The notes under the pieces were generated by a model that saw nothing but the letters and a program-made list of their open reading frames with translations, was not told the DNA's origin and searched no databases. A program made the position numbers and the translations under genes. Below, piece after piece: positions 1-64,000 of a stretch of DNA of 64,000 bases. Origin of the DNA: Natronoarchaeum mannanilyticum (GTDB lineage Archaea > Halobacteriota > Halobacteria > Halobacteriales > Natronoarchaeaceae). The DNA lies in the NCBI RefSeq assembly GCF_039522665.1, contig NZ_BAAADV010000004.1:124001-188000 (forward strand), written 5' to 3'. Positions within the stretch are counted from its first letter, which is position 1; the number at the start of each line of letters is the position of its first letter.

Positions 1-2392
1 GGAGCAGATCCGTGCCGTCGAGGCTCTTTCGCAGCAGTTCGCGCGCGTCGTCGGCGTCCAGGTCCTCGATGATCCCTTTGATGTCGATCTTCCTGTTCAG
101 CGGCATCGAGAGCGTGAAGCCGTTGTCCGCGACCGCGACCGAGACGTTGGCGTTGGCCGCCTGCGCGCACCGGTAGGCCAGCAGGCGCGAGAGCCCCTCG
201 TTGAACCGGCGGCCGTAGTTCGAATGGACGTAGTAGTTGCGCTCGTACTCGTCGCGGTCGCGCTCGACCTCGATGGCGAGCCGATCGGTCGTGCTGACGC
301 TCTCGACGCCCGCATATCTGATCTGCTGGTCGAACATCCGGGCGAGCGCGCGGACGCTGTCGTCGTCCAGCGGGAAGTTCCGGAGCCAGCGCCGGACCGA
401 CGCCGCGCCGCCCGCGTCGTAGCGATCGAGCAGTTCGCCCTGAAAGTCGAGAATCTCCCGGCCCAGATCGTACGCCAGCGGAAGCCGCTCGGAGTACCAC
501 GAGGGGACCGTCGGCGCCGCCGACGTCCGGTCGACGTACACCTTCGAGCCGCGCCGATAGCGGTACTCGAAGTGGTCGCCGCCCAGTACGAACACGTCGC
601 CCGCTTCGAGCGTGTCGAGGTACTCCTCGTCCAGTTGGCCGACCCACTCGTCGCCCGCGCGGGTGAACACGTCGCAGCTGAAGGAATCGGGGATCGTCCC
701 GATGTTGGTCATGTAGATGACGCGCGCGAGGCGGCCGCGCTTGCCGATCAGCGGCTCGCCGACCGGGAACTCCTCGTAGTGGTGCTCGCCGCCGGGCGGG
801 TCGTTCGTGTCCCGCCAGATCTTCGCGTACACGTTCCGGTCCTCCATCCCCTCGTAGTCGGCGGTGAGATACCGGGCGAGCTGCTCCCAGTCGGCGTCGT
901 CGTAGTTCCGGTAGGGGTAGGCCCGCCGGAGAATCCCCACGACTTCGCTCTCCGGTCGGATCTCGGCGATCGCCATGCCGTACACCTGCTGGGCGGCGAC
1001 GTCCTGGGCGTTCTCGGGGATCGAGACGCCGTCGACGAACCCCTCGTCGGCCTTCTTGAGCATCACGGCGCACTCGACCAGTTCGTCGCGATCGAGCGCG
1101 ATCACCCGGCCGGTCACCGTCTCGCCGACGCGGTGGCCCGCGCGGCCGACCCGCTGGAGCAGGGCGGCGACGGACTTCGGGCTGCCGACCTGCACCACCA
1201 GGTCGACGTGGGGCATGTCGATGCCCAACTCCAGGCTCGTTGAGGACGTCACCACGTCGAGCGAGCCGTCCTTGAGCCGCTCCTCGACGTCCTCGCGGAC
1301 CTCCTTCGAGAGGCTGCCGTGGTGACAGCCCGAGTTGTCCTCGTCGTAGTCGTCGAAGCGCTCGCGCAGGTTGTGGAGGATGCGCTCGGCGCCCGAGCGG
1401 GTGTTCGCGAACACGAGCGTGTTCGTGTGGTCCCGGATCTGCTCGTGGAGGCGCTCGTAGAACCGCTCCTGAATCACGTCGCGGGGCGTGTGGATCAGGT
1501 CGTCGGTCGGGCACTGGAGTTCGACGTCGAACTCGCGGGCGAACCGCGCGTCGACGATCTCGTACTCCCGAGGCGAGCCGTTCGGTTCCTCGCGGCCGAC
1601 CAGAAACTCCGCGACGTCCTCCAGGGGCTCGATCGTCGCCGAGCAGCCGATCCGCGTCGGCGAACCCTCCGCGAGCGCCTCCAGGCGTTCGAGGCTCACC
1701 GAGAGGTGCGTGCCGCGCTTGCCCGCCGCCAGCGAGTGGATCTCGTCGACGACGACGTACTCGACCGTGCGAAGCTTCTCGCGGAACTTCGGCGAGTTGA
1801 GCAGGATAGCGAGCGTCTCCGGCGTCGTGTTGAGGATGTGCGGCGTCTCCTCGAGCATCCTCTGACGGTCGCTGTCGGAGGTGTCTCCGTGACGGATCGC
1901 GTGGCGGATGCGGTCGACCGCGGCGGCGTCGGCGGTGACGTCGTCGTCGGTGCCGCTTTCCGCGTCGTCACCGACACCGGTGCGACGCCGCTTTGCAATT
2001 TCGCGGATCCCTTCCAAGGGCTCGGTCAGATTTCGGTGGATGTCGTTGGCTAGCGACTTCAGCGGCGAGACGTACAGGCAGTAGACGGAGTTGTCGAGCC
2101 CGTCCTCGCGCTCGCGGCGGAACAGCTCGTCGATAATAGACGTAAAGCTCGCGAGCGTCTTTCCGGACCCCGTCGGCGCGCAGATCAGCGCGTTCTCGCC
2201 CTCGTGGATCAGCGGGACGGCCCGTTCCTGTGGCGGCGTGAAGAAGCCGCCGTTCTCCGCCACGTACTCGCCGAACTGGTCGATCCACCACTCCTGGACC
2301 GACGGTTCGAGCAGATCGAGAACGTCACCGTCGGCGACTGCACCCGGATCGGCGTCGATATCGGCCGATTCCAGCCGCTCTCTCCATCCCAT
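1..2392 (-). CDS. lhr: Lhr-type superfamily 2 DNA/RNA helicase (3' end beyond window)
   Basis: An ATP-dependent helicase of the Lhr (large helicase-related) family, associated in archaea with repair and recombination. The 797 codons visible start MGWRERLES. In order they show a Q-like FFTPPQERAVPL, Walker A APTGSGKT, VSPLKSLAND, the TTPETL motif, DEIH Walker B, GCSATI, then the second RecA lobe with TLVFANTRSGAE, TSSTSLELGID and QRVGRAGHR. Downstream come a winged-helix/Lhr-core region and a tail that runs off the left edge. The chosen ATG at 2392 gives an open frame with all motifs; ATG 2387 is in another frame. Family assignment is firm; the sub-family (Lhr1/Lhr2) is not resolved. Confidence 0.93.
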   Translation of the reverse strand, partial: MGWRERLESADIDADPGAVADGDVLDLLEPSVQEWWIDQFGEYVAENGGFFTPPQERAVPLIHEGENALICAPTGSGKTLASFTSIIDELFRREREDGLDNSVYCLYVSPLKSLANDIHRNLTEPLEGIREIAKRRRTGVGDDAESGTDDDVTADAAAVDRIRHAIRHGDTSDSDRQRMLEETPHILNTTPETLAILLNSPKFREKLRTVEYVVVDEIHSLAAGKRGTHLSVSLERLEALAEGSPTRIGCSATIEPLEDVAEFLVGREEPNGSPREYEIVDARFAREFDVELQCPTDDLIHTPRDVIQERFYERLHEQIRDHTNTLVFANTRSGAERILHNLRERFDDYDEDNSGCHHGSLSKEVREDVEERLKDGSLDVVTSSTSLELGIDMPHVDLVVQVGSPKSVAALLQRVGRAGHRVGETVTGRVIALDRDELVECAVMLKKADEGFVDGVSIPENAQDVAAQQVYGMAIAEIRPESEVVGILRRAYPYRNYDDADWEQLARYLTADYEGMEDRNVYAKIWRDTNDPPGGEHHYEEFPVGEPLIGKRGRLARVIYMTNIGTIPDSFSCDVFTRAGDEWVGQLDEEYLDTLEAGDVFVLGGDHFEYRYRRGSKVYVDRTSAAPTVPSWYSERLPLAYDLGREILDFQGELLDRYDAGGAASVRRWLRNFPLDDDSVRALARMFDQQIRYAGVESVSTTDRLAIEVERDRDEYERNYYVHSNYGRRFNEGLSRLLAYRCAQAANANVSVAVADNGFTLSMPLNRKIDIKGIIEDLDADDARELLRKSLDGTDLL

Positions 2393-2488
2393 CAGGGATC
2401 ACTCGGGACCAGCCGCGTAAGTGCGTTTGGTCCCCGATCCTTTGGGTTTGCCGCGGGACGGCGGCGCGCTACGATCGTTTTCGAGGGA

Positions 2489-2857
2489 TTACTCGGAGTT
2501 CTCGTCGGCTGCGTCGGCGTCGGCGGCATCCTCGCCGCCGCGGGCCAGCGCCTCGCCCGTCTGGGCTCCACTCTGCGTTTCGAGACGCCGTTCGATCAGG
2601 GCCTCGAAGTCCGGCGACGTGTCGTACTCGTCCCGACAGCGCAGCGCGACGCGCCCGCGGTCGGTGACCTCGTACAGTCCCGAGCGCTCGGCCGGCCCGA
2701 TCTTGCGGACCAGTCCGTAGTCGTCGAGCACCGGGAGACGATTGTTGACGTTCTTCCGGCTCTTTCCGGTGATCTGGGCGAGGTTCGGTGCGACGTTTCG
2801 CCCGTACGCGTGCAGCGCTTCGAGAATCAGGAAATCTGTTGGTTGACGGAGTTTCAC
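2489..2857 (-). CDS. Winged-helix regulator, PhiH1-repressor-like
   Basis: A 122-residue protein starting (GTG) MKLRQPTDFLILEALHAYGRN. Residues about 5-75 form a winged helix (NLAQITGKSRKNVNNRLPVLDDYGLVRKIGP, then a wing GLYEVTDRGRVAL), the pattern of haloarchaeal PhiH1-like repressors. The last 25 residues are an acidic Ala/Asp tail. The frame stays open upstream to 3067, but that extension is basic and aromatic and unlike halophilic protein; the GTG at 2857, preceded by GGGAGC, fits better. It lies 96 bases upstream of the helicase in the same direction. A DNA-binding role is inferred from the fold; the target is unknown. Confidence 0.75.
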   Translation of the reverse strand: MKLRQPTDFLILEALHAYGRNVAPNLAQITGKSRKNVNNRLPVLDDYGLVRKIGPAERSGLYEVTDRGRVALRCRDEYDTSPDFEALIERRLETQSGAQTGEALARGGEDAADADAADENSE

Positions 2858-3122
2858 GGTGTCGCTCCCTGGAATAGAGTACGTTCCCCACCTGATAAGT
2901 AAGCTCCCCTTTAGTCCCGGCAAAAACGGGCAAATACAAAACCGAACGCGATTGCCATCGGTAATTATAAGTGGAAATCGCCGTATGAACTGTTCATGGC
3001 CGGCGATGCCGAAGCCAGCCGCAATCGGAGCGCTGAACCGGCGGCGATAACGGCTGTAGCGGGCCATGGAGCGGTCATGTCAGAGCGCCGGACGAGCGGG
3101 TTGCGGTGCGAGAGGCTATACT

Positions 3123-4559
3123 GTGACTGAAAACGTCTCGACGAACAGACGGTCGGCGGCGCGCGACGGCGGATCCCGGGGCGAACCGAGGCGTATCGCC
3201 GTCGCCAGCGGCATCGACGACGCCGATCGGATCGCCGCGATGGCGCCCGACGAGTGTGCGGTTTCGCTGGGATCGCCCGGCTGTATCGACGGCGTCGATC
3301 TGTGGATCGCGGACGACTCCGCGCTCGAATCGCTCGAAGACTTGCCCCCGAGCGGGGACGGCGTCGACCCGTCGATCCTGTTCGTCGTCGACGACGAACA
3401 GCTCCCCGACGACTGCTGGTCGACGATCGACGACGTGGTCCGGCGGCCGCTCCGACCGTCGGTGGTTCGCCGGCGCATCGAAAACGTGCTCGGCGTTCCG
3501 GGCCCGGACGCCGCGGCGTCGACCGCTCCCGCGACCGAGCGGGTCGGGATCGACTGCGTCTCCCAGCCCGTCGTGACGGCGCGCATCGAGGACGGCGAGC
3601 GCCTCGTCTGCGGGGTCAACCCCGCCTTCGAGGAGCTGTTCGGTTACGACGCCGACGCCGTCGTCGGAGAGCGGCTCTCGGAGTGGGTCGTTCCGGTCGA
3701 CGACCGGTCGGCCGCCGCGGAGCTGGTCGAGCAGGTCGATCGCGGTACCCCGGTCGAGCGGATCGTCACGCGTCGGACGGCGACCGGTCGTCGCGACGTG
3801 GCGCTCAAGATGCTCCCGGCGGCCGGCGGCCCTGTCGACGCGTTCGTCTGTTACGACGACGTCACCGACGAGCGGTGCCGAAAACAGCAGGTGACGGTCC
3901 TCAACCGCGTCCTGCGGCACAACATCCGCAACGGGATGAACGTGATCCTCGGTAACGCAGAGCTGCTGGCCGGGCGGGTCGACGACCCGACGACGCTCGA
4001 AGCGGTGCGCTCGATCGAAGACGCGGCCGAGGATCTCGTCGAACTCGGCGAGACCGCCGGCTCTCTCCAGACGGCCTGGGACGGAACGGAGCGCGGCGTC
4101 CTCGACGCCGTCCGACTCGTCGAGCGCGTCCGAACGAACCTTCGCTCCGACTCGTCGACGTCCGGAATCCGCGTCGAGGCGCCCGAGAGCTGTCCGGTGC
4201 TCGCGGACGCGCACCTGGAGACGGCCGTCCGCGAACTCTGCGAAAACGCGCTTCGCTACGCGGGAGAGGACGCTCCAGTCGTCGTTCGTGTCGACCGGCG
4301 GAGCGCTTGGACGGAGATCACCGTTTGCGACCGCGGTCCGGGGCTCCCGGAAGCCGAGCGGGCGGTGCTTCGGGGCGACGACGAGACGCCGCTCGAGCAC
4401 GGGAGCGGGCTGGGCCTGTGGATCGTCAACTGGATCGTCACCAGTCTGGGCGGCGAGATCGCCGTCGCCGACCGGGAACCGAACGGGACCGCGGTGACGC
4501 TGTCCCTGCCGTCGGGCCCCCGTCCGGCCGATCGGCCCCCCGCCGAGGTCACCCGCTGA
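3123..4559 (+). CDS. PAS-domain sensor histidine kinase
   Basis: A soluble two-component sensor kinase of about 478 residues. The N-terminal ~115 residues resemble a degenerate receiver-like domain (IDGVDLWIADDSALESL ... SILFVVDDEQLP). A PAS domain follows (~150-255, VCGVNPAFEELFGYDADAVVGERLSEWV). The haloarchaeal H-box is LNRVLRHNIRNGMNVILGN with phospho-acceptor His at about residue 266. The ATPase part has an N-box ELCENALRYAG, CDRGPGLP and GSGLGLWIVNWIV. I see no membrane segment. I chose the GTG at 3123, which has GAGAGG upstream; ATG 3066 adds 19 residues of unlikely composition. No response regulator is adjacent. Confidence 0.87.
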   Translation: MTENVSTNRRSAARDGGSRGEPRRIAVASGIDDADRIAAMAPDECAVSLGSPGCIDGVDLWIADDSALESLEDLPPSGDGVDPSILFVVDDEQLPDDCWSTIDDVVRRPLRPSVVRRRIENVLGVPGPDAAASTAPATERVGIDCVSQPVVTARIEDGERLVCGVNPAFEELFGYDADAVVGERLSEWVVPVDDRSAAAELVEQVDRGTPVERIVTRRTATGRRDVALKMLPAAGGPVDAFVCYDDVTDERCRKQQVTVLNRVLRHNIRNGMNVILGNAELLAGRVDDPTTLEAVRSIEDAAEDLVELGETAGSLQTAWDGTERGVLDAVRLVERVRTNLRSDSSTSGIRVEAPESCPVLADAHLETAVRELCENALRYAGEDAPVVVRVDRRSAWTEITVCDRGPGLPEAERAVLRGDDETPLEHGSGLGLWIVNWIVTSLGGEIAVADREPNGTAVTLSLPSGPRPADRPPAEVTR

Positions 4560-4678
4560 CGCTCCCGCTTTGCAGCCGACGATTCCGTGTTTCCGCAGAC
4601 GGCGCGGGGATTCCGGGCCGCCCCGGTCGTAACTGGTCGGTACCTTTATTCTCGCGCTACCCGTTAGCTACACCTCGA

Positions 4679-4723
4679 ATGGACGGTACCGCCGGTTCCC
4701 TGTGGGGGGTGTCACTGCAGTGA
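4679..4723 (+). other. Possible 14-codon leader ORF overlapping the CHAT gene start
   Basis: ATG at 4679 opens a frame MDGTAGSLWGVSLQ whose TGA stop (4721-4723) overlaps the GTG at 4720 as GTGA. A TTTATT box at 4645-4650 sits about 30 bases before the ATG, so transcripts may begin right at it. GGGGGGTG (4704-4711) inside the mini-ORF is a strong ribosome-binding site for GTG 4720. It may be a translated leader or chance. Confidence 0.3.
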
Positions 4724-6786
4724 ACGTCGCGTTCGAGCCGCTGTCGGCCCCCGGCCTCGAGTTGATCGACCCGATCGAACGGGTTCGGTACTCGCTGCTG
4801 ACGGACGCGCCAGTGACGCCCTCGTCGACCGACCCCGGCGCCTTCCGGTTCCCGGTCGACGACGCGGTCGAAATCGAGTGCTCGGCTATCACGCTCCCGA
4901 CGGTCGCGCCCGTCATCGTCAGGAACGAGGCTGGCGAGGTCGTCGCGAGCGCGGAACACTTCTCCCACGAGGAACTCCCGCAGGGAACGTACAGCATTGA
5001 GGTGTCCGTCCAGCTTCGGATCTACCTCCAGGTAGAGAGCGACGTCACGATCTCCTCGGAGACCGAGCGGACCTCGATCGAGTTCGGCGAGCCCACTCGG
5101 GTCGCCGTCGGCGGGCGGTCGAAGCACGAACAGCCCGCGGCGACGCTGACGACGACCGACGATCCGGAGGACATCATGCGCGCGGTGACGGCGCTGAGCT
5201 CGTCGCTCAAGACGACGACCGCCGAGCGCTCGCTGCCGACGCTGCGCGGGCATCCGCCCGCGATCGAACTCGGCGACGAACTCTCGATCCCCGAGGAAAT
5301 CGAGCCGGCCGACACCGGCGTCGCGATCGAGCTCCCGCCGACCTACCGCCACATCTACCCCGCCGCGACGCTGGCGTACTACCTCGGCGCAGAGCTAGTG
5401 CCGGGCGAGACGGCCCGAATCGTCACCGACGACGGATTCGAGCGCGATCTCGACGGGCCGGGCGGATTCGAGCGGGAGGTCGTCCGGGCGCTCAAACAGG
5501 TGTTCTTCCTCGACTGCGTCACGCGCACCGAGGGGCTGTACCCGATCGACCTCCACGAGCGCCAGCTGCTGGAGCACGAGGTCGACCTCTCCTTCCCCGA
5601 GCTGTACGAGGCGCCGCTGTCCCGGCAGCTCGAAGCGTATCTCGACGTCCCCTACGAGGCTGTCGAGGAACTGCTCCCGCAGTGGAAGCTGACGACCCAC
5701 GTCTCGCCGACGCCGGAGAGCATCGAGACGCTGCCGTACCTGGTCAACGATCTGGCGGTCATCCGAACGGCGGAGCCCCAGCAGGTGTCGGCGTCGTCGG
5801 TCGAAGAGACGGGAATGGGGGCGTACACCCGCGGAGCGGCCGAGACGTCGGGCGGCGACGCCGGCGACAACACCTACGTCCAGGTCGAATCCGACGACGC
5901 CATCGAGCAGGCGTGGGTCGGCGACGAGACGCCGATCGGCGTCAGCAAGGCGACGCCGGAGGCCTACCGCAACCGCTTCGACCGGGAGCCCTCGACCGGC
6001 GACATCGCGATCACGGTCGTCTGTAACGACGATCGCATGGACGAGGAACGCGACATCGTCGACGAGGTGTACGGCTCCCGCGCGGACCTGCCCTTCGAGG
6101 TGGCCGTCGAGCGCGACCTGCGAACGGACGAGCTGGCCGACGTGTTCGCCGAGCCGGCGGAGTTCCTCCACTACGTCGGCCACATCGACGACGACGGGTT
6201 CCGCTGTGCCGACGGCACGCTCGACGCCGGGTCGCTCGACGAGATCGGCGTCGACGCGTTCCTGTTGAACGCCTGCCAGTCGTACGACCAGGGCGCGAAG
6301 CTGATCGAGGCCGGCGCGATCGGCGGCATCGCCACGCTCAGCGACGTGATCAACAGCGGCGCCGTCCGCATCGGCTCGACGGTAGCACGCCTGCTGAACT
6401 GCGGCTTCCCGCTCCGGGCCGCCCTCGAAGTCGCGAAGGGCGAGAGCATCGTCGGCAGCCAGTATTTGGTGATCGGCGACGGCGGGCTCACCATCGCGCA
6501 GGCGGAGAGCGGGACGCCGCTGCTCGCTCGCATCGAACCGGCGGACGGGGATCGCTACGAGCTGACGTTCGAGGCGTACGCGACGACGTCCGGCGGGATG
6601 GGCGGGATGTTCATGCCGATCATCGAGTCGAACGAGAACTTCTATCTCAACTCGGGGGACAACGCGTCCGTAACGGTTTCAGAGCAAGAGCTACTTCAGT
6701 CTCTTGAGCTTGAAACATTGCCCGTCAGAATCTCGGGCGGACTACACTGGAGCGACGAAGTCGACGCTGAAACGCTGAATTCTTAA
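4720..6786 (+). CDS. CHAT-domain (caspase-like) cysteine protease homologue
   Basis: A 688-residue protein starting (GTG) MNVAFEPLSAPG. The first ~130 residues look beta-rich; a middle region (~200-340) carries PPTYRHIYPAATLAYYLGAEL and a long helical stretch. Residues ~420-600 look like a CHAT peptidase: a beta strand IAITVVCNDDRMDEE, then AEFLHYVGHIDDDGF with His at about 484 and 488, then DAFLLNACQSYDQGAK with Cys at about 519, then IGGIATLSDVINSGAVRIG. His in xGH and Cys in NACxS is the catalytic dyad pattern of CHAT/caspase-fold proteases. The final ~60 residues have lower GC and are poorly ordered. It converges with a 45-codon peptide gene, overlapping by 4 bases. No TPR partner domain is seen. 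GTG 4702 is an alternative start; 4720 has the better ribosome-binding site. Function is inferred. Confidence 0.72.
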   Translation: MNVAFEPLSAPGLELIDPIERVRYSLLTDAPVTPSSTDPGAFRFPVDDAVEIECSAITLPTVAPVIVRNEAGEVVASAEHFSHEELPQGTYSIEVSVQLRIYLQVESDVTISSETERTSIEFGEPTRVAVGGRSKHEQPAATLTTTDDPEDIMRAVTALSSSLKTTTAERSLPTLRGHPPAIELGDELSIPEEIEPADTGVAIELPPTYRHIYPAATLAYYLGAELVPGETARIVTDDGFERDLDGPGGFEREVVRALKQVFFLDCVTRTEGLYPIDLHERQLLEHEVDLSFPELYEAPLSRQLEAYLDVPYEAVEELLPQWKLTTHVSPTPESIETLPYLVNDLAVIRTAEPQQVSASSVEETGMGAYTRGAAETSGGDAGDNTYVQVESDDAIEQAWVGDETPIGVSKATPEAYRNRFDREPSTGDIAITVVCNDDRMDEERDIVDEVYGSRADLPFEVAVERDLRTDELADVFAEPAEFLHYVGHIDDDGFRCADGTLDAGSLDEIGVDAFLLNACQSYDQGAKLIEAGAIGGIATLSDVINSGAVRIGSTVARLLNCGFPLRAALEVAKGESIVGSQYLVIGDGGLTIAQAESGTPLLARIEPADGDRYELTFEAYATTSGGMGGMFMPIIESNENFYLNSGDNASVTVSEQELLQSLELETLPVRISGGLHWSDEVDAETLNS

Positions 6787-6920
6787 TCGATCGTCATCGC
6801 GATCGCCGCCGAAGCACTCCCGACTTGCGTTAGCGCCACCAGCGCAGCGAACAGCACGCCGGCCAGCCGCGGGTGGTTCTTGAGGAACGACGCCATCTGA
6901 CTTCCATTGCCGTTGGACAT
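6783..6920 (-). CDS. 45-residue hydrophobic mini-protein (DUF7503-like)
   Basis: Reads MSNGNGSQMASFLKNHPRLA, then a single hydrophobic stretch GVLFAALVALTQVGSASAAIA and a short MTID tail. The pattern (polar N-terminus, NHPR, about 20 apolar residues with a TQxGSA bend) matches a small haloarchaeal family I recall as DUF7503. It could be a membrane anchor, a pore-forming peptide or a short secreted product (SAS-A could be a cleavage site). There is no ribosome-binding site, but a TATA-like box lies 29-38 bases upstream, so it is probably leaderless. It converges with the CHAT protease gene (4-base overlap), which suggests a functional link. The role is unknown. Confidence 0.72.
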   Translation of the reverse strand: MSNGNGSQMASFLKNHPRLAGVLFAALVALTQVGSASAAIAMTID

Positions 6921-6948
6921 GGTACATCGCTACAAAAATGGCGAGAGA

Positions 6949-7014
6949 ATATAAAAATATTTAAATAATAAGTACATTAAACAAAGTGGATTTTGTATAC
7001 TATTTTAGAAAATA
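6949..7014 (-). promoter_or_regulatory. AT-rich promoter island with two dyads upstream of the mini-protein
   Basis: An island much more AT-rich than its surroundings. Reading toward the mini-protein, a TATA-like TTTTTATATT (6949-6958) sits at leaderless distance from ATG 6920. Further upstream are two inverted repeats: ACAAA-6nt-TTTGT at 6981-6996 and TATTTT-AG-AAAATA at 7001-7014. Their position upstream of the TATA box would suit an activator or repressor pair. No regulator can be assigned. Confidence 0.5.
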
Positions 7015-7124
7015 TCTCGCTAGGGGCGCGAGCGGGCGTTTACGGGGATTGGAGCCCGTAGTTTCGAGATAGCTACGGGATAGTTGCGACTCGCGGATGT
7101 GGTGCTACTAGCAATAGCGCGTTG

Positions 7125-7718
7125 CTATTCGGTCGTCCGGACGATCCACTCCCCGTCGAACCGCTCGACGACGCCGTCGAACAGCGCCGCGAGCGTGTTG
7201 AGGTCCCGCGGCTCGTGGGCGGTGGGATCGATGTGGAAGTGCGCGACGGCGTCGGCCGCGCGGACGCGGCCCGCGAGCACGTGGAGAAAGCGGAACGCGC
7301 GTTCGAGATCCGAGTGGTCTAACAGGTCGGTCAGCGAGTGAAAACACAGGATCGTCTCGCCGCCGTCCGACAGAAAGCCGCTGATCTCGATGCCCAGCGA
7401 GGAGAGGTCCGCGGGATCGTCGATCGAGACGACGTCGACGTCGCCCCGCGACGAGCGAACGTCGCCGTGGTCGCCGACCGCGAGGAGGCGTTTTCGTCCC
7501 GTCGAGGGGTGGTTCGCGAGCTTGTCCAGACAGTCGGCGGGATCGGGGGAGAACTCGACGACGAGCACGTCACCGGTCGGGTCCGCGCTCGCGGCGAGGT
7601 CTCCGCAGAGTCCCGACGGCGTGTCGTCGCCCGCGTCGTGGACCAGAACGCTCGCTCCGGGGTCGAGCGCTCCGGGAACGACGTCCTCGCGGGGCGTCTT
7701 CGGTTCGCGTCCGGCCAT
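7125..7718 (-). CDS. Haloarchaeal RecA/KaiC-like protein without a clear P-loop (DUF7504-like)
   Basis: A 197-residue acidic protein, MAGREPKTPREDVVPGALDP. Alternating beta-alpha elements (SVLVHDAGDD, GDVLVVEFSPDPADCLDKL, VDVVSIDDPADLSSLGIEI, ETILCFHSLTDLLDHSDLE, FLHVLAGRVRAADAVAHFH) follow the order of a RecA/KaiC fold, but where Walker A would be there is only SVLVHDAGDDTPSGL. I recall this haloarchaeal family as DUF7504. A TATA-like AATTATATG at about 7741-7750 fits a leaderless start. It could be a signalling or regulatory relative of KaiC-type proteins; no reaction can be assigned. Confidence 0.66.
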   Translation of the reverse strand: MAGREPKTPREDVVPGALDPGASVLVHDAGDDTPSGLCGDLAASADPTGDVLVVEFSPDPADCLDKLANHPSTGRKRLLAVGDHGDVRSSRGDVDVVSIDDPADLSSLGIEISGFLSDGGETILCFHSLTDLLDHSDLERAFRFLHVLAGRVRAADAVAHFHIDPTAHEPRDLNTLAALFDGVVERFDGEWIVRTTE

Positions 7719-7811
7719 AACGGAGCCACGTGACGGACACTCATATAATTATCCGTACGACGAAACAATTCGTGACGAAGGACTATTATCGCCCCTTCCA
7801 AGGAGACACAT

Positions 7812-8987
7812 ATGGAGGAGACGAGCGGGCACGACGCCGCGGAGCAAAGTCGTTCGAGAGAGGGCGATGCCCTCTCTCGTGATCACGAACGATCGCAGAG
7901 CGATCGTTCGGACGACTCCGCGAGCCCTGACTCGCAAACTCGTCAGGACACCGGTGAGCGGGGCTCATCGAGCCCTAACTCACAAGCTCAGCAGGATGCC
8001 GCGGAGCAAAGCCCTCGTTCGCAGACTCGTCACCACGCCGAGCGCGTCACCCTCGCACGTTTGCCCTCGGGCGTCGAGGTCGCGACGACCGTCCACCGCT
8101 ACGACGGCGCCGAAGCGGGACCGACGGTGTACGTGCAGGCGGCCCAGCACGGCCGGGAGATCAACGGCTCGGAGGTACTCCGTCGAATCCACGATCGACT
8201 CCGTCGCGACGCGCTCGCGGGGACGGTGATCGCGGTACCCGTCGCGAACCCGCTGACGTTCGATCGCGTCTCCTACACCGCTCCGGCGGCGCTCGACAGC
8301 GTCAACCCGAACATGAACCGCGTCTGGCCGGGCGACCCCTCGGGATCGCTCCACCAGCGGATGGCCGCCCGGCTCTGGGAGTACGCCGGCGACGCCGACG
8401 CGATCGTCGATCTGCACACCGGCAGCCCGGACATGCTTCCGCACGTCGTCTACGCCGAGGGCGACGCCGACGCGCGCTCGCTCGCCGCCGCGTTCGGGAC
8501 CGACCTGCTGCTCGCGGAACCGGCGGGCGACGACGCGCCCGACGAGTGGCGTGCTCGCGGCTTCGACGGCAAGCTCCGCGTCGCGGCGGCCCGCGAGGGG
8601 ATCACCGCGATCACGCCGGAACTGGCCCACAACAAGCAGCTCGTCGATCCCGCCATCGAAACCGGGGTGACCGGCCTGCTGAACGCGCTCCGGCACCTGA
8701 ACGTGCTCCCGGGCGACGTCGAGGACAACGGGACGCCTCGCCGGGCGCGCAACCACCTCGGGAGCGTCGACGCCGAGGCCTCGGGGCTGTTCCGGGTGAC
8801 CGGCGAGTTCGCCGTCGGCGATCGGATCTCCGAGGGGACGACGATCGGGACGGTGTACGACCCGGCGACCTACGAGTCGCTCCAGACTGTCCGGGCCGGC
8901 CAGGACGGTATCCTGTACGCGCTCACGCGCGAGGCGACCGTGACGGCGGGCGACCGGCTCGCGGGGATCGCGCTGGTCGACGGTTAG
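7812..8987 (+). CDS. M14-family zinc hydrolase, succinylglutamate desuccinylase/aspartoacylase-like
   Basis: A 391-residue protein. The catalytic part begins near residue 75 (RVTLARLPSGVEVATTVHRY). Zinc ligands are visible in AAQHGREINGSEVL (His113, Glu116) and IVDLHTG (His202); TPELAHNKQLVD follows, and a C-terminal barrel-like module ends TAGDRLAGIALV. The family removes acyl groups from amino acids; the substrate here is unknown. Residues ~10-72 are an unusual Ser/Gln/Arg-rich insertion made of DNA hairpin repeats, absent from typical family members, and probably disordered. ATG 7812 has AGGAG upstream. The stop overlaps the convergent KaiC-like gene by 4 bases. Confidence 0.82.
   Translation: MEETSGHDAAEQSRSREGDALSRDHERSQSDRSDDSASPDSQTRQDTGERGSSSPNSQAQQDAAEQSPRSQTRHHAERVTLARLPSGVEVATTVHRYDGAEAGPTVYVQAAQHGREINGSEVLRRIHDRLRRDALAGTVIAVPVANPLTFDRVSYTAPAALDSVNPNMNRVWPGDPSGSLHQRMAARLWEYAGDADAIVDLHTGSPDMLPHVVYAEGDADARSLAAAFGTDLLLAEPAGDDAPDEWRARGFDGKLRVAAAREGITAITPELAHNKQLVDPAIETGVTGLLNALRHLNVLPGDVEDNGTPRRARNHLGSVDAEASGLFRVTGEFAVGDRISEGTTIGTVYDPATYESLQTVRAGQDGILYALTREATVTAGDRLAGIALVDG
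7855..7949 (+). repeat. In-frame hairpin repeat element, copy 1 (three hairpins)
   Basis: Inside the M14 gene. Hairpin 1: CGAGAGAGGGC-GAT-GCCCTCTCTCG halves at 7855-7865 and 7869-7879 (11-bp perfect arms). Hairpin 2: arms of 11 bp at 7886-7896 and 7900-7910 around an AGA loop. Hairpin 3: GAGCC followed by CCTGAC (7926-7931), loop TCGCAAACTC, GTCAGG (7942-7947). The third unit encodes SPDSQTRQD. The same second-plus-third architecture occurs in two other genes of the window. Confidence 0.8.
7957..8040 (+). repeat. In-frame hairpin repeat, degenerate copies 2 and 3
   Basis: Two decayed units follow copy 1 in the M14 gene. Copy 2 has GGGCTC-ATC-GAGCCC (7961-7975) and then CTAACTCACAAGCTCAGCAG with imperfect arms, encoding SSPNSQAQQDA. 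Copy 3 (about 8011-8038) is CCCTCGTTCGCAGACTCGTC, encoding SPRSQTRHH. Reading frame relative to the element is the same as copy 1. Confidence 0.65.
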
Positions 8988-10579
8988 AAAATGTTCGCCT
9001 GCCGGTAGACGTTGATCCCCTCGTTGGTGATCTCGTAGGGCTTGGTCTCGCGGGAGTGGTTCGCGTCGCGGATCTTCTGGATCTCGATGGCCAGCCGCGT
9101 CTCCCTGAAATCCGAGGGTCGGACGTACTGGAGGACGAACACGGCGTCGGTCAGGTACTCGACGATGCCGTGCCGGGACGCGAACGCCGAGTCCTCGCTG
9201 GCCTCGCTGGTCAGCAGCGTCGTGACGCCGGCGTCCTTGAGGCTCCGCGTGAAGTCGTAGATCTCGTTGCGCCGCACCGCGCGGTCGTCGTACATCATCT
9301 CCAGGAGCGACACCGAGTCCAGCACCAGCCGCGAGGCGCCGAAGTCGCGGATCAGCCGCGGCAGCTCGCTGCGGATGCTCTGGAGGCTGTTTGCCATCTC
9401 GACGGGATCGATGTCGACGACGGCGAGCTGGCCGTCCGCGGCGTACTCGTCGTAGGCGAACCCCTTCTCGGTCGCGCTGCGGATCACCCGACTGCGGGAC
9501 TCCTCTAAGGTGATGTACACCGCTCGCTCGCCCTGTTCGAGGCCCCGCTCGAGGAACTGGAGCCCGAGCGTCGTCTTCCCGGTGCCGGCGCTGCCGATCG
9601 CGACCATCAGCGACCGCTCGGGGACGCCCCCCTGAATCATCGCGTCGAGCCCCTCGACGCCGAGTTCGATCCGCGGGATCTCCGACTCGTGGGCCTCGTC
9701 CTGCTGCTCGAAGTCCGAGCCGGCGCCGGGCGCCCCCACGTCGTCGAGGTCGCCCAGCGCGCCAGCGTCGTCGGTCGCCATGTCGAACTCGCCGCCACCG
9801 CCGCCGAACTCGCCACTACCGCCGCCGCCGAAGCCGCTACTACCGCTCCCGAAGCCGCCGGACTGTCCGCTACCTGATGGTCCGCCCCCGGGTGATCCCT
9901 TGTCGGACTCGCCGGGCAGATCCGGCGCGTCGCCGAGCGCCGACGCGAAGTCGGTGTCGAAGAGGCCGCCGTCGTCTCCCTGATCGTCGCTCGGTTCACG
10001 CTCGTCCGTGGGCGTGTCGGCGCCCGAGACCTCGGAAGCCGGCCGCCCCGCGTCGGCGTCCGGGGCCTCGGAATCTGGACGCCCCGCGTCTGCGTCCCGA
10101 CGAGCCTGCGAGTCGGGGCTCGAAGCGCTCTGCGCGTCGGCGTCCGCCGGCTCGGCATCGGCGTCCGCCGAGTCCGCGTCCGTCGTCCGGCCTCCATCGA
10201 ACTCGTCGTCCTCGCCGGGTTCCGGCAGGTCGTCGAACGTCGCGTCGTCGTCCGGCTCCGGGAGATCGTCGAACGCGGCGTCGAACTCGCTTCGCTCGTC
10301 GTCGGCGATATCCTCGAACGCCGCCTCCAGGTCGTCGGCGCCCCGATCGGCCGACTCGCTCCGCGCCGCCGCGTCGGGATCCGGTAGCTCGTCGTCGAGG
10401 TCGTCCGGCGCCCATTCGCCGGAGAAAAGGTCTTCCCCGTCCTCTCCGGCGTCGCGGAGCGCCTGCTCGAACCAGTCCTCTTCGGCGTCGCGCCCCCCGT
10501 TCGCGGGCGCTTCGGCGTCGCCTTCTTCGGGAGTCTCGTCGTCCCGCCCCTCCGGATCGTCCGCCCGGTCGTCACTCAC
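8984..10579 (-). CDS. KaiC-like RecA-superfamily ATPase with long acidic N-terminus
   Basis: A 531-residue protein. Residues ~1-270 are acidic low-complexity sequence (repeated [20 protein letters not shown], Gly/Ser-rich [17 protein letters not shown]). The C-terminal ~240 residues are a single KaiC domain: [18 protein letters not shown], Walker [30 protein letters not shown], Walker B-like [29 protein letters not shown], ending YRQANIF. Such proteins bind and hydrolyse ATP and usually act in signal transduction; the partner is unknown. GTG 10579 has GGAGGTG seven bases upstream; the GTG at 10588 overlaps that site and is less likely. A hairpin repeat encoding [10 protein letters not shown] lies in the linker. 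Confidence 0.82.
10096..10135 (-). repeat. In-frame hairpin repeat element in the KaiC-like gene
   Basis: On the coding (minus) strand: short hairpin GCGC-AGA-GCGC (10135-10125), then TTCGAGC, then CCCGAC-(TCGCAGGCTC)-GTCGGG (arms 10117-10112 and 10101-10096). It encodes [13 protein letters not shown]. Compared with the copies in the M14 and DUF255 genes, the loop is conserved while the arms differ with compensating changes. Confidence 0.78.
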
Positions 10580-10906
10580 TCTGCCCACCTCCGGGGAGGG
10601 TGTCGGACCGTCTCGATTTCGGAGTGGGACTCTCGCACCGACTCGGAGCGGCGGCTGGATGCGCGCCGACCCTCGGGCGGGAGTGTTGGCTATCCATGGT
10701 TCGGTGGACGCAGGACCCGCCCGGCGTACTACTCCGGTCGAGCCGTGTGCTACTCAGTAGCCATTCGCCCCAGTCAAATTAAGGTTGCTGCCGGGGTGGT
10801 CGGACGAGCCGCCGCTCCGGGACGTCGCAGTTCGGTCTGCGGCGCCGATCAGCGCCGTCGCGACGCCAACGCGGAGTTTTTCAGCCCCCGGCGCAACGTC
10901 GAACAC
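10580..10906. other. Divergent intergenic region, no gene seen
   Basis: Separates the KaiC-like gene (minus) from NAD kinase (plus). Frames are open on both strands but show no halophilic-type protein. A local AT-richer patch CAGTCAAATTAAGG lies near 10773-10786 and a GAGTTTTT stretch at 10872-10879, about 30 bases before the NAD kinase ATG; either could be a promoter element. Confidence 0.4.
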
Positions 10907-11731
10907 ATGAACGTCGGGATCGTCGGGCAGAAAGGCAACGAGCAGGCCGCCTCGCTGGCCGGCGAGATCGCGGCCACGATCGGGGACGACGGCGTCGAAG
11001 TGCGCCTCGACGAGGCCACGGCGGCGGCGCTCGATCGGCCGGGCGTCGACGTGTCTGCGATGGCCGACTGCGATCTCGTGGTGTCGATCGGCGGCGACGG
11101 GACTTTCCTGTACGCCGCGCGGGGCGCCGGGACGACGCCGATCATGGGCGTCAACCTCGGCGAGGTCGGCTTTCTCAACGCGGTCGCGCCGGTCGACGCC
11201 GTCGACGCCGTCACCGCCGAGGTGGATCACGTCCGCGAGACCGGCGAGGTGCGCTTCCGGGAACTCCCCCGCCTGCGGGCGAGCAACGACGACTGGACCC
11301 TGGAGCCGGCGATCAACGAGGTCGTCGTGCAGGGCCCCCAGCGCGGCCACGGCAACGGCGCCGAGCTCACGGTGCGCGTCGACGGGTCGACCTACTCGAC
11401 GGGCCACGCCGACGGCGTGCTCGTCGCGACGCCGACCGGCTCGACGGCCTACAATCTCAGCGAGGACGGGCCGCTGGTCCATCCCGAAGTGCCGGCGATC
11501 GTCGTCACCGAGATGTGCGGCGCCGAGTCGATGCCGTCGCTCGCGGTCGACGTCGACGCCGACGTCGAGATCGAACTAACCGACGCGCCGAGCGGGTACG
11601 TCATCAGCGACGGACGCACCAGGCGGGAGATCGACTCCGGGACGACCGTCGCGGTCACGGCCGCCGAGGAGCCGGTGCGGATCGCCGGCCCGCGGGCGAA
11701 CTTCTTCGAGGCGCTCGCGAAGCTGCAGTGA
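10907..11731 (+). CDS. nadK: NAD(+) kinase
   Basis: A 274-residue ATP-NAD kinase making NADP from NAD in the cytoplasm. After [20 protein letters not shown] the nucleotide-binding signature [17 protein letters not shown] appears at ~60-76, then [14 protein letters not shown], the conserved AINEVVV, and the [23 protein letters not shown] loop typical of the family. The C-terminus ends [12 protein letters not shown]. The frame is open 162 bases further upstream, but ATG 10907 gives the family's usual N-terminus and length. Confidence 0.95.
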
Positions 11732-11827
11732 TCCGACCGGTGTCGTGACGGGGAGCGCTGGCGGTCGCGCGCGTCGATATTCGCGCTATCGAAAGGCCTA
11801 ATCGCGTACCGTCGTAACGGCGATTCA

Positions 11828-12754
11828 ATGAGTGAGCAACTGCCGGACGTACAGGCGACCAGCCCCGACGTGGCGGTGGGGCTGAACCGCGTGGGAGTCA
11901 CCGGCGTCGAGAAGCTCGTGAAGATCGCCCGGCCCGAGAAGCGTCCGATCGTGCTGATGGCCGAGTTCGAGGTGTTCGTCGACCTGCCCTCCTGGCGCAA
12001 GGGCGCCGACATGAGCCGCAACATGGAGGTCATCGACGAAACCCTCGAAGCCGCCACGCGCGAGGAGGTCCACCGCGTCGAGGACGTCTGCGGCGAGGCC
12101 GCCGAACGGCTGCTCGACAAGCACGACTACACCAGCGAGGCGATCGTCTCGATGGAGGCCGAACTCGTCCAGCGCGAGCAGACGCCCGCCTCCGACCGGG
12201 AAACCCAGAGCACCGTCGACATCCAGGCCAAGGCGACGGCGACGGACGAAGGCACCCGCGAGGAGATCGGCGCCACCGTGACCGGCATGACCGTCTGTCC
12301 GTGCTCACAGGGGATGTCGGAAGCCCGGGCGCGCCAGAAGCTCGAACAGCTCGGCATCGAGGACGAGACGATCGAGGAGTTCCTCGACGAGGTTCCCCAG
12401 CCCGGCCACTCCCAGCGAGGCCACGCCACGCTGACCGTCGAGAGCGACGGCGCACCCGACGTCGATCTCACCAATCTGATCGACGTCGCCCGCGACTCGA
12501 TGAGCGCCCGGATCTACAACCTCGCCAAGCGTCCCGACGAGGACCACATGACCTACCAGTCCCACGCCGACGCCAAGTTCGTCGAGGACTGCGTCCGCGC
12601 GATGGCCGACGGCGTCGTCGACCAGTTCGACCAGCTGCCCGACGATGCCGTCGTCACGATGAAACAGTCCAACGACGAGTCCATCCACCAGCACAACGCT
12701 CACGCCGAGCGACGCGTCGAGATGGAGCAGCTGCGGGAGGAAGTACAGAGCTGA
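11828..12754 (+). CDS. mptA: GTP cyclohydrolase MptA (Fe(II)-dependent)
   Basis: A 308-residue enzyme converting GTP to the 2',3'-cyclic phosphate of dihydroneopterin, the first step of archaeal pterin biosynthesis (in haloarchaea used for folate-type cofactors). The start [20 protein letters not shown], the [21 protein letters not shown] stretch, the Cys-rich [19 protein letters not shown] and [14 protein letters not shown] are family hallmarks (FolE2/MptA type). C-terminal [17 protein letters not shown] is also typical. A single-gene unit about 100 bases after NAD kinase. Confidence 0.93.
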
Positions 12755-12895
12755 GCGCTTGGGGTGGCTCTCTGCGAGCCGACACCGAGATCGTCAGGGC
12801 GTCGGGTCGCAGTCCGCTGATTCTCACTAGTTTTCATCCCGTCAGGAACGATAACTGAAGCTGGCTTTAAATTGTCAAGAATGCGTTGATCACGT

Positions 12896-13288
12896 ATGCC
12901 TTCTGTCGACGTGGTCGAGGAACCGATCCGGGAGCGGGTCGGATCGGACCTCCGCGCGATCATCGCGTACGACGGTCGCGAGTACGACTGCACGCTCCGC
13001 GACGATCTGGCGGAGCAGTACTCCGAGTCGGAGATCAGGCGGATCGTCAACCGGTCGATCGTCATCCAGCTCGGCGTCAGGGACCACCCGTCGAGCCTGA
13101 AGACCGGCGACCTCGACGCCCTCGTCAGGACCTACGAGGACGCCTGGCTCGTCGGTTGTCCGGCGCCGAACCGACGCAAGTCGGGCGTGCTGGTCTCCGT
13201 CGCCCGGAACGGCGGGGACGCCACGTTCGCGGACGTCGACGAATGCGTCCGGGTACTCGAAGACGCCGTCGACGAGGCGATCGCGTAG
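12896..13288 (+). CDS. Conserved haloarchaeal protein (DUF7522-like)
   Basis: A 130-residue protein, MPSVDVVEEPIRERVGSDLR. The order is an N-terminal helix, a strand pair LRAIIAYDGREYDCTLRDDL, a helical middle, then a WLVGCPAPNRRKSGVLVSVA strand pair and a C-terminal helix. This alpha/beta layout matches small haloarchaeal proteins that I recall as DUF7522. No catalytic motif is visible. It stands alone, with AT-richer sequence (TTTAAATTGTC) about 30 bases upstream that may hold the TATA box. Function unknown. Confidence 0.68.
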   Translation: MPSVDVVEEPIRERVGSDLRAIIAYDGREYDCTLRDDLAEQYSESEIRRIVNRSIVIQLGVRDHPSSLKTGDLDALVRTYEDAWLVGCPAPNRRKSGVLVSVARNGGDATFADVDECVRVLEDAVDEAIA

Positions 13289-13308
13289 CTCTCGGCCGCC
13301 GAATCGGC

Positions 13309-14112
13309 CTAAAACGACAGCGTCTCGGCCGCCCGCCAGCGCGGGACGAACTCGTCGTGGACGTCGGCGGCGAACTCGGGATCTTTGAGATCGATCATCG
13401 CGAACGCCTCGTCGGCCGCCAGCGGGTGGGGCACCTGAACGCAGACTTCGACGCCGTCTAACAGGTTGAACGTCCCCGTCACGTCGGGGCTGACCCGAAC
13501 CTCGTAGTTCTCGGAGGGCGAGAGCGTCTGCCGGTGGCGTCGACCGACGCTCTCGGGCAGCGAGTCGACCAGTCCGGGCGTCAGCAGTACCTTGACGTCG
13601 ACGCCGCGGTCGATCGCCTCCTCGAACTGCTCGGCGACGAGGTCGCCGATCTCGTCGAGTTCGAACAGCGAGGTCTGGTCCGAGGCGACGAAGACGATCC
13701 GCTCGTCGGCCGCCGAGAGTCGCTCGACGAGCAGGTCGGCGGTCTCCTCGGCGCCGACCGCCGCGGTCCAGAACTGCTCCTCGACCGGGTCAGCGGCGTC
13801 CAGTTCGTCCGAGAGATCGTCGACGATCTCCTCGTACTGGTCGGCCTTCTCCTCGAGCTCCCGTTTCTTGTCGTCGAGCAGCCGATCCAGCGCGGTCGCG
13901 GGCTCGACCGCGACGTACTTCTTGGGCCGGCTCGCGGTCTGGCTGCGGACGAGGTTGTACTGCTCGATGCTATTGAGAACGTCGTAGATCCGCCCCATGG
14001 GCACGTCGCTGGCCCGGGACAACTCTTTGGCGGTTGTGGGACCGGTGTTCAGTAGCGCGCGATACGCGCGCGCTTCGTACTCGGACAGCCCGAGGTCCCG
14101 CAGACTTGCCAT
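13309..14112 (-). CDS. TrmB-family transcriptional regulator
   Basis: A 267-residue regulator. Residues 1-75 are a TrmB-type winged helix (LRDLGLSEYEARAYRALLNT, TAKELSRASDVPMGRIYDVLNSIE). A helix (~85-115) rich in Lys/Glu is the dimerisation coiled coil, and the rest is the effector domain (ETADLLVERLSAADERIVFV, IDRGVDVKVLLTPGLV). TrmB proteins sense sugars and control glycolysis or transport genes; shorter than Halobacterium TrmB, so its ligand may differ. No sugar gene is adjacent. Confidence 0.86.
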   Translation of the reverse strand: MASLRDLGLSEYEARAYRALLNTGPTTAKELSRASDVPMGRIYDVLNSIEQYNLVRSQTASRPKKYVAVEPATALDRLLDDKKRELEEKADQYEEIVDDLSDELDAADPVEEQFWTAAVGAEETADLLVERLSAADERIVFVASDQTSLFELDEIGDLVAEQFEEAIDRGVDVKVLLTPGLVDSLPESVGRRHRQTLSPSENYEVRVSPDVTGTFNLLDGVEVCVQVPHPLAADEAFAMIDLKDPEFAADVHDEFVPRWRAAETLSF

Positions 14113-14133
14113 ACCGTCCTGTCACTCTCGAAG

Positions 14134-14143
14134 GGTTATAAAC
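14134..14143 (-). promoter_or_regulatory. TATA box of the TrmB-family gene
   Basis: GTTTATAACC on the minus strand, centred about 27 bases before the ATG at 14112. At that distance transcription would begin at or next to the start codon, i.e. a leaderless mRNA. Confidence 0.6.
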
Positions 14144-14281
14144 GCACCGGAGGTTTTCGGGGGTGCCGGTGCTGGTTCGGAACCGCTCGTCGGCGTCGAC
14201 GCGGCGCTGGACGTCGGGTTCGTCGTCCGGACGTCGACAAGTAGATCGGACGCCGCCGGGAAGTTGACGGGACGCCGACGG

Positions 14282-16018
14282 TCAGTTTGCTTCGGACCGC
14301 TCGTCGATCAGATCGCTGACTCGCGCTTCGAGCTGCTCGGGCGTCTCGGCCGGTTCGGCTGTCGCCGCGGCGTCCTCGCGAGCCTGCGAGCGAGGGCTCG
14401 ACGAACTCCGTTCGTCACCCGTCACGATCGACGCCGCGGCGGTACCGTCCTCGACGCCCTCGGCCTCGGGAACGACGACCTTCTCGTGGTCGCCCATCCG
14501 GAGCGCGGCGCGGTGGAGATCCGAGCCGGCGTCGTCGCCGACGCGGATCACCAAGGTTCCGTTGAGCAGCCGCGAGGCCGCCGAGCCGTAGCCGGCGACC
14601 TGCGGGCCGAAGCGGTCCCACGCGCCCGCGAACGCCTCGATCGTCTCGCGGGCGACGTCGCGGTAGCGGTCCTCGCCAGTGAGAACTGCGAGGTCCAGCA
14701 GCGCGTCGGTCATTTCGACGTTGCCGTCGAGCGGTCGGAGCGGCCGGTCGAGCAGCCCCTCGCCGTTCGCGGGGCCGTCGCGGAACGAGCCCTCGTCGTG
14801 GAGCTCGTCGATCGCGGCGTCGGCGACGCGCTCGGCGAGTTCGATCGCTCGGCCGTCCAGCGCGTCGGCACCCAGCACCTCGCGGGCGGTCGTCAGCGCG
14901 GCGACCGTGCGAGCGTGATCCGCGAGGAGGAGCGCCTCGCCGACCTCGTCGGCGTCCTCGGGGTCGCGGAAGTGGACGACTTCGCCGTCGTCGATCAGGG
15001 TCTCCGCGAGGTAGTCGAGCGCTCGCTCGGCGTACTGACGGGCGGCGTCGTCGTCGGTGTAGGCGTGATACGTCAGCAAGGCGTCGACCGCCAGCGCGTT
15101 TCGGTCGGCGAAGGGCGTCGGGTCGACCGGCGGCTCGTCGGCGGCCTCGCGGTCGGTCGGCTCGCGCGCGTAGAACTCGGCGCCGGGGCCGGCGGACTGG
15201 CTCCCGGCGAACGCGTCGCCGGTCCACAGCGTCGTGGTGAGGTACTCGATCGTGTCCGCGGCTGGCTGGCGGTACTCCTCGCGCCCGGTGTAGAGGTAAG
15301 CGTTGGCGAACGCTCGCACGAGTGCGGCGTTCGTGTCGAGCATCTTCTCGTAGTGGGGCTCGCTCCAGTCCCCGCCGGCGGCGTAGCGGTAGAACCCGCC
15401 CGCGTAGTCGTCGAGCAGGTTCGCGCCGACGGCGTCGAGCGTCCGCAGCGCCTGCTCGCGCTCGCGCTTGAGCGCGAACTCGATCGTCCGGGGCATCGGG
15501 AACTTGGCGTCGGCGCCCCAGCCGCCGGCCTGCTCGTCGTACGTTTCGTGAAGCGCACCCAGGAGCTGCTCCTCGATCCTCGGGGTGAGCTCGCCCGCCG
15601 GCGTGGCCTCGCCCTGGAGGCTCCTGGGGACGCGTCCGGCTTCCGCGCCCTTGCCGTCCCACATCTTCCGCACGCTCGTGATCACTTGGCGCATCCCGTC
15701 GGGGCCCAGATAGCCCGCGCCGGTGAGCTGCTCGCCCTCCGGCGTCAGGAACACCGTCGAGGGGAACCCGCCCATGTTGTAGCGCTCGCGCACGCGGGGG
15801 TGGCGGTCGACGTCGACGCGCACCGGGACGAACCCGTCGTTGACGTTAGCGGCGATTCGAGGCTCGCTGTACGTCTCCTCGTCCATCTCGTGGCACCACG
15901 AGCACCACGTCGCCGACAGCGACAGCAACACTGGCTTTCCGGCTCGATCTGCGATCTCGAACGGCTCTGGACCCCACTCGTGCCACTCGACGCGGGTCCG
16001 CTCGGCGCTCTCGTCCAT
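14282..16018 (-). CDS. Thioredoxin-domain DUF255 protein (YyaL/SSP411-like)
   Basis: A 578-residue cytosolic protein. An N-terminal thioredoxin-like domain (DUF255) has the redox motif TWCSWCHEMDEETY with Cys39 and Cys42, then the family's FVPVRVDVDRHPRVRERYN and GGFPSTVFLTPEG. The remainder is an (alpha/alpha)6-barrel like N-acylglucosamine epimerases (GGWGADAKFPMPRTIEF, GGFYRYAAGGDWSEPHYEKM, EMTDALLDLAVLTGE). Bacterial and animal relatives have no settled reaction. Near the C-terminus an in-frame hairpin repeat encodes [15 protein letters not shown]. The family usually exceeds 650 residues, so this one is on the short side. Confidence 0.85.
   Translation of the reverse strand: MDESAERTRVEWHEWGPEPFEIADRAGKPVLLSLSATWCSWCHEMDEETYSEPRIAANVNDGFVPVRVDVDRHPRVRERYNMGGFPSTVFLTPEGEQLTGAGYLGPDGMRQVITSVRKMWDGKGAEAGRVPRSLQGEATPAGELTPRIEEQLLGALHETYDEQAGGWGADAKFPMPRTIEFALKREREQALRTLDAVGANLLDDYAGGFYRYAAGGDWSEPHYEKMLDTNAALVRAFANAYLYTGREEYRQPAADTIEYLTTTLWTGDAFAGSQSAGPGAEFYAREPTDREAADEPPVDPTPFADRNALAVDALLTYHAYTDDDAARQYAERALDYLAETLIDDGEVVHFRDPEDADEVGEALLLADHARTVAALTTAREVLGADALDGRAIELAERVADAAIDELHDEGSFRDGPANGEGLLDRPLRPLDGNVEMTDALLDLAVLTGEDRYRDVARETIEAFAGAWDRFGPQVAGYGSAASRLLNGTLVIRVGDDAGSDLHRAALRMGDHEKVVVPEAEGVEDGTAAASIVTGDERSSSSPRSQAREDAAATAEPAETPEQLEARVSDLIDERSEAN
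14374..14416 (-). repeat. In-frame hairpin repeat element in the DUF255 gene
   Basis: On the coding strand: hairpin GACGAAC-GGA-GTTCGTC (14416-14400), then GAGC, then CCTCGC-(TCGCAGGCTC)-GCGAGG (arms 14095-14090 offset +300, i.e. 14395-14390, and 14379-14374). It encodes [15 protein letters not shown] near the protein's C-terminus. Same order of hairpins, same loop and same reading frame as the M14 and KaiC-like copies. Confidence 0.8.
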
Positions 16019-16163
16019 GTCTCTGGCTACGCTCGCGCACCGGTAAGCGCTTCGGGATCTAGCAGTTGTGATCGTAATCGGGCGATACGTCGGACGAGGG
16101 TTGTGACGAGAACGTTTGCAATCGCTCTCGGTGAGATTTTTCGATCCGACCCGGCCGACAACG

Positions 16164-16280
16164 CCCTGAAAGCCCCCGCCGCGCTCGACCGGTTGCGGCT
16201 CGCTGCGCGCTTCGCTCCCTCCGGTCGCTCCAGTGCTTGCTTCGCCTCACCGGCCGAGCGCACCGGCCCCTTTCATTCCC
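16164..16280 (-). repeat. TGAAAGGG...GGGCTTTC structured repeat, copy B
   Basis: On the minus strand it begins GGGAATGAAAGGGGCCGGTG and ends GGGGGCTTTCAGGGCG. The ends pair (GAAAG with CTTTC), and the interior contains CGGCCGGT and GACCGG-type arms. The ends match copy A at 16491-16590, in opposite orientation. Confidence 0.5.
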
Positions 16281-16490
16281 ACCCACCGCAACCTCGTCCT
16301 CCCCAACCGATTCGCTCGCTCTGCTCGCTCATCCCTCGCGCGCTACTGTCTCGCCATGAAAGGCTCGACAGCACGCGCCACCGCAGCCCCGCGGCCGGGC
16401 GCGGCCTCGTGGCGCGCCGACGGGGAAGGGCCGGGCCGCGCGTGGTCGCCCGTGGCGACCCGCGCAATGCGGTAGCGGTGTCCTCGGCGG

Positions 16491-16590
16491 ACTGAAAGGG
16501 CGAGGTTCGGTCGGCGGCGGTCCGGCGGCACTATCCGAGCGTAGCGAGGATATCCGCCAGAGCGCCGCCGAGCGGGCCGAGGGCTTTCGA
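16491..16590 (+). repeat. TGAAAGGG...GGGCTTTC structured repeat, copy A
   Basis: Begins ACTGAAAGGGCGAGG, ends GAGGGCTTTCGA. Nested pairing is visible: GAAAG/CTTTC outside, CGGCGGC/GCCGCCG in the middle, and GGCGGCACTATCC with GGATATCCGCC inside, closing on GAGCGTAGCGAG. I recall similar blocks between genes of other haloarchaea (memory, not checked). It could be an RNA structure or a non-autonomous mobile repeat. Confidence 0.55.
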
Positions 16591-16826
16591 GGTGGTCCCA
16601 GTCGGTGCTGCCGCAATCATCCCTGAGAGCGAGCCGAAGGCCTTCGAGTCGGTCACCGTTACAACGTCATCCGAGCCAACTAATCCCAAACACGCTACCG
16701 ACGGAAATCACGCGAAAGAGGGCGGCGCGATTCGTTGCGTTTAAGTACGGCACCGGGGAAGGTAGGGCTGCAATCAGATGTAGGGGCGATCGGGTCCCGA
16801 GTCCGCAAGGGCGACAGTACAAGCGA

Positions 16827-16909
16827 GTCGTGGTAGCCAAGCGGCCCAAGGCGCATGGTTGCTAACCATGTGGCGTAAAGCCTCCGGGGTTCGAATCCCC
16901 GCCACGACG
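16827..16909 (+). tRNA. tRNA-Ser (GCT)
   Basis: An 83-base cloverleaf: acceptor GTCGTGG pairs with CCACGAC, D-stem GCC/GGC, anticodon stem CATGG/CCATG around loop TTGCTAA (anticodon GCT), a long variable arm typical of serine tRNA, and T-arm CGGGG-TTCGAAT-CCCCG. Discriminator G; no intron and no encoded CCA. It stands 95 bases upstream of rps13 and probably heads that transcript. Confidence 0.95.
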
Positions 16910-17004
16910 TGAAGACCGTCGGTCGAGACGTGTACGAGCACGATTCGTCGCCGGCGGACCCCAACGCACGCGTCGCAAGGCGCGAGTGCAGATCCAACCC
17001 ACAC

Positions 17005-17544
17005 ATGAGTGCAGAACAACCAGACGAACCCGAAGACGACGAGGACCTTCGGTACTTCGTCCGCATCGGGCAGACCGACCTCGATGGGACGAAAGCCGTC
17101 GAGCGGTCGCTCATCGAGATGAAAGGCATCGGCCGGCGAACGGCCCGAATTATCGCGGAGAAGGCGGACGTCGACCGCACCGCGACCCTCGGTCGCCTTG
17201 AGGAGGACGAGATCGATCGCGTCGTCTCCAAGGTCGAGGAGTACGCCGACGAGGTTCCCGAGTGGCTCACCAACCGCCAGAAGGACTTCTTCTCCGGCGA
17301 GACGTCCCACAAGGTCGGCAACGACCTGCAGATGAAGCGGCGTCACGACATCAACCGGATGAAGATGATCGACTCCTACAAGGGCACGCGCCACAAGCGC
17401 GGCCAGAAGGTGCGCGGTCAGCGGACCAAGTCCACCGGTCGTACGGAGGGCACCATCGGCGTCAACGTCGAGGAGATCCGCGAAGAGCAGGCCGAGGAAG
17501 AGGCAGCGGCGGGCGGCGACGAGGACGAGGGAGGTGAAGAATAA
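17005..17544 (+). CDS. rps13: 30S ribosomal protein uS13
   Basis: A 179-residue small-subunit head protein that contacts the P-site tRNA and bridges to the large subunit. [41 protein letters not shown] and the basic [19 protein letters not shown] stretch are diagnostic. It carries an acidic C-terminal tail [20 protein letters not shown] as in other halophiles. ATG 17005 matches the archaeal N-terminus; the frame runs upstream into the tRNA. Its stop overlaps the rps4 start (ATAATG). First protein gene of the S13-S4-S11-RpoD operon. Confidence 0.97.
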
Positions 17545-18068
17545 TGCCGCTCGGTAGCAAGACGAAGGCCTACGAGACGCCGAACCATCCCTTCCAGGGC
17601 GAGCGCATTTCGTCCGAACACGATCTGGTCGGCCGCTACGGCCTCCGGAACAAGGAAGAGCTCTGGCGCGCCCAGTCCGAGCTTCGCAGCTACCGCCGCG
17701 AGGCCCGGAAACTGCTCGGTCGCGCGCAGGGCGACGCCGAGGCCGCCGGCCGCGAGGGCGAGGAGTTCCTCGCGCGCCTCAAGCGCTACGGCATCCTGAA
17801 CGACACCGACGGGCTCGACGACATCCTGTCCCTGGAGATCAACGACGTGCTCGAGCGTCGCCTCCAGACGGTCGCCTACCGACGCGGACTGGCGAACACG
17901 CCGCAGCAGGCGCGCCAGTTCATCGTCCACGGGCACGTCGTCGTCGGCGACCGACGCGTGTCGGTCCCCTCCTACAAGGTCGAGGTCGACGAGGAGGAGA
18001 CCGTCGAGTTCGACGAGACCAGCCCGCTGGCTGACGAACTCCACCCCGAACGAGCGGAGGAGCAATAA
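17544..18068 (+). CDS. rps4: 30S ribosomal protein uS4
   Basis: A 174-residue primary 16S rRNA-binding protein that nucleates assembly of the 30S body. The N-terminal [20 protein letters not shown] and the S4 RNA-binding domain ([40 protein letters not shown]) identify it. It overlaps rps13 by one base and is followed after one base by rps11, so the three are co-translated. Confidence 0.97.
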
Positions 18069-18069
18069 C

Positions 18070-18462
18070 ATGGCAGAAAACGAGGGAGACAAGTGGGGCG
18101 TAGCCCACGTGCACGCATCGTTCAACAACACGCTCATCACGGTCACCGACCAGACCGGCGCCGAGACGATCGCCAAGTCGTCCGGCGGCGCCGTGGTCAA
18201 GCAGAACCGTGACGAGGCATCGCCGTACGCGGCGATGCAGATGGCCGAGACCGTCGCCGAGGAAGTGCTGGCGGCCGGCATCGAGGGCGTCCACGTCCGC
18301 GTTCGCGGACCGGGCGGGAACCTCCAGAAGAGCCCCGGCCCCGGCGCACAGGCGACGATCCGCGCGCTGGCCCGCGCCGGCCTCGAGATCGGTCGCATCG
18401 AGGACGTGACGCCGATCCCCCACGACGGCTCTCGCGCACCCAAAGGAAAGAGCGGATACTAA
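18070..18462 (+). CDS. rps11: 30S ribosomal protein uS11
   Basis: A 130-residue platform protein near the mRNA exit. [20 protein letters not shown], the [20 protein letters not shown] loop and C-terminal [20 protein letters not shown] are the family signatures. Third gene of the operon; two bases separate its stop from rpoD. Confidence 0.97.
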
Positions 18463-18464
18463 CG

Positions 18465-19217
18465 ATGGCAGTGGACTACGACGTCGAGTTCGTCGAACGC
18501 GAGGACCGGAACGCACGGTTCCTCGTCCGCGGGGTCACCCCCGCGTTCGCGAACGGCGTCCGCCGGGCGATGATCGCCGACGTGCCGACGCTGGCGATCG
18601 ACACCGTCCGCTTCGTCGAGAACTCGTCGGTGATGTTCGACGAGCAGCTCGGCCTGCGGATGGGAATGATCCCCCTGACGACCCCGCTCGGCGAGTTCGA
18701 GCTCGGCGACACCGTCACCCTCTCGATCGACGTCGAGGGGCCCGCGACGGCCTACTCGGGCGACCTGGTCAGCAGCGACGACCTTGTCCAGCCCGCCGAC
18801 GAGAACGTCCCGATCATCGACCTGAAGGACGATCAGCGACTGGAAGCGGAGGCGGAAGCGGTCGCGATGTCCGGCAAGGACCACGCCAAACACCAGGGCG
18901 GGGTCGCGGTCGGCTACCGCAACCTCCAGCGCGTCGAGGTCGTCGGCGACCGCGGCGAGTTCGAGGACGCCGAACCGCAGATCGTCCGCGGCGTGATCGA
19001 GCACGACGGGGAGCTGATCCCCGCCGAGGAGTTCGACAACGACCTCACGCAGTACGAGCCGTTCGAGGGCAAGGAGCTCGAGGTCCACGACGTCGAGAAC
19101 GCGTTCGTGTTCCACGTCGAGACCGACGGCTCGTTCACGGTCGACGAACTCGTCACGCAGGCGGCCGACACCATCGAAGAGCGAGCGAGCGAGCTCGAAA
19201 CGGCAGTACAGCTATAG
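18465..19217 (+). CDS. rpoD: DNA-directed RNA polymerase subunit D (Rpo3)
   Basis: A 250-residue alpha-like assembly subunit that pairs with subunit L and forms the platform for N and [21 protein letters not shown] and [20 protein letters not shown] are typical, as is the C-terminal dimerisation helix [20 protein letters not shown]. Some archaeal D subunits carry an iron-sulphur cluster domain; the central part here contains no cysteine, so that cluster is absent. Last gene of the S13 operon. Confidence 0.96.
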
Positions 19218-19399
19218 CATGATCGCCCCCACGAACCACACCCTGACGTCCGCCCGGTCCGGCAGCGAGAGCGCCGGCCGGGCGACGACGCCCGCGGCCG
19301 AGTCCGCCGCCGGCAGCCGATTCGACGCCGTTCGATGCGAGGTCGAACCGGTCCAGATCGAAAGTGGTTTTACGGGGCGTCGAGTAACCGGAAGTGCGA

Positions 19400-19484
19400 G
19401 CAGGGATAGCCAAGTTTGGCCAACGGCGCAGCGTTCAGGGCGCTGTCTCGTAGGAGTCCGCAGGTTCAAATCCTGCTCCCTGCA
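19400..19484 (+). tRNA. tRNA-Leu (CAG)
   Basis: An 85-base gene: acceptor GCAGGGA pairs with TCCCTGC, anticodon stem CAGCG/CGCTG around TTCAGGG (anticodon CAG), a long class II variable arm, and T-arm GCAGG-TTCAAAT-CCTGC. Discriminator A. It leads the L18e operon, the arrangement known from Haloarcula. Confidence 0.95.
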
Positions 19485-19520
19485 TCACACTTCTCACGCG
19501 GTCCTAACAGGAGGAAAGTT

Positions 19521-19871
19521 ATGAGCAAGACGAATCCGAGACTGAACAGTCTCATCGCCGAGCTGAAGTCGGTGTCCCGCAACGGGGACGCCGACGTCTG
19601 GAGCGACGTCGCGGACCGGCTCGAGAAACCCCGCCGCACGCACGCGGAAGTCAATCTGGGGCGGATCGAGCGGTACGCGCAGGAAGACGAACTCGTCGTT
19701 GTCCCGGGCAAGGTGCTCGGGAGCGGCGCCCTGCAGAAGTCGGTCACCGTCGCGGCGGTCGACTTCTCGGGCACCGCCGAGACGAAGATCGAACAGGTCG
19801 GCGAGACCCAAGAGCTAGAACAGGCGATCGAACAGAATCCCGACGGCACGAACGTGCGGGTGATCCGATGA
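19521..19871 (+). CDS. rpl18e: 50S ribosomal protein eL18
   Basis: A 116-residue large-subunit protein specific to archaea and eukaryotes. [40 protein letters not shown] and [20 protein letters not shown] match the family. A clear ribosome-binding site GGAGG lies just before ATG 19521. The stop overlaps the rpl13 start by 4 bases (ATGA). Confidence 0.96.
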
Positions 19872-20305
19872 GTTACGCGGAGTTCGAGGCCGACGCGGTC
19901 GTGGACGCGCGCGACTGCATTCTCGGTCGCGTCGCCAGCGAGGTCGCACAGCGCGCGATCGACGGCGAGCGGGTCGCCGTCGTCAACGCCGAAGACGCCG
20001 TCATCACGGGCAGCGAGGACGACATCCTCGATACCTTCGAGACGCGCGCCGAGATGGGATCCGACCGGGGCCCCTACTACCCCAAGCGGCCCGACCGGAT
20101 CTTCAAGCGCTCGATCCGCGGGATGGTCCCCTACAAGACCACCGCGGGCCGCGAGGCCTTAGAGAGCGTCCGCGTCTACGTGGGCAACCCCTACGACGAG
20201 GACGGCGAGGTGCTCGAGGGCACGTCGCTGGACCGGCTGTCGAACATCAAGTTCCTCCACCTCGGGGAGGTCAGCGAGAACCTGGGTGCTAACGTCACAT
20301 GGTAA
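19868..20305 (+). CDS. rpl13: 50S ribosomal protein uL13
   Basis: A 145-residue early-assembly protein of the 50S subunit. [40 protein letters not shown], the basic [20 protein letters not shown] and a C-terminal [19 protein letters not shown] are diagnostic. It overlaps the upstream gene by 4 bases and rps9 by 7. Confidence 0.96.
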
Positions 20306-20694
20306 CCAACACGAGCGGCAAGAAGAAGACCGCCATCGCCCGCGCCACGGTGCGGGACGGTGACGGTCGCGTGCGAATCGATTCCCGACCCGTCGAACTG
20401 GTCGAGCCCGAGCTCGCCCGACTGAAGATGCTCGAACCGTTCCGCATCGCGGACGACGTGCGCGACGGCGTCGACATCGAGGTCAGCGTGCAGGGCGGCG
20501 GCATCTCCGGGCAGGCCGACGCGGTCCGCACCGCGATCGCCCGCGGCCTCGTCCAGCACACGGGCGACGCCGAGCTCCGGGACGCCTACATGGAGTTCGA
20601 CCGGTCGCTGCTGGTCAACGACGTCCGGCAGTCCGAGCCCAAGAAGTGGGGCGGTCCCGGCGCCCGGGCCCGCTACCAGAAGTCCTACCGCTAA
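20299..20694 (+). CDS. rps9: 30S ribosomal protein uS9
   Basis: A 131-residue protein whose basic C-terminal tail reaches the P-site t[23 protein letters not shown], the [20 protein letters not shown] helix region and the ending [17 protein letters not shown] are signatures. Start ATG 20299 lies inside the end of rpl13, indicating translational coupling. Confidence 0.97.
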
Positions 20695-20706
20695 GGTGAT
20701 TCAAGT

Positions 20707-20901
20707 ATGATGGTACCAGTCCGGTGTTTCACGTGCGGCAACGTCGTCGGTGAACACTGGGAAGAGTTCAAGGCGCGAGCCCGCGAGGGCGACGAGGACC
20801 CCGAGCAGGTGCTGAACGAGCTCGGCGTCGAGCGACACTGCTGTCGCCGGATGCTCGTCTCGCACAAGGACCTCGTCGACATCGTGGCCCCCTACCAGTA
20901 A
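20707..20901 (+). CDS. rpoN: DNA-directed RNA polymerase subunit N (Rpo10)
   Basis: A 64-residue zinc-bundle subunit bridging D and the large subunits. [20 protein letters not shown] holds the first CxxC pair; the second is [20 protein letters not shown] with adjacent cysteines, the usual CFTCG...CCRRM zinc site. Twelve bases after rps9, four before rpoK. Confidence 0.96.
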
Positions 20902-20904
20902 CCC

Positions 20905-21087
20905 ATGTCCCAATCACAGCGATTCACACGGTACGAGAAAGCGCGGATCCTGGGCGCGCGAGCGCTCCAGGTCTCCTACGGGGCACCGGTGCTGATCGAC
21001 ACGGACCAGACCGAGCCGATCCTGGTCGCCGCCGAGGAGTACGACGCGGGGGCGCTCCCCTTCACGGTCAACAGAGGCGACACATGA
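20905..21087 (+). CDS. rpoK: DNA-directed RNA polymerase subunit K (Rpo6/omega)
   Basis: A 60-residue subunit that promotes assembly and stability of the polymerase. [20 protein letters not shown] and [20 protein letters not shown] match the archaeal RpoK/omega core. Stop and the enolase start overlap by 4 bases (ATGA). Confidence 0.95.
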
Positions 21088-22289
21088 CACTGATCACCGA
21101 CATCCGACTCCGGCGCGTCCTCGACTCGCGGGGCAACCCCACGGTCGAGGCAGACGTACTGACCGAGAGCGGCGGCTTCGGCCGCGGCGCCGCACCGAGC
21201 GGCGCCAGCACCGGCGAGTTCGAGGCGATCGAACTGCCGGCCAACGAGGCCATCGCCGCCGCCCGCGAGCACGCCGTCCCGCGCCTCGTCGACGAGGTGT
21301 ACGCCGGCGACCAGCGCTCGGTCGACGCCGCGCTGCGGGCCGCCGACGGCACCGAGGACTTCTCGGAGATCGGCGCCAACAGCGCCGTCGCGATCAGCAT
21401 GGCCGCCGCGAAGGCCGGCGCCGACGTGCTGGGCGCGCCGCTGTTCCAGCATCTGGGCGGCGCCTTCCGCGGCGACAACTTCCCGATCCCGCTGGGTAAC
21501 GTGATCGGCGGCGGCGAGCACGCCGCCGACGCCACGGACATCCAGGAGTTCCTCTCGGCGCCGGTCGGCGCACCGAGCGTCGCCGACGCCGTGTTCGCCA
21601 ACGCGCAGGTCCACCAGGAGATCCACGACATCCTGCTCGACCGGGACGTTCCGTCGGGCAAGGGCGACGAGGGCGCCTGGGCGCCGTCGATCGACGACGC
21701 CGAGGCGTTCGAGATCGTCGAGGAGGCGACCGACGCCGTCGCCGACGAACTCGGCTTCGAGATCACGTTCGGGCTCGACGTCGCCGCCGCGGAGATGTAC
21801 GACGAGGACGAAGGCGGCTACGTCTACGGCGATCAGGTCCGCGACACCGAGGAGCAGATCGACTACATCGCCGAGCTCGTCGAGGAGTACGACCTCGCGT
21901 ACGTCGAGGATCCCCTCGACGAGAACGACTTCGACGCCTTTACCGAGCTCACCGACCGCGTCGGCGACCAGACGCTGATCTGCGGCGACGACCTGTTCGT
22001 CACCAACGTCGAGCGGCTGGAGCGGGGCATCGAGCAGGACGCCGCCAACAGCATCCTGATCAAGCCCAACCAGATCGGCACCCTCAGCGACGCGTTCGAC
22101 GCGATCGAGCTCGCCGCCCGGAACGAGTACGGGACGATCGTCTCCCACCGCTCGGGCGAGACCGAGGACACGACCATCGCACACCTTGCCGTCGCGACCG
22201 ACGCCGAGTTCATCAAGACCGGCGCCGTCGGCGGCGAGCGCACCGCAAAACTCAACGAACTCATCCGCATCGCGGACGACGCAGCATGA
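21084..22289 (+). CDS. eno: Enolase
   Basis: A 401-residue phosphopyruvate hydratase converting 2-phosphoglycerate to phosphoenolpyruvate. [20 protein letters not shown], the mobile loop [14 protein letters not shown], metal ligands in [21 protein letters not shown] and [10 protein letters not shown], the Lys in [11 protein letters not shown] and [19 protein letters not shown] cover the active site. Its position inside the RNA polymerase/ribosomal operon is standard for archaea. The stop overlaps the rps2 start by 4 bases. Confidence 0.97.
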
Positions 22290-23062
22290 CAGACAACGAC
22301 GCAGAACAGGAGGGCCTCGACGCGGCGCAAGAGGAGGTCGACCAGGAGCCGGAACCCGGCGCCGGTCCGGCCGCCGAGCCCGACGAGGCCGAGCCCGTAG
22401 AGGGCGACGATGAATCGACCGCCGACGCCGAGGAGGCCGAGGCCGAACCGCAGCTCGACGAGGACGTCATGTCCGACGAGGAGGCCGACCTCCTCATTCC
22501 CGTCGAGGACTACCTGGGCGCCGGCGTCCACATCGGCACCCAGCAGAAGACCGCCGACATGGAGCGGTTCATTCACCGCGTCCGCACCGACGGTCTGTAC
22601 GTGCTCGACGTCGGGACGACCGACCAGCGGATCCGCACGGCCGCGGACTTCCTGGCGAACTACGAGCCCGAGCAGATTCTCGTCACGTCGTCGCGCCAGT
22701 ACGGTCGCTTCCCCGCCGAGAAGTTCGCGGAAGCGGTCGGCGCGCGCGCCCGCACCGGTCGCTTCATCCCGGGCACGCTGACGAACCCGAAGTACGACGG
22801 CTACATCGAGCCGGACGTGCTGGTCGTCACGGACCCGATCGGTGACTCCCAGGCTGTCAAGGAAGCGATCACGGTCGGCATCCCCGTGATCGCGATGTGC
22901 GACTCGAACAACTCGACGAGCAACGTCGACCTCGTGGTCCCCACGAACAACAAGGGCCGCAAGGCGCTGTCGGTCGTCTACTGGCTGCTGGCCAACGAGA
23001 CGCTCGACCGCCGCGGCGCCGAGCCCGCCTACGCTCTCGACGACTTCGAGAGCGGCATCTGA
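22286..23062 (+). CDS. rps2: 30S ribosomal protein uS2
   Basis: A 258-residue protein of the 30S subunit. The first ~65 residues are an acidic halophilic extension ([20 protein letters not shown]). The S2 core begins [20 protein letters not shown] and contains [39 protein letters not shown] and [20 protein letters not shown]-like segments. It ends this operon. In other haloarchaea isoprenoid genes follow S2; here they do not. Confidence 0.96.
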
Positions 23063-23150
23063 CGGGCCGGTCTCTCTTTCGATCGGTGCGGTAACTACCC
23101 GTTAGTACTTCGTAAACACCGTTTTACGGCTCGGTCGCCTTCGTAGATCC

Positions 23151-23204
23151 ATGTTCTCGAAACTGGGACTCGCCGACGGGGAGCGCCGCGGAGGGAACCC
23201 ATGA
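23151..23204 (+). other. Possible 17-codon leader ORF upstream of the winged-helix gene
   Basis: Reads MFSKLGLADGERRGGNP and stops with TGA overlapping ATG 23201 as ATGA. A TTTTAC box around 23121-23126 sits about 28 bases before ATG 23151, so the transcript could start there. GGAGGG (23189-23194) inside the mini-ORF is a ribosome-binding site for the main gene. Confidence 0.3.
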
Positions 23205-23569
23205 GTCAGGTCACGGAGGATCAGGTAGACCTCTCGCCCGACCAGATCTACGAGATCCTCGGGCACGCCTACCGCCGACATACGCTGTGCGTGCTCCACT
23301 CGCGGGCCGGCGCCGTCGACCTCGACGAGCTGGCGACCCAAGTCGCAGCGCGGTGCCGGGACGAGCCGGTGGCCGAGATCGACGAGGACGACCGGGACGC
23401 CGTGCTGGTCGAACTCCATCACAACCACATCCCGCGGCTCAGTAGTGCGGGCCTCGTCGACTACGACCCGGGCGCGAGCGGCGCGGTCGAACTGGTCGGC
23501 GACATCGAGCCGCTGCTGCCGACGCTCCGGTCCGGCGGCGAGGAGCTGCGGGAGTACCGCCTTGACTGA
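23201..23569 (+). CDS. Winged-helix protein (DUF7344-like)
   Basis: A 122-residue acidic protein. DLSPDQIYEILGHAYRRHTL, CVLHSRAGAVDLDELATQVA and ELHHNHIPRLSSAGLVDYDP give the three helices and wing of a DUF7344-type winged helix, a family very common in haloarchaea and thought to be regulatory. Target unknown. ATG 23201 is preceded by GGAGGG. It converges with phaB, leaving 9 bases between stops. Confidence 0.72.
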   Translation: MSQVTEDQVDLSPDQIYEILGHAYRRHTLCVLHSRAGAVDLDELATQVAARCRDEPVAEIDEDDRDAVLVELHHNHIPRLSSAGLVDYDPGASGAVELVGDIEPLLPTLRSGGEELREYRLD

Positions 23570-23578
23570 GCGACGCCG

Positions 23579-24316
23579 TTAGAGGTCCATCCCGCCGTTG
23601 ACGTCGATGACCTCGCCGGTGATATAGGACGACTCCTCGCTCGCCAGGAAGCGCACGGCGGCGGCGATGTCGTCGATCTGCGCGAACCGGTCGAGCGGGA
23701 TCTCCGAGCGGATCTTCTCCTGAATCTCGTCGTCGACCTCGTCGAGCATGTCGGTCTGCGTGAAGCCGGGGGCCAGGCAGTTCGCCGTCGACCCCGAGCG
23801 GGCGAGTTCGAGCGCGATCGTCCGGGTGAACCCGAACAGTCCGCTCTTGGCGGTCGCGTAGTTGGCCTGCCCGAAGTTCCCCTGCTTGCCGACGATGCTG
23901 GAGATGTTGATCAGTCGCCCCTCGTCGGCCGATTTGATGTCCTCGAAGAACGTCTGTGTCACGTTGAACACGCCGCCGAGGTTGACGTCCATCACCTGGT
24001 CCCACTCCTCGCGGGTCATCTCCTCGAAGCGCGTGTCCTGCGTGATCCCGGCGTTGTTGACGAGCACGTCGATCTCGCCGAACTCGTCGTGGATCAGGTC
24101 CCGCATCGCCTCGACCTCGCGGCGGCCGGTCACGTCGGCCTGCGCTTTGATCGCGCTGCCGCCGTTCGAGCGAATCTCCTCGACGGCGTCGGCCGCCTCC
24201 TTCTCGGAGGCCCGGAAGTTCACGACCACGTTCGCCCCCTCCGAGGCGAGGTGCTCTGCGATGCCGCGTCCGATCCCGCGCGATGCGCCCGTCACGAGGC
24301 AAGTTCGCTGGTCCAT
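23579..24316 (-). CDS. phaB: 3-oxoacyl-CoA (acetoacetyl-CoA) reductase PhaB
   Basis: A 245-residue short-chain dehydrogenase making (R)-3-hydroxyacyl-CoA for PHA synthesis, presumably with NADPH. It shows the Rossmann TGASRGIGRGIAE, NNAGITQDTRFEEMT, catalytic Ser in NISSIVGKQGN with Tyr and Lys in NYATAKSGLFGF, and the ending SSYITGEVIDVNGGMDL. FabG-type fatty-acid reductases look alike; the position directly downstream of phaC favours PhaB. ATG 24316 with GGTGA upstream is preferred over GTG 24325. 162 bases separate it from phaC. Confidence 0.87.
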   Translation of the reverse strand: MDQRTCLVTGASRGIGRGIAEHLASEGANVVVNFRASEKEAADAVEEIRSNGGSAIKAQADVTGRREVEAMRDLIHDEFGEIDVLVNNAGITQDTRFEEMTREEWDQVMDVNLGGVFNVTQTFFEDIKSADEGRLINISSIVGKQGNFGQANYATAKSGLFGFTRTIALELARSGSTANCLAPGFTQTDMLDEVDDEIQEKIRSEIPLDRFAQIDDIAAAVRFLASEESSYITGEVIDVNGGMDL

Positions 24317-24478
24317 GGGAATCACCGTAGGTGGCCGGGGTCGCGCCCCGCCCGCATTATCTAGCGCTTCGCTAGTCGTTGTGATAAAGGTGGGCGCCTC
24401 GAAGCATCGGTGCGGGAGAGCAGGCGGCGAAAAATCAGCGTTCGAAACTGGGGCCGCGGCGAATCGGGCCCGCGTCGT

Positions 24479-26032
24479 TCAGTTCTCGTCGCGGTACGCC
24501 TGGGCCTGGTCGACCCAGTCCTCCAGGCGACCGACCGGGACGTCCGTCGACTCGGCGATCGCGACGACGTCGGCGTCGGCCAGCTCCTCGACGGAATCGA
24601 TCCCGGCCTCGCGGAGTTCGTCGGCGTAGGTCGGGCCGATGCCGTCGAGCTCCTGCAGGTCCGTGCCGGCGAGTTCGCCGCCGTCCGTCTCGCCGTTCTC
24701 GGCGTCGCTCTCCTCGTCGACACCGGCCTCGTCGCCCGCCACGTCCTCGGCGAGCGCGGCGTCGGCGTCGTCCTCCGTCGTGGCGCTGCCGTCCGATTCT
24801 GCTTCGGCGTCGTCCTCGGTGACGTCGTCGACGATCTCCTCGTCGACGTTCATCTCCCCCGGCTCGGCGGGCTCGTCGTCGACCTCGGCCTCGCCGCGCT
24901 CCTCGATCTCCTCGTCGAAGCGATCCTCGCCGGGGAGGTCCTCCTCGACCTGCGAGCGCTCCTCGAACCACTCGCAGACGTCGGGCCACAGCTCGGCGTG
25001 CGAGCGCGAGGAGACGCTCATCCCGATGTGGCCGGTGCGGAACTCCTTGATCTCGGTGTCGTCGCTCGGGACGACCTCGTTGAACGGCTTGGAGGCCTCC
25101 GGCGGGATCAGGTGGTCGTACTCGGCGACGATGTTGAGCACCGGCATCTCGATCTCGTCGAGGTCGACGTGCTTGCCGTCGAGGTAGAGCTCGTTGTTGT
25201 ACAGCTTGTTCTCCTGGTAGATGTCCTCGATGAACTCCTCGAACGTCTCGCCGGCGACGTCGATGCCGTCGCCGAGCCACTCCTCCATCCGGGCGAAGTT
25301 CTCGACGAAGTCCTCGTCCTCGACGTTGTCGTAGAACCGGACGTACTTGGTGAGGTAGTTCTCGACGGGGTCCATCAGCGCGAAGCCGACGTCGAGGAAG
25401 TCCGAAGGAACGTTGCCGAACGTGTCGGTGACGGCCTCGGGGTCGAAGTACTCCTCGTCGCCCCACATCTCCAGCAGGCCGCCGCTACCGGAGAAACAGA
25501 GTCCGGCGGCCATCAGCCCGAGGTTGCGGACTTTCTCGGGGTGGAGCGCGGCGTACATCACGCTCATCGTCCCGCCCATGCAGTAGCCCAGCAGGTTGAT
25601 GCTGTCCTGCCCCGAGCGCTCGCGGACGACGTCGACGCAGTTGTCGACGTAGCGGTCGACGTAGTCGTGGAGCTGCAGGGACCGATCGAGCTGGGAGGGC
25701 TCGTCCCAGTCGATCAGGTAGACGTCGAAGCCGTTCTCCAAGAGCGTGCGCACGACCGAGCGGTCGGGCTGCAGATCGAGGATGTACGGTCGGTTGATCA
25801 GCGCGTAGACGATGAGGATCGGGACGTCGTGTTGCTCCTCGGTCTGGGACTCGTAGTGGTAGAGCTGGAGCTTGTTCTCCTCGTAGACGACCTCGTGGGG
25901 CGTCTCGCCGACGTCGACCTCCGAGATGGTCTCGTTGGCGTCGGGCGCCGCACCCGATTTCTTGACGACCTCGGCGGCGGACTCCCAGGTCTGGCGCTGG
26001 AGGTCGAGCGTCGCGGTGAATGGGTTCATCAT
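24479..26032 (-). CDS. phaC: Class III polyhydroxyalkanoate synthase subunit PhaC
   Basis: A 517-residue catalytic subunit that polymerises hydroxyacyl-CoA on PHA granules with PhaE. The lipase-like box [13 protein letters not shown] holds the nucleophile Cys151; Asp in [13 protein letters not shown] and His in [10 protein letters not shown] complete the triad. The N-terminus [17 protein letters not shown] resembles those of PhaP and PhaJ. Beyond ~360 there is an acidic low-complexity linker, then an unusual helix-hairpin-helix module at ~458-517 ([37 protein letters not shown]). Third of four pha genes transcribed together. Confidence 0.94.
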
Positions 26033-26054
26033 GTGTGGGAATTTCCGTGGGAGC

Positions 26055-26606
26055 TCACTCTTCGAGGTGCTCGAGCACGCGGTCGAGCTTCCGTTCGACC
26101 TCGTGCTGGCGGCGTTCGAGTTCGACCAGGCGGTCGCCGATCTCCTCGACGTCGCTCTGGGTCGGGATCCGGAGCTGGCGGAGCGTCGCCTCGGCGCTGT
26201 CGTCGGCCATCTGCCGCACTTCCATGGCGTCCTGGACGGTCTCGCCCGTCGCTGCGGCGAACGCGCTCGTGGACATGACCTCCTTGAACGCCTGGTTGGC
26301 GCTGTTGAGCCAGACGTCGCGGAACTCCTCGACGTCGACCTCCTCGCCCTCGGCGGCGTCGGCGGTGCGCTCGACCATCTCCTGGGCGGCGTCCATCCAG
26401 ACCTGGTAGGCCTTGGCGTACCCCTGGACGCCCTCGCCGAGTCGCTCGTCGTCGGCCGACGATTCGAGTGTCTCGGACCAGGACTCGACGAACTCGGCCT
26501 GGGCCTCGACGTTCTGTTCGAGGGCGTCGACGAACTGCTCGTTCATCTCTTCCATGAAGGAAGTCCAATCGTGCTGTGCGGCGTCTGTGGTGGATGAGTC
26601 GTTCAT
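26055..26606 (-). CDS. phaE: PHA synthase subunit PhaE
   Basis: A 183-residue helical, acidic accessory subunit needed for PhaC activity. It is mostly amphipathic helix: [60 protein letters not shown], and a C-terminal coiled coil [20 protein letters not shown]. Length and composition fit haloarchaeal PhaE, and it lies 22 bases before phaC. Confidence 0.9.
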
Positions 26607-26649
26607 TGTCCAAAAATTGCGGCTGCTGTCGGAAAAGCGATTCGCCGAT

Positions 26650-27123
26650 TTACGCGGCGGAGACGTCGATCTCCTCGGCGGCGTCGACGGCGCTGGATTC
26701 GACCTCTTCGTGGGCGTCGAGGAAGGTGTCGAAGGACTCGTCGACGGCGTCGACGTACTCGTCGGCGAACTGCTCGAAGCCGTCGGCGCTCTCGGCGAGC
26801 GCCTCGTGGACGGCCGACCAGGACTCGGCCTGGGCCTCGTCGTAGGCCTCGAACTGCTCGTCGACGAGCTCGCGGGCCTGGTCGAAGTCGACCTCGGCGT
26901 CGGCGGGCGTCGCCTGCTCGACGGCGTCGAAGTAGGCGTGGAGGGCCTCCTTGGTCAGGCGGGCGTTCTGGTCGGCGAGCGACTCGGCGGTTTCGGCGCC
27001 GTCGACCATCGCGTTGACGGCGGCCTTCTGGGCCTCGACGGCCTCGTGGGTGACGTTCTGGGTCTGTTCGAGGGCGGTGCGCTGGAGGTCGAATGCGGTC
27101 TGGATGGGGTTTGCGTTACTCAT
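26650..27123 (-). CDS. phaP: Phasin PhaP (granule-associated protein)
   Basis: A 157-residue amphipathic helical protein expected to coat PHA granules. It starts MSNANPIQTAFDLQRTALEQ and continues as heptad-like helices without cysteines. The gene overlaps the end of phaR by 8 bases and precedes phaE, the phaRPEC order known from Haloferax. ATG 27123 (GGTGAT upstream) is preferred to the in-frame GTG at 27132. Confidence 0.9.
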   Translation of the reverse strand: MSNANPIQTAFDLQRTALEQTQNVTHEAVEAQKAAVNAMVDGAETAESLADQNARLTKEALHAYFDAVEQATPADAEVDFDQARELVDEQFEAYDEAQAESWSAVHEALAESADGFEQFADEYVDAVDESFDTFLDAHEEVESSAVDAAEEIDVSAA

Positions 27124-27421
27124 TGGTATCACCTAGGGGGATGACGATCGTCTGGACGATGTCGCCCTCGTCGATGTCGAGGGCCTCGCGTTCCGCGTCG
27201 GGGATGCTGATCCGCCCGCCGCTCTGCACGCGGGTCTTGAACGTCGCGGTTCCCATCGTCATCGCGGGGAACTGCGAGAGGTTCCCTCCCGCGCCGGCGT
27301 TGGCGGAGAGGAACTGCTTCATCAGCTCCTGCTGACTCTCGACGGCCTGCTCGCCGGCCTCCTGCATCTGCTCTGCGAACAGCGCCGGCGGCCACTGCAT
27401 CCCGCTGGAATCGTCCGTCAT
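27116..27421 (-). CDS. phaR: AbrB-family regulator PhaR
   Basis: A 101-residue regulator. The N-terminal half is helical (ALFAEQMQEAGEQAVESQQE) and may touch the granule or PhaP; the C-terminal ~50 residues are a swapped-hairpin AbrB/SpoVT domain (TFKTRVQSGGRISIPDAERE, ALDIDEGDIVQTIVIPLGDT). In Haloferax mediterranei the equivalent protein represses the phaRP promoter; autoregulation here is inferred. A CTTATTAGC box lies ~27 bases before ATG 27421. Confidence 0.88.
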   Translation of the reverse strand: MTDDSSGMQWPPALFAEQMQEAGEQAVESQQELMKQFLSANAGAGGNLSQFPAMTMGTATFKTRVQSGGRISIPDAEREALDIDEGDIVQTIVIPLGDTNE

Positions 27422-27460
27422 CACTACTGTGTACTCGGCGGGCGCTAATAAGCCTTGCCC

Positions 27461-27492
27461 TCAGATGGTTCTCAATGGTATCAGATGGTATC
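27461..27492. promoter_or_regulatory. Three ATGGT direct repeats at 10-base spacing upstream of phaR
   Basis: ATGGT occurs at 27465, 27475 and 27485, one helical turn apart, within TCAGATGGTT-CTCAATGGTA-TCAGATGGTA. The block lies upstream of the putative phaR TATA box and in the shared region with divergent phaJ. A candidate operator for PhaR or another PHA regulator; no binding data are available here. Confidence 0.45.
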
Positions 27493-27663
27493 GGCTGGAA
27501 CGAGGTCGCTCGGCGCCGATTTCCGGCCGTTCCGCGCGGCGGTGATTCGGCCGATTGCGATTCGGCGTCGATCCGACGTCGGCGCGACGCCGATGTCGGG
27601 CCGACGAACCCGAGCGCTGCCGCGGCCAGAGGACTGATAACCCCTGGGTTGCTTCGGGCGTCT

Positions 27664-28335
27664 ATGTCCGACAACACGACGCCCGCAAATCCGCTGTCGG
27701 CGATGACCGACGCGTGGGTGCAGATGACGCAGACGGCGATCGAGAGCGCGACCGCCGTGAATCGCGCCGCCCTCGGCACCTACCAGGACAGTAACGGCGA
27801 CGACCGCCCGAACGACGCCGTGAGCGACGGGGGCGCCAAAGCCGAGTCGGCGCCGGGCACGGAGCCGAGCGAGCTCCCCTCGCTCGCGTTCGAGGACGCC
27901 GAGTGGTCGTTCGATCGTTCAGCCGAGGATGCCACCGCGCTCGCGGTCGGCGACAGCGTCACGTTCACGAAGCGGATCACCGCCGAAGACGTCGAGCGGT
28001 TCGCCGCGGTCAGCGGCGACACGAATCGCCTGCACCTCGACGACGAGTTCGCCGAGGACTCGCGCTTCGGCGGCCGCATCGCCCACGGGACGCTCGTCTC
28101 GGGACTGATCAGCGCCGCGCTCGCGCGCCTCCCCGGGCTCACGATCTACCTCTCGCAGGATCTGGAGTTCCGCGGTCCGGTCGAGCTCGACGACCGAGTC
28201 AGCGCGGTCGTCGAGATCGTCGAGGATCTGGGCGACGGCCAGTTCCGGCTCGCGACGACGATCGAGAACGCCGAGTCGGGGACGACCGTGATCGACGGCG
28301 AGGCCGTCGTACTGATCGACGAACTACCCGTGTAG
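27664..28335 (+). CDS. phaJ: (R)-specific enoyl-CoA hydratase PhaJ (MaoC-like) with phasin-like N-terminus
   Basis: A 223-residue hot-dog-fold protein that would supply (R)-3-hydroxyacyl-CoA from fatty-acid oxidation to PHA synthase. The hydratase-2 motif is FAAVSGDTNRLHLDDEFA with catalytic Asp and His, followed by GGRIAHGTLVSGLISAAL. The first ~40 residues (NPLSAMTDAWVQMTQTAIES) resemble the N-termini of PhaP and PhaC, suggesting granule targeting. Start ATG 27664; the frame extends upstream without family similarity. Divergent from phaR. Confidence 0.86.
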   Translation: MSDNTTPANPLSAMTDAWVQMTQTAIESATAVNRAALGTYQDSNGDDRPNDAVSDGGAKAESAPGTEPSELPSLAFEDAEWSFDRSAEDATALAVGDSVTFTKRITAEDVERFAAVSGDTNRLHLDDEFAEDSRFGGRIAHGTLVSGLISAALARLPGLTIYLSQDLEFRGPVELDDRVSAVVEIVEDLGDGQFRLATTIENAESGTTVIDGEAVVLIDELPV

Positions 28336-28397
28336 GGGCCGGCTCGTCCGACCAGCGAACGGCCCCCGCGATCCGGCGCGGCGGGCGACCGAAATGT

Positions 28398-28413
28398 TTT
28401 AGGAAAACCTAAA
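28398..28413. promoter_or_regulatory. Metal-regulator type dyad TTTAGG-AAAA-CCTAAA with adjoining TATA
   Basis: A perfect 6-bp inverted repeat spaced by AAAA, immediately followed by GATATATC (28414-28421), a TATA-like box. It resembles DtxR/IdeR-family operators (TTAGG...CCTAA). Occupancy would cover the promoter of the downstream ABC ATPase and block TBP/TFB binding. A SirR/IdeR-type protein is encoded at 62242-62670. Confidence 0.65.
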
Positions 28414-28510
28414 GATATATCTACGGGAGCAACGCCTCTCAGCAGTCGGTCCCGTCGGGCGCCGACGGTTTCGACCGGGAGGCAGGCGGCTCGTCCGTCG
28501 GAGGCAAAGG

Positions 28511-29665
28511 ATGGCAACTCAGGGCACACACAGTTCGCGGACGACCGCGGAGAAACGGGATGCAGACGAACGGGAACGAGCGGCGTCGCGAGGCGAGGCC
28601 GCCCTCTCGATCGAGCAGGTCACGAAATCGTTCGGCACCGAACTCGCCGTCGAGGAGCTGTCGCTGTCGGTCCGACGGGGCGAACTGCTGACGCTGCTGG
28701 GCCCCTCGGGCTGCGGGAAGACGACGACGCTGCGCCTGATCGCCGGGCTCGAACAGCCCGACGAGGGGCAGATCGCGCTGGGCGACCGCGAGGTCTCGAG
28801 CGACGAGACGTTCGTCGCGCCCGAGGACCGCGACGTCGGCGTCGTGTTCCAGGGGTTCGCGCTGTTTCCCCATCTCACCGCCGCGGAGAACGTCGCGTTC
28901 GGGCTGGACGACTACGACGCCGACGCGAAGGACGCCCGCGTCGAGGAGCTGCTCGAACTGGTGGGGCTCGCCGATCAGGGCGACGCCTACCCCAACGAGC
29001 TCTCGGGCGGCCAGCAACAGCGGATCGCGCTGGCGCGCTCGCTGGCGCCCGAGCCCGAGATCCTGCTGCTCGACGAACCGTTCTCGAATCTCGACGTCGA
29101 TCTGCGCGTCGAAATGCGCGAGGAGGTCCGCCGAATTCTCAAGGAGGCCGGCGTCACAGCCGTCTCGGTCACGCACGACCAGGAGGAGGCGCTGTCGATC
29201 AGCGACCGGGTCGCCGTGATGAACGACGGCCGAATCGAGCAGGTCGGCCGTCCGGAAGCGGTGTTCCAGCGCCCGACCTCGCGGTTCGTCGCCGGCTTCC
29301 TCGGCCACGCGAGCTTCCTGTCGGCGTCGGTCGACGGCGAGGACGTCGAGACGCCGATCGCGACGATCGACCGCGACCGGATCTACGGGTTCGCACCCGA
29401 GTACGACGACGCCGAGATCGACGTGCTCGTGCGGCCCGACGACCTGCTCGCCGTGTCGGCCGACGATGACGACGCCGACGGCCGGATCACCTACCGGCGG
29501 TATCTGGGGCCGTCGGTGCTGTACCGCGTGGAGCTCGACGCCGGCGGCACGATCGAGTGCATGCACAACCACAGCGAGACGCTCGATCTCGACGAGCGCG
29601 TCTCGGTCACGCTCACCGCGGACCACGAACTCGCGTGGTTCCCCGCGGACGCCGCGAGCCGGTAA
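28511..29665 (+). CDS. ABC transporter ATP-binding protein, iron/polyamine (FbpC/PotA) type
   Basis: A 384-residue ATPase. Walker A LLGPSGCGKTTTLRLIAGLE, Q-loop VFQGFALFPHLTAAENV, signature NELSGGQQQRIALARSLAPE, Walker B ILLLDEPFSNLDVDLRVEM and H-loop SVTHDQEEALSIS. The C-terminal ~130 residues form a TOBE regulatory domain (DVLVRPDDLL, GGTIECMHN). The DtxR-type dyad upstream suggests ferric iron uptake. No permease or binding protein is next to it, so partners must be elsewhere. ATG 28511 has a GGAGG site. The last codons lie in a 23-bp tandem repeat. Confidence 0.87.
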   Translation: MATQGTHSSRTTAEKRDADERERAASRGEAALSIEQVTKSFGTELAVEELSLSVRRGELLTLLGPSGCGKTTTLRLIAGLEQPDEGQIALGDREVSSDETFVAPEDRDVGVVFQGFALFPHLTAAENVAFGLDDYDADAKDARVEELLELVGLADQGDAYPNELSGGQQQRIALARSLAPEPEILLLDEPFSNLDVDLRVEMREEVRRILKEAGVTAVSVTHDQEEALSISDRVAVMNDGRIEQVGRPEAVFQRPTSRFVAGFLGHASFLSASVDGEDVETPIATIDRDRIYGFAPEYDDAEIDVLVRPDDLLAVSADDDDADGRITYRRYLGPSVLYRVELDAGGTIECMHNHSETLDLDERVSVTLTADHELAWFPADAASR

Positions 29666-29746
29666 GCGCGGACGCCGCGAGCCGGTAAGCGCGGACACCG
29701 CGAGCCGGTAAGCGCGGACACCGCGAGCCGCCGAGCGCGGACGCCG
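29645..29746 (+). repeat. 23-bp tandem repeat, about 4.4 copies, across a stop codon
   Basis: Unit GCGGACGCCGCGAGCCGGTAAGC (split: GCGGACGCCGCG + AGCCGGTAAGC) at 29645, 29668, 29691 and 29714, then a 10-base partial. Copies 3-4 have A for G at position 7; copy 4 replaces GGTAAGC by GCCGAGC. The first copy supplies the final residues and TAA stop of the ABC ATPase. Probably a replication-slippage product. Confidence 0.85.
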
Positions 29747-29804
29747 AACCTTCATTCTGCAGCGCGACCGAACTTATTTGAACGGTCAACGGGTTCGAGG
29801 TTGT

Positions 29805-30461
29805 ATGAACGTGCGCCGCGCAGCGGCGGCGTCCGGGCTGATCGCCCCGGTCGTCGCGGCCCTCGGAATCTTCGGTGCGACGATCCTCGACCCGTCGTTC
29901 GCGTGGACGACGAGCGCGCTCTCGGATACCGGTGCGCTCCCCGACGGCCGGTCGGTGACGTGGTCGTTCGTGAGATCGAACCCGCAGTTTCCGGTGTTCA
30001 ACGGCGGGCTGATCCTCACCGGGATCGTCGGGCTTCCGTTCGCCGCGACGCTGTGGTCGCGCGCGGAGAACGTGCCCCACCGGATCGGCGTCGCCGCGTT
30101 CCTGGTAGCGATCGTCGCGCTCGGACTCGTGGGCGTGTTCCACCTGCCGCGGCCGCCCCACGGCGCGGTTGCGATCACCCACTACCTCGCGGCGACAGTC
30201 GCGCTCTGGACGTTCGGCACCGGCTCCGCGCTGGCCGGCGACGTCCGACGCGGGCTGGCGACGATCTGGCTCGGGATCGGGCACCTGCTGTTCTGGCTCG
30301 TCTGGGCGGCGGTCCTCAGTTCGGGACCCGTTCCCGGACTGGCGATTCCCGAGACGGTCGGCGCGGCGATCTTCGGCGGCTGGGTCGTCGCGACGGCGCT
30401 CGAAGAACTCGGCTGGTGGCAGCCGACTCGGTCGATCGACGGGACCGCCGATCGGCTGTGA
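29805..30461 (+). CDS. DUF998 family membrane protein
   Basis: A 218-residue integral membrane protein with about six hydrophobic segments (SGLIAPVVAALGIFGATIL, FPVFNGGLILTGIVGLPFAA, FLVAIVALGLVGVFHL, TIWLGIGHLLFWLVWAAVL, GAAIFGGWVVATALEEL). The layout SALSDTGAL...NGGL...FHL is that of DUF998, an uncharacterised membrane family. ATG 29805; CTTATTTGA about 30 bases upstream suggests a leaderless transcript. Function unknown. Confidence 0.8.
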   Translation: MNVRRAAAASGLIAPVVAALGIFGATILDPSFAWTTSALSDTGALPDGRSVTWSFVRSNPQFPVFNGGLILTGIVGLPFAATLWSRAENVPHRIGVAAFLVAIVALGLVGVFHLPRPPHGAVAITHYLAATVALWTFGTGSALAGDVRRGLATIWLGIGHLLFWLVWAAVLSSGPVPGLAIPETVGAAIFGGWVVATALEELGWWQPTRSIDGTADRL

Positions 30462-30599
30462 CGCCGCCGTGCACTCGTCTGACCCGCGAACTGGGGCTGT
30501 GAACGTCGTTCTCGGCGCCGGTGCCGACGGTAATCGATCCGGGACGATGTTACCGGAACAGTAGTAATTCTTAACTCCGGGACCCCCTTACGTTCGCTC

Positions 30600-30878
30600 A
30601 TGCACAAAGACGAGCTTCTGGAACTCCACGAGCAGATGGTCATCATCATGGAGAACTTCGCCGAGCGCGACCACGTCGATCCCGAACTGTTCGAGCCCTA
30701 CTACAACCTCGACGTCGACCCCTCGCACGTCCACAAGTCCAAGAGCGAGCACAAGCACGCCGTGTTCGTGCTCGGCAACGCGCTCGCGAACGCGATGAGC
30801 GACGACGAGTTCTCCAGCGCCGGCCGCATCGGCAAGCGGATGCAGGAGCTCGCCGACGACGCCGAGTCCAAGATATAG
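30600..30878 (+). CDS. UPF0058 family protein (paralogue 1)
   Basis: A 92-residue helical protein, MHKDELLELHEQMVIIMENF, with the family's VDPSHVHKSKSEHKHAVFVL histidine-rich segment and NALANAMSD. UPF0058 is restricted to archaea and has no known activity. A second copy is encoded at 41853-42089. TTCTTAACTCC ~30 bases upstream may be the promoter. Confidence 0.88.
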   Translation: MHKDELLELHEQMVIIMENFAERDHVDPELFEPYYNLDVDPSHVHKSKSEHKHAVFVLGNALANAMSDDEFSSAGRIGKRMQELADDAESKI

Positions 30879-31013
30879 GGCCGCCCGCTCGGTGACGCGC
30901 TTTTCTCTACGTCCATTTCGCTCGGCGCCGCATCGGTACCGGATCATCGTCGGCGGGTCCGGCCGGCGCCCACGCCGGAAAGTATTTGGTGCGCATGTGG
31001 CTTGTAGCCGTAT

Positions 31014-33875
31014 ATGAATACGCGCACGCAGGAGCGCGTCGAGCGGTGGGAGTCCCGGTCGTTCTCTGGCGGTTACGGGGGGCTACGCGACCTCTCGGAC
31101 TCCGACTTCTCCGGCGCGGTCGAGGCGGCGGGCGCGTGGCTGTTCATGCTGAACGGCCGCGTCGTCGGCATCCACGAGGGTAGCATCGAGGACTTCGAGG
31201 ACGCCAGCGGGACCGCACACGTCGCGCCGGACCCGGCGCTCCCGCTGCTGTTCTCGATGTGGGAGACCGGCGGCGAGACCCAGGGCAAGTACTACACGGA
31301 GGACACCTCGGTCTCGGAGGTCGACGACACGTTGACCTCCGGTTCGTTCACCGGCTACCTCGAACTGAGCGAGAACGTGCTTTCGGGCGACTACTACGTC
31401 GTCTACTACGGCGGCCGCTCGATGAGCGCCGCCTTCGTCGGCAACAAGGAGGAGCTGCTCGGCGGCGACGAGGCGTTCGAGCGCGCCGACGACGAGGTGG
31501 GCATCTACGAGGTGATCGACGTCGACGTCGACGTGATCGAGATTCCCGAGCCCGAGGGCGCCGACACGACCGACGAATCGGCGACGAGCGACGACGCCGC
31601 CGTCGCCGGCGGGCCGGCACCCGCCCCCGACCGCGAGGACGCCTCGGCGGCCGGGGCGGACGCGCCCGCAGCGAACGACGCGTCCGCACCGAACGACGCG
31701 TCCGTGGCTGCGAGCGCGTCGGACGACACGGCCCCGGATGCGACCGAGGCCACCGGACACGCCGAAACTTCGGCCCCGGATCCGACCGTGAACGACGACG
31801 ATCCGGCCGGTCGGGAGTCGGTCGCAGACGATCGCACGGCCGACGCGGACGCTCGCACACTAGACCCGGACGATTCCGCCACCGACGCCGAGGAGCGCAT
31901 CGCGGGCTACGAGGACGTCGAGTTCGACGGCGAACCCGGAGCGCCGGCCGACGACGCGGACGACGCGATTCCCGGCGGCGATCCGGACGGACTTCCGGAC
32001 GAACTGGTCGACGACGTCGAACCGGCGCCGTCGTCGGACCCCTCCCGGACGGCGTCGTCGAGCGAAGGCCGGGTGTCGGCCGACGATGCGGCATCGGACG
32101 ACGACGCCGAGAACCGAGTTGACGAGCAGTCGCAGGCCGACGAACGATCCGCCGTCCGTGACGCCACGCGCCCCGACGACCGCGGCGGCAGTTCGAGCGA
32201 GCCCGAACGCAGTGGATCTCCGGCCGATCCCGATCGCGGTTCCGACACGCGGACCACCCCGACCGAAGGCGACGGGCGCACCGATCGCGCTGGGACCGGT
32301 GAAAGTTCGAGCCGATCGTCCCAGCGCCGCGACCGCGAGGAGGTCGCCGACGGCGCCGTGAGGGATCGGTCTCCAGCGTCAGACGGTAGAGATGCGGCAG
32401 CCGATGCCGATCCGTCGTCATCCCAGTCCGCCGACGCGTCGGCGGGTCGCGGCCGCTCGGCTCCTGACCATGCGACCGCTTCGGCGGGTGCCACGCCCGA
32501 GGACGACGCTGGGGACGACTCGGAGATCGACTGGGAGAACGTGAGTACGATCCCCTCGCTCGACCCCGACCACAGTTCGACGCCGGAGCCGGCAGACGCC
32601 GGCGGCACCGCGGCGTCGACGGCGTCAGGATCGGCCGGCGGACCGTCGTCGCCGAGCGCAGCGGCGTCCGGATCGAGTTCGTCGCGTTCCGACGAGCCCG
32701 GCGGCCGCGCCGGGCGAAACGGCGGAACCAGCGGGCGCGCGAACGATGCCGACCGACAGTCGTCTCGCCGACAATCCACCCAGGACGCCGACCGACGGTC
32801 GCGACGGGACGCCGACGGACGATCCTCGCAGCCGTCCGCCGGTCGAGCGGCAGAGAGCGACCGCCGGCAGTCCGCGCCCGCTCGTTCCGCCGAAGCGAAC
32901 GCCGGGCCGTCGCAGGCCGATCTCGAGGAGCGCGAGGAGCGGATCGAGGAGCTCGAAGCCGTCGTCGAACGCGTCCGCGAGGAGCGGGACGATCTGAAGA
33001 GCGAGCGCGATCGGCTCGAAGGGAAGAACGAGTCGCTGCAAGACGAGATCGCGCAGTTAGAGGGCGAGATCGAGCGCCTGGAGTCCGAAGTAAAGCGCCT
33101 CGAAACCGCGCTGGAGGACGCCGGTGTGACCGCTCACGACGCCCCGACGCAACTGCACCCCTCCGAGGCGATCGCGGGGACCAACCTGTTCGTCCGGTAC
33201 CGGTCGAAGGGTGAGGCGACGCTCGAGTCGGCCCACGCCGGCGACGCCGACGCCAGCGCCGTCAACGGGAACGTTCGCCTCGAACGACACACCCAGTTCG
33301 ACGCCGACGACGCCGCGGTGAACGGCCAGCCGTACGGCGAGTTCCTCGAATCGACCCTGGAGTACCAGTTCGTCCGCTGGACGGTCGAACAGCTGCTGTA
33401 CGAGATCCGCGACACCGGCCACGCCGGGGGACTCAAGGATCTCTACGACGCGTTGCCCGACGTCGACCGCGCGGAGCTGGGCGGCGAGGTCGACATCGTC
33501 TACGAGGAGGACGGCGAGCAGATCACCGAGCAAGCGACGTTCGACGTCGTGCTGCGCGACCGGATGGGCAACCCGCTCGTCGTCGCCGATCTGAACGACT
33601 CGCGGGACCCCGCCACCGAGTCGATGCTGGTCGAACTGGAATCGGCCGCGAGCCGGATCAAGCAGGCGAACGAGGAGCTCTCGGCGGCGTTCCTGGTGAC
33701 CTCGTCGTTCTTCGAGCCCGGCGCGCTGGAGGCGGTCGCGGAGGCCACCAGCGGCAGCCTGCTGAGTCGTGACTCCCGGGAGAGCTTCGTGAAGCTATCG
33801 CGAAAACAGGGGTATCATCTCTGTCTCGTGGAGGCTCGCGACGACGAGTTCCACATCAACGTGCCCGAACTCTAA
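31014..33875 (+). CDS. Large haloarchaeal protein: N-terminal domain, acidic linker, coiled coil, C-terminal domain (DUF7527-like)
   Basis: A 953-residue protein. Residues ~1-180 are a folded domain (WESRSFSGGYGGLRDLSDSD, AGAWLFMLNGRVVGIHEGSI, YYVVYYGGRSMSAAFVGNKE). About 180-630 is low-complexity Asp/Ser/Ala/Arg sequence. Residues ~635-705 are a strong coiled coil (LEEREERIEELEAVVERVRE, LQDEIAQLEGEIERLESEVK). The C-terminal ~245 residues have mixed alpha/beta content including TFDVVLRDRMGNPLVVADLN, which resembles the core of restriction-endonuclease-like folds (weak). The design recalls structural or scaffolding proteins. No membrane segment or catalytic motif is certain. I recall the family as DUF7527; function unknown. 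Confidence 0.78.
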   Translation: MNTRTQERVERWESRSFSGGYGGLRDLSDSDFSGAVEAAGAWLFMLNGRVVGIHEGSIEDFEDASGTAHVAPDPALPLLFSMWETGGETQGKYYTEDTSVSEVDDTLTSGSFTGYLELSENVLSGDYYVVYYGGRSMSAAFVGNKEELLGGDEAFERADDEVGIYEVIDVDVDVIEIPEPEGADTTDESATSDDAAVAGGPAPAPDREDASAAGADAPAANDASAPNDASVAASASDDTAPDATEATGHAETSAPDPTVNDDDPAGRESVADDRTADADARTLDPDDSATDAEERIAGYEDVEFDGEPGAPADDADDAIPGGDPDGLPDELVDDVEPAPSSDPSRTASSSEGRVSADDAASDDDAENRVDEQSQADERSAVRDATRPDDRGGSSSEPERSGSPADPDRGSDTRTTPTEGDGRTDRAGTGESSSRSSQRRDREEVADGAVRDRSPASDGRDAAADADPSSSQSADASAGRGRSAPDHATASAGATPEDDAGDDSEIDWENVSTIPSLDPDHSSTPEPADAGGTAASTASGSAGGPSSPSAAASGSSSSRSDEPGGRAGRNGGTSGRANDADRQSSRRQSTQDADRRSRRDADGRSSQPSAGRAAESDRRQSAPARSAEANAGPSQADLEEREERIEELEAVVERVREERDDLKSERDRLEGKNESLQDEIAQLEGEIERLESEVKRLETALEDAGVTAHDAPTQLHPSEAIAGTNLFVRYRSKGEATLESAHAGDADASAVNGNVRLERHTQFDADDAAVNGQPYGEFLESTLEYQFVRWTVEQLLYEIRDTGHAGGLKDLYDALPDVDRAELGGEVDIVYEEDGEQITEQATFDVVLRDRMGNPLVVADLNDSRDPATESMLVELESAASRIKQANEELSAAFLVTSSFFEPGALEAVAEATSGSLLSRDSRESFVKLSRKQGYHLCLVEARDDEFHINVPEL

Positions 33876-33899
33876 GGTGGCGTGCCGGGGGTTCGAACG

Positions 33900-34205
33900 T
33901 TAGCTTTCGACTTCGACCGCGTCGTCGATCTTCATCTCGTCGAGCTTGCCGACGATGTCGTCGAGCTTCTCGTCGAGTTCGTCGACGAACTCGGCGGTGC
34001 GCTCGGTCGTGATGGCGCCCTGGCTCGACGGCTCGATGAGGTTCTCCTCCTCGAGCACGCGCAGGGAGTAGCGAACCTTGTGGTGCGGGTAGCCCGTCTC
34101 GTTGGACATCTTGACGATTCCGATCGGCTCGTTCTCGATGACCATCTTGAGAACCTGCAGATGGCGCTCCAGCATGTCCACTTCCTTCTCAAGTCTGTCT
34201 ATCAT
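33900..34205 (-). CDS. Small winged-helix regulator
   Basis: A 101-residue protein. MIDRLEKEVDMLERHLQVLK is a helix with heptads; MSNETGYPHHKVRYSLRVLE and EENLIEPSSQGAITTERTAE are the recognition helix and wing; the C-terminus EFVDELDEKLDDIVGKLDEM is another coiled coil, so a dimer is likely. It is a conserved haloarchaeal family. The start is ATG 34205; the frame upstream encodes unlikely sequence. Divergent from purA. Confidence 0.78.
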   Translation of the reverse strand: MIDRLEKEVDMLERHLQVLKMVIENEPIGIVKMSNETGYPHHKVRYSLRVLEEENLIEPSSQGAITTERTAEFVDELDEKLDDIVGKLDEMKIDDAVEVES

Positions 34206-34449
34206 GGCATTTGTTAACTTGTCTTTGCGGGGTTTAAATGTTACCCTCTCCCCGCCCCGTCGAGTAGGACGTTTGACGTGGTGGGAGTTAACACGTTCGG
34301 TTTTGGCGGTCGATCCGAGCGACTTCGACGATGCGCACCGTCTCGCCCCCGGCTGGCGGACGCGTCCGCGCCGACGCCGCGTCGTCGGATCGGTCCTTAC
34401 CGGGCAAATCGTAATCGGTTTATCCGGGCGCTCGGAATCGGTCCCTGTT

Positions 34450-35841
34450 ATGACCGTTACCATCGTCGGGTCGCAACTCGGCGACGAGGGGAAGGGCGGC
34501 GTCGTCGATCTTTTCGGCGAAGCCGCCGACGTGATCGCCCGATACCAGGGCGGCGACAACGCGGGTCACACCGTGGTCGAGGGCGGCACCGAGTACAAGC
34601 TCTCGCTCGTGCCCAGCGGCGCCGTGCGCGGGAAAGTCGGCGTGCTCGGCAACGGCTGCGTCGTCAACCCCAAGACGCTGTTCGCCGAGATCGACGACCT
34701 GCGCGAGCAGGGGCTGGACCCCGACGTTCGCGTCGCGCGCCGCGCCCACGTTATTCTGCCCTTCCACCGAGTGCTCGACAACATCGAGGAGGACGTCAAG
34801 AGCGACACCGACCTGAAGGTCGGCACGACCGGCCGCGGCATCGGCCCGACCTACGAGGACAAGATGGGCCGCCGCGGCGTCCGGATCGGCGACCTGCTCG
34901 ATCCCGACGTGCTGCGCGAGCGCCTGGAGTACGTGATCCCCCAGAAGCGCGCGCTCGTCGAGGACGTCTACGGGATCGATCTCGAGGAGGTCGACGACGT
35001 GATCGAGGGGGTCGACGTCGAGGACGCGTTCGACGTCGACGCCGTCTACGAGCAGTACGAGCGCTTCGGCGAGCGGTTCGCCGAGGAGGGGATGACCGTC
35101 AACGCCGGCGAGTTCCTCGCCGACACGATCGACGACGGCGGCGAGGTCATGTTCGAGGGCGCCCAGGGGACGCTCATCGACATCGACCACGGCAACTACC
35201 CCTACGTCACGTCCTCGAACCCGACGGCCGGCGGCGCCGCGGTCGGCACCGGCCTCGGCCCGACGACCGTCGGTCGCGGCGAGGTCGTCGGCGTCGTCAA
35301 GGCGTACCTCTCGCGGGTCGGCTCGGGGCCGCTCCCGACCGAACTCGGCGACATCGACGAGCAGGAGGAGGGTGCGGGCGACACGGAGGCCGACGAGATC
35401 GCGACGTACATCCGCGACGAGGGCGGCGAGTACGGCACCGTCACCGGCCGTCCGCGACGGGTCGGCTGGCTCGACCTGCCGATGCTGCGCCACTCGACGC
35501 GCGCGAGCGGCTTCACCGGCCTCGCGGTCAACCACGTCGACACGCTCGGCGGGCTCGACGAGCTGAAGGTCGCCACCTCCTACGAGCTGGACGGCGAGGA
35601 GATCGACACCGTTCCGTCGACGACCGAGCGCTGGGCCCGCTGCGAGCCCAACTACCGCACGTTCGAGGGCTGGGCGGACGTCGACTGGTCGGCCGTCGCC
35701 GAGGAGGGGTACGACGCGCTGCCTCCCGAGGCCCGCGCGTACCTCGAATTCCTCGAAGACGAACTCGACACGCCGGTGTACGCCGTCGGCGTCGGCCCGG
35801 ACCGCGAGGACACGGTCGTCCGGGAGAACCCCTTCGAGTAA
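34450..35841 (+). CDS. purA: Adenylosuccinate synthetase
   Basis: A 463-residue enzyme that joins IMP and aspartate using GTP in AMP synthesis. MTVTIVGSQLGDEGKGGVVD holds the catalytic Asp and GTP loop; GDNAGHTVVEGG carries the catalytic His; GTTGRGIGPTYEDKMGRRGV, FEGAQGTLIDIDHGNYPYVT and VTGRPRRVGWLDLPMLRHST are family signatures. ATG 34450 restores the conserved N-terminus; the frame upstream is not coding. Confidence 0.96.
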   Translation: MTVTIVGSQLGDEGKGGVVDLFGEAADVIARYQGGDNAGHTVVEGGTEYKLSLVPSGAVRGKVGVLGNGCVVNPKTLFAEIDDLREQGLDPDVRVARRAHVILPFHRVLDNIEEDVKSDTDLKVGTTGRGIGPTYEDKMGRRGVRIGDLLDPDVLRERLEYVIPQKRALVEDVYGIDLEEVDDVIEGVDVEDAFDVDAVYEQYERFGERFAEEGMTVNAGEFLADTIDDGGEVMFEGAQGTLIDIDHGNYPYVTSSNPTAGGAAVGTGLGPTTVGRGEVVGVVKAYLSRVGSGPLPTELGDIDEQEEGAGDTEADEIATYIRDEGGEYGTVTGRPRRVGWLDLPMLRHSTRASGFTGLAVNHVDTLGGLDELKVATSYELDGEEIDTVPSTTERWARCEPNYRTFEGWADVDWSAVAEEGYDALPPEARAYLEFLEDELDTPVYAVGVGPDREDTVVRENPFE

Positions 35842-35961
35842 CGTCGACGATCGGTCGCCGATCGGCAGCGGTTTTTCGGTCTGTGCTCCGCGCCCGCGTG
35901 TAGGCCGCTTTTCTCCTCGCAGAGCTAAGTGGCTCGCCGGCCAACGTCTACGCGTAACCTC

Positions 35962-36255
35962 GTGTATCCGGAACTGGTCGGTATCGCCTGGGTCGTCGCC
36001 GCCGTCTTCGCGTTGCTCGTCGCGCTGCCGGTGCTCCGCGACGTCGCCGTGGACGGGATCGAGCACCACCGTCAGATGCGCACGCGCGGCGACGACTCCG
36101 TCGACCCGAGATCTGACGTGGAGGCATCCACGGAGCCGTCGAGCACCGAGGAGTCGGCGGTCGCTTCCTCGAGGCCCGACCGCGAGTGCCGACACTGCGG
36201 CGCCGCGAACGACCCGACCTACCGCTACTGCCGTCGCTGCGGCGAACGGCTCTGA
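35962..36255 (+). CDS. Single-pass membrane protein with C-terminal zinc ribbon (DUF7577-like)
   Basis: A 97-residue protein beginning (GTG) MYPELVGIAWVVAAVFALLV, one transmembrane helix, followed by a polar acidic linker and a zinc ribbon RECRHCGAANDPTYRYCRRC with two CxxC pairs. Topology would place the ribbon in the cytoplasm or at the membrane surface. Function unknown. GTG 35962 is chosen because the upstream extension is basic and unlikely. Confidence 0.72.
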   Translation: MYPELVGIAWVVAAVFALLVALPVLRDVAVDGIEHHRQMRTRGDDSVDPRSDVEASTEPSSTEESAVASSRPDRECRHCGAANDPTYRYCRRCGERL

Positions 36256-36303
36256 CCGGCCGAAACCCCCATGTTTTTCTCGCTCGCCTGCTACCGTCCG
36301 AAC

Positions 36304-36327
36304 ATGAACGCGGGTGAATCCCAGTGA
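36304..36327 (+). other. Possible 7-codon leader ORF upstream of the Trm112-like gene
   Basis: ATG 36304 reads MNAGESQ and stops with TGA overlapping GTG 36324 as GTGA. A TGTTTTTCT patch lies ~30 bases before the ATG. GGGTGA (36312-36317) is a ribosome-binding site for the main start. Confidence 0.28.
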
Positions 36328-36518
36328 AGGAGTCGCTGCTCGACATCGTCTGCTGTCCGCTGGACAAGGAGGAGCTGGACCTGGAGGTCGACGAGCGCGA
36401 GGACGGCGAAGTGCTCGCCGGGACGCTGACCTGCACCGAGTGCGGCGAGACCTACCCGATCGAGGACGGGATCCCCAACCTGCTCCCGCCGGACATGCGC
36501 GAGGAGTCGCCCGCCTGA
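36324..36518 (+). CDS. Trm112-like methyltransferase activator
   Basis: A 64-residue zinc-binding protein, (GTG) MKESLLDIVCCPLDKEELDL, with the second cysteine pair in LTCTECGETYPIEDGIPNLL, the hallmark of the Trm112/UPF0434 family. In Haloferax a Trm112 homologue binds and activates several methyltransferases acting on tRNA, rRNA or release factor. Single gene following a membrane zinc-ribbon gene. Confidence 0.88.
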   Translation: MKESLLDIVCCPLDKEELDLEVDEREDGEVLAGTLTCTECGETYPIEDGIPNLLPPDMREESPA

Positions 36519-36564
36519 CCGGTCGGTATCAAAGCTTTTGTCGCCGCGGCGCGACCGAACTGTC

Positions 36565-37155
36565 GTGACAGACGAGGTAACGGTTCACGTCAACCGGACG
36601 CGCCGGCACGCCATCGCGGTCGCCGACGATCCCTTCGTGACGGCCGGTTCGTTCGACGTCGTCCTCGTGAACCACGGCGAAGGCGCCCACGTTCATCTCG
36701 GCCTGGACGGCGACCTCGCCGCCGCGGGCGAGGTCGAGGCGTCCGCGCCGTTTCTGGACGCCGACACCACGGAGCGGGTGGCCGTCCGCGTGAACGCCCG
36801 GGGACCCGTCGGCGGTGCGCTGACGCTCTCGGCGGGCTACGGAAAGTCCTCGATCGAGGTGCCCGTTCGGATCGACCCCGACGCCGGGCCCGACGTCGAC
36901 GCCGCGCCGGAGCGAACCGCCGCTTCGACGTCGCTCCCGTCGTTCGTCGAACCGCTGGTCGACCGTCTGTCGACGGTCGACGGCGTCGACGCCACCGACC
37001 CTGCGACGCTCGGCCTGATCGCGCTTGCGGGCGGGGCGCTACTGGTCGCCGCGCTCGTCGCGTCGCTGGTCGACAGCGGCGTCGTGTTCGCCGGCGTCCT
37101 CGTCGTCGTGGCTGCCGTCGCCGGCGCGCTTTCGTTGCTGCTTCTCCGATCGTGA
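36565..37155 (+). CDS. Haloarchaeal membrane-anchored protein (DUF7524-like)
   Basis: A 196-residue protein, (GTG) MTDEVTVHVNRTRRHAIAVA. The first ~110 residues are a beta-rich soluble domain (FDVVLVNHGEGAHVHLGLDG, ERVAVRVNARGPVGGALTLS). Two hydrophobic helices end the protein (LGLIALAGGALLVAALVASL, GVVFAGVLVVVAAVAGALSL). No signal peptide is visible, so the soluble domain is likely cytoplasmic. I recall the family as DUF7524. Function unknown. Confidence 0.7.
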   Translation: MTDEVTVHVNRTRRHAIAVADDPFVTAGSFDVVLVNHGEGAHVHLGLDGDLAAAGEVEASAPFLDADTTERVAVRVNARGPVGGALTLSAGYGKSSIEVPVRIDPDAGPDVDAAPERTAASTSLPSFVEPLVDRLSTVDGVDATDPATLGLIALAGGALLVAALVASLVDSGVVFAGVLVVVAAVAGALSLLLLRS

Positions 37156-37286
37156 CGTTCGTCCGGCTGCAGTAATCGGCGTATCGACGGTTAAGCGCGC
37201 GTGAACCGGCGGTCTACCACTCGATCAGCTGAATCGGACGAGCGATTACGGAAAACAGGATTGCCGACCGTGCCGCGACGATTCCG

Positions 37287-38405
37287 TCAGTCCTCGTGGT
37301 CGTCGTGGCCGTCGTGGTGGTCGACCTCGGTGACGTCGAACTGCCCCTCCTCGTCGAACCGCTTCGCGCGCAGATACCGCGCCCGATAGCGGTTCGCGCC
37401 GTCGTACACGTCGGCTTCGCGAATCTCGTCGGTTCGGCCCTCCGCGACGGCGTCGATTATCTCCTCGATCTGGCGGAGCTCGCTCAGCGTCAGGTCGAGC
37501 TGGTAGGTCCGCTCGGTCTCGTCTTCGAGCGTCGTCCACTTGCGGGCGGCGGCGACCACTAACGAGCACGGCTCCCGGCAGGGGAACGTGCCCGTCCCGC
37601 CGTCGGCGGCCAGCTCGTGATCCTCGTCGAACTCCCACTCGCGCCGGCGAAGACACTGGGAGTCGTCGCAGCAGGCCTCGGCGATCCAGTCGACCGCGTC
37701 GGCGTCGAGCTCGTCGAGGACGTCGTAGATGCCGGTCTGGCGCTCGGCTGTCTCGCGCCAGTGGGTCACGTCGAGCCGTCCCTCGCGCTCGCGCTGCCAG
37801 TTCTGGACCGTCGCGGGGTAGGTGAAGTCCACCATCCGAACGAGGTCGTGGCCGTCGAGGTCGGGGAACGCCCAGCCGGTCGGCAGCGTCGGCGCCGTCC
37901 GGAGCGGCCGATACCGCCCGTCGTCGTCGGTTTTGAACAGCTCGCGGGCGTCGAGCGGATCGCGGTGAACGTCGAGCGTCGACGGGTCGGCGTGAGCGTC
38001 GTCGACGTGCGTAACCGTGTACCGACGCAGCCCGTCCTCGTCGATCGTCGTGCGGATCGAGAGCTCGCCCCAAGTGCGCTCGACGCCGTCGTCGAGGGCG
38101 TCGTAGCGCTCCGCGACCGGGTGCTCGTCGGCGCGCTCGACCCAGTGGAGGAACTCCTCGCGGGCCTCGTCGCCGGCGTCGATCACGCGCTCCCAGTAGT
38201 ACCAGTTGGTGACGTGCGCGCTCGCGGACGCCGCGGCGTCGCGGAGCTCGCTCTCCGAAAGCCCCTCGCGGTGCTCGTCGGGCGTCTCGATGTAGTAGTC
38301 GCTCCCGTCGGCGTCGTTGTCGATCCCCGCGCGAAGCCCGTCGTGGGCGACCTCGCCGTCGCTCTCGATCGCCGACAGCAGGGCGTCGAACTGCGTCGCG
38401 TTCAC
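37287..38405 (-). CDS. DR2241-like protein linked to cobalt chelatase
   Basis: A 372-residue cytosolic protein. Cysteines cluster in EACCDDSQCLRRREWEF and GTFPCREPCSLVVAAARKWT, a pattern that could hold a 4Fe-4S cluster. C-terminal helices YQLDLTLSELRQIEEIIDAV and RYRARYLRAKRFDEEGQFDV precede a His/Asp-rich tail (DHHDGHDDHED) that could bind metal. Its start follows the cbiX stop by 2 bases, so both are co-translated; DR2241-type proteins occur with CbiX in haloarchaeal cobalamin clusters. Reaction unknown. Confidence 0.76.
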   Translation of the reverse strand: MNATQFDALLSAIESDGEVAHDGLRAGIDNDADGSDYYIETPDEHREGLSESELRDAAASASAHVTNWYYWERVIDAGDEAREEFLHWVERADEHPVAERYDALDDGVERTWGELSIRTTIDEDGLRRYTVTHVDDAHADPSTLDVHRDPLDARELFKTDDDGRYRPLRTAPTLPTGWAFPDLDGHDLVRMVDFTYPATVQNWQREREGRLDVTHWRETAERQTGIYDVLDELDADAVDWIAEACCDDSQCLRRREWEFDEDHELAADGGTGTFPCREPCSLVVAAARKWTTLEDETERTYQLDLTLSELRQIEEIIDAVAEGRTDEIREADVYDGANRYRARYLRAKRFDEEGQFDVTEVDHHDGHDDHED

Positions 38406-38407
38406 GG

Positions 38408-39304
38408 TCAGTCACCCGCCGCACTGCTGTCGGCGCGGTCGGCGCGGGTCGCCTTGCGGACGCGCTCGACCGCGTCCCCGACCTCGGCGCCGGCGTCGAC
38501 CGCCCGCTCCAGCACCACGTCGGCCATCAGCGCCTCCGTGCCGACCGCGCCCGAGTACCAGATGCGGTGGCCGTCGACCTCGGCGGGGATGTCGTAGCCC
38601 GTCCGGTAGTCGTCGGTCAGCCCCATGTCCTCGGGGATGTCCTCCTGGGTGTGGAACCCGTCCGCGATAAAGAGCGGGACGACGACGATGTCCTCGGTCT
38701 CGAAGAACTCCGTGACGTCGTCGACCTCGGGGTCCTCGTCCATGAACACGGCCTGGACCTCGTCGAAGCGGCCGCGCTCGCGGATCCGGTCGGCGTGGTA
38801 GTAGATCGCCTTTGCGCTGTTTTCGTTGCGCTCGGTGCCGTGGCCGACGACCGCGAGGCCGAAGTCCTCCGAGAGGTCGACGTCGCGCCCGGCGGTGACC
38901 GACTCGGCGCGCTCGGCGATCACGTCGGACATCGCGTCGTGGGTGCCGACCGGCCCGCAGTAGTGGATCGTCTTCTCGACGTCGCCCGCTTCGAGGCTGG
39001 CGTGGGTCGCGCTGACGCCGTCCTCGGAGTCCCACTCGGAGACGTCCCAGCCGTCCAGGCGCAGCTCGCGAGGGATCACCTGCTCGGTGAAGTACCCCTC
39101 GCTGATAAAGAGGGGAACGACGTACACTTCGTCGCTCTCCACGGTCCGGAGGACCTCCCGGAAGTGTGGCTCTTCCTTCCAGAACGCCTCCCGGACCTCG
39201 TCGAACGCGCCCGTCTCGCGGATCGTGTCCGCGTGGTCGAAGGTGGGCGTACTGGAGTCGGGGTTCAGGTGGGAGCCGTGGGCCACGATGACCAGCGCTT
39301 GCAT
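38408..39304 (-). CDS. cbiX: Sirohydrochlorin cobaltochelatase CbiX
   Basis: A 298-residue protein with two CbiX-type halves. The first has MQALVIVAHGSHLNPDSSTP (metal-binding His) and VYVVPLFISEGYFTEQVIPR; the second has GLAVVGHGTERNENSAKAIY and IVVVPLFIADGFHTQEDIPE. It inserts cobalt into sirohydrochlorin in the anaerobic cobalamin route. Translated with the DR2241-like gene downstream. Other chelatases of this superfamily use nickel or iron; cobalt is assigned from family and neighbour. Confidence 0.88.
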   Translation of the reverse strand: MQALVIVAHGSHLNPDSSTPTFDHADTIRETGAFDEVREAFWKEEPHFREVLRTVESDEVYVVPLFISEGYFTEQVIPRELRLDGWDVSEWDSEDGVSATHASLEAGDVEKTIHYCGPVGTHDAMSDVIAERAESVTAGRDVDLSEDFGLAVVGHGTERNENSAKAIYYHADRIRERGRFDEVQAVFMDEDPEVDDVTEFFETEDIVVVPLFIADGFHTQEDIPEDMGLTDDYRTGYDIPAEVDGHRIWYSGAVGTEALMADVVLERAVDAGAEVGDAVERVRKATRADRADSSAAGD

Positions 39305-39527
39305 GCTCGTCGCTCAGGACTCGACTCTCATAGGGGCTTCGTCTGGGGCAGCATATCCCTCGCGGCGGCCGCCCCAGCGGCGATTTCGCGCGCTGTCCGG
39401 TTGCCCGTTCCGCGATCGGCGACCGGCGCGCTCGCGTCGACGCCGACGCGCAGTCGCGGCGCGTCGACCGTACTACGCCACCGCGATATCCGAGCCGTTT
39501 TTGCGCTCTCCGCCGTACCACGCAGCT

Positions 39528-40028
39528 ATGTCACTTGCCGAACGGACCCGGGAGGCCGCGCGCGAGCACCCGTTCCTGATCGACGCGTTGCGCGCTGGCG
39601 TCGTGAACTACTCGGCGGCCGCGCGCTTCCTCGACGTCGAGGGGGAGCAGGAGGCGGTCGCGACGGCGCTCCGGCGGTTCGCCGACGACCTGCCCGCATT
39701 CGAGCGGACCGAGCGGGACGCCCGCGTGACGATGGAGCGCCGCGTCGGCATCGTGGACGCGCCGAGTCCCGACGCTTTGCTCCGACTGGGCGACGTCGGC
39801 GTCGGGCCGGACGGGCGATTCACCGCGATCGCGGCCGACGGCGAGGTCGGGGCCGACGATCTGGGTTCGGTCAGCCGGCGGCTCGCCGCGGCGGGGATCG
39901 GGGTCGAGGCGGCCGCCGCGGTCGACGGCAGGCTCACCGTGGTCGTCGACGGGGGCGACGCCGCCGACGCGCTGCGACTCGTCGAGGCGGCGGTCGAGGC
40001 CGTCCCGACGCCGCCGGTCGAGGACTGA
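39528..40028 (+). CDS. Conserved haloarchaeal protein (DUF7523-like)
   Basis: A 166-residue protein. MSLAERTREAAREHPFLIDA and LRAGVVNYSAAARFLDVEGE form a helical N-terminal part, with EQEAVATALRRFADDLPAFE after it; the second half (FTAIAADGEVGADDLGSVSR, GIGVEAAAAVDGRLTVVVDG, DALRLVEAAVEAVPTPPVED) reads like an ACT-type alpha/beta domain. Such a layout suits a ligand sensor, but no ligand or partner is evident. I recall it as DUF7523. Divergent from cbiX by 223 bases. Confidence 0.7.
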   Translation: MSLAERTREAAREHPFLIDALRAGVVNYSAAARFLDVEGEQEAVATALRRFADDLPAFERTERDARVTMERRVGIVDAPSPDALLRLGDVGVGPDGRFTAIAADGEVGADDLGSVSRRLAAAGIGVEAAAAVDGRLTVVVDGGDAADALRLVEAAVEAVPTPPVED

Positions 40029-40081
40029 ACGCGACTGTCGCCTTGTCTACCATTACCATACACTTTTGCCGCGGGCCGACG

Positions 40082-40206
40082 ATGCGGTGGACGTGCGTAT
40101 GACAACTCGAAACTCGTGTACCGTGCAAAGGCTCGGCAGTCCCGGTGCATCGGCGCCGCGCCCTGCGCCTGCCACATCCGATGTTCCTCCGGGTGATTCT
40201 CGATGA
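40082..40206 (+). other. Two chained leader ORFs upstream of the enoyl-CoA hydratase
   Basis: ATG 40082 reads MRWTCV and stops with TGA overlapping ATG 40099 (ATGA). ATG 40099 opens a 35-codon frame (MTTRNSCTVQRLGSPGASAP...) whose TGA overlaps ATG 40203 of the main gene (ATGA). The main gene has only a weak ribosome-binding site (GGGTGA). Peptide composition is not halophilic, so any role would be regulatory. Confidence 0.25.
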
Positions 40207-41000
40207 ACGACGACGAGGCGGTACTACTCGAAATCGACGACGGCGTCGCGACGATCACGCTCGATCGTCCCGACGAGCGCAACGCCCTGTCTCGCGCGGT
40301 CGCAGACGGCCTCCGGGACGCGTTGGACGAGGTCGACGGCTCCGACGCGCGTTGCGTCGTGCTCGAAGGGGCGGGCGGCACGTTCTCCGCGGGCGGGGAC
40401 ATCGAGGCGATGGTCGAGGGGATCAAGGGCGACATGCCCGTCGAGGAGCGGGTCCGCGTCGTCGAGCGCGCGTACAACCGGACGATCCAGCGTCTCGCCG
40501 AGTTTCCGCTGCCGACGGTCGCGCTGGTCGACGGCCCCGCGATCGGCGCCGGAGCGTCGCTCGCGATCGCCTGCGACCTCCAGCTCGCGAGCGAGCGGGC
40601 GTCGATCGGGTTTTCGTTCCGGGCGGTCGGCCTCTCGGTCGACTCGGGAACCTCGTATCTGCTCCCCAGGCTCGTCGGCGAGAACGTCGCGAAGGAACTC
40701 GTGTTCACCGGCGAGATCGTCGACGCCGAGCGCGCGGCCGAGTTGGGTCTGGTCAACCACGTCTACCCGGCCGAGGAGTTCGACGAGCGCGCCGCCGAGC
40801 TGGTCGACGAGGTCGCTTCGGGCCCGACGGTCGCGCTCCGGCACGCCAAGCGGCTGCTCGGTCGGGGGCTCGAGCAATCTCTCTCCGCCGCGCTCGCCGA
40901 CGAGGCCGCCGCGCAGGCGTCCGCGTTCGACACTGCTGATCACGTCGAGGGCGTCGAAGCATTCTTCGAGGGACGCGAACCCGAGTTCGAGGGTCGGTAG
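40203..41000 (+). CDS. Enoyl-CoA hydratase/isomerase family protein
   Basis: A 265-residue crotonase-fold enzyme. VATITLDRPDERNALSRAVA, the oxyanion-hole segments GGTFSAGGDIEAMVEG and ALVDGPAIGAGASLAIACDL, and the trimerisation helix at the C-terminus are typical. Of the two catalytic glutamates of true hydratases, the first position is Ile/Gly-rich and the second (SFRAVGLSVDSGTSYLLPRL) carries Asp/Ser, so it may act as isomerase or another crotonase. Fatty-acid or amino-acid degradation is the probable context. Confidence 0.86.
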   Translation: MNDDEAVLLEIDDGVATITLDRPDERNALSRAVADGLRDALDEVDGSDARCVVLEGAGGTFSAGGDIEAMVEGIKGDMPVEERVRVVERAYNRTIQRLAEFPLPTVALVDGPAIGAGASLAIACDLQLASERASIGFSFRAVGLSVDSGTSYLLPRLVGENVAKELVFTGEIVDAERAAELGLVNHVYPAEEFDERAAELVDEVASGPTVALRHAKRLLGRGLEQSLSAALADEAAAQASAFDTADHVEGVEAFFEGREPEFEGR

Positions 41001-41211
41001 GATCGCCCGCCGTCGGTCGTTGCCGCGGGATCGTAGTCGATCGACGCCGGCGAATCGCGACGGTCCGCGTCACAGCGACTTCGCCGACGCGGGCGCCACT
41101 TCGCGTCGGTCGGCATCGAGAGGGCCGAGAAACGGCGTTACGCGGCGGTGCGCGAACGACAAGATACCGGTGCAGGGCTAACCTTCATACTGTCGGGCTC
41201 CGAAGAACAAG

Positions 41212-41682
41212 ATGACCATGAACTGCAGAGTTGTCGTCGAGGCCGCGGTGCCAGTGTACGACGTCGAGTCGCCGGACGAGGCGGTTCGGATCGCGATCTC
41301 GAAGACTGGCGAGATGCTCAACCCGGATCTCAACTACGTCGAGATCAACATGGGCGAGCGGTCCTGTCCCCACTGCGGGGAGTCTCAGGAGCCGGCCTTT
41401 ATCGCGGCCGACGAGAGCCTCGTCGCGCTCGAACTGGAGATGACCGTCTTCAACGTCGAGCGCGAGGAACACGCCTCCCGGATCGCTCGGAAGGAGATCG
41501 GCCAGCGTCTCGAGAACATCCCCCTGGAGGTGCTCGAAGTCGAGGTCGTCGAAGACGAGGAGGAATCCGAGGAGTCGAACGACGCCGACCGATCCGATAC
41601 CGAGGGAGGCGAGTCCGACGAGGCGGCCGAACGGGCCGACGACGACGAGGTTCTCCCCGAGTTCGAGGACCTGATCGAATAA
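41212..41682 (+). CDS. UPF0212 (DUF555) family protein
   Basis: A 156-residue protein. MNCRVVVEAAVPVYDVESPD, INMGERSCPHCGESQEPAFI with a CxxC zinc motif, and HASRIARKEIGQRLENIPLE match UPF0212; the last ~45 residues are an acidic tail (EEESEESNDADRSDTEGGES). Two in-frame ATGs (41212, 41218); family members usually begin at the second, while a TATA-like TTCATACT about 27 bases before the first suits a leaderless start there. Function unknown. Confidence 0.85.
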   Translation: MTMNCRVVVEAAVPVYDVESPDEAVRIAISKTGEMLNPDLNYVEINMGERSCPHCGESQEPAFIAADESLVALELEMTVFNVEREEHASRIARKEIGQRLENIPLEVLEVEVVEDEEESEESNDADRSDTEGGESDEAAERADDDEVLPEFEDLIE

Positions 41683-41852
41683 TCACCGCGGCGGCTCGTC
41701 AGCGTATCGGCACATCGGCGGCAGTTCTCGGTTCACTACTTTCGAATAGCGCGTAGAAGGATCTCACTGTCGGGGCGTTTCGAGAGAGAAGTTCGCAGCG
41801 GCCCAGTCGGGCCAGGAGCGTCGGAGAAGCGTCTGCGCGTGCAGGAACGAAT

Positions 41853-42089
41853 TCAGTCGGCGGTCGCGGCGACGGTTTCGGTCTCCTCGTGGTCGACGTC
41901 GCTCGTGATACATTTCGCGAGCGCGAAAACGGCCGCCTTGTGGTCGGTCTTGGACTTGTGGATCGATGTCGGTCGTACGCCGAGATCGTCGTAGGGCTCG
42001 AAGTCGAGCTCGGTGTCGTTGTACTCCTCGTAATTGTTCGATACCTCTGCGAGCAGACCGTGAAGGTGGATGAGCTCCTGCTTCTTCAT
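41853..42089 (-). CDS. UPF0058 family protein (paralogue 2)
   Basis: A 78-residue helical protein, MKKQELIHLHGLLAEVSNNY, with the family's GVRPTSIHKSKTDHKAAVFA segment. It shares the SxIHKSKxxHKxAVF core with the copy at 30600-30878 but little else. An AT-rich GTTATATTATTATC tract ~25 bases upstream (42114-42128) is a likely promoter. Confidence 0.87.
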   Translation of the reverse strand: MKKQELIHLHGLLAEVSNNYEEYNDTELDFEPYDDLGVRPTSIHKSKTDHKAAVFALAKCITSDVDHEETETVAATAD

Positions 42090-42313
42090 AGGCAAGAACA
42101 CCTAACGACTGCAGGGTTATATTATTATCTTGAGTCCCGTTACCATACGGCTGTGTTAACCATTTTCGTGGGGTTCGTTACGGGCAATTTACCGCGGCGC
42201 GCAAACGGTTGCTAACGGTCCGGTCCCTGACAACAGAGGGAGCGAGACGTCGGGCGATCTGTCCGGCGACGGATAGCTGAAGATTTTTACTGTCGCGTCG
42301 GTTTCCCTCCCAC

Positions 42314-42718
42314 ATGGACTACGAGGAGCAACTCGATCGGGCACTCTCGGAGACGCCGGACATCGAGGGAAGCGGCGAGCGATTCTCGGTCCCGGATCCG
42401 GACGTTCGACAGGAGGGCAACGCCACGGTGTACGAGAACTTCCAGACGACGGTCGACCGGCTCGGCCGCGACGAGGAACGGGTCGTCAAGTTCCTCCAGA
42501 ACGAGCTCGGCACCAGCGGCCACATCGACGAGAGCGGCCGGGCGCGCCTCACCGGCGAGTTCCGGGAGTCCCGCATCGACGACGCCCTCGACGCCTACGC
42601 GGAGGAGTACGTGCTCTGCCCGGAGTGCGGACTGCCGGACACGCAACTGGAGCGCGATCAGGGAGCGTTACTGCTTCGCTGTGAGGCCTGCGGCGCGCGC
42701 TCTCCGGTGGGCGAGTAA
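42314..42718 (+). CDS. eif2b: Translation initiation factor aIF2 subunit beta
   Basis: A 134-residue subunit of the factor that brings initiator tRNA to the ribosome. MDYEEQLDRALSETPDIEGS, FSVPDPDVRQEGNATVYENF, and the core VVKFLQNELGTSGHIDESGR are typical; the C-terminal zinc ribbon is YVLCPECGLPDT...LRCEACGARSP. It converges with a zinc-ribbon mini-gene; a T-run (42730-42734) lies between. Confidence 0.95.
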   Translation: MDYEEQLDRALSETPDIEGSGERFSVPDPDVRQEGNATVYENFQTTVDRLGRDEERVVKFLQNELGTSGHIDESGRARLTGEFRESRIDDALDAYAEEYVLCPECGLPDTQLERDQGALLLRCEACGARSPVGE

Positions 42719-42742
42719 TTACTCGGGCCTTTTTGCCAGTGC

Positions 42743-42922
42743 TTACTCGAACTGCTGGAGCGTCTCGAGATCACGGTCGGTCTGCATGAACTCCGCGAGC
42801 CGTCGGGTGGCGTGACAGTTCGGGCAGTGGAAGTTCTTCTGAGAGGCGGGGAGGTCGTTAACCGTCGTCTGCCAGTTTTTGTCGCACTCGGGACACAACA
42901 GCTTCACAGTCGCCTCGTCCAT
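42743..42922 (-). CDS. 59-residue zinc-ribbon protein (DUF7836-like)
   Basis: Reads MDEATVKLLCPECDKNWQTT, then VNDLPASQKNFHCPNCHATR and RLAEFMQTDRDLETLQQFE. The CPEC and CPNC pairs, 20 residues apart, form a single zinc ribbon. It lies 46 bases downstream of TFB on the same strand, so it may be co-transcribed. A nucleic-acid or protein interaction role is likely but unproven. Confidence 0.8.
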   Translation of the reverse strand: MDEATVKLLCPECDKNWQTTVNDLPASQKNFHCPNCHATRRLAEFMQTDRDLETLQQFE

Positions 42923-42968
42923 GAACGTGTGGTACGCAACCGCACGGCAAAAAGGTTGCCGGCGAGTT

Positions 42969-43919
42969 TCACTCCTCGACGACGTCGAGCAGTTCCGTGT
43001 ACCGGTTCCGGATGGTGACCTCGCTGACCGACGCCGCTTCGCCGACTTCCTCCTGGGTCACCTTGCGGTTGGTCAGCAGCGACGACGCGTACACCGCGGC
43101 GGCCGCCAGCCCGACGGGGCTGCGTCCGCTGTGGAGTCCTTCCCGACGAGCGGTTTCCAGCAGCGACCGCGCGCGCCGCTCGACGTCCTCGTCGAGTTCG
43201 AGCGCCGACGTGAACCGCGGCAGGTACTGTTCGGGCTTCGTCGGCTCGACTTCCAACCCCAGTTCGCGGCAGACGTACCGGTACGTTCGGGTTAACTCCC
43301 GTCGACCGACGCGACTCACCCCTTCGAGCTCGTCGAGACTTCGGGGCGTGCCCGCTTGCCGGGCGGCGGCGTACAGCGACGCCGTCGCGACGCCCTCGAT
43401 CGAGCGGCCGGGCAGCAGATTCTCGTCGAGCGCGCGGCGGTAGATCACGCTGGCGGTCTCGCGGATGTCCTTGGGCAACCCGAGCGCGCTGGCCATGCGG
43501 TCGATCTCGCCGAGTGCCTGCCGGAGGTTCCGGTCTTTCGAATCCCGCGTCCGGTACCGTTCGTTCCACTTCCGGAGTCGCTGGGCGCGTCGACGCTGAT
43601 CCGCCGAAAGCGTCCGACCGTACCCGTCCCGGTCCTGCCAGCCGATGTTCGTCGAGAGCCCTTCGTCGTGGATCAGTTTCGTCGACGGCGCGCCGACGCG
43701 GGACTTCTCGGCGCGTTCCCGCGCGTCGTAGGCCCGCCATTCGGGGCCGCGGTCGATCTCGTCTTCCTCGACGATCAGCCCGCAGTCTTCGCAGGCGGTC
43801 TCCCCGTGTTCTTCGTCGTGAACGACGCTGCCCTCGCATTCGGGGCACTCGCCGGCCGACTCGGTCGCGGTCTCGGTTTCCGTCTCTCGGACGCTCGTTC
43901 GCGTGTCTGTGTCGCTCAT
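42969..43919 (-). CDS. tfb: Transcription initiation factor IIB (TFB)
   Basis: A 316-residue general transcription factor that binds TBP-DNA and recruits RNA polymerase. The N-terminal zinc ribbon is GECPECEGSVVHDEEHGETACEDCG split over residues ~23-47; the B-finger/linker includes GPEWRAYDARERAEKSRVGA; two cyclin folds follow (LGEIDRMASALGLPKDIRET, GRSPVGLAAAAVYASSLLTN, EEVGEAASVSEVTIRNRYTE). Haloarchaea carry several TFBs; which one this is cannot be told. Its upstream region has two TATA-like boxes and two dyads. Confidence 0.95.
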   Translation of the reverse strand: MSDTDTRTSVRETETETATESAGECPECEGSVVHDEEHGETACEDCGLIVEEDEIDRGPEWRAYDARERAEKSRVGAPSTKLIHDEGLSTNIGWQDRDGYGRTLSADQRRRAQRLRKWNERYRTRDSKDRNLRQALGEIDRMASALGLPKDIRETASVIYRRALDENLLPGRSIEGVATASLYAAARQAGTPRSLDELEGVSRVGRRELTRTYRYVCRELGLEVEPTKPEQYLPRFTSALELDEDVERRARSLLETARREGLHSGRSPVGLAAAAVYASSLLTNRKVTQEEVGEAASVSEVTIRNRYTELLDVVEE

Positions 43920-43937
43920 GGCTGGAGGTGGCCGATG

Positions 43938-44001
43938 GTGTAATCTCGGTTACACAGGGTAAGGAGGCCTTACGTATATAGCCACCGCCAGATTTATATG
44001 C
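43938..44001 (-). promoter_or_regulatory. TFB promoter region: two TATA-like boxes and two dyads
   Basis: On the minus strand, CATATAAATC (44001-43992) and CTATATAC (43981-43974) are TATA candidates. Between them and the start codon lie two inverted repeats: GTAAGG-3nt-CCTTAC (43959-43973) and GTGTAA-6nt-TTACAC (43938-43955). Their location near the predicted transcription start suits operator sites or 5' leader hairpins. Confidence 0.5.
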
Positions 44002-44155
44002 TCTTGAGAACCACCAACTTAGTTATTGTTATCACAGCGCATATTGACGCTTCTTTTCGCGGACAGAGACGGTCCGGAGAAAGTCGCGACGGTCAGGTCG
44101 AAAAGCGATCGGCGGCGCCGCTACGACAACTGGTGAACGGGAAAAACGAGCTCCC

Positions 44156-44422
44156 TTAGATGCGGCCGACGTTCTCGACTTCGACGCTCTCGACGCCGTC
44201 GACGTTCGCGAACGACTCCTCGACGGCCTCGGTGCCGCCGGCGTCGTCGGGAACGATCACGGTCGGGAGCAGCGCGACCAGCCCGAAGGCGACGTCGTCG
44301 CGCTCGACGCCGTTGATCTTCGCGCCCTCGGGGAGGGACTGTTCGAGACGCTCCTGGAGATCGTCCAGGTCGACGTCCGGGCTCTGCGGCATGACCTTGA
44401 CGGACGCGGCTACCTTCCCCAT
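44156..44422 (-). CDS. ef1b: Translation elongation factor 1-beta
   Basis: An 88-residue nucleotide-exchange factor for EF-1 alpha. [40 protein letters not shown] and [20 protein letters not shown] match the archaeal family and its ferredoxin-like fold. Start ATG 44422 lies 2 bases after the zinc-finger gene stop, and the pair is a known haloarchaeal unit. Confidence 0.94.
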
Positions 44423-44424
44423 CG

Positions 44425-44604
44425 TTAGGGACCCATGAACCCGCAGTCGGGGCACTTGTAGAGGTTGCTCTGCTTGCGACACTTCGCACACCGGACGATC
44501 TGCGTTCCGCAGTCGGGACACTTGAACGAGGCGGCGCTCGTGCCGGCGATGTTGATCCCGCACGAGACGCACTTTTGCGCTCGCTTCTGCTGGGACTGAC
44601 TCAT
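44425..44604 (-). CDS. Zinc-finger micro-protein, HVO_2753 family
   Basis: A 59-residue protein with four CxxC pairs: [41 protein letters not shown] and PDCGFMGP, making two zinc fingers. The Haloferax orthologue has a solved solution structure and its deletion affects swarming and biofilm formation. Co-transcribed with ef1b, so it may act in translation. Start ATG 44604 matches the family length exactly. Confidence 0.92.
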
Positions 44605-44712
44605 ACGAGTGCTTATCGCCCGCCCGCTTTTAACGGTTGTCTTTCCGCATACGACGCGTGAGGCCCGTTCACACCCATCTATCTCACGGCGTCGGATCCA
44701 CCGCAACGAGGC

Positions 44713-45957
44713 TCACGCGGACGAGAGGAGCAAGGGAACGAGCAACACGCCCATCAGGTGGACGCGTCGAGCGCCCGCGCGAGCCGGTACCAGCCCGATC
44801 GCCGCGGCGACGACGAACGCGACGAGGCCGATCCTCCCGGCGAACAGCACGGAGAGGACGCCGAGCAGCCCCAGCACTCCTATCGACAGCCGTCGCTGAT
44901 CCAGCCGACCGACCAGCCCCAAATACCGATCGCCGACGTAGAGGGTGACCAGGAACCCGACGACGCCGGCCAGAAGAACGCACGGAACCAACACCGCGAG
45001 CGTCAGCGGCGCCTGTGTTTGCTCGAACGCGACGATCACGCCCGACCGCGGTCGCCCGAGCGCGACCAGCGCCACGAGCGCGAAGATCGCGTTCGCGGTG
45101 TCGACGCCGCTGGTCGCGACGACGTACGCGCGGTCGTCCTCGCCGCCGGGGACGCAAGCCAACACCGCGACCGCGGCGATCGCCGCCGAGATTCCGGGGA
45201 GGTAGCCGACGACCGCGCCAGAGATCGCGCCCGCCAGCGCGGTCAGCGCGACGCGCAGGCGCGAGGATCGGACGGCGGCGCCGGTCTGTCGCGGGACGCC
45301 GCCGCCGTCGATCGCCTCCAGGAGGACCGGCGCGCCGAACAGTCCGGCGAACAGCGGCGCGAGCATCCCGCCGGCCTCCAGCGGCGCGGCGGGATCGGCG
45401 TCGAGCGCGACGACGCCCAGCGCGCCGCTGGACGCCTGCGCGAGCGCGCCGCCCGCGCGGGATCGGAATCCGTTTTCGGCGGCGATCAGTCCGGCGAGTA
45501 CGGCGCCCAGCACGATCGCGATGTTCGCGGAGAGCGTCGGGTACGCCGCAGTCATCCCTCGCGTGAGCGGCACTGCCAGCGGCACCGCGGCGACCACGGC
45601 GAGGCCACTACCCAGCGCGGAGAGGCGAATCGCCTCCTCGCCCCGGCCGGCGAGCACCATCCGGTGTCCCGGCAGCGTCGTCGCGGCGGTCTCGGCGTCG
45701 GGCACGCCGAGCGCCAGCGCCGGGACGACGTTGACGAACGTGTGGACGACGCCGGCCGACAGGATGCCGACGCCGACGCCGAGCGGCAGGCCGGGAAGTC
45801 CGGGTGCGACCGACGCCAGCACGAGCGCGACGTTGTTCGCGTGAATCCCGGGCACCAGTCCGGTGACGGTGCCCAGCGCCGCGCCGCCGGCGACCCACGC
45901 CAGCGCCAGCGCTGTCAGCTGCGGGTCGACGACCGCCCGAACGCCCATGGCCTCCAT
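44713..45957 (-). CDS. TctA-like membrane permease
   Basis: A 414-residue integral membrane protein of the TctA/DUF112 type with ~10-12 hydrophobic segments. The signature GTVTGLVPGIHANNVALVLA and its inverted counterpart GAVVGYLPGISAAIAAVAVL are the two repeated GLxPGxxxN elements. Bacterial relatives work with TctB and a periplasmic TctC; none is nearby, as is usual for the archaeal single-gene form. Substrate unknown. ATG 45957 is chosen; ATG 45948 is possible. Confidence 0.84.
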   Translation of the reverse strand: MEAMGVRAVVDPQLTALALAWVAGGAALGTVTGLVPGIHANNVALVLASVAPGLPGLPLGVGVGILSAGVVHTFVNVVPALALGVPDAETAATTLPGHRMVLAGRGEEAIRLSALGSGLAVVAAVPLAVPLTRGMTAAYPTLSANIAIVLGAVLAGLIAAENGFRSRAGGALAQASSGALGVVALDADPAAPLEAGGMLAPLFAGLFGAPVLLEAIDGGGVPRQTGAAVRSSRLRVALTALAGAISGAVVGYLPGISAAIAAVAVLACVPGGEDDRAYVVATSGVDTANAIFALVALVALGRPRSGVIVAFEQTQAPLTLAVLVPCVLLAGVVGFLVTLYVGDRYLGLVGRLDQRRLSIGVLGLLGVLSVLFAGRIGLVAFVVAAAIGLVPARAGARRVHLMGVLLVPLLLSSA

Positions 45958-46101
45958 CGGGCCGTGCTCGCCCCGGCTTCCGACGTAAACCTGTGGTCGG
46001 CATCCTCCAGTGGCGCCGGCGCGAGCGTCCGCAACCAACTTCAGCCATCCCGACGCCGGGTGGTACGTTCGCCTTTATTCGCTCACGAGACAGCACAGTG
46101 T

Positions 46102-47202
46102 ATGGCAGGCAACGGAGTTCGACGCGGACTGATCGCGCTGGTACTGCTCGTCGCGGTCGTCGGAGCGGGCGTGGTGCTCGCCGGCGGCGCGCTGCTGCAG
46201 GACGACGGCGACGCCGACGGAGCGCCGGACAACGCGACGATCTCCCAGGAGAACCGGACGGTCGACACGGACCGCGTGAACGTGTCGGTCCGCCTCGAAC
46301 CGAACGACGAGCTAGAGTCGGAGGAACTGCAGTACGAACTCGTCGTCGTCGGCGAGGTCGAAGCGGCGAACGACGCGGCGAACGGCACCGTCGACTGTAA
46401 CGGCGAACTCTGCGTCGTCGACGGGACGCTCGCCGGTAACGCGACGGACGAGGAGCTGCCGCGCTACGAACTCGGAGGCGTCGTGACGAGCGCGAGCCCA
46501 GAGAGCGGGTACACCGCGAACGTCACCGGGACGCTGGAGGGCGACGCGATCGAGGGGCTCGGCCTCGGCGCGTACAACGTCACCGCACCGAACGGAACGG
46601 ACGCGACGAACGACTCCGTGGTGGCAGACATGGAGTCGGGCGGCGATGAGACGACCGACGCCGACGATTCCGCGTCGGTGTCCGACGACGGCGAGGCATC
46701 CGACAACGGCGAGACATCCGACAACGGCGAGACATCCGACGACGAGGCGACCGACGCCGAGCCGCTCCAGACTGACGGCGGAACTTCCGATGGGGATACG
46801 AGCGACGCCGACGCATCGGAGGGAGAGACGGGCGACAGCGACGCGTCCGAGACCGACGAATCTATCGACGAGAGCCCGACGGTGACGTTCGACGGCTGCT
46901 CGACGGCGACCGTCGAGGGCGACGCCTACGCCTACGAGGCGGGGCTGCGCTACTACGTCTCGGACGGCCTCGACACCAGCACGATCGACGAGAGCGAGAT
47001 CTCGACGCCGACGACGATCGAGGGAGACGAACTGATCGGGGACGCGCGGACGACCGACGTCGTCGTCGAGACGGTGCTCGTGCTCGACGAGGACTTCGGG
47101 ATTCTCACCCAGGCGTCGAACCCGAACTACGAGGGCTGCGTCGACGAGATCGAGCAACAGCACGCCGACTGGGAGGACGAGCAGGGGAACGCGAGCGCCT
47201 GA
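46102..47202 (+). CDS. Signal-anchored extracellular protein, unknown function
   Basis: A 366-residue protein with an N-terminal membrane anchor (GLIALVLLVAVVGAGVVLAG). The exterior part is acidic and beta-rich (VNVSVRLEPNDELESEELQY, GYTANVTGTLEGDAIEGLGL) with many NxT/NxS sequons (NVT, NGT, NDS), suggesting N-glycosylation. A Glu/Ser/Asp linker (~185-265) includes three GETSDN-type 18-base repeats at 46690-46743. The C-terminal domain has two cysteines (FDGCSTATVEG, NYEGCVDEIEQQHADWEDEQ) that may form a disulphide. Not recognised. Confidence 0.72.
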   Translation: MAGNGVRRGLIALVLLVAVVGAGVVLAGGALLQDDGDADGAPDNATISQENRTVDTDRVNVSVRLEPNDELESEELQYELVVVGEVEAANDAANGTVDCNGELCVVDGTLAGNATDEELPRYELGGVVTSASPESGYTANVTGTLEGDAIEGLGLGAYNVTAPNGTDATNDSVVADMESGGDETTDADDSASVSDDGEASDNGETSDNGETSDDEATDAEPLQTDGGTSDGDTSDADASEGETGDSDASETDESIDESPTVTFDGCSTATVEGDAYAYEAGLRYYVSDGLDTSTIDESEISTPTTIEGDELIGDARTTDVVVETVLVLDEDFGILTQASNPNYEGCVDEIEQQHADWEDEQGNASA

Positions 47203-47254
47203 CGCCTCCCCGCCATTTACGGACGTCGCCGTGGTAGCGCCGCCCGGGGATGGG

Positions 47255-47674
47255 ATGACCGTCGACCAGATCGCTCGCGAGGACGTGGTAACGGCGCCGA
47301 GAAACGAGGACGCCACGGCGGTCGCCGAGCGGATGGCCGAGGCCGACGTGGGCGCGGTCGTGATCACCCGCGACGGCGAACCGGCGGGGATCGTCACCGA
47401 CCGCCAGATCGCGACGAGCGTCGGGACCAACGGAGGAATCGAGCGCCTCGACGCAGTCGATCTGATGACCGAGGATCCGATCACAGTCGGGACCGACGCC
47501 GGCCTGTTCGAACTCGTCCAGACGTTCAGCGGCGCGGGCGTTCGGCGTCTGCCCGTCGTCGACGGCGACGGCGATCTGGTGGGCATCGTCTCGCTCGACG
47601 ACCTGCTGGTCCTGCTCGCGAACGAGTTCGCGGACGTCGGCGAAGTGCTCGAAGACCAGTCGGCGCGGTTCTGA
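47255..47674 (+). CDS. Two-CBS-domain protein
   Basis: A 139-residue stand-alone CBS pair: MTVDQIAREDVVTAPRNEDA, GAVVITRDGEPAGIVTDRQI, then AVDLMTEDPITVGTDAGLFE and RRLPVVDGDGDLVGIVSLDD. Such proteins bind adenine nucleotides and regulate partners. ATG 47255 is preceded by GGGG; the frame runs further upstream without CBS similarity. No partner gene is obvious. Confidence 0.9.
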   Translation: MTVDQIAREDVVTAPRNEDATAVAERMAEADVGAVVITRDGEPAGIVTDRQIATSVGTNGGIERLDAVDLMTEDPITVGTDAGLFELVQTFSGAGVRRLPVVDGDGDLVGIVSLDDLLVLLANEFADVGEVLEDQSARF

Positions 47675-47844
47675 CCACGAGTTGCGACACCACCGACGAC
47701 CGGTCCGGCGAGAGGACGCGGTACTCGTAAGCACGGCGACGTGCTGTCCGGTCTGTGGCACCGAGATCCGGACGACCGACCGGCCGACCCCGAGCACCGC
47801 GACGCTCCGGCACCTTCTTTCCGGCCGGTAACGAACGAGAACGC

Positions 47845-48369
47845 ATGCTCTCCGTCGGACAGAAGGCGCCGGACTTCTCGCTGCCGGGCGTCGAGGGACG
47901 CGACCCCGCGATGTACGACCTCCACCGGTTCCTCGACGGCGTCGAGGCCACCGTGCTCGCGTTCGTCCCGTCGGCCCACGCGCCGGTGTGCGAGGACGAT
48001 CTGCGGGCGCTCGGCGCCGCCGGGTGGGGCGGTCGCGAGGACCTGCTGGTCTGGGCGATCACCGGCGACAGCATCTTCGCGAACGCGAGCGCCGCCGAGG
48101 ATCTGGGCCTGGGTTTCCCGGTGATCAGCGACTTCCACGCCGGCGTCGCCGACTCCTACGACGTCCGACTCGAGGACTGGCACGGCCACCGGGACATCCC
48201 GGGCCGCGGGTTCGCCGTCGTCTCGCCCGACTGGACGGTGCGCCACGCGTGGCAGGCCGATCCCTTCGCGACGCCGAGTCCGCCGCCGCTCGACGCCGTC
48301 GCGGCCGCGCTGTCCGATCTCGGCGTCGACGTCGACGCGCCGGCGGTCGAGTACCGCGCCGGTGTCTGA
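47845..48369 (+). CDS. Peroxiredoxin-like (AhpC/TSA) protein with altered active site
   Basis: A 174-residue thioredoxin-fold protein. MLSVGQKAPDFSLPGVEGRD and AFVPSAHAPVCEDDLRALGA show the peroxidatic region: Pro...Cys49, but the canonical Thr of PxxxTxxC is Ala here. LGLGFPVISDFHAGVADSYD and RGFAVVSPDWTVRHAWQADP continue the fold. A second redox cysteine is absent, so it would be a 1-Cys type if active. Single gene. Confidence 0.8.
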   Translation: MLSVGQKAPDFSLPGVEGRDPAMYDLHRFLDGVEATVLAFVPSAHAPVCEDDLRALGAAGWGGREDLLVWAITGDSIFANASAAEDLGLGFPVISDFHAGVADSYDVRLEDWHGHRDIPGRGFAVVSPDWTVRHAWQADPFATPSPPPLDAVAAALSDLGVDVDAPAVEYRAGV

Positions 48370-48506
48370 CTCACGTTCGGGATCGCGATCCCCGCTTCGG
48401 CACCGCGGCGGCATCGGCGTCCCGACAGCACGGCCGTCTCGGCGCCGCCGGCGCAGGCTTGCCGGATGGCCAAATCGTTACCCGATCGCTCGTCCAACCC
48501 TGACGA

Positions 48507-49823
48507 GTGGTCGAGGATGCCGGCGACGAGGCCGACGAACGCGCGGGCAGTTCCGACGCCGCGGATGACGATCGCGCGGGCGACCCCGACGTGGCGGACG
48601 ATCCGGACGCCGCGGAGTCCGTAACTCGCGTCGTCGCCAAGTACTACCTGTACGTCGCCTCCCGATCCGAGGGGTTCATCTACCCGATCGTCACGCTGTT
48701 TCTGCTCCACCGCGAACTGAGCTACGCCGAGGTCGGACTGGTCAACGGGCTCTTTTTCGCGGGGACGGTCGCGGGCGAGATCCCGACGGGCTACGTCGCC
48801 GACCGGCTCGGCCGCCGGAACAGCCTGATCGTCTCCAGCGCGGCGGTCACGGGGGTGATGCTCTGGTTTACGATCGCCGAGACTGTCGCGGAGTTCAGCC
48901 TGCTGTACGTCGTCTGGGGCGTCGGCGTCACCTTCCGCTCGGGCGCGGGCGACGCCTGGCTCTACGACACGCTCGACGAGCGCCACACCACCGAGGCGTA
49001 CGCCCGGATCAAGGGCCGGGCGAGCGCGGCGTTCCTGCTGACCTCGGCAGTCACGTCGCTGGCCGGCGGCTACGTCTACTCGATCGATCGGGTCGCGCCG
49101 TTCTACGGCGCCGCGGCGGTGACCGCCAGCGGCGTCCTGATTCTGCTGAGGTTTCCGACGACGAGCGGCGGGGCCGACGAGGAGCGGTTCACCGCGGGCG
49201 ACGCAGTCGAGATCGTCCGGACCCAGTTTCTCCGGCCGCCGCTCAGATCCTTCATCGTCGTGACGGCCGTGCTGCTGGCGGTCCCCGAGACGGTCGACCT
49301 GTTCGTCCAGCCGATCAGCGTCGATCTGGGCGTCCCCGAGGCGCGGCTCGGCTGGCTGTACGCCGGATTCATGCTCGTCTCGGCGGCGGCGACGTACTAC
49401 ACCGGCGCGCTACGCGACCGGATCGGGATCGGCGGCTGGTTCGCGATCGCGCCGCTCCTCGTCGCCGTCCCGCTGCTCGCGACGGTCGTCGCGCCCGCGG
49501 CGGCGATCCCGGCATTCTTCGTCGCCCGCGCGGGCAAGAGCATTTCCTACGCCCTGCGCGGGCAGTACCTCAACGACCGGCTCCCCTCGCTCGGTCGGGC
49601 GACGGTGCTCAGCACGGCGTCGCTCGTCTACGGCGTCTTCATCGTGATCGGCCGGTTCGTCGGCGGCGCGCTCGCCGGCGCGCTCTCGCCGACCGACGGC
49701 CTCGCGGTCATGGCGGCCGCGATGCCCGCGATCGTCGCGGCGACGTACGCAGTCGAAAACCCGTTCTCGGCGTCCGCCGACGGCTCCCCGGACCCGGCTG
49801 TCGATCCGGCTGCCGACGAGTAG
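48507..49823 (+). CDS. Major facilitator superfamily transporter
   Basis: A 438-residue (GTG start) permease with ~12 hydrophobic segments. An acidic N-terminal tail of ~38 residues is followed by YLYVASRSEGFIYPIVTLFL and the MFS motif GYVADRLGRRNSLIVSSAAV. Later segments include FIVVTAVLLAVPETVDLFVQ and FFVARAGKSISYALRGQYLN. The substrate is unknown; the DGDA...LDE layout resembles sugar/drug exporters. Its stop is 2 bases from the convergent MaoC-like gene. Confidence 0.86.
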   Translation: MVEDAGDEADERAGSSDAADDDRAGDPDVADDPDAAESVTRVVAKYYLYVASRSEGFIYPIVTLFLLHRELSYAEVGLVNGLFFAGTVAGEIPTGYVADRLGRRNSLIVSSAAVTGVMLWFTIAETVAEFSLLYVVWGVGVTFRSGAGDAWLYDTLDERHTTEAYARIKGRASAAFLLTSAVTSLAGGYVYSIDRVAPFYGAAAVTASGVLILLRFPTTSGGADEERFTAGDAVEIVRTQFLRPPLRSFIVVTAVLLAVPETVDLFVQPISVDLGVPEARLGWLYAGFMLVSAAATYYTGALRDRIGIGGWFAIAPLLVAVPLLATVVAPAAAIPAFFVARAGKSISYALRGQYLNDRLPSLGRATVLSTASLVYGVFIVIGRFVGGALAGALSPTDGLAVMAAAMPAIVAATYAVENPFSASADGSPDPAVDPAADE

Positions 49824-49825
49824 GC

Positions 49826-50275
49826 TCAGTCCGGGCGCTTCTTCGCCAGCACCGTCCGCTCGAACTCGCAGACTAGATCGTCGTCCTGGTTGAACGCCTC
49901 GACATTCATCGTCACGACGCCGCGCTCGCCGTCGCTGGTCTCGCGCTTGTCCAGAACCTCGGTCTCCGCGCGGATCGTGTCGCCGTGGAACACCGGCGCG
50001 GGATGCTCGACGTCGTCGTACGACAGGTTCGCGACGATCGTCCCGTCGGTCGTCTCGGGGATCGTCAGCCCGACCGCGAGGCTCATCGTGAGTAGCCCGT
50101 TGACCACGCGCTCGCCGAACTGCGTCTCGGCGGCGAACTCCCGATCGAGGTGCAGCGGCTGCTGGTTCATCGTCATGTCGCAGAAGCGCTGGTTGTCGCT
50201 CTCGGAGATCGTGCGGCGCTTCTCGTGGGCGATCCGCTCGCCGACCTCGAACTCCTCGAAGTAACGACCCGTCAT
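49826..50275 (-). CDS. MaoC-family dehydratase
   Basis: A 149-residue hot-dog-fold hydratase. The motif FCDMTMNQQPLHLDREFAAE with His, and GERVVNGLLTMSLAVGLTIP are typical; the C-terminal half (VFHGDTIRAETEVLDKRETS) matches the MaoC dehydratase pattern. Relatives act on (R)-hydroxyacyl-CoA or mesaconyl-type substrates. ATG 50275 is used; the frame upstream is not coding. Confidence 0.85.
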   Translation of the reverse strand: MTGRYFEEFEVGERIAHEKRRTISESDNQRFCDMTMNQQPLHLDREFAAETQFGERVVNGLLTMSLAVGLTIPETTDGTIVANLSYDDVEHPAPVFHGDTIRAETEVLDKRETSDGERGVVTMNVEAFNQDDDLVCEFERTVLAKKRPD

Positions 50276-50346
50276 GGGTGCGAGGTCGCGCGCAGGCATA
50301 AAAAGCGCTTGGTGGGGCCGTTCCCCACCGCTATCGAGCGCACCGA

Positions 50347-50517
50347 TCAGGCTTTGGCGCCGGCGACGCCGCCACCGATCGCGGCGCCGCAGTGGCCGCA
50401 GGCGGTCAGGTAGAATCGCTTCGAGGCGGCGAAGAAGCCGGTCGTGGCGTCCATCTCGACGAACTCGACGTCGGAGGGCTCTTCGAGGGTCGCGTCGCAC
50501 TCTGGGCAGTGGACCAT
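50347..50517 (-). CDS. 56-residue zinc-ribbon protein (copy 1)
   Basis: Reads MVHCPECDATLEEPSDVEFV, EMDATTGFFAASKRFYLTAC and GHCGAAIGGGVAGAKA. Two CxxC pairs (CPEC, CGHC) frame a beta hairpin. About 60 bases upstream lies a paralogue (50581-50766) with the same layout, so this is a tandem duplicate pair. Function unknown; the glycine-rich GGGVAGAKA tail is shared. Confidence 0.8.
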   Translation of the reverse strand: MVHCPECDATLEEPSDVEFVEMDATTGFFAASKRFYLTACGHCGAAIGGGVAGAKA

Positions 50518-50580
50518 GCTCGGCCGTTTTGACGGCGATACTATAATTCTTGTTCCCTCACACTCGGTCGCAAGCCGTCG

Positions 50581-50766
50581 TCACGCAGCGTTGCCGCCCG
50601 CCTTCGCGCCGGCGACGCCGCTGCCGAGCGTCGTCCCGCACTCGGCGCACTCGACGGCGTAGAACCGCTTCGATGCGGCGATGATCCCCGTCGTCGCCTC
50701 AGTTTCGACGAACTCCACGTCCGACGCCTCGGCGAGGGTCGACTCGCACTCGGGGCAGTGGACCAT
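50581..50766 (-). CDS. 61-residue zinc-ribbon protein (copy 2)
   Basis: Reads MVHCPECESTLAEASDVEFV, ETEATTGIIAASKRFYAVEC and AECGTTLGSGVAGAKAGGNAA. It shares the frame MVHCPEC...LxExSDVEFVE...TTGxxAASKRFY...C with copy 1; the C-terminal tail is longer by five residues. Both are preceded by similar short AT-rich leaders, so they are probably expressed separately. Confidence 0.84.
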   Translation of the reverse strand: MVHCPECESTLAEASDVEFVETEATTGIIAASKRFYAVECAECGTTLGSGVAGAKAGGNAA

Positions 50767-50827
50767 GTCGGTCCCTTGTTCACACTACGTGATAATTTCT
50801 GGGGGCCCGTACGAGGGGTCGTTCCCG

Positions 50828-51556
50828 TCAGGGCTTCACGAGCGCCGCGCGGTAGTACGCATCGGCGTCGTCCTCGCCCCTTCGAATCTCGGCGACCTCC
50901 CAGCCCGTCCCGACAGCGGCTTCCCGCAGCCGGTCGGGACTGAACAGGCGGAACTGCAGCGTCGGTCCCACGTCGTCCTCGTACTCGAAGTGATACGTCC
51001 GGTGGGCGAGGCCGGGCGTCGGATCCGAGCGGTAGCCGAGGATATCGGTCACGCCGTCCCGGATTGGATCGTGGGCGTCGACGACTGCAGTCCCGTCCGG
51101 GGTCGTCACGTGCGCGAGGTCGCCGAGAAACTCGCTCAGCCCTCGCATCGAGCCCGCGAGTCCGAGTTGGGTGCCGTTCGCGAGCGCCGATCCGAACCGA
51201 TCACGCTCGAACGACTCGCGTAGCGAGAACATGTCGGCGACGCGCGCGTCCGCGACGCCGCGGTCGCGCATCACTGCCACCAGGTGCTCGCTGACGTCGA
51301 TCGCCACGGTCTCGAACCGCTCCTGGAGGTACAGCGCGTGTTGGCCCGCGCCGGCGCCGATATCGAGTAGCGGGCCGTCGAGCCATTCGGCGATCCACTT
51401 GGCGTCGGAGTCTTCGGCCGGGTCGAACTCGTCGAAGTAAAACAACTCGATCGGATGCTCGCGCGTTTCGGCGCCGTCGACGTCGAGCAGCGGTTCCTCG
51501 CGCTCGCCCTCGTGGTGGTCGCGGATCGCGCGACCGTACGGGTCGTGTCCCGTCAT
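50828..51556 (-). CDS. SAM-dependent methyltransferase
   Basis: A 242-residue class I methyltransferase. MTGHDPYGRAIRDHHEGERE is a variable lead; the SAM site is GPLLDIGAGAGQHALYLQER, then TVAIDVSEHLVAVMRDRGV and VADMFSLRESFERDRFGSAL; the C-terminus EYEDDVGPTLQFRLFSPDRL is an insertion of the family. Substrate unknown. Divergent from polB. The start is ATG 51556; the frame reaches 51580 without support. Confidence 0.85.
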   Translation of the reverse strand: MTGHDPYGRAIRDHHEGEREEPLLDVDGAETREHPIELFYFDEFDPAEDSDAKWIAEWLDGPLLDIGAGAGQHALYLQERFETVAIDVSEHLVAVMRDRGVADARVADMFSLRESFERDRFGSALANGTQLGLAGSMRGLSEFLGDLAHVTTPDGTAVVDAHDPIRDGVTDILGYRSDPTPGLAHRTYHFEYEDDVGPTLQFRLFSPDRLREAAVGTGWEVAEIRRGEDDADAYYRAALVKP

Positions 51557-51717
51557 ACTCAGTGACACACTATCAACCATAATAAATCCGTAACGAGACG
51601 CGGTGACGATTCCCGAAACGGGTGACGGTACCGAGTACCGAACCGCGCGGGCGGTGCGTCACCGCCGGTCCCCGCAATCACGACAGTTTTTACCCGGTGG
51701 CGGCAAACTCGAACGAC

Positions 51718-54462
51718 ATGACCGATTCGGGGACCCCGGAGCAGATGACGTTCGGCGACATCGGCTCGGGGGCCGACGACGCCGAGGACGGCCGGGAGGC
51801 CCACGCGGCCGCGGAGGCGCGCGCCGTCGCGGGCGACGGCACCGGCGACGGCATCGAGACGATCGACCCGACCCGCGAGGGCGTCGACGCGCAGTACGGC
51901 GAGCCCGCCGAGACCAAGACGCTCGCCGTGATGCAGGTCGATTACACGATCGAGGGCAACGGCCAGAGTGAACGTCCGATCATGCACGTGTTCGGTCGCG
52001 ACGCGGACGACGAGCCCGAGCACGTGAAGGTGATCGGATTCAGGCCGTACTTCTACGCGCCAACCGACTCGCTGGAGCGCCCGCCCGAGGACGAGTACGA
52101 CGTCCTGACGGGCTCGTCCGAGACAGACGAGGACGGCGACCCGTTCGAGAGCATCCGGGGCGAGAAGCTGACCAAGATCTTCGGCCGAACCCCGCGAGAC
52201 GTCGGGAACGTCCGGGACGAGTTCGACCACTTCGAGGCCGACATCCTGTTTCCCAACCGCTTTCTCATCGACAAGGACATAGAGAGCGGGATCGAGGTGC
52301 CCCTGCGTCGCGACGAGGAGGGCGCGCTCGTCGTCGTCCACGACGAGGTCGAGGCCGTCGAGTCGACCGCACGCCCGCGCGTGAACACGTTCGACATCGA
52401 GGTCGACGACCGCCACGGGTTCCCCGAGCCCGAGGACGCCGAGCAGCCGATCGTCTGCCTGACGAGCCACGACTCCTACGACGACGAGTACGTCGTCTGG
52501 CTCTACGACGCGCCGGTCGGCGGCGTCGACGCGCCCGAAGCCCTGGAGGGGTACGATCCGATGGCCGAGCAGGCCGACTACGAGGTCCGGACGTTCGACT
52601 CCGAGGAGGAGATGCTCCGGGCGTTTCTGGATTACGTCGACAAGACCGATCCGGACGTGCTGACGGGCTGGAACTTCGAGGACTTCGACGCGCCGTACCT
52701 CGTGAACCGATTGGAGAACCTCGGCCTCTCCTACGACCGGCTCTCTCGCGTGAACGAGGTCTGGGCTGGCGGCTGGGGCGGCCCGGACATCAAGGGCCGG
52801 GTCGTGTTCGACCTGCTGTACGCCTACAAGCGCACGCAGTTCACCGAACTCGAGTCCTACCGCCTCGACGCCGTCGGCGAGCAGGAGCTCGGCGTCGGCA
52901 AGGAGCGCTACACCGGCGACATCGGCGACCTCTGGGAGCAGGACCCCGAGCGCCTGCTGGAGTACAACCTCCGGGACGTCGAGCTCTGCGTCGAACTCGA
53001 CCGCAAGCAGGACATCGTCGCGTTCTGGGACGAGGTGCGATCGTTCGTCGGCTGCAAGCTCGAAGACGCGCCGACGCCGGGCGACGCGGTCGACATGTAC
53101 GTGCTCCACAAGGTCCACGGCGAGTTCGCGCTCCCCTCGAAGGGCCGCCACGAGGGCGAGGACTACGAGGGCGGCGCCGTGTTCGACCCGATCACCGGCG
53201 TCCGCGAGAACGTCACCGTGCTCGACCTCAAGTCGCTGTACCCGATGTGCATGGTGACGACCAACGCCTCGCCCGAGACGAAGGTCGACCCCGAAGCGTA
53301 CGACGGCGAGACGTACCGCGCGCCCAACGGGACTCACTTCCGGAAGGAGCCGGACGGCATCATCCGGGAGATGGTCGACGAACTCCTCAGCGAGCGCGAG
53401 GAGAAGAAGTCGCTCCGAAACGAGAACGACCCCGACAGCCAGGACTACGAGCGGTTCGACCGGCAGCAGGCGGCGGTGAAGGTCATCATGAACTCGCTGT
53501 ACGGCGTCCTGGGCTGGGATCGGTTCCGCCTCTACGACAAGGAGATGGGCGCCGCGGTGACCGCGACAGGTCGGGACGTTATCGAGTTCACCGAGACCGC
53601 GGCGAACGATCTCGGCAAGGAAGTCATCTACGGCGACACGGACTCGGTCATGCTGGAGCTCGGCGACGACGTCTCGAAGGAAGACGCCATCGAGCAGTCC
53701 TTCGAGATCGAGGAGCACATCAACGACGCCTACGACGAATTCGCCAGCAGTGAACTCAACGCCGAGGAGCACCGCTTCCAGATCGAGTTCGAGAAGCTCT
53801 ATCGGCGATTCTTCCAGGCGGGCACGAAAAAGCGCTACGCCGGCCACATCGTCTGGAAGGAGGGCAAGGACGTCGACGACATCGACATCACCGGATTCGA
53901 GTACCAGCGCTCGGACATCGCGCCGATCACCAAGGAGGTCCAGCTGGAGGTCATCACCCGGATCGTCCGCGGGGAGGACATCGAGGCGGTCAAAGACTAC
54001 GTCCACGAGGTGATCCAGCGCGTCCAGCGCGGCGACGTCTCACTCGACGAGATCGGCATCCCCGGCGGCATCGGGAAGAAACTCGACAACTACGACACCG
54101 ACACCGCGCAGGTCCGGGGCGCGAAGTACGCTAACATGCTGCTCGGGACCAACTTCGCCAGCGGCTCGAAGCCGAAGCGACTCTACCTCGAGAAGGTCCA
54201 CCCCGAGTTCTTCCGGCGCATGGAGAACGAGGAGGGATTCGATCCCCAGACCGATCCCCTCTACGGCGAGTTCAAGCGCGATCCGGACGTGATATGCTTC
54301 GAGTACGAAGACCAGCTCCCCGAGGCGTTCGAGGTCGACTACGAGAAGATGCTCGACAAGACGCTGCAGGGCCCGATCGAGCGCGTCCTCGAAGCGCTCG
54401 ACATCTCCTGGGAGGAGGTCAAGAGCGGCCAGGAGCAGACCGGGCTCGGTAGCTTCATGTGA
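51718..54462 (+). CDS. polB: DNA polymerase family B (PolB), intein-free
   Basis: A 914-residue replicative/repair polymerase. Exonuclease motifs: FDIEVDD (ExoI), VLTGWNFEDFDAPYLVNRLE (ExoII) and YNLRDVELCVEL (ExoIII). Polymerase motifs: LDLKSLYPMCMVTTNASPET, KVIMNSLYGVLGWDRFRLYD, IYGDTDSVMLELG, and KKRYAGHIVW. All three sites where haloarchaeal polB genes often carry inteins (DLKSLYP, NSLYG, YGDTDS) are uninterrupted. The acidic lead of ~60 residues is not conserved. ATG 51718 is used. Confidence 0.95.
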   Translation: MTDSGTPEQMTFGDIGSGADDAEDGREAHAAAEARAVAGDGTGDGIETIDPTREGVDAQYGEPAETKTLAVMQVDYTIEGNGQSERPIMHVFGRDADDEPEHVKVIGFRPYFYAPTDSLERPPEDEYDVLTGSSETDEDGDPFESIRGEKLTKIFGRTPRDVGNVRDEFDHFEADILFPNRFLIDKDIESGIEVPLRRDEEGALVVVHDEVEAVESTARPRVNTFDIEVDDRHGFPEPEDAEQPIVCLTSHDSYDDEYVVWLYDAPVGGVDAPEALEGYDPMAEQADYEVRTFDSEEEMLRAFLDYVDKTDPDVLTGWNFEDFDAPYLVNRLENLGLSYDRLSRVNEVWAGGWGGPDIKGRVVFDLLYAYKRTQFTELESYRLDAVGEQELGVGKERYTGDIGDLWEQDPERLLEYNLRDVELCVELDRKQDIVAFWDEVRSFVGCKLEDAPTPGDAVDMYVLHKVHGEFALPSKGRHEGEDYEGGAVFDPITGVRENVTVLDLKSLYPMCMVTTNASPETKVDPEAYDGETYRAPNGTHFRKEPDGIIREMVDELLSEREEKKSLRNENDPDSQDYERFDRQQAAVKVIMNSLYGVLGWDRFRLYDKEMGAAVTATGRDVIEFTETAANDLGKEVIYGDTDSVMLELGDDVSKEDAIEQSFEIEEHINDAYDEFASSELNAEEHRFQIEFEKLYRRFFQAGTKKRYAGHIVWKEGKDVDDIDITGFEYQRSDIAPITKEVQLEVITRIVRGEDIEAVKDYVHEVIQRVQRGDVSLDEIGIPGGIGKKLDNYDTDTAQVRGAKYANMLLGTNFASGSKPKRLYLEKVHPEFFRRMENEEGFDPQTDPLYGEFKRDPDVICFEYEDQLPEAFEVDYEKMLDKTLQGPIERVLEALDISWEEVKSGQEQTGLGSFM

Positions 54463-54478
54463 AATTTCTCTCCGTCGC

Positions 54479-55486
54479 TCATTCCGAGAGCAGTCGCTCG
54501 TAGACCGGCCAGGCGGCGTCGCCGCTCGGCGCCGCGACCCGCTCACCGTCCACGACGACGCCCGATCCGTCCGTTACCTTGCCAGCGACGCCGACCGGCG
54601 TCCCGCGGGCTTCGAGCGCCGCGACGACGGCGTCGGTGTCTTCCGGGTGGACTGCGATCAGGAGCGTTCCCGCCGTGCTCGCGCGCCAGTGATCCATCGA
54701 CAGCGCCTCGCTCACGGCTTCGACGCCGGGCAGCACCGGCACGGCGTCGGCGTCGACGTCGATGCGGACGCCGGCGCTGCCCGCCACCTCGTGGAGCGCG
54801 CCGATCAGGCCGCCCTCGGTCGCGTCGTGCATCGCCGTCACGCGACCCGCGTCGACCGCCGCCGCGCAGTCCCGCACCGTCTCGACGTCGTCGAGTCGTT
54901 CTTGCGCAACTGCCAGCGTCTCGGCGGGCAGGTCGATCCGCTCGGGGAACAGCGAGGATAATAGACCAACGGTCTCGACGCCGGGGCCTTTCGTCACCAG
55001 CAGGTCGTCGCCCGGACGCGCGCCATCCGGCCGGACGACGTCCTCGGCGTCGCCGACCGCGAACGCCGTCCCGCTGCCGACCCAGGGGTAGCGGCTCTCG
55101 TCGTAGCGCGCGGTGTGCCCGGTGACGATGCTGACGCCGAGGTCACGACACTCCTCGTCGACGGCGCCCCAGAACCGCGCGAACTCCTCGTCGGTCGTCT
55201 CGGGCGGCAGGGCGAAGGAGACGGCGACGTGGGACGGCGCCAGCCCGGAGACGGCGACGTCCGAGAGCACGATCCGGATGCCGAAGCGGCCCGCCCGCTC
55301 GAAGCCCAGGTCGGGCAGGATCGAGATCGGGTCGGTCGCGACCGCGAGGACGCTGTCGTCGATCTCTATGAGGCCGAAGTCGACGCCGTAGGTCGGGCCG
55401 ATCGCCACGTCGTCCCGCGCGGCGCCCAGTCGCGGCTCGATGCGGCTCTCGAAGAACTCCCGATCGATCTTTCCCGCGTCGTCCAT
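54479..55486 (-). CDS. AIR synthase-related protein (HypE/ThiL/PurM superfamily)
   Basis: A 335-residue ATP-binding fold. MDDAGKIDREFFESRIEPRL, LAVATDPISILPDLGFERAG, DVAVSGLAPSHVAVSFALPP and VTGHTARYDE show the N-terminal half; DDLLVTKGPGVETVGLLSSL and AMHDATEGGLIGALHEVAGS the C-terminal ATP-grasp-like half. Members phosphorylate or dehydrate small substrates (HypE, ThiL, SelD). The specific reaction is undetermined. Single gene convergent with polB, divergent from sufC. Confidence 0.84.
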   Translation of the reverse strand: MDDAGKIDREFFESRIEPRLGAARDDVAIGPTYGVDFGLIEIDDSVLAVATDPISILPDLGFERAGRFGIRIVLSDVAVSGLAPSHVAVSFALPPETTDEEFARFWGAVDEECRDLGVSIVTGHTARYDESRYPWVGSGTAFAVGDAEDVVRPDGARPGDDLLVTKGPGVETVGLLSSLFPERIDLPAETLAVAQERLDDVETVRDCAAAVDAGRVTAMHDATEGGLIGALHEVAGSAGVRIDVDADAVPVLPGVEAVSEALSMDHWRASTAGTLLIAVHPEDTDAVVAALEARGTPVGVAGKVTDGSGVVVDGERVAAPSGDAAWPVYERLLSE

Positions 55487-55698
55487 ACCGATCGATCTCG
55501 CGCGATCGGTTTCCGTGTTCCTACTCCGGTTTCGGGGGCGCTCGGAGCGTCCTCGACGACTCTCCGCGCTCGGCTGTCGGCGTGACGGGTATTCCGGAAC
55601 GGGAAAAGTATTTTCGCGGAACGCCAACTGATTACGAGAAATGCGAAACCATTATGGGCGGGCGACCCCACCGTTCGAGTGACAGAGGACTTTCAGCA

Positions 55699-56613
55699 AT
55701 GGCTACGCTACAACTCAATAATCTCCACGCGAAGGTCGCAGAAGAGGGCGGCGAACAGATCCTCAACGGGGTCGATCTCGAGGTCGAGCCCGGCGAGATC
55801 CACGCCCTGATGGGACCGAACGGCAGCGGCAAGTCGACGACGGCGAAGGTCATCGCCGGCCACCCCGCCTACGAAGTAACGGAGGGCGAGGTGCTGCTCC
55901 AGTTCGAGGGCGACGAGTTCGAGGGCGTCGAGTTCGACGAGGACCAGAAGACCTGGAACCTGCTCGAGCTCGAGCCCAACGAGCGCGCCGCGCTCGGCGT
56001 GTTCCTCGGCTTCCAGTACCCCGCCGAGATCGAGGGCGTCACGATGTCGAACTTCCTCCGCACGGCGCTCAACGCCAAGATCGAGGAGCGCGAGGAGCTC
56101 TTCGAGGACGAAGAGGAGGCGGACGAGGACGAGGAAGAGGAGGAAGCGGGCTACGAGAACTCCCCGATGGAGGGCCCCGCCGACGAGGGCGAGGTCGACG
56201 TCGCGGAGTTCCAGCAGATCCTCTCCGAGAAGATGGAGCAGCTCGACATGGACGAGAAGTTCGCCCGTCGCTACCTCAACGCCGGCTTCTCCGGCGGCGA
56301 GAAGAAACAGAACGAGGTGCTCCAGGCCGCGATCCTCGAGCCCGAGATCGCCGTGCTCGACGAGATCGACTCCGGGCTCGACATCGACCGACTGCAGGAC
56401 GTCTCCGACGGCATCAACGCGCTGCGCGACGAGCAGGGCACCGGAATCCTCCAGATCACCCACTACCAGCGGATCCTCGACTACGTCGAGCCCGACCACG
56501 TCCACGTGATGCTCGACGGCGAGATCGCCGAGAGCGGCGGCGCGGAGCTGGCCGAGAAGCTCGAGGACGAGGGCTACGACTGGGTCCGAGAGCAGGTCTA
56601 CGAGACAGCCTGA
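55699..56613 (+). CDS. sufC: Fe-S cluster assembly ATPase SufC
   Basis: A 304-residue ABC ATPase that forms SufBCD for iron-sulphur assembly. Walker A ALMGPNGSGKSTTAKVIAGH, Q-loop GFQYPAEIEGVTMSNFLRTA, signature LNAGFSGGEKKQNEVLQAAI, Walker B IAVLDEIDSGLDIDRLQDVS and the late QITHYQRILDYVEPDHVHVM are typical of SufC. An acidic insertion (FEDEEEADEDEEEEEAGYEN) distinguishes the halophilic form. First gene of sufCBD. Confidence 0.96.
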   Translation: MATLQLNNLHAKVAEEGGEQILNGVDLEVEPGEIHALMGPNGSGKSTTAKVIAGHPAYEVTEGEVLLQFEGDEFEGVEFDEDQKTWNLLELEPNERAALGVFLGFQYPAEIEGVTMSNFLRTALNAKIEEREELFEDEEEADEDEEEEEAGYENSPMEGPADEGEVDVAEFQQILSEKMEQLDMDEKFARRYLNAGFSGGEKKQNEVLQAAILEPEIAVLDEIDSGLDIDRLQDVSDGINALRDEQGTGILQITHYQRILDYVEPDHVHVMLDGEIAESGGAELAEKLEDEGYDWVREQVYETA

Positions 56614-56647
56614 TACGGCTCCAGCGATTACCATACAACACTAAACC

Positions 56648-58078
56648 ATGAGTTCAGATCAAGACCACCTACAAGAGACCGACACCGAGGAACGGTTCGA
56701 GTTCAAGAAAGAGGAGAACTCGGCCGTTCGATCCGACAAGGGCCTGACCGAAGAAGTCGTCCGCCTCATCAGCGAGGACAAGGACGAGCCCGACTGGATG
56801 CTCGAGCGGCGCCTCCGCGCGCTCGAACAGTACAAGGAGATGCCGATGCCGAGCGGCTGGCCCGGCATGCCGGACCTCTCCGGGCTGGACGTCGAGCAGA
56901 TCGTCCCGTACATCCGCCCCGACGTCGACAAGCGCGAGGGCGCCGACAACTGGGAGGACCTCCCGGACGAGATCCAGGACACCTTCGAGAAGCTGGGCAT
57001 CCCCGAGGCCGAGCGCAAGGCGCTCTCGGGCGTCGGCGCCCAGTACGAGTCCGAGGTCGTCTACCAGAACATGCAGGAGCAGTGGGAGGAGAAGGGCGTC
57101 ATCTTCTGCAACATGGACGAGGCCGTCCGGGAGCATCCCGAGCTCGTCAAGGAGCACTTCATGACGAACTGCGTCCCCCCGAGCGACAACAAGTTCGCGG
57201 CGCTCCACGGCGCGGTCTGGTCGGGCGGCTCGTTCGTGTACGTCCCCGAGGGCGTCACCGTCGAGATGCCCGTCCAAGCGTACTTCCGGATGAACTCCGA
57301 GGGGATGGGCCAGTTCGAGCACACGCTGATCATCGCCGAGGAAGGCTCGGAAGTCCACTACATCGAGGGCTGTTCGGCGCCGAAGTACGGCACCCACAAC
57401 CTCCACTCCGGCGGCGTCGAAGTGTTCGTCGGCGAGGACGCTCACGTCCAGTACTCGACCGTGCAGAACTGGTCGAAGAACACGTACAACCTCAACACCA
57501 AGCGCGCCATCGCCGAGAAGGGCGGCACGATGGAGTGGGTCTCGGGCTCGATGGGCTCGAAGGCCACGATGCTGTACCCCTCGACGATCCTGAAGGGTCG
57601 CGGCGCGACGGACAACCACATCACCATCGCCTTCGCGGGCGAGGGGCAGGACATCGACACCGGCGCAAAGGTGTACCACAACGCGCCCGACACGAAGTCC
57701 ACCGTCGAGTCCAAGTCGATCGCCAAGGACGGCGGCCGCACCAACTACCGCGGGCTCGTCCAGATCGCCGACGGCGCCGAGAACTCCTCGACGGCCGTCG
57801 AGTGCGACGCGCTGATGTTCGACAACGAGTCGACCAGCGACACGATGCCGTACATGGAGATCGAGGAGTCGAAGGTCAACGTCGCCCACGAGGCCACCGT
57901 CGGCAAGATCGGCGACGAGGACATCTTCTACCTCCAGTCGCGCGGTCTCGACGACGACGACGCCAAGCAGATGATCGTCTCGGGCTTCATCGAGCCGATC
58001 ACGGAGGAACTGCCGATCGAGTACGCGGTCGAGCTCAATCGCCTCATCGAGCTCGAGATGGAGGGGAGCCTCGGATAA
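56648..58078 (+). CDS. sufB: Fe-S cluster assembly protein SufB
   Basis: A 476-residue scaffold subunit. It shows DEPDWMLERRLRALEQYKEM, VVYQNMQEQWEEKGVIFCNM, the conserved NCVPPSDNKFAALHGAVWSG, FVYVPEGVTVEMPVQAYFRM, and YIEGCSAPKYGTHNLHSGGV with the catalytic cysteine, followed by the beta-helix core. It begins 34 bases after sufC and its stop is 1 base before sufD. Confidence 0.97.
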   Translation: MSSDQDHLQETDTEERFEFKKEENSAVRSDKGLTEEVVRLISEDKDEPDWMLERRLRALEQYKEMPMPSGWPGMPDLSGLDVEQIVPYIRPDVDKREGADNWEDLPDEIQDTFEKLGIPEAERKALSGVGAQYESEVVYQNMQEQWEEKGVIFCNMDEAVREHPELVKEHFMTNCVPPSDNKFAALHGAVWSGGSFVYVPEGVTVEMPVQAYFRMNSEGMGQFEHTLIIAEEGSEVHYIEGCSAPKYGTHNLHSGGVEVFVGEDAHVQYSTVQNWSKNTYNLNTKRAIAEKGGTMEWVSGSMGSKATMLYPSTILKGRGATDNHITIAFAGEGQDIDTGAKVYHNAPDTKSTVESKSIAKDGGRTNYRGLVQIADGAENSSTAVECDALMFDNESTSDTMPYMEIEESKVNVAHEATVGKIGDEDIFYLQSRGLDDDDAKQMIVSGFIEPITEELPIEYAVELNRLIELEMEGSLG

Positions 58079-58079
58079 C

Positions 58080-59294
58080 ATGAGCACGCAGGTACACGCC
58101 ACGATCGACGAGAGCACCGTTCGCCAGATCTCCGAGGAGCTCGGGGAGCCCGAGTGGCTCCTCGAGACGCGTCTCGACGCGCTCGACGCGCTGGACGACC
58201 TCGACATGCCGTCGGTCATCCAGACGCCGGGCCGCAAGTGGACCAACCTCGAGGATCTCGACTACGAGTCGCTGGTCGATCCGCTGAACGCCGCCGAACA
58301 GAAGGAGCTCGTCGACGCCGAGGGCGTCGAGGTGCTCCCCTGGAGCGAGGCCGTCGACGAGTTCGGCGACCTCCTCTCCGAGCACTTCGGCAGCGTCGTC
58401 GACCCGCAGTCGAACTACCTCACCGCGCTGTCGACGGCGCTGTTCTCGACCGGCACGGTCGTCCACGTCCCCGAGGGCGTCGAGGCCGAGGACGTGAAGG
58501 TCCGGACCGAGATGAACAGCCAGTCGCTGTTCAACTACACGCTCGTCGTCTCCGAGAAATCCTCGTCGGTCACGCTGCTGGAGCGCCAGAGCTCCGGCGA
58601 CACCGAGGTCGACGGCGCGCGCTACTACAGCGGCGTCGTCGAGATCGCCGCCGGCGAGAACTCGAACGTCCAGTACGGCTCGCTCCAGAACGTCGACGAG
58701 GAGACGTACAACTTCACCCACAAGCGCGGCGACGCCGACACGTACGCCACGATCGACTGGATCGAGGGCAACGTCGGCTCCCGCCTGACTAAATCCAGCG
58801 TCGAGACCGAGCTCAACGGCGACGGCTCCGAGACCCAGATCGTCGGCGCGTTCTTCGGTCACGAGGACCAGCACTTCGATCTCGACGCCCGCGTCTGGCA
58901 CCGCGCCGAGCACACCACGGCTGACCTGGTGACCCGCGGCGTCATCGACGACGTGGCGCGCTCGGTGTACGAGGGCGTCCAGGACGTCGGCTCGGGCGCG
59001 TGGGACACCAACTCCTACCAGCGCGAGAACACCCTGATGCTCAGCGACGAGAGCGAGGCCGACGCCTCCCCGAAGCTGATCATCAACAACCACGACACCG
59101 AGGCCAGCCACTCCGCGACCGTCGGCCAGGTCGACCAGGAGGAGCTGTTCTACATGACGAGCCGCGGCGTCGACGAGGAGCGCGCGACGAACATGCTCGT
59201 CGAGGGCTTCTTCGTCCCCGTCCTCGAGGAAGTCGCGGTCGACGAACTCCGCGAGGATCTCGAGACCCTCGTGGCGCAGCGACTGCGCGAATAA
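58080..59294 (+). CDS. sufD: Fe-S cluster assembly protein SufD
   Basis: A 404-residue partner of SufB in the SufBC2D complex. GTVVHVPEGVEAEDVKVRTE, LNGDGSETQIVGAFFGHEDQ, HFDLDARVWHRAEHTTADLV and the C-terminal ATNMLVEGFFVPVLEEVAVD resemble SufB without its active-site cysteine, the usual distinction. Last gene of the operon, followed by a T-run. Confidence 0.95.
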   Translation: MSTQVHATIDESTVRQISEELGEPEWLLETRLDALDALDDLDMPSVIQTPGRKWTNLEDLDYESLVDPLNAAEQKELVDAEGVEVLPWSEAVDEFGDLLSEHFGSVVDPQSNYLTALSTALFSTGTVVHVPEGVEAEDVKVRTEMNSQSLFNYTLVVSEKSSSVTLLERQSSGDTEVDGARYYSGVVEIAAGENSNVQYGSLQNVDEETYNFTHKRGDADTYATIDWIEGNVGSRLTKSSVETELNGDGSETQIVGAFFGHEDQHFDLDARVWHRAEHTTADLVTRGVIDDVARSVYEGVQDVGSGAWDTNSYQRENTLMLSDESEADASPKLIINNHDTEASHSATVGQVDQEELFYMTSRGVDEERATNMLVEGFFVPVLEEVAVDELREDLETLVAQRLRE

Positions 59295-59310
59295 CTCCGA
59301 TTTCGGGTCG

Positions 59311-59316
59311 TTTTTT
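59311..59316 (+). terminator. T-run after sufD
   Basis: TTTTTT about 17 bases past the sufD stop in otherwise GC-rich sequence, the form of archaeal intrinsic termination signals. Confidence 0.5.
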
Positions 59317-59405
59317 GTCAACTGTCGCACGCCCGGGGAGCGACGCCGGTAGCCGCTCTCGCGGCCGGACGCCGGACCGCCGACCGATCCGTCTGTGACG
59401 ACGCT

Positions 59406-60158
59406 CTACTGCGTCGATCCGTCCGGCCTGTTTTCCTCCTCTGGCTCCCGCGGCTGGCGGACCACCAGCACCGGCCCGATGAACCGCTCGGCGACCTGCT
59501 CCGATTTCTCGCCGAACAGGACGGTCATCACCGACGGGTCGGACTCGCCGAGGATCACCGCGTCGAACGCCGCCGACACTTCGACGATCTTTCGGATCGG
59601 TCGCCGCGCGGTCTCGACGCGCACCTCGATCCGCGCCGGGTCGACGCCGGCGTCGACCAGTTCCGATCGGACGCGCTCTAAGAACGCCTCGCCCTCCGGC
59701 ACTCGTTCGTCGCCGCGCGCGACGTTCAGCAGCGTCACCGAGGTCGTCCCGTCGTCGAACAGGCCGCCGGCGACCGCGGCGATCCGGTCGATGACCCGGT
59801 CCCCGCGGACGGCCACGAGCACGTCGTCCATCGCCGCCGCCGGGTTGAGCAGCAGCGTCGCGACGCAGCCTTCCTCGCGGGCGACGCGCTCGATCGTCTC
59901 GTCGCCGTCGCGGGTGAACACCAGCGTCGACTCGACGACCGCGTCGGCGTCCTCGAACTGGGCTTCCAGATCGTTCAGCCGGTTCCGCGCCCGATCCTCG
60001 AACTGCATGCGAGCCTGGCCGGGCGCCGTCTGGTCAGGGATCTCGTAGTAGCCCAGCAGCACGACGCGGGCGCCCGAGAGCAGATCGACGACGCCGGGCT
60101 CGAGGGGCTCGCCTTCGAGCACCCGGAGCGGGACGAGGATCGACGGACGGTCGGTCAT
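59406..60158 (-). CDS. Universal stress protein-like regulator of the adjacent permease
   Basis: A 250-residue protein with UspA-type features: [40 protein letters not shown] and, in the second half, [20 protein letters not shown] followed by GPVLVVRQP. It reads like a tandem or degenerate Usp. ATG 60158 overlaps the permease stop by 4 bases, so the two are co-translated; Usp domains often bind nucleotide and tune transporters. Confidence 0.8.
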
Positions 60159-61588
60159 AGCTGTCCCTTGAGCGTTACGCCGCGAGCGTAATAGCTGTGC
60201 CAGCCGTACGCGCCGGCCATCACGAGGACGCCGACGACGATCGAGGCGGGTGCCATGAACGCGATCAGCCCGAAACTGGCGAGCCCGCCGATCGCCGGCA
60301 GGTACGGGGAGCCGGGCATCCGGAAGTCCGGGTCGTACCACTCCGGCGGGTTCCGTCGGAGGGCGATCAGCGCCGCGCAGATCAGCCCGTACATGATCAG
60401 GTGGAGAAAGGAGGCGACCTCGGCCAGCAGTTCGACCTGTCCGGTCGCGGTCAGCACGACGATCGGCCCCCCGGCCATCGCGAGCGCGACGTGTGGCGTC
60501 CCGTAGCGCAGGTTGATCTCGCTGGCGCGCCGGGGCAGCAGCGCGTCGCTGCTCAGCGCGTAGATCGACCGCGAGGAGCTGAGGATCGAGGCGTTGGCGC
60601 TCGAAAACGTCGCGAGCAGCCCGGCGAACAGGATCGCGACCGCGCCGGCGACGCCGAAGAACTCGCGGCTCACCTCGACCATCGCGGTCTCGCCGAACCC
60701 GCGGAGCGCCTCGCTGCCGACCGCGCTCGTCGCCACGAAGATCGTCACGACGTAGAACGTGGCGACGATGACGACCGAGCCGACCATCGCGAGCGGCAGG
60801 TTCCTGTCGGGGTTCTTGATCTCGCCGGCGACCGTCGCGACCTGAGCGAATCCGAGGTAGGAGGTGAACACAAGCGCAGCCGTCGAGAAGATGGGCCCGA
60901 CGCCGAACGGTGCGAACTGCTCCGGAACCGCACTGGTACCGAAGACGCCGAGCGCGTCCCCCGCGCCGTACGCGAGAAACGAGGTGAGGATCACGAGCAG
61001 CACGCCGACGATGGCGTTCTGGAGCTTCGCGGCGTTCTCGGTCCCCGTCGCGCTCAGGACGGTCAGGAGGACGCCGAACAGCACGCCAAGCGGGATCACG
61101 GGGTCGATCGGCGCGGCGACGCCGACCTCGGCGAGCACGGCCGCCGCGTAGTGGCCGAAGCCGACGAGGTAGAACGCCGAGGCGAACACCAGCCCGAGCC
61201 AGAGGCTGATGCCGACGACCGTCCCGTACGCGGCGCCCAGCGCGCGGGAGACGAAGTAGTAGCCGCCGCCGCTGCGGGGCATGGCCGTCGCGAGTTCGGC
61301 GGACGGGAGCGCGACCAGCAGCGCGACGACGCCGCCGATCGCGAACGAGGCCGCCGCCGCGGGTCCGGCTTCGCCGGCCGCGATACCCGGGAACACGAAG
61401 ATGCCGGCGCCGATCATCGTCCCGATGCCGATGGCCAGCCCGCCGACCAGCCCGATCGTGCGCTCCAGTTCCGTCCCCTCCTCGTGGACCGTGACGTCCT
61501 CGTCGGTCGCCACCGGTTCGCCCGTCGGCGTTTCGCCCGCGACGTTCCTCCCGCGGGGCTCCGGGGCGCGTTCGTCGCGGTCTCCCAT
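60155..61588 (-). CDS. APC-superfamily amino-acid permease
   Basis: A 477-residue membrane protein with ~12 hydrophobic helices. The TM1 signature [20 protein letters not shown] and the TM6-like [20 protein letters not shown] are those of amino acid-polyamine-organocation permeases. Acidic N-terminal tail of ~40 residues; polar C-terminus short. Likely cation-coupled uptake; substrate unknown. Translationally coupled to the Usp-like gene. Confidence 0.9.
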
Positions 61589-61744
61589 GCTGATACTTTC
61601 GCACGCTCGGTACTTCAGTGTACGACGCCGATCGCGCAGACGAGGTCGGTATCGCGGCGGTCCCCTGACGCGTGGCGCCGTCGCCGCCCCGTCGGGACGC
61701 CGAAAGTAGGGAGCGTTAAGTGACCGGCTCTCCGAGTGGGAGCT

Positions 61745-62245
61745 ATGAGCCTGGGTCAACGCGTCTCGACGGACCGCCAGCTCGCCCGGCTCCTCCAGAT
61801 CGGAGTCGTGCTGGAGGAGGTCGTCGAGGCGCGTGCCTATTCGCACCTGGAGTCGCTCTCGCCCGACGAGCGGGCCGAATTAGACGAGGAGATCGCCGAA
61901 CTGCTCGATCACGCGGCCGAGGAGTCCGCCGAGCACCGCGCCCGCCTCGAATCGTTGGTCGACGAAATGGACGCCGAGACGGTCGGCTACGACGAGATCG
62001 AGCTGCTGGTCCGCGAGCACTACGCGAGCAACCAGCCCGAGGACTTCGACGGGCTGCTGTACGACCAGCTCTGCAACGAGGAGACCGCCTACAAGTTCTA
62101 CGACGACCTCATCGAGGCGATCGAGGCCAGCGACGCCGACTACACCGTCGACGAGGAGCTGGTGCTCGACACGCTGTACGCGATCCGCGAGGAGGAAAAA
62201 GAGGGCGTCGAGGAAGTGACCGCGATCATGGAGGATCGGGAATGA
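61745..62245 (+). CDS. Ferritin-like four-helix protein next to the SirR regulator
   Basis: A 166-residue, Glu-rich all-helical protein. Helices [40 protein letters not shown] and [20 protein letters not shown] carry spaced Glu/His positions suggestive of a di-iron ferritin-like site, but no canonical ExxH pair can be assigned with certainty. It overlaps the metal-regulator gene by 4 bases (ATGA), an arrangement implying a joint role in iron sensing or storage. Confidence 0.76.
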
Positions 62246-62670
62246 ACACAGCTGACCAGTACCTCAAAGCGATATACCTCGCACAGATGATGGAGGACGG
62301 TCCGGCGTCGACCGGACAGCTCGCCGATATGCTCGACGTCAGCCCCGCCAGCGTCAACGAGATGATCGGAAAACTGGAGGATCGGGGTCTCGCGGACCAC
62401 GAGAAGTACAAGGGCGTCGAACTCACCGACGACGGGATCGGCCGGGCCCGGGACGCGCTCCAGACGTACTGCATCATCGAGCGGTTTCTCGCGAACGTCC
62501 TGGAGGTCGAGAGCTACCGCGAGGAGGCCCGCGCCCTGGAGAGCGTCATCGACGACACGGTCGCCGAGCGCCTCGACACGATCATCGACCGCCGGTCGGA
62601 GTGTCCGGACTGTTTCGATCCGGAGGCCGACCGCTGCGAGTGTCTCATCGCCGAAGGACAGGCGGACTGA
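62242..62670 (+). CDS. DtxR/IdeR-type metal-dependent regulator (SirR)
   Basis: A 142-residue regulator. [40 protein letters not shown] and YKGVELTDDGIGRARDALQT are the DtxR winged helix; dimerisation follows. Where DtxR has CxxEH the sequence is EEARALESV, so the classical Cys and His ligands are absent, while the C-terminus has RSECPDCFDPEADRCECL with four cysteines. It probably recognises TTAGG...CCTAA-like dyads, one of which occurs at 28398-28413. Confidence 0.86.
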   Translation: MNTADQYLKAIYLAQMMEDGPASTGQLADMLDVSPASVNEMIGKLEDRGLADHEKYKGVELTDDGIGRARDALQTYCIIERFLANVLEVESYREEARALESVIDDTVAERLDTIIDRRSECPDCFDPEADRCECLIAEGQAD

Positions 62671-62709
62671 TCGCCGTCGTCGAATCTCCGATCCGCAGCC
62701 GGCGCGTTC

Positions 62710-62940
62710 TCACTGCACGTACAGCTTCTCGCCAAGCAGCGTCGCCAGTCGCCGGTCGTCCGCCGGCGTGATCGCGACGTAGGGGCCCTCGACCGGCCCG
62801 AACACGTCGACGATGCGGCCCGCCGTCGAGAGCGACTCGTCGACGACCTCGCGGCCGATCGGCGGCGGGTCGTCGGGGTCGTCGAGTCGGACGATCGCCA
62901 GCCCCTGGGCCGTCCGGTCGGCCTCGCCGAGTCGCTGCAT
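62710..62940 (-). CDS. gar1: H/ACA ribonucleoprotein Gar1
   Basis: A 76-residue core protein of archaeal H/ACA RNPs that guide pseudouridylation. It is a small beta-barrel: LAIVRLDDPDDPPPIGREVV, AGRIVDVFGPVEGPYVAITP, LLGEKLYVQ. ATG 62940 overlaps the srp19 stop by one base; GTG 62943 is the alternative. The gar1-srp19 pairing is usual in haloarchaea. Confidence 0.9.
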   Translation of the reverse strand: MQRLGEADRTAQGLAIVRLDDPDDPPPIGREVVDESLSTAGRIVDVFGPVEGPYVAITPADDRRLATLLGEKLYVQ

Positions 62941-63218
62941 CACTCGCGCATCGTCGCGACGTAGGCGGCCACCGCCTGGACGACGTCGTTCTTGGCGTCG
63001 TCGGCGTCCTTGACGAGCACGCGCCCGCGCTGCTGGTAGTGCTCGCGCGGGTAGGCGACGTCTCGCTCGACGACGGCGTCGTAGCCCACCTGCTGGACGG
63101 CCTGTGCGATCTCCTCGACCTCGGGGCTCGGCACCGCCAGCTCCTCCGGGACGCGGCGCCCCTTCGAGCGCGTGAGGTCCGCGTCGAAGTACGCGGGCCA
63201 GATGACGTTTTCGACCAT
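62940..63218 (-). CDS. srp19: Signal recognition particle protein SRP19
   Basis: A 92-residue SRP RNA-binding protein that prepares the RNA for SRP54. [40 protein letters not shown] and [20 protein letters not shown] match the family. It overlaps gar1 by one base. Confidence 0.93.
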
Positions 63219-63293
63219 ACTCGTCCGATCGGTGTCGGCGACGTAAAAAGGTCGGTTTCCGCGACGAGTCGGCGTCCGGGCTGCCGGTACGGG

Positions 63294-64000
63294 TCAGTTC
63301 CGACGGCGCGCCAGCACGCCGGCGGTCAGCAGCGCGGCGACCGCGGGGGCGACGCCGAAGCCGGGGACGCTGTCGCCGCCGTCGCTCTCGTCGGCGCCGC
63401 TCCCGTTCTCGCTACTCTCGTTCTCGGAACTCTCGCCCTCGTACTGCTGAAGCTGCTCGTTGATCTCCTGGATCGCGTACACGACCCGGGGCGCGGGCTG
63501 TTGCATGTAGTTCGTGTCGACACGGATGATCCGGTCGTTCTGCACCGCGCTGGTCGACTGGACCGCCTCGCGATCCGGGACCGCCGAACCCTCCAGCAGC
63601 AGCAGGTAGTCGGGGTTCTGCTCGATCAGCTTCTCGTCGCTGAGCTGCGCCCAGCTCTCCAGGCCGGCCTCCGCCGCGACGTTCTCGCCGCCCGCGGTGG
63701 TGATCACGTCGTGCTGGAACGTCCCGGCGCCGGGCGTCGTCCCGAAGAACTCGAAGTAGACGCTCGGGCGGTCGGACTCGCTGACGTTCTCCTGAACGGC
63801 GTCGATTTCGGTCTGCATCCACTCGACGGTCTCGGTCGCGCCCTCGCAGGCGCCCGCGAGCTCGCCGATCCGCTCGGTCTTGTCGTACACGTCGTCGATC
63901 GACGCGGCCGACGCGAACTGGTAGACTGCCAGGTCGTTGTTCCGCAACTGGTCGACCGTGTCGTTCGAGATCGTGTTGGGCGCGAGCACGAGGTCGGGAT
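63294..64000 (-). CDS. PGF-CTERM anchored BtuF/iron-type substrate-binding protein (5' end beyond window)
   Basis: Visible part ~235 residues of a periplasmic-binding-protein family (BtuF/FepB) lipoprotein-like receptor for cobalamin or siderophore: PDLVLAPNTISNDTVDQLRN, TERIGELAGACEGATETVEW, VYFEFFGTTPGAGTFQHDVI, LSDEKLIEQNPDYLLLLEGS. The C-terminus is a Ser/Glu linker, then VPGFGVAPAVAALLTAGVLA and RRRN, a PGF-CTERM sorting signal cut by archaeosortase A and attached to lipid at the cell surface. The start and the transporter genes are outside the window. Confidence 0.88.
   Translation of the reverse strand, partial: PDLVLAPNTISNDTVDQLRNNDLAVYQFASAASIDDVYDKTERIGELAGACEGATETVEWMQTEIDAVQENVSESDRPSVYFEFFGTTPGAGTFQHDVITTAGGENVAAEAGLESWAQLSDEKLIEQNPDYLLLLEGSAVPDREAVQSTSAVQNDRIIRVDTNYMQQPAPRVVYAIQEINEQLQQYEGESSENESSENGSGADESDGGDSVPGFGVAPAVAALLTAGVLARRRN

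Follow-up and report, generated by a model that had tools for sequence, protein, structure and literature searches.

The pairing of a CHAT (caspase-fold) protease with a hydrophobic mini-protein of the family DUF7503, encoded tail to tail, is close to certainly real across haloarchaea. We came upon it in 64,000 nucleotides of Natronoarchaeum mannanilyticum DNA (the whole stretch analysed, hereafter the window), and an earlier description of such a tail-to-tail protease/mini-protein pair was not found in the open-licence literature searched, in which neither DUF7503 nor the CHAT domain together with haloarchaea, Haloferax volcanii, or Halobacteria gave a match. As far as can be read from sequence, we tentatively regard the pair as a haloarchaeal module of two genes, one for a protease and one for a membrane mini-protein, in which the latter would be a membrane-bound partner dedicated to the protease, and probably its substrate, an interpretation that we hold with somewhat less than even confidence.

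The protease gene occupies positions 4720..6786 of the forward strand (688 aa from a GTG start); a second in-frame GTG at 4702 would yield a product of 694 aa, and the true start may be either of the two. On the opposite strand, at 6783..6920, lies the gene for the 45-aa hydrophobic mini-protein MSNGNGSQMASFLKNHPRLAGVLFAALVALTQVGSASAAIAMTID, which matches Pfam DUF7503 (PF24335) with an E of 8e-15, the two reading frames being exactly those that an earlier, sequence-only reading of this DNA had singled out as neighbours. The protease is composed of a beta-rich part (residues 1–130), a conserved alpha/beta region (131–350), a caspase-like region (426–600), and a variable C-terminus (601–688), and residues 131–350, which contain an RGHPP motif (176–180), equal the catalytic domain in conservation. 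The protein matched no family of Pfam even at E 10, no family of NCBIfam even at E 1, and nothing in PADLOC, PHROGs, or PDB sequence and profile searches; no curated Pfam or NCBIfam CHAT or caspase model thus matches the window protease, which is a matter of annotation and not of biology.

The AlphaFold2 model of the protease (mean pLDDT 87.1, pTM 0.88) was compared with solved structures by Foldseek, which returned separase (5fby, E 3e-8) as the best solved match, followed by gingipain R (1cvr, E 1e-6), SAVED-CHAT (8tl0, E 1.6e-6), and Craspase (8eey, E 4e-5; 7xsq, E 8e-5), the overall matches ranging from E 3e-8 to 9e-5. Since the whole-chain TM-scores of these matches are low (0.2–0.3 on the query), the fold match is that of the catalytic domain, roughly 200–250 residues; some of the separase and gingipain alignments with the model extend over 400 columns, with a high rmsd, a hint of a possible second caspase-like subdomain. 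Catalytic His488 (in LHYVGH; codon 6181..6183, forward strand) and Cys519 (in LNACQS; codon 6274..6276, forward strand) are invariant in 99/99 homologues as well as in all 60 rows of a protease alignment made up of the window protein and 59 homologues from public genome contigs. Also never varying among the 99 homologues are His484, Gly487, Cys496, Leu516, Asn517, and Ser521. The dyad had been proposed at precisely these residues, and the caspase/CHAT fold that should surround it if the proposal was right was indeed found by AlphaFold2 and Foldseek. With a caspase-like alpha/beta fold and a His/Cys dyad conserved in the homologue alignment, the protein has what is expected of clan CD, and its assignment as a CHAT/caspase-fold, predicted protease, which rests on fold and dyad, holds.

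The 45-aa frame, in turn, is judged to be a real gene by its Pfam match, its start-proximal AT-rich promoter, and pN/pS values of about 0.1–0.2 outside the tail. The AT-rich, promoter-like stretch lies at 6941..6975 (reverse strand) with a TATA-like TTTTTATATT about 28–38 nt before the ATG, and over 149 loci the A+T content peaks at −40 to −30 from the peptide start codon, which makes a promoter dedicated to the peptide gene very probable. DUF7503 peptides begin with about 12 residues, followed by [HN]P[RK]M, a hydrophobic segment some 15 residues long, the sequence Q-A-G-x-(A/V)-A-A, and a variable tail of 7–9 residues that usually ends in Gly-Pro (90/107 distinct peptides; absent in 17/107). 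The window peptide is without Gly-Pro and ends in -TID, one of seven peptides with an -ID end, and paralogous peptides within one genome carry different tails. At the juxtamembrane [HN]P[RK] position, which in the window is Arg18 (codon 6867..6869, reverse strand), R/K is conserved in 167/172 distinct peptides, with Gln in four and Trp in one; the third residue before it is E, D, N, or Q in 147/172, and no charged residue follows it in 129/172. Pooled over 172 pairs of related sequences, pN/pS amounted to 0.21 in the N-terminal part, 0.18 in the hydrophobic part, 0.10 in the A-x-A region, 0.53 in the tail, and 0.11 in the last two residues; as the pairs are non-independent and pS in the tail is high (0.63), the contrast is reliable and the exact values are not.

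Several variants of the mini-protein deserve mention. A second tail type without Gly-Pro, mostly with a T-[IV]-x end, occurs in Haladaptatus (L227, L230–L232, L237, L241) and in the relatives of the window, in more than one lineage, and looks as though the stop had moved two codons earlier. Three strongly diverged peptides (L151, L152, L157) contain at least two Cys and are without the A-x-A region, with the -GP end kept, and at one locus (L131:5271–5567, genome G056) the peptide gene is a tandem duplicate encoding an identical protein and facing one convergent CHAT gene. Weak matches of the peptide to the CSTF2 hinge, DUF4404, typeIV_Cas11, and a tape measure protein either missed the cut-off or did not exceed chance, and were dismissed.

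The evidence for the pairing comes from 117 genomes of the order, 100 of which contain the protease and 95 of which contain DUF7503. All 95 DUF7503 genomes carry the protease and DUF7503 is found in 0/17 protease-less genomes (hypergeometric P about 2e-16, with related genomes not being independent draws). A listed protease is found within 3 kb of 118 of the 150 DUF7503 places listed, and 116 of these 118 are convergent with CHAT; a peptide that is co-directional with CHAT at a distance of 1.4 kb (L125) is counted within the 118. The remaining 32 places lie away from a listed CHAT, and 30 of them were read (two on the short contig G088:C352 were left out): 29 have a convergent protease, and the other (L087), without CHAT within 5.5 kb, is the sole such case among the loci read. 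Viewed from the side of the protease, 73 of 80 protease loci in named genomes have a convergent peptide, and 20 proteases that were read and are without a listed DUF7503 match include seven with a diverged peptide detected by profile and two more with even more diverged ones (L148, L149), in which the HPR motif is missing but both the hydrophobic segment and the -GP end are retained. Peptide and CHAT distances also correlate (Mantel r 0.405, null maximum 0.15), a value in which functional coupling and co-inheritance are not separable. The sequence-only reading had staked its case on a survey of this kind, and across the 117 genomes and the loci the two families co-occur and adjoin convergently far beyond chance.

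The junction itself is remarkably tight. In the window, the two convergent stop codons have the four bases TTAA (6783..6786) in common, an overlap that had been correctly noted before, and over 149 distinct pairs the stop-to-stop gap has a median of 1 bp, with 98 pairs at 5 bp or less, 34 pairs overlapping, and a 95th percentile of 99 bp. Control convergent gene pairs showed a median of 65.5 bp with 3/30 at 5 bp or less (Mann-Whitney P 3e-8 against the DUF7503/CHAT pairs), the control being small, plasmid-only, and hand-transcribed (30 convergent pairs within 150 kb of sequence from three annotated plasmids of haloarchaea). The convergent overlap is best regarded as a constrained feature. As touching convergent stops leave no space for separate 3′ untranslated regions, the two transcripts very probably overlap, and the few T-runs on the CHAT strand within the peptide gene (6/149 loci, a rarity partly expected from codon use) suggest that CHAT transcripts probably cross the gene.

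Because a peptide without the protease is almost never seen and a protease without the peptide sometimes is, the peptide most likely acts on the protease or vice versa. In the mechanism that we tentatively put forward, signalling inputs, often encoded nearby in the form of the KaiC-fold protein DUF7504, a sensor kinase, or a HalX regulator, would activate the protease, which would then cut the mini-protein at its juxtamembrane [E/D/N/Q]-[H/N]-P-[R/K] site, with Arg18 as the hypothetical cleavage position in the window. The product of the cut would be a short hydrophobic helix, in most cases without charge, whose release would disturb the membrane or send a signal there, and the overlapping 3′ mRNA ends would presumably keep expression of both genes coordinated or mutually limited. 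We count in favour of such a substrate role the co-occurrence, the adjacency, the gap, the dyad and fold of the protease, the loss of the peptide in dyad-less homologues (see below), the conserved [HN]P[RK] site, and the co-diversification of peptide and CHAT. CHAT substrates are, furthermore, commonly encoded near their protease, and the cleavage site of separase is ExxR (PMC9729208), which by analogy the peptide site resembles, its polar or acidic residue being P4 if the cut follows R/K. The position nearest to the P1-recognizing Asp of separase (D2151) is N545 in an alignment by eye, with Asn in 90 and Asp in 8 of the 99 homologues; as it is mostly Asn, Arg/Lys specificity is not predicted, and the claim of Arg-specific cleavage is weakened. 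Counting against a substrate role are the few peptides without R/K, the two without HPR (L148, L149), the conserved C-terminal Gly-Pro that cleavage leaves unexplained, and the existence of intact-dyad CHATs without any peptide. The known CHAT substrates are also larger and, in the loci known to us, co-directional with their protease.

The mini-protein might instead be a regulator, that is, a membrane anchor, an activator, or a securin-like inhibitor that holds CHAT at the membrane or off, with the conserved N-terminal half binding the protease and the variable tail insulating paralogous pairs, a serious possibility albeit one that we lean against. A peptide nearly always found with CHAT, and CHAT sometimes found alone, are what would be expected of an accessory regulator, and the hydrophobic segment is conserved in sequence (pN/pS 0.18) beyond the needs of a generic anchor; the tails differ among paralogous pairs of one genome, and separase, the closest fold, is kept inactive by its partner protein securin (PMC9729208). 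Intact CHATs without peptide would then be unregulated, however, and the peptide has a separate AT-rich, promoter-like region rather than a common operon with the protease. The difference in tails among paralogues of one genome would likewise suit a secreted signal precursor in the manner of the Phr/AimP pre-pheromones, which, like type I toxins, are about 45 aa long with one hydrophobic segment, and which carry a short C-terminal signal peptide. Here, the signal-peptide-like N-terminal part would be removed at A-x-A, and the tail of 7–9 residues with its Gly-Pro end would act as a pair-specific pheromone sensed through CHAT. The conserved A-x-A region (pN/pS 0.10), the fast-changing tail (0.53), and the constrained Gly-Pro (0.11; -GP end in 90 of the 107 distinct peptides) agree with this idea, which we nevertheless consider improbable: the hydrophobic part is far more conserved than in ordinary signal peptides, the diverged peptides L151, L152, and L157 lack the A-x-A region though -GP is kept, -GP is missing in 17 of 107 peptides including that of the window with its -TID, and relaxed constraint explains a tail pN/pS below 1 equally well.

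A type I toxin-antitoxin-like arrangement would shift the interaction to the level of RNA, with a toxic membrane peptide, the mRNA of which would be kept silent by CHAT transcripts reading through at their 3′ end, and with the protease as the partner that gives the locus its use. Although most pairs have abutting stop codons, the CHAT strand rarely shows a T-run in the peptide gene (6/149), and the peptide is like type I toxins in its size and single hydrophobic segment, we deem this quite improbable, given that the gap is variable (95th percentile 99 bp), the L125 pair is co-directional, the scarcity of T-runs is partly expected from codon use, and the conserved Gly-Pro and [HN]P[RK] motif would be unexplained. 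Both Phr/AimP and type I toxins differ from the present case in that the partner here is a caspase-fold protease and that [HN]P[RK] and -GP are conserved. Finally, unrelated genes might have stayed side by side by descent without any function of the linkage; the Halobacteria have a common ancestry, and at some loci, those of Haloferax and related genera, several genes are kept in synteny. Such inherited linkage is highly improbable, however, as plasmids and multi-copy sets contain both genes together and the pairs persist while neighbours other than DUF7504 change, retain a gap of about 1 bp even with strongly diverged peptides, and co-occur in 95/95 genomes. The regulator, secreted signal, and RNA-level readings are not all mutually exclusive.

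Taken as a protease with its putative substrate, the module is by analogy a CHAT protease plus an adjacent dedicated partner in the manner of Craspase and the gasdermin systems, and a member of neither. It shares with Craspase (TPR-CHAT/Csx29 cleaving Csx30) the CHAT/separase-like caspase fold with its His/Cys dyad and a dedicated partner gene adjoining the protease, whereas the partner gene here is convergent and encodes a 45-aa hydrophobic mini-protein, not Csx30. The N-terminal part of the window protease gave no TPR match, and nothing places the locus in a Cas7-11/Csx30 system, with no Cas match in the flanking window proteins scanned, in PADLOC, or in the annotated homologue loci. As in bacterial gasdermin operons, a caspase-fold protease is encoded with a small, here predicted, membrane-directed partner, but DUF7503 has about 45 aa and one hydrophobic segment in place of a gasdermin fold of about 250 aa, and the arrangement is convergent and not operonic. 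SAVED-CHAT (8tl0) has the CHAT domain in common with the window protease, whereas no SAVED domain or nucleotide-sensing partner was found in the module. Separase and securin offer the closest solved fold (5fby), the dyad, and a cleavage motif (ExxR) like that of the peptide, in contrast to an overall TM-score of 0.2–0.3 and a P1-recognizing Asp that is mostly Asn here at the nearest position. The peptide and its RecA/KaiC-fold neighbour belong to the uncharacterized Pfam families DUF7503 (PF24335) and DUF7504 (PF24336), respectively. As regards anti-phage defence, CHAT has no PADLOC match and no phage or IMG/VR match, and no relatives of the pair were found in the phage and IMG/VR collections searched; as PADLOC and viral support are absent and the chromosomal context is common to several genera, a defence island was set aside, although an undescribed defence role may still be compatible with these negatives. 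The interpretation offered by the sequence-only reading was accordingly borne out for co-occurrence, adjacency, and fold, but its defence label found no direct support.

The neighbourhood suggests signalling but falls short of proving a pathway. Beyond the peptide, the window contains a DUF7504 gene (PF24336, E 2.8e-30; 7125..7718, reverse strand) encoding a RecA/KaiC-fold protein of 197 aa, the AlphaFold2 model of which (pLDDT 81) resembles FlaH and KaiC in Foldseek. At 67 of 176 other loci the gene immediately preceding CHAT on its strand encodes DUF7504 (median 51 bp), and in ten more DUF7504 is found downstream; the family is common, at 1–22 copies per genome. A PAS-HisKA-HATPase sensor kinase (3066..4559, forward strand; Pfam, NCBIfam) precedes CHAT on the same strand and is a possible input to the module, its membership being uncertain, and a HalX response regulator is encoded beyond the peptide in 25 loci. 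Also in the window, two genes past the DUF7504 gene, a 534-aa protein (8984–10588) has a C-terminal KaiC domain (TIGR03880, above cut-off), and upstream of the sensor kinase three ORFs at 224–1243, 1319–2053, and 2204–2902 (232–339 aa) are without a Pfam match.

Haloferax volcanii is reported to exhibit a very high, stress-linked caspase-like activity, and archaeal genomes are said to be without clear caspase homologues (PMC3615174). A DUF7503 gene is present in the H. volcanii genome and the full pair in twelve other named Haloferax species, whose proteases carry the label hypothetical in most of the records seen, and the CHAT protease is therefore offered as a candidate for the gene behind this activity. 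The reported activity was measured on substrates with Asp at P1, which do not fit an Arg/Lys preference, so that the link to the protease is put forward as a hypothesis. The orphan Haloferax activity is thus given a concrete candidate gene family of caspase fold and invariant dyad, present in 100/117 genomes of the order and accompanied by a small partner gene, in most cases unannotated, that is unusual already for its strictly convergent position, and a long-open question becomes testable by simple gene deletion. The most far-reaching version would be a new type of signalling or death module common to haloarchaea, in which a KaiC-fold-controlled, caspase-fold protease is joined to a pair-specific 45-aa membrane mini-protein with a recognized Gly-Pro C-terminus, coupled to it at the gene level by touching convergent stops, and is the source of the Haloferax caspase-like activity; as a whole, this version appears rather unlikely.

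The protease family is nearly confined to Halobacteria, where it reaches up to 15 copies in some genomes and occurs on 25 haloarchaeal plasmids. Several flanking genes are common to the loci of Haloferax and related genera, and the locus there accordingly looks chromosomal and inherited. Outside the haloarchaea, related CHATs exist in four genomes, all from a single family of the phylum (L248–L251), with no DUF7503 peptide detected; three of them keep an obvious HxGH..C pattern, and the fourth (L250) reads FIGRH / CTDSS, making its dyad doubtful. Three CHAT homologues (L246:4703–6838, L247:5916–8093, L252:6437–8386) are without the His/Cys dyad, retain the N-terminal region, and have no detectable peptide, and by their sequences they are possible pseudo-enzymes. 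One locus (L253:4318–11309, genome G072) has three tandem CHAT genes with no peptide detectable, and at two others (L074:5637–7744, L078:3211–5435) the CHAT frame is split, by a frameshift or a sequencing error, beside an apparently intact peptide gene.

Follow-up and report, generated by a model that had tools for sequence, protein, structure and literature searches.

The PHA synthase PhaC and the phasin PhaP of haloarchaea share an N-terminal motif, with the consensus [N/T/S]P-x5-[D/E/N]-x-QR-x2-hydrophobic-E, that is conserved across haloarchaea and is nearly specific to these two families. Judging from the sequences and predicted structures, the first 20-30 residues of both proteins may be the same element, a portable helix-packing motif of the granule coat, and this is the reading that we prefer, with confidence somewhat short of even.

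The pha locus of Natronoarchaeum mannanilyticum

The motif was recognized in a stretch of 64,000 nucleotides from Natronoarchaeum mannanilyticum (hereafter the window), in which phaR, phaP, phaE and phaC are four adjacent genes in operon order. The features discussed below are the following (window coordinates):

24479..26032, minus strand: phaC, catalytic subunit of a class III PHA synthase, 517 amino acids (TIGR01836, 427 bits, cut-off 365)
24497..24664, minus strand: C-terminal helix-hairpin-helix (HHH) of PhaC, residues 457-512, behind an acidic linker (PF14520, 37 bits; block pLDDT 87-97 from residue 461)
25919..26023, minus strand: predicted N-terminal helix of PhaC, residues 4-38, from the conserved Pro (AlphaFold2; block pLDDT 59-67)
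25994..26026, minus strand: core of the shared motif in PhaC, residues 3-13, N-P-x5-D-L-Q-R (column conservation and pattern match in its own genome)
26055..26606, minus strand: phaE, class III synthase subunit (PF09712, 42 bits)
26650..27123, minus strand: phaP, haloarchaeal phasin, 157 amino acids, below the Pfam phasin cut-off (AlphaFold2 helices 6-71 and 80-156, mean pLDDT 92.8)
27079..27111, minus strand: core of the shared motif in PhaP, residues 5-15, N-P-x5-D-L-Q-R (Q14 and R15 in 88 of 88 PhaP)
27116..27424, minus strand: phaR, AbrB-type regulator (TIGR01439, 22.4 bits, under the cut-off)
27664..28335, plus strand: phaJ, enoyl-CoA hydratase of the MaoC type, whose domain (PF01575, 74.8 bits, cut-off 27) spans residues 96-187 behind an N-terminal lead
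27688..27786, plus strand: lead of PhaJ, residues 9-41, with a motif of its own (W18 in 100% and N33 in 96% of 57 proteins; AANRA at 31-35)

The starts of PhaC, PhaP (MSNANPIQTAFDLQRTALEQT) and PhaJ (MSDNTTPANPLSAMTDAWVQMTQTA) are those given in the initial annotation, which described NP-x(6)-DLQR as common to PhaC and PhaP. The sharing is correct, but the spacing is NP-x(5)-DLQR, x(6) being one residue too long.

Conservation and specificity of the motif

Alignment of N-termini across species found the motif conserved in both haloarchaeal PhaC and PhaP, in agreement with what had been anticipated for these two families. Start codons were picked by script close to the aligned start, and proteins were dropped when the independent E of their phmmer domain match exceeded 1e-8 or when there was no start codon near the expected start. 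In a first genome set (rows identical over the first 40 residues merged), P-x5-[DEN]-x-QR occurs within the first 30 amino acids of 54 of 58 PhaC and 57 of 71 PhaP, and in none of the PhaE (0/57), PhaR (0/60) or PhaJ (0/45). The pattern is likewise present in 66 of 75 PhaC and 56 of 69 PhaP of a second set (best 80 of 510 loci; rows merged when identical over 40 or 45 N-terminal residues), and absent there from 71 PhaE, 71 PhaR and 68 PhaJ. As the two sets overlap in species, the figures for sequences made non-redundant at 80% are the safest: P-x7-QR lies near the N-terminus of 48 of 52 PhaC and 84 of 88 PhaP, compared with one of 45 PhaR, none of 47 PhaE and none of 57 PhaJ.

Column conservation, calculated without PhaC of 350 amino acids or less and proteins of the other families of 90 or less, is concentrated in the same residues. 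P4 is found in 100% and Q12 and R13 in 96% of the 52 non-redundant PhaC; all 88 PhaP have Q14 and R15, though this family has otherwise the lowest mean conservation among the five. Among 36 phasins, Gln-Arg are the sole invariant residues apart from Met1. A Glu usually follows four residues past the motif Arg.

When a profile of the PhaC leads was run on 14,481 ORFs, PhaP came ahead of every other family (best E 4.5e-6, median 14.7 bits), with 130 PhaP and one PhaC at ranks 146-276. The next match outside the assigned families (L071, 8.3 bits) is also a phasin, one that had missed the E filter, and the match after it reaches 7.1 bits (E 3.3). Control contexts were taken from 5,660 other ATG/GTG positions of open frames in the first-set loci, not all of which are real genes; they gave four motif matches, one of them a phasin, and no match to the NP form. 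This control and the profile ranking rule out a chance origin of the likeness between PhaC and PhaP. In the window's own genome, the lead profile finds three proteins at E <= 10 (all three profile rows): PhaP, PhaC and a distant PhaP paralogue. The three other matches to the DNA pattern in this genome are not gene starts (the first is 130 residues into a frame, the second has an in-frame stop and the third is in a frame of 65 amino acids).

PhaJ, PhaE and PhaR have leads of their own

PhaJ had been placed under the same tag as PhaC and PhaP, and this part of the proposal fails. Besides the motif being absent from all 57 proteins, the highest PhaJ score with the PhaC-lead profile is 0.3 bits (rank 563), and the PhaJ lead is conserved in a different way, with a Trp followed by A-A-N-R-A; PhaJ was rejected as a third member. 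The Asn-Pro of PhaJ in the window is a local feature, present in the first 30 residues of five of 68 PhaJ (second genome set, best 80 of 510 loci). Two of the five MaoC matches in the window's own genome carry a PhaJ-type lead. Comparable helices lacking Asn-Pro had been described for PhaE and PhaR, and their N-terminal segments are indeed conserved and have no conserved NP; each keeps residues of its own (W14, N32, Q36 and F39 in PhaE; W11, P13 and Q31 in PhaR), and the shared motif is absent.

Character of the shared helix

The initial annotation envisaged a common amphipathic helix. An N-terminal helix is common to the synthase and the phasin, which have different folds, but its amphipathicity is ordinary: mean best hydrophobic moments fall at the 67th-77th percentile of the N-termini of other open frames (at least 250 amino acids, n = 426), and unusually strong amphipathicity of the leads was not found. 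These values bear on the possibility that the leads are generic targeting helices that bind the PHA surface directly, one tag serving PhaC, PhaP and PhaJ. Such a tag would suit leads that can be drawn as amphipathic helices, the view in the available part of PMC5658603 that bacterial phasins bind PHA via helices of this kind, and the granule-bound PhaJ1 of Haloferax mediterranei (PMC4823750, part available). We nevertheless consider it unlikely, given the unremarkable moments, the two polar residues invariant in phasins and the different motif of PhaJ.

The helix begins at the conserved Pro in the AlphaFold2 models of both proteins, at pLDDT 59-67 for the PhaC block in a model with a mean of 68.8. 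In the window's PhaC and PhaP, the Gln deviates by 22 and 39 degrees, respectively, from the middle of the hydrophobic face. Ordinary moments together with a conserved Gln on the hydrophobic face favor a helix-packing motif over a generic surface-seeking helix, and the invariance of Gln-Arg in phasins looks like specific packing.

Packing could also be internal to each protein. Pro at the first helical position after N, T or S is a common helix cap, and Gln-Arg might stabilize each fold separately, the two families having converged on a good helix start. In the model PhaP forms one hairpin, whose second helix could be touched by Gln14, Arg15 and Gln32, and Gln-Arg may have an intramolecular role within the phasin hairpin. 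We find this purely structural explanation quite improbable: the PhaC and PhaP leads are about 38% identical over 17 residues, against a mean of 8% (maximum 41%) for PhaC and windows of other leads, those of PhaE, PhaR and PhaJ show no convergence on the motif, and the PhaC helix is predicted at low confidence.

Comparison of the phasin hairpin with known folds (Foldseek) gave a best E of 0.056 and nothing at or below 0.001. The matches from sequence searches of solved structures with the PhaC and PhaJ profiles do not reach their leads. Pfam returned a single match for ten leads searched alone, a PEX14-like one on a PhaP lead (E 0.11). In six PhaP-family paralogues, the N-terminal motif is combined with a C-terminal HHH resembling that of PhaC.

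Persistence and loss of the motif

The motif is kept in PhaP of three genomes in which neither PhaC nor PhaE was found (G001, G007, G099) and in PhaC of one in which neither PhaP nor PhaE was found (G122). It is therefore not only a docking site between PhaC and PhaP or for PhaE, although persistence in these four genomes may reflect relic retention. Conversely, in several complete operons PhaP keeps Gln-Arg while PhaC has lost it, with YR (L070, L217), QG (L105), TRR (L183), QA (L199), QS (L196), HT (L218) or a shifted QQR (L219) in its place, which argues against a fixed pairing of PhaC with PhaP as a general rule. Accessory synthases also lack Gln-Arg (QQ in PhaC3 of Haloferax mediterranei). 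No covariation was seen between the PhaC and PhaP leads of the same genome in the 72 alignable pairs with QR in both (0.378 compared with 0.385 after permutation; the observed mean was reached in 1,761 of 2,000 permutations), which gives no sign of direct PhaC-PhaP contact.

The missing covariation also fits a fixed common target, as would be expected if PhaC and PhaP both docked, through this common helix, at a single site of a third operon protein, PhaE or PhaR. The phaR, phaP, phaE and phaC genes sit together, and an interaction of PhaE with the N-terminal helix of PhaC is suggested in the available part of a 2026 paper (PMC12863089). For PhaE, however, this is countered by the four genomes that retain the motif where PhaE was not found, and by PhaC3 of Haloferax mediterranei, which has no QR and is reported in the same source to work with PhaE. 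G001 and G007 keep phaR, so retention there does not count against PhaR. Overall, we regard docking to either protein as decidedly unlikely.

Proposed role in the granule coat

We infer a packing role and a granule location for the shared helix. In the helix-packing reading, a helix that starts with an [N/T/S]-Pro cap and carries the Gln, on its hydrophobic side, and the adjacent Arg would make helix-helix contacts that seat the proteins in the granule coat. These contacts would be like-with-like, PhaP with PhaP and PhaC with PhaC, and PhaP with PhaC where both are present, in which case the synthase would be held in the phasin layer. PhaJ would not be addressed by this helix; the conserved lead that it bears on a variable linker would be a separate anchor. 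A broader scheme of interchangeable terminal modules is possible but doubtful: the Gln-Arg helix would zip synthase and phasin into a coat lattice, the C-terminal HHH of PhaC and a phasin subfamily would link the coat with another partner, either DNA or protein, and PhaJ would arrive via an independent helical address.

Hypotheses for the N-terminal segment of PHA synthases in the available part of the 2026 paper comprise granule contact, dimerization and other protein contacts (PMC12863089). The two-residue signature that synthase and phasin have in common offers a simple mutational test of the role of this segment, feasible in archaea that have previously been genetically modified (Haloferax mediterranei), and could supply short tags to decorate bioplastic granules.

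Comparison with known systems

The window PhaP and bacterial Phasin_2 (PF09361 / TIGR01841) are both phasins, but PhaP scores 21.1 bits, below the PF09361 gathering cut-off of 24.9, and a PF09361 search of the genome that holds the window gives no match at E 0.001. Plasmid-borne bacterial Phasin_2 proteins have a look-alike, (Q/R)-R-K-(N/D)-hydrophobic-E-A, near residue 36 in nine of 13 (exact QR in two of 13). An ancient motif common to both groups is similar by eye, but the profile tests are not significant and it stays a lead only. In 40 tests of haloarchaeal lead profiles on eight bacterial phasins, the fraction of shuffles that scored as well was never below 0.01. An N-terminal-module profile from the 13 bacterial phasins had a best E of 0.84 on haloarchaeal ORFs, its top 100 ORFs holding 13 PhaC and 27 PhaP, relatives that are not independent; the full bacterial-phasin profile reached E 0.46, at other regions.

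The gene order and families of the window are identical to those of the maoC-phaR-phaP-phaE-phaC cluster of Haloferax mediterranei, where PhaP, PhaR and PhaJ1 are reported on granules (PMC7137286, PMC4823750) and PhaJ1, from the same cluster, is the sole granule-associated enzyme among five R-hydratases (PMC4823750), according to the parts of these sources available. In the same parts, PhaP is described as having conserved residues and acidic regions, with no motif named as common to it and PhaC. No mention of the PhaC/PhaP motif was found in the literature searched, which included the available parts of PMC4823750, PMC5658603, PMC12863089 and PMC7137286 and few subscription papers, so its novelty is unproven.

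PhaJ shares the PF01575 domain with MaoC-type (R)-specific enoyl-CoA hydratases, and matches to relatives with solved structures start around profile position 75. PhaJ of haloarchaeal pha clusters has an extra conserved lead. Finally, the catalytic core and the PhaE partner are alike in haloarchaeal and other class III PhaC (TIGR01836). Two rhizobial and one Priestia PhaC examined are without P-x7-QR, and haloarchaeal PhaC adds to the class III enzyme an acidic linker and the HHH.

A motif shared by PhaC and PhaP

Two divergent gene groups of the window are considered here:

Minus strand: phaR-phaP-phaE-phaC, a haloarchaeal PHA cluster
Plus strand: phaJ (MaoC type), divergent from phaR-phaP-phaE-phaC

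The initial annotation proposed a common N-terminal motif in PhaC, PhaP and PhaJ. The N-terminal sequences that it quoted agree with the window, apart from the spacing, given as NP-x6: both PhaC and PhaP read NP-x5-DLQR. Phasin was sought in 145 genomes of the class and matched in 79; 80 stretches around phasin matches were fetched, and five families were extracted by script (first set). P-x5-[DEN]-x-QR lies within the first 30 residues of 54/58 PhaC and 57/71 PhaP but of 0/45 PhaJ, and the proposal holds for the synthase and the phasin and fails for the hydratase; PhaE (0/57) and PhaR (0/60) also lack it. For a second set, named genomes were searched with the PhaC alignment, and in the best 80 of 510 loci the motif is present in 66/75 PhaC and 56/69 PhaP and in none of 71 PhaE, 71 PhaR or 68 PhaJ. 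Alignment of the N-termini across haloarchaea (both sets pooled, <80% identity) confirms conservation, with P-x7-QR kept in 48/52 PhaC and 84/88 PhaP, and found in 1/45 PhaR, 0/47 PhaE and 0/57 PhaJ. As a control, open frames of the first set supplied 5,660 further ATG/GTG contexts; four match, and one of the four is a phasin that missed the filter. The motif is genuine and nearly specific to PhaC and PhaP.

A profile of the PhaC lead (the N-terminal segment) alone was run on 14,481 ORFs from both sets. It places 146 PhaC on top, and ranks 146-276 comprise 130 PhaP and one PhaC. Since related phasins and synthases abound among the ORFs searched, these ranks are not independent events; the evidence is the E-value (phasins: best E 4.5e-6, median 14.7 bits) and the gap to other ORFs. 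The first match outside the assigned families (locus L071, 8.3 bits) is also a phasin, and the one after it scores 7.1 bits (E 3.3); the best scores of the other families are 6.2 (PhaE), 2.8 (PhaR) and 0.3 bits (PhaJ). In reverse, the PhaP-lead profile finds PhaC at best at 18.5 bits and PhaE at 16.7 bits; the PhaE match falls on the later Ala-Gln part of the helix, indicating some general likeness among these helices. In the window's own genome, the search for other carriers returned three proteins only: PhaP, PhaC and another phasin (C1:722706-722798), all of which had been rows of the lead profile.

Conserved residues and helix models

On average phasin is the least conserved of the five families, although Gln14 and Arg15 are present in 100% and Gln32 in 99% of 88 non-redundant sequences; when 36 phasins were aligned separately, only the Met1, Gln14 and Arg15 columns were invariant. 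In PhaC, Pro4 is conserved in 100%, and Gln12 and Arg13 in 96%. The Asn before the Pro is exchangeable (Thr, Ser, Asp and others), so the Asn-Pro start reads as a helix cap, and in AlphaFold2 models of both proteins the conserved Pro marks the helix start. The PhaP model has helices at 6-71 and 80-156 (mean pLDDT 92.8), and the PhaC model an N-terminal helix at 4-38 (block pLDDT 59-67; whole-model mean 68.8).

The shared helix has an ordinary hydrophobic moment: the mean is 0.44 for PhaC and 0.42 for PhaP, and a background of 426 N-termini from other open frames >= 250 aa, which is an imperfect gene set, gives 0.38 +/- 0.12. In the window's PhaC and PhaP, the invariant Gln is close to the centre of the hydrophobic face, 22 degrees away in PhaC and 39 in PhaP, and the Arg is at 122 and 139 degrees. 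A conserved polar Gln on the packing face would favour a specific helix-helix contact over loose adsorption, and the putative mechanism of the shared helix is plausible.

Retention and loss of the motif

Of the 145 genomes, 75 have a PhaC match (E <= 1e-60) and 77 a PhaP match (E <= 1e-6); both occur in 74, PhaP alone in three (G001, G007 and G099) and PhaC alone in one (G122). In the three PhaP-only genomes the PhaC profile matches at the helix-hairpin-helix (HHH) end only, and PhaE was not found; among the phasins examined there, Gln-Arg is retained in the single ones of G001 and G007 and in three of the four of G099. G122 gave no match to PhaE or PhaP, and its PhaC lead reads HPFTAPLELQRR. 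Within genomes, the PhaC and PhaP leads do not covary (identity 0.378 versus 0.385 +/- 0.006 permuted, 72 Gln-Arg-bearing pairs); mean identity against other leads is 0.083. Given retention without PhaE or a partner and this lack of covariation, neither PhaE nor the other of the two motif proteins seems to be needed to keep the motif. It is possible that the motif persists as a relic in genomes without a partner. The simplest reading is that the helix would pack with itself, with PhaC-PhaP cross-packing where both occur; the data hold no positive sign of direct PhaC-PhaP contact.

Loci L071 (G001) and L221 (G007) retain phaR and phaP as a pair, and neither the PHA synthase core nor PhaE was found in these two genomes.

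Some complete operons have lost Gln-Arg in PhaC and retained it in PhaP: PhaC reads YR in L070 and L217, QG in L105, TRR in L183, QA in L199, QS in L196, HT in L218 and a shifted QQR in L219. L133 PhaC also has YR (PhaP was not extracted at that locus). Accessory synthases vary too. QQ stands in Haloferax mediterranei WP_004060696.1, which its accession order, plasmid and length point to as PhaC3; PhaC3 is reported to work with PhaE (PMC12863089). Others read QC (L213), AHR (L214) and YR (Natrinema caseinilyticum plasmid copy), and the motif is missing from three divergent paralogues (L210-L212). These losses among synthases suggest that the motif is probably dispensable for catalysis.

Seven long proteins resembling phasins (L074:6504-7610, L267, L268 and L270-L273) end in extended low-complexity tails that are Gln/Pro- or Arg/Gln-rich and probably disordered; two of the seven keep Gln-Arg. 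L269 carries the P-x7-QR helix behind a long acidic stretch. In L104 (G029:C1:1668000-1685000, about 8706-13095), the Gln-Arg helix occurs in a phasin paralogue whose gene adjoins others that, by reading of their sequences, resemble acyl carrier protein, ketosynthase, acyltransferase and FabG-type reductase.

A possible C-terminal module

A second segment is found in both the synthase and some phasins:

24497-24664, minus strand: C-terminal HHH of PhaC, preceded by an acidic linker
L263:3001-3999, L264, L265, L266, L065 and L069: six HHH-ending phasin paralogues

A Halalkalicoccus plasmid and five loci spread over four genomes supply the paralogues, and all six start with P-x5-[D/E]-x-QR. In a database of the fetched loci only, their HHH reaches 52-78 bits against the PhaC-HHH profile, on which the weakest of 166 PhaC scores 63.7. 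Three small acidic HHH proteins outscore them at 79-90 bits, and several others reach 50-51 bits, just below the weakest phasin; the phasin HHH may have been drawn from a common haloarchaeal pool and not from PhaC. That both termini are common to the synthase and some phasins, around different middles, supports the terminal segments of granule proteins being portable modules, with HHH a possible second shared granule module.

Small haloarchaeal proteins at L003 (own genome, C3:241684-245145), L233 and L230 have an HHH that closely resembles the PhaC one, after a short N-terminal hydrophobic stretch and a long acidic linker.

The separate lead of PhaJ

PhaJ was rejected as a carrier of the motif: its lead is different, its best score with the PhaC-lead profile is the 0.3 bits above, and the NP of the window's PhaJ is present in just 5/68 relatives (best 80 of 510 loci). 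This lead is conserved yet distinct, with Trp18 at 100% and A-A-N-R-A around Asn33 (96%; n=57), and is followed by a linker of variable length. Among five MaoC matches in the own genome, two have the lead (the window's PhaJ and C3:209637), one lies behind CBS-like repeats and two lack a lead. The PhaJ-lead profile, which itself included the window's PhaJ and C3:209637, recovers these two and one weak match (E 2.4).

At L205 (own genome, around C1:424351), a MaoC hydratase domain follows an apparent CBS-repeat domain. An accessory two-gene module has a MaoC hydratase directly before PhaC (L201, a Haloarcula litorea plasmid; L259, a Haloprofundus plasmid; L209 in G122; L213 in G134); phaE was not found by script in L201, L209 and L213, and the annotation of L259 shows none. 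This hydratase has a cysteine-containing N-terminal segment, which we take to resemble a YHS domain.

Comparison with known systems

Haloferax mediterranei PhaJ1 comes from a gene cluster of the same type as that of the window's PhaJ. It is reported as the sole granule-associated R-hydratase among five and serves PHA mobilisation (PMC4823750). By analogy, an anchor function is plausible for the PhaJ lead, a putative granule anchor of its own.

PhaC of two rhizobia and one Priestia lacks the shared motif. Bacterial Phasin_2 has a similar (Q/R)-R-K-(N/D)-hydrophobic-E-A segment in 9/13, but in profile tests the likeness was not significant. No report of the motif shared by PhaC and PhaP was found in the accessible parts of the literature searched. 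A 2026 paper remarks on a helix at the N-terminus of PhaC and suggests contacts for it with the granule, in a dimer or with PhaE (PMC12863089).
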